A DNA stretch of 8,318 bases, taken from NCBI GenBank assembly GCA_001804165.1, contig MHFL01000014.1, positions 2,652-10,969 of the forward strand, given 5' to 3'. Origin of the DNA: Omnitrophica bacterium RIFCSPLOWO2_01_FULL_45_10 (lineage in GTDB: Bacteria; Omnitrophota; Gorgyraeia; 2-01-FULL-45-10). Shown here piece after piece: positions 1-8,318 of this stretch; the first letter of the stretch is position 1, and each line of letters starts with the position of its first letter. Position numbers and translations under genes: made by a program. Below the pieces are notes generated by a model that did no database searches, was not told the DNA's origin, and saw nothing but the letters and a program-made list of their open reading frames with translations.

Positions 1-2
1 AC

Positions 3-2291
<2,289 letters not shown>

Positions 2292-4733
2292 ATGTACACG
2301 CGCAACGAGAAAATAATCCCGGTATACATAGAAGAGGAGATGAAGGACTCCTACATAAATTACGCGATGAGCGTGATTGTGGGGAGGGCCCTCCCCGACG
2401 TTCGCGACGGCCTAAAGCCGGTCCACAGAAGGATCCTTTATGCGATGAAAGAACTCGGAGTAGAACATAATAAGCCGTATAAAAAATCCGCGAGGATCGT
2501 CGGGGATTGCATGGGGAAATATCATCCGCACGGGGACGCCGCGATCTACGATACTCTTGTCAGAATGGCGCAGGATTTTTCACTGCGTTATACGCTCGTT
2601 GATGGCCAAGGAAATTTTGGATCGGTCGATGGGGATGTAGCTGCCAGCATGCGTTATACCGAGGCCCGGCTGGCTCATATAACCGACTGGATGCTGCTCG
2701 ACTTGGAGAAAGATACCGTAGACTTCATGCCGAACTTCGATGGCTCGCTCAAGGAACCGACGGTTTTGCCGGCGTGCCTTCCGAATCTTTTAGTGAACGG
2801 TTCAAGCGGGATAGCGGTCGGCATGGCGACGAATATCCCCCCGCATAATTTGAGAGAGGTCATTGAAGCCGTAACATTTGTAATAGACAATCCGGATTGT
2901 GAGCCGAAGGACCTCTTGAAGAAGATGAAGGGGCCCGACTTCCCGACAGGAGGGATAATACGCGGCTTCGAAGGCATTCGCGACGCCTATACAACAGGCA
3001 GAGGGCTCGTGCGGATATACGCGAAGGCCTTCATCGAAGTCGAGAAGAATTCCAAAGAGGCGATTATAATCAAAGAGATCCCTTACATGGTGAATAAGGC
3101 AAATCTCATAGAATCAATCGCCGAATTGGCTCAATCCAAAAAGATAGACGGCATCACGGATTTAAGAGACGAGTCCGACAAAGACGGGATAAGGGTCGTT
3201 ATTGAGCTGAGGCGGGGAGTGAACGCGAATATCATATTGAATCAACTCTATAAACATACCCAGATGCAGGAGACCTTCGGCGTCATAATGCTCGCCCTCG
3301 TTGACGGCAGGCCCAAGGTCCTGAACCTGAAAGAGATGTGTGATGAATTTATAAAGCACAGGAAGGACGTCGTCGTAAAGAGGACGCGGTTCGAATTGGA
3401 GAAGGCCCAGAACAGGGCGCACATATTAGAGGGCTTAAAGATAGCGCTAAAATATCTGGATAGGATAATAAAGCTCATAAGGGAATCAAAGGATCCCCAT
3501 GCCGCCAAAGAAGAGATGATGAAAAAATTCGACCTCTCCGACAGGCAGGCGCAGGCCATTCTCGAGATGCAATTACAACGGCTGACGCACCTTGAGCGCG
3601 ACAAGATCGACAAGGAATATCTTGAGTTAATAAAAAGGATAGAACTTTATAAATCCATACTCGCGAGCGAGAAGAAAGTCTTGGAAATAATAAAAGATGA
3701 GATGAAGGATTTGGGTGAAAAATTCGGCGATGACAGGCGCACAGAGATTACCGCGGCCGCGGAGGAATTAGAAATCGAAGACTTGATTGCCGAAGAGGAT
3801 GTGGTAATAACGATAAGCCACGCCGGATACATAAAACGCCTGCCCGTGTCGAGTTATAGAAAACAGCGCCGTGGAGGCAAGGGCGTTACCGGCGCGGAGA
3901 TGAAAGAAGAAGATTTCATCGAGCATCTATTCATTGCGTCCACGCACGATTACATGCTCTTCTTCACTGACAAGGGCATGGCCCACTGGCTCAAAGTTCA
4001 TGAGATACCCGAGACAGGGCGCCTTTCTAAAGGCAAGGCGATAATAAATATGCTTTCGCTCGCTCAAGGCGAAAAGATAAGCGCGTTTGTGCCGGTGAGA
4101 GAATTTAAGGAAGGCGCGTTTCTGATGATGGCCACTAGGAACGGCGTCGTCAAGAAGACGGCTCTCAGGGCCTATGCCCACCCAAGAAGGGGCGGGATCA
4201 TCGGTATCGGTTTAGAAAAAGACGATGAGTTGATCAAGGTAGAACTCACTAATGGCGACGAAGAGATGCTCTTAGCGACAAAAGAAGGCAAGGCCATCCG
4301 TTTCAAAGAATCTCAAATCAGGGACATGGGCAGGGGGGCGAAAGGCGTTAGAGGGATACGGCTTGGGAAGAAGGACGCCTGTATCGCGATGGAGATCGTG
4401 AGGCCCGATCAGACAGTTCTCACAGTAACACAGCAGGGCTTCGGGAAGAGGACATCATTTAAAGAGTACCGACTCCAGTCCCGCGGCGGGAAAGGCATAA
4501 TAAACATAAAGGTAACGGGCAAAAACGGCGAGGCGGTAGGCTTGAAGACAGTTTCCGATAAAGATGAACTGATGCTCATAACCGAGAAAGGCATGATCGT
4601 CCGCTCTCCCGTTAAAGACATAAGGTCCACTGGCCGCTCGACGCAAGGCGTGCGGCTCATGAGGGTGGAATCCGGCGACAAGATAGCGAGCGTCGCGAAG
4701 ATAGTACCCGAAGAAGAGGGAGAGGCCGAGTAA
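2292..4733 (+). CDS. gyrA: DNA gyrase subunit A
   Basis: This is the DNA breakage-reunion subunit of gyrase, 813 residues. Numbering matches E. coli GyrA exactly through the winged-helix domain. The catalytic tyrosine is Tyr122 in [11 protein letters not shown], and the quinolone-resistance region reads [18 protein letters not shown], with Ala83 and Asp87. The tower and coiled-coil region follows, then the GyrA box QRRGGKG at residues 525-531. This box marks a true gyrase rather than ParC. The C-terminal beta-pinwheel shows six box-like repeats, including [38 protein letters not shown] and GRSTQGVRL. The C-terminus is a short acidic tail. The ATG directly follows the gyrB stop with no intergenic base, so the two genes form an operon. 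No intein or frameshift is present, although GyrA is a known intein host. Confidence 0.98.
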
Positions 4734-4741
4734 CACAACAT

Positions 4742-4819
4742 GTCCCCATCGTCTAGTCTGGTCTAGGACACGAGATTTTCATTCTCGCGACTCCGGTTCA
4801 AATCCGGATGGGGACGCCA
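4742..4819 (+). tRNA. tRNA-Glu (anticodon UUC), CCA encoded
   Basis: The full cloverleaf can be drawn by hand. The acceptor stem pairs gtcccca with tggggac. The D arm is gtct/aggac with a 10-base loop. The anticodon stem cgaga/tctcg encloses the loop ttttcat, with TTC at 4778-4780. A 4-base variable region is followed by the T stem tccgg/ccgga around ttcaaat. Discriminator G4816 is followed by genomic CCA. The 5' half closely resembles E. coli tRNA-Glu (GUCCCC, UCGUCUAG, AGGACAC). It starts 8 bases after the gyrA stop and on the same strand, so it is probably transcribed with its neighbours and released by RNase P and 3' processing. Confidence 0.97.
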
Positions 4820-4869
4820 TCCGCCTTCCTGTGTTGGGTTATTCAGAGAAGATAGCGTGCGGCGGATGG
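4805..4869 (+). repeat. Competing inverted repeats at the tRNA 3' end and glmS leader
   Basis: The segment ccatccgcc at 4817-4825, whose first three bases are the tRNA CCA end, is a perfect 9-bp reverse complement of ggcggatgg at 4861-4869, with a 35-base loop. The first seven bases of the same segment (4817-4823) also pair perfectly with cggatgg at 4805-4811 in the tRNA T arm and acceptor strand, with a 5-base loop. The two pairings exclude each other, and both compete with tRNA folding. No U-tract follows 4869, so this is not a standard terminator. Function is unknown. Confidence 0.5.
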
Positions 4870-4917
4870 TTCTGGCAGAATATTCCTTTCCCTTATGTTG
4901 AAGCAAAGGACAATAAT
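4820..4917 (+). other. glmS leader, 98 bases, no clear promoter
   Basis: This is the only non-coding stretch longer than a few bases. I find no well-spaced -35/-10 pair; TTGGGT at 4834 and the AT-rich patch at 4878-4883 are too far apart. There is no intrinsic terminator after gyrA or the tRNA. The simplest reading is that glmS is served by read-through from the gyrBA-tRNA transcript, but a weak or non-sigma70 promoter cannot be excluded. Confidence 0.4.
4905..4910 (+). promoter_or_regulatory. Ribosome binding site of glmS
   Basis: The tract aaagga ends 7 bases before the ATG at 4918. It fixes the start there, giving the MCGI N-terminus with the catalytic Cys2. The upstream in-frame GTG at 4831 would bury that cysteine and has no supporting tract. 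Confidence 0.8.
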
Positions 4918-7900
4918 ATGTGCGGAATAATCGGATACGTCGGGAAAAGAGAAGCACAGCCGATACTCTTGAATGGTCTCAGACTCTTAGAGTATCGAGG
5001 ATACGACTCTGCCGGCATGTGTACACTTTTAGGGGATGGCAAAAGAATTTTCCTTCACAAGCTTCCCGGCAAAGTGAAGGATTTAGAGCATGCTCTTAAG
5101 AAAAAGTCGCTTTCAGGTTCATTAGGTATAGGCCATTGCTTAGCCCCAGATACCTATGTTTTCCTCTCCGATGGGAGGATAAAAAAGATAGCCGATCTAA
5201 CTGACGGCGAAGGCGTCATTTCCATCGAACTCCCTAATCTTAGATGCAGAAATTCCAATGAGATCAAAATATTTTGCCATAGATCGCCGCCATATCTTTA
5301 TCGGGTAAAAACATCCTATTTTACTTTTGTGGCTAGTGGTGAACATCGGATCTTTACGGCTGATCCTTCAGGAACAATAACTGAAAAGAAAGTAAAAGAT
5401 ATAACCGATGAATTAATAGCGATGCCGGCCAAGATATCGTCGGTTGAAGATTGCATAAGTTGTAAATTAAAAAGCGTTCCTGTAGAAAAACATTTTATTG
5501 TAACAGGCGCTGGCCGTGAAATACTAAAGCGGCGTAGAGAGATGAGAGGATCTTGTTGGGAAGAGATCGAAAATTCGACAGGCATAAATTCTACATACAT
5601 TAAAAGAATTGAAAAGGGAGAGAGGATTTCTATAGAGGAAACCAGATTAAAGAAATTATCGAAATATTATAATATCGATTTTTCCCCGGAGTTATTTAGG
5701 TCTGAAAATTTTATCACTAACGATGTGACGCTGTCAGATTTTACCAGTGACGAAATAATGCAGATACTGGGATACATTATCGGAGACGGGCATATTACGG
5801 AGCGGATGATTAGATTTAAAGAGAGCGATAAAAATGTCTGCATGACCTATCAGAATCTTTTTAAAAAAGTATTTAATATCCGTAGCAATTTAAAGAAGAA
5901 AAAAGGGCATTATATTTTTGTGATTAGCAGCAGGTACTTAGCGAATTGGCTTAGAGAAAACTTCCCCATTTTGCTATTGCCAGGACCTAAAAAAGATTTG
6001 CCTGAGTTCACAGGGAATCTTCCTGAAAGTCAAATCGCCGGCCTGTTAAAGGGTTTATTCGACGCGGAGGGCGCTGTGGCCACGCTTTCCGGCCAGGTAG
6101 TGATTACCATGACTAGTAAGCATATAATTCAAAAAATTCAACTTTTCCTTCTTAGGTTTGGCGTGCTTTCTACTTATAACGAAAGTGTCAGAAAAATAAA
6201 AAACTGGAATGATGTTTATCGATTGAGTATAAATGATAATGACTCTATGATGAATTTCTATAAAGCGATAGGATTTTCATCCCCAAATAAACAAAGGAAA
6301 CTTTTAGCCCTGGTTAACTCTGTAAAAAATTTTAATTATAAGCATTTTCATCTACCTATAAGATTAGATGAATTTTATCGTAACTATTTAAGGCCTACCG
6401 GCATCAAGGGTTGGCACAAGATACGATTAAAGCCACAGAAGTCGTATTTAACATCTTATAGGCTAGGTAAATTATTAAAATGGATAGATCAAAATGGAAA
6501 CTCTGTAAAGCACAACGAGAAGAAAAAAGAATTAATAAGTTGCGTTAAAAAGTTCGTTAATTCGGATATTGTCTGGGTTAGATCGAAGATTACAAAGATC
6601 CCCTCTCCTTATAGATTTGTTTACGATTTAGAAGTTACTCCTTCTTCTAATTTTATCGGTAATGGAATAATGCAGCATAATTCTAGATGGGCAACTCATG
6701 GGGCTCCTAATCAGGTCAACGCTCACCCGCACCTGGATTGCAAAGGCGAGATTGCAGTGGTTCATAATGGCATCATCGAAAACTACGCCCAACTCAAAGA
6801 ACAATTGACGAAGGAAGGGCACAGATTTAAAAGTCAGACAGACACAGAGGTTATCGTTCATCTGATCGAAAAATTTTATAAAAGCATACCATTTGAAGAG
6901 GCTGTGAGGAAAGCCATTGCAAAACTGGAAGGCTCTTTCGCAATCGCGTGCATATCCAAACGAGAGCCGCAAAAATTAGTGGGGGCGAGGCTAGGAAGCC
7001 CACTGATAGTCGGATTGGGTAAGGAAGAGAATTTTCTCGCCTCTGACGTTCCGGCAGTCTTAAATCATACAAAGGATGTGATATTTTTAAATGAAAATGA
7101 AATGGCGGTTTTAACCAAGGATAAGTGCGAAGTCACCGATTTCACCGGTAGGCATATACCAAAGAGCGCAAGCCGCATAAAATGGAGCGCGGAGCAGGCC
7201 GAGAAGCAAGGTTATGCGCATTTCATGTTGAAAGAGATAAATGAACAGCCGGCTATATTGGAGAATTTTCTTAAAGTTCGGATTAAAGACAAGGCCAACG
7301 AAATAAACTTCGAAGAATTGACGATTAACGACGATGCGCTTAAGAAAATAAAGAATATAGCGATCGTTGCCTGCGGCACCGCATATCACGCGGGGCTCAT
7401 AGGAAAATATGTATTGGAGTCTATCTGCGGCATCCCTACCTCCGCCGAAGTTTCGAGCGAATTCAGATACAAGAACCTCCTCGTCGATAAAGAAACACTG
7501 GTGATAGCGATAAGTCAGTCAGGCGAGACGGCTGATACGCTTGCCGGAGTCAAAGAGGCGAAGAGATACGGCTCTAAAGTTCTCTCCATCGTAAACGTCC
7601 TCGGCTCTACGCTGACGAGAGAGTCCGATGGAGTTATATACACGCACGCCGGCCCTGAAATAGGCGTTGCCTCGACAAAGGCCTATACCGCTCAAGTTAC
7701 GGCCCTATATTTATTCGCGCTTCATCTTGCGAAAGTAAAACATACCCTGACTCAAAGAGAGATAAATAAATATATCGAAGAATTAAGGCGTATCCCAAGA
7801 CTCCAGAGAGAGATTTTGAAAAATCAGGCCGCTATCGCCCGCCTTGCGCGGCGGCATTCCCATTTCGGCTCATTTTTATACTTGGGGCGCTCGCTCAATT

Positions 7901-8304
7901 TCCCTTCGGCGCTTGAGGGCGCGTTAAAGTTGAAGGAGATATCCTACATACCCGCTGAGGGTTATGCGGCGGGCGAGATGAAGCATGGGCCGATCGCGTT
8001 GATAGACGAGTACCGCGCGGTCGTCTGCATAGCGCTCCGCGAATCTAAAGTGTATGAGAAGATGTTCTCTAATATCCAGGAGATCCGCGCCCGCAAGGGA
8101 AAGATTATAGCCATCGCGGGCGTTGGCGATGAAAAGATAAAGAGAGAAATTAAAGAGGTAATCCACATACCGAATTCCAACGAACTATTCTCACCGCTTC
8201 TTGTCGCGATACCTTTACAGCTGCTCGCGTATCACATCGCCGTGAAAAGGGGCTGTAACGTCGACCAGCCGCGAAATCTGGCAAAGTCTGTGACGGTTGA
8301 ATGA
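4918..8304 (+). CDS. glmS: Glutamine--fructose-6-phosphate aminotransferase, interrupted by an intein
   Basis: GlmS converts fructose-6-phosphate and glutamine to glucosamine-6-phosphate and glutamate, the entry step to UDP-GlcNAc and the cell envelope. The precursor is 1128 residues. Removing the intein (residues 74-588) leaves 613, against 609 in E. coli. The N-extein starts MCGIIGYVG, where Cys2 becomes the N-terminal nucleophile after Met removal, and ends at GIGH (residue 73). The C-extein resumes SRWATHG at 589, then NAHPH, the oxyanion-hole VVHNGIIEN and SQTDTEV. Two SIS sugar-isomerase domains begin near residues 812 and 983, with SQSGETADT, KLKEIS and KHGP. The C-terminus DQPRNLAKSVTVE carries the Schiff-base lysine (Lys1123, E. 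coli Lys603). Ser589 replaces the Thr found in E. coli. Glutaminase activity should require splicing, because the intein splits the glutamine-binding loop. No frameshift or stop was seen. Confidence 0.97.
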   Translation: MCGIIGYVGKREAQPILLNGLRLLEYRGYDSAGMCTLLGDGKRIFLHKLPGKVKDLEHALKKKSLSGSLGIGHCLAPDTYVFLSDGRIKKIADLTDGEGVISIELPNLRCRNSNEIKIFCHRSPPYLYRVKTSYFTFVASGEHRIFTADPSGTITEKKVKDITDELIAMPAKISSVEDCISCKLKSVPVEKHFIVTGAGREILKRRREMRGSCWEEIENSTGINSTYIKRIEKGERISIEETRLKKLSKYYNIDFSPELFRSENFITNDVTLSDFTSDEIMQILGYIIGDGHITERMIRFKESDKNVCMTYQNLFKKVFNIRSNLKKKKGHYIFVISSRYLANWLRENFPILLLPGPKKDLPEFTGNLPESQIAGLLKGLFDAEGAVATLSGQVVITMTSKHIIQKIQLFLLRFGVLSTYNESVRKIKNWNDVYRLSINDNDSMMNFYKAIGFSSPNKQRKLLALVNSVKNFNYKHFHLPIRLDEFYRNYLRPTGIKGWHKIRLKPQKSYLTSYRLGKLLKWIDQNGNSVKHNEKKKELISCVKKFVNSDIVWVRSKITKIPSPYRFVYDLEVTPSSNFIGNGIMQHNSRWATHGAPNQVNAHPHLDCKGEIAVVHNGIIENYAQLKEQLTKEGHRFKSQTDTEVIVHLIEKFYKSIPFEEAVRKAIAKLEGSFAIACISKREPQKLVGARLGSPLIVGLGKEENFLASDVPAVLNHTKDVIFLNENEMAVLTKDKCEVTDFTGRHIPKSASRIKWSAEQAEKQGYAHFMLKEINEQPAILENFLKVRIKDKANEINFEELTINDDALKKIKNIAIVACGTAYHAGLIGKYVLESICGIPTSAEVSSEFRYKNLLVDKETLVIAISQSGETADTLAGVKEAKRYGSKVLSIVNVLGSTLTRESDGVIYTHAGPEIGVASTKAYTAQVTALYLFALHLAKVKHTLTQREINKYIEELRRIPRLQREILKNQAAIARLARRHSHFGSFLYLGRSLNFPSALEGALKLKEISYIPAEGYAAGEMKHGPIALIDEYRAVVCIALRESKVYEKMFSNIQEIRARKGKIIAIAGVGDEKIKREIKEVIHIPNSNELFSPLLVAIPLQLLAYHIAVKRGCNVDQPRNLAKSVTVE
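5512..5682 (+). other. Cro/C1 (XRE)-type helix-turn-helix segment within the intein
   Basis: Intein residues 126-182 read like a HTH_3 domain. GREILKRRREMRG is helix 1. WEEIENSTGINSTYIKRIEKG is the scaffold and recognition helix pair, compare the family pattern (T/S)QEELAEKLGIS..YISRIERG. ISIEETRLKKLSKYYNID matches the closing '..S.ETL.KLAK.L.V.' helix. It lies between the N-terminal splicing blocks and the first LAGLIDADG motif, where DNA-recognition additions occur in other inteins. It probably adds DNA-binding specificity to the endonuclease, or possibly autoregulation. The fold call is by pattern only. Confidence 0.75.
5740..6310 (+). other. LAGLIDADG (DOD-type) homing endonuclease domain of the intein
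   Basis: Two motifs mark a single-chain endonuclease: LGYIIGDG (Asp at 5785, precursor residue 290, intein 217) and LKGLFDAEG (Glu at 6067, precursor residue 384, intein 311). Both acidic metal-binding positions are kept, so the nuclease is probably active. The expected target is the uninterrupted glmS allele around the codons for GIGH and (T/S)RWATHG. The region after about 6310 up to block F (KHFHLPIR, SYRLGKLLKWID) is unassigned and may add DNA contacts. Domain limits are approximate. Confidence 0.88.
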
Positions 8305-8318
8305 GCGGAACACTATAC
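8301..8318 (+). CDS. Start of a downstream gene, possibly rsmI (very partial)
   Basis: An ATG at 8301 overlaps the glmS stop as ATGA and opens a frame reading MSGTLY to the window end. Four-base ATGA overlaps are typical of coupled operon genes. The six residues match the usual N-terminus of the 16S rRNA methyltransferase RsmI (GTLYIVATPIGN...), but six residues cannot establish identity, so no symbol is given. No clear Shine-Dalgarno precedes it, so coupling to glmS translation would be needed. Confidence 0.3.

Follow-up and report, generated by a model that had tools for sequence, protein, structure and literature searches.

The glmS gene of an uncultured Omnitrophota bacterium very probably encodes an intein whose predicted self-excision would likely restore an active 613-residue enzyme and which likely spreads by cutting empty copies of glmS. 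GlmS, the glutamine-fructose-6-phosphate aminotransferase, makes glucosamine phosphate. We analysed a stretch of 8,318 nucleotides (the window) from a metagenome-assembled genome of 1.43 Mb in 64 contigs, which is 86.7% complete. From the sequence comparisons, we concluded that the insert is a homing intein belonging to an allele already known, of which it is a new bacterial member, with splicing and cleavage predicted.

The intein and its GlmS host

The window holds the following features.

3-2291: gyrB (3' end), named by reading the translation
2292-4733: gyrA, named by reading the translation
4742-4819, + strand: tRNA-Glu (TTC), between gyrA and glmS
4918-8304, + strand: glmS precursor reading frame, 1128 codons plus stop (NF001484, 816.8 bits; TIGR01135, 797.5 bits)
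4918-5136, + strand: N-extein, GlmS residues 1-73, ending GSLGIGH; aligned to 4amv 1-72
5137-6681, + strand: intein, 1545 bases or 515 codons, Cys1 to Asn515, stop-free
5137-5451, + strand: N-terminal half of the Hint splicing domain, about residues 1-105 of the intein
5524-5682, + strand: Cro/C1-type helix-turn-helix, residues 130-182 (PF01381, HTH_3, 24.3 bits, cut-off 23)
5734-6327, + strand: two-motif LAGLIDADG homing endonuclease domain, residues about 200-397 (PF14528 in two stretches; the model aligns with I-DmoI over about 200-395)
5767-5796, + strand: block C, LGYIIGDGHI, with the catalytic-type Asp217
6043-6072, + strand: block E region ending LKGLFDAEG, with the catalytic-type Glu311
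6328-6561, + strand: helical region, residues about 398-475, missing from the intein type of about 443 residues at the same site
6562-6681, + strand: C-terminal half of the Hint splicing domain, residues 476-515
6682-8301, + strand: C-extein, 540 codons, starting Ser+1-RWATHG; aligned to 4amv Thr73 to 609

The glmS frame starts with ATG-TGC at 4918 and stops at 8302-8304, and the TGC next to the ATG encodes the Cys expected to serve as nucleophile of the glutaminase; the spliced GlmS has 613 residues. The exteins matched GlmS 4amv, which we take to be the E. coli protein, with an E-value of 1.4e-150, in two blocks that abut where the intein is inserted. In 4amv numbering the insertion lies at His72/Thr73 counting Met as 1, which is His71/Thr72 counting the mature Cys as 1. 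A GlmS enzyme is marked by an Ntn glutaminase with an N-terminal Cys and by two SIS domains. The host has the Cys after Met1 and a SIS match of 178.2 bits in two stretches, and the RGYD, RW, HNG and D.E columns were invariant in 86 aligned proteins.

A class 1 intein is defined by Cys or Ser at position 1, a block B His, a block F motif containing Asp, a C-terminal His-Asn, and Cys, Ser or Thr at +1. All of these residues are found in the window. Cys1 is encoded by TGC at 5137-5139, the penultimate His514 by CAT at 6676-6678, the terminal Asn515 by AAT at 6679-6681 and Ser+1 by TCT at 6682-6684, while direct reading placed His70 of the block B motif ASGEH at 5344-5346 and Asp497 of the block F motif VYDLEV at 6625-6627. 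The profiles scored well over their cut-offs for Intein_splicing (PF14890, 71.6 bits against 35.8, Pfam) and LAGLIDADG_3 (PF14528, 89.9 bits against 22.5, Pfam), and the intein-end models of NCBIfam were also passed (TIGR01445, 27.5 against 24.5; TIGR01443, 22 against 15.6). These scores, together with the two-block GlmS match, exclude chance as the source of the intein signals. The original prediction of a 515-residue in-frame intein between GIGH and SRWATHG of a bacterial GlmS thus held exactly to the base, with profiles and frame in agreement, and every splicing motif that it named (Cys1, the block B His, VYDLEV, His-Asn and Ser+1) could be read in the sequence. It had further placed the insertion next to Arg73, Trp74, Thr76 and His77, and the 4amv alignment bore this out.

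These four residues line the glutamine site of E. coli GlmS, and it is plausible that unspliced GlmS lacks glutaminase activity. This would fit the predicted structure of the precursor, where the loop halves 63-72 and 589-595 were the only segments of at least three residues with pLDDT below 50. The model of the intein itself (pLDDT 92.6) matched many intein structures, in alignments that began at residue 1 and ended at residue 515, and in this model the N- and C-terminal halves are brought together in a Hint fold. The structure matches shown comprised inteins, Hint relatives (Hedgehog, BIL) and LAGLIDADG proteins including WhiA. The two-motif LAGLIDADG character is visible from one acid per helix, Asp217 in GDG and Glu311 in DAEG. 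In the helix-turn-helix region the model has helices at 124-137, 141-148, 152-159 and 168-178; with a profile score just over the cut-off, this region is probably an accessory DNA-contact domain, and we treat it as putative.

The splicing residues are strongly conserved in the inteins that share this site, GIGH^SRWATHG (site a). Cys1, His70, Asp497 and Asn515 each occurred in 113 of 113 aligned site-a inteins and His514 in 111, and the nuclease acids Asp217 and Glu311 in 106 and 111, respectively; the block C acid position was Asn in 4/113 and Lys in 3/113. Two inteins of the 443-residue type, P0005 and P0010, had only 9 and 11 residues aligned to the window's helical region 398-475. The intein is AT-rich, with a GC content of 36.2% against 47.4% for the exteins and 50.2% for gyrA.

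A second glmS was not found in the window's own genome (86.7% complete), where the four other matches were partial, 32-38% identical and in other frames. The host therefore probably depends on splicing, although an intein-free second glmS could be missing from such an incomplete assembly of 64 contigs. The same genome has another intein (L001:1189-2742, G000:C4) inside an IscU/NifU-like Fe-S scaffold protein, where it is directly followed by the Cys of the CGD motif. Elsewhere in the phylum, intein hosts included SMC, split in its N-terminal ATPase part (L122, L123, L124, L133), and ribonucleotide reductase (L138, L141, L143); the enzyme of L138 is of the B12-dependent type, and L141 and L143 have two intein-splicing stretches each.

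Occupancy of the insertion site

Of 837 protein matches, the best 120 were listed, the window's own included. Site a was occupied in 98 of these 120 (window included), and 16 were without an intein. Six of the 120 had an intein at RGYD^SAG instead (site b: P0119, P0023, P0097, P0099, P0100, P0104), and P0119, of 1533 residues, had a further intein at SETD^TE that starts with Ser. Counted across GlmS proteins, one glutaminase domain thus holds three intein sites. One protein of 742 residues (P0096) carries a 140-residue mini-intein, with no nuclease domain, at the same GlmS site as the window. Among the protein matches listed, the best-scoring named relatives of the window's GlmS came from Candidatus Omnitrophica.

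We also examined loci from named genomes, taking the best 80 of 117 matches; the domain labels given here rest on record titles. Twenty-six of these 80 were GlmS loci, all with the intein at the window's site, 12 under bacterial and 14 under archaeal titles. The bacterial titles were Omnitrophota (five), Yanofskybacteria, Kerfeldbacteria, Elusimicrobia, Chloroflexi, Persephonella and two given as 'bacterium', and the archaeal ones included Methanocaldococcus, Micrarchaeota, Aenigmatarchaeota, Nitrososphaerota, Archaeoglobaceae and others. An intein is known in the GlmS of M. jannaschii, and we observed Methanocaldococcus inteins at the window's site in sp. 10A, M. infernus, M. lauensis, M. villosus and sp. 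SG1. One locus titled 'bacterium' (L069) has a GlmS extein that groups (100/99) with the Aenigmatarchaeota row L037; the title may be mistaken or the gene may have been transferred. GlmS was not found in the other 54 of the best 80 loci, 29 of which have the intein directly after GGQ. We read this GGQ as the motif of the archaeal release factor aRF1, and 6 of 18 scanned loci had eRF1 domains. Two loci with bacterial titles (L092, Aminicenantes; L099, Chloroflexi) have flanks that look like archaeal aRF1 with an intein, and misbinning is likely there. A scan of viral contigs returned one weak match (28% over residues 205-386) in a locus where GlmS was not found, so that no viral carrier was found.

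Within the phylum the intein is sporadic. In a sample of 384 genomes, 7 had a GlmS-type intein at E <1e-140, the next match being at 7e-46; G004 and G021, whose copies are cut by contig ends, are absent from this sample. A search of 26 genomes of the family found an intein in the GlmS of four (the window's own, G003, G004 and G021) and an empty site in 20, while G023 was cut off before the site and G014 showed no GlmS. The GlmS proteins most similar to the window's in this search, those of G018 and G009, have empty sites. The order gyrA, tRNA-Glu, glmS is the same in G021 (L148) as in the window, and the glmS intein there, of 443 residues, shares about 31% identity with that of the window. In G009 (L145) gyrA and tRNA-Glu are adjacent and glmS lies about 7 kb away.

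Intein and host-gene histories

All 113 site-a inteins formed one clade with a support of 99 in a FastTree tree, the only method used for this, set against 13 aRF1 inteins, 5 GlmS inteins of site b and 3 inteins that we take to belong to deaminases. For the careful trees, 66 rows were hand-picked from 114 for spread; the P0007 extein among them is of half length, the mini-intein P0096 was left out of the intein trees and ten duplicate records were left out as well.

The window's intein fell in a 20-row clade (100/100) with L034 (Omnitrophota), L041 and P0069 (Methanocaldococcus) and L035 (archaeon SCG-AAA382B04), and the branch joining the 12 window-type rows had a support of only 91/76. The site-a inteins of other Omnitrophota (L045, L046; L056) were placed elsewhere in the intein tree. 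Over the same 66 rows, the window's extein was in a 10-row clade (100/100) with carriers of the 443-residue intein type, and the host gene nested in a 20-row clade (100/97) holding all four titled Omnitrophota records of the tree. The best extein match of the window, P0005, is 77% identical and its intein 39%, and the inteins of P0002, P0003, P0007 and L034, at the same junction, are 60–70% identical to the window's (Hint-N and nuclease parts for all the intein values).

AU tests rejected congruence from both sides. The intein data rejected the ten-row extein clade (ΔlnL 519, p 1.4e-50) and the 36-row bacterial extein clade (ΔlnL 563), and the extein data rejected the five-row intein clade (ΔlnL 160, p 3.5e-5) and the 20-row intein clade (ΔlnL 907). 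With groups that we composed ourselves, the intein data also rejected a 13-row Omnitrophota set (ΔlnL 639) and the 36-row clade without L057 (ΔlnL 398, p 1.5e-9).

The original prediction had left a choice between a new allele and a cross-domain transfer, and had proposed to compare insertion sites and to build the intein and extein trees separately. The window's site turned out to be that of the Methanocaldococcus GlmS inteins. As this site is shared so widely, by many bacterial and archaeal GlmS genes, the notion of a new insertion site is ruled out and that of a new allele finds no support. Transfer fared better, since the two histories differ and the trees are strongly incongruent both ways. 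The sequences thus offer strong evidence for exchange between the domains, which on the rooted FastTree tree may have run in either direction.

We then mapped four intein states (the empty one included) on a 52-row host tree with 26 added intein-free genes. Taken together, the states required 14 changes against a mean of 22.4 when shuffled, a value as low being reached in 0 of 200 shuffles. Clustering on this tree was seen for the empty state (7 changes against 17.7 when shuffled; as low in 0/500) and, less markedly, for the 443-residue type (9 against 13.2; 7/500), so that part of the pattern is inherited. For the window type, 8 changes were counted, at least five of them forced by starred branches, against a shuffled mean of 8.5 (as low in 218/500).

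The residue after the insertion differs between occupied and empty genes. Occupied genes had Ser at +1 in 113 of 114 cases and Cys in one, whereas Thr was found in 19 of the 20 empty genes of the family. Among the 150 matches listed for empty genes of the phylum sample, +1 was Thr in 130, Ser in 12 and Cys in 8; the pattern used matched 211 of the 384 genomes and by its nature cannot match an occupied gene. Both TCN and AGY codons for Ser+1 were present in the window type (TCT in the window, AGT in L034) as well as in the 443-residue type (TCA in L046; AGY in L040, L045 and others), which points to repeated Thr-to-Ser changes and not to one copied tract. It would appear from the sequences that the presence of the intein favours or requires Ser+1, and that this residue was acquired more than once. 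A shared flanking tract, the trace of co-conversion, was looked for around the occupied sites and none was seen, and hence no direct sign of recent homing. One empty glmS (L023, in G006) has Ser at +1 followed by 17 bases, AGATGGGCAACTCATGG, identical to those of the window; this could be the scar of a lost intein, or chance.

Proposed mechanism, alternatives and known systems

The uninterrupted frame, the complete set of class 1 splicing residues, the two nuclease acids and a site common to archaeal GlmS inteins are the basis of the mechanism we propose. Cys1 would attack the His-Cys junction, the chain would move to Ser+1, and cyclisation of Asn515 would leave the exteins joined. Without splicing, the GIGH and SRWATHG halves of the loop would stay apart and glutamine-dependent synthesis should fail. 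The nuclease, aided by the helix-turn-helix, would cut an empty glmS, and repair would copy the intein in. The trees show that the intein has had a history different from that of the gene it interrupts: the window's intein lineage goes with the Methanocaldococcus type, and close relatives of the host carry another lineage at this site or none.

An intein that still splices around a relic nuclease, its patchiness being due to old vertical inheritance with many losses and an occasional transfer of the whole gene, is improbable in our judgement. Losses can always account for part of what looks like gain. The clustering of the empty state, the nuclease-free mini-intein P0096 at the same site and the Asn or Lys found at the block C acid, which probably mark some nucleases in decay, all fit such a history. 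However, the window keeps both acids and a confident two-motif fold, and the presence of two divergent intein types in closely related host genes cannot come from loss alone. Moreover, a transfer of the whole gene would move intein and extein together, yet the trees are incongruent both ways.

We consider it more doubtful still that the intein has been retained for use as a post-translational switch, in which a cue would slow splicing and restrain entry into amino-sugar synthesis. An insertion that splits the glutaminase loop, and should thereby inactivate the precursor, in the sole glmS found in the assembly would suit such a role, but no cue or sensor is visible, the helix-turn-helix is most simply a DNA-contact domain, and the intein is only sporadically present in the phylum sample. 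The window type is also unclustered on the host tree, as expected of a parasite and not of a selected regulator. That an archaeal intein fragment was joined to a bacterial glmS by assembly or binning is scarcely credible: the source is a metagenome assembly in 64 contigs and the insert differs in composition from its flanks, but the reading frame is unbroken and codon-exact at both junctions. Furthermore, P0002, P0003, P0007 and L034 share the junction and have the closely similar inteins described above, L034 being a separate titled Omnitrophota record. A splicing intein with a mobile past is thus the reading that we prefer.

A wider picture, which we offer tentatively and rate somewhat below an even chance, is that the GlmS glutaminase loop is a cross-domain battleground. 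At least three divergent intein lineages might repeatedly invade one codon junction and replace one another there, each invasion selecting a Thr-to-Ser change in the host loop and leaving a readable scar in empty genes. In any case, one codon junction of a core enzyme that holds divergent inteins, or none, among close relatives and in two domains is a usable natural experiment. With a small gene set it makes testable how inteins cross domains and in what way rival inteins displace one another, and the same genes can be used to ask whether the host residue at +1 (mostly Thr in empty and Ser in occupied genes) limits or records invasion. Annotators should bear in mind that an apparent excess of 330–530 residues in a GlmS may be due to nothing more than an intein.

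What is new here is a bacterial member with a well-sampled record of mobility; the kind was already known, and proteins long enough to include an intein are already present in public records labelled as GlmS. Among the open-licence papers searched, no report of a bacterial GlmS intein was recognisable by title or abstract, and one may exist elsewhere. In the available part of the Methylococcus capsulatus genome paper (PMC517821), the intein hosts are a Mu-like phage protein and ribonucleotide reductase and do not include GlmS, and neither GlmS nor glucosamine occurs in the available main text of PMC7765530.

Among known systems, the Methanocaldococcus GlmS intein shares with the window's the GIGH^SRWATHG site, the domain order, 38–41% intein identity and a 100/100 clade; it differs in its archaeal host and in that several copies are shortened (332–426 residues), whereas the window's is full-length and bacterial. 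The 443-residue Omnitrophota type (L040, L045, L046 and others) has the same site and phylum, in GlmS hosts up to 77% identical (P0005), but it is another intein lineage, about 39% identical in the main domains and without the helical region 398-475 (P0005, P0010). The aRF1 GGQ^S inteins of DPANN and other archaea resemble the window's in having a helix-turn-helix and LAGLIDADG_3, an active-site motif as target and Ser at +1; unlike it, they are in another host gene and outside the GlmS site-a clade (support 99). The best solved fold for the window's intein is the TliVMA intein (PDB 7qss, 7qsu), with a Foldseek query TM-score of 0.61 for the model against 7qss. Hint and LAGLIDADG domains are common to both, and the accessory domain of TliVMA is described, in the available part of PMC8966425, as resembling a helix-turn-helix; its host is the V-ATPase, unlike GlmS in the window, and the identity in structural alignments is 13–20%.
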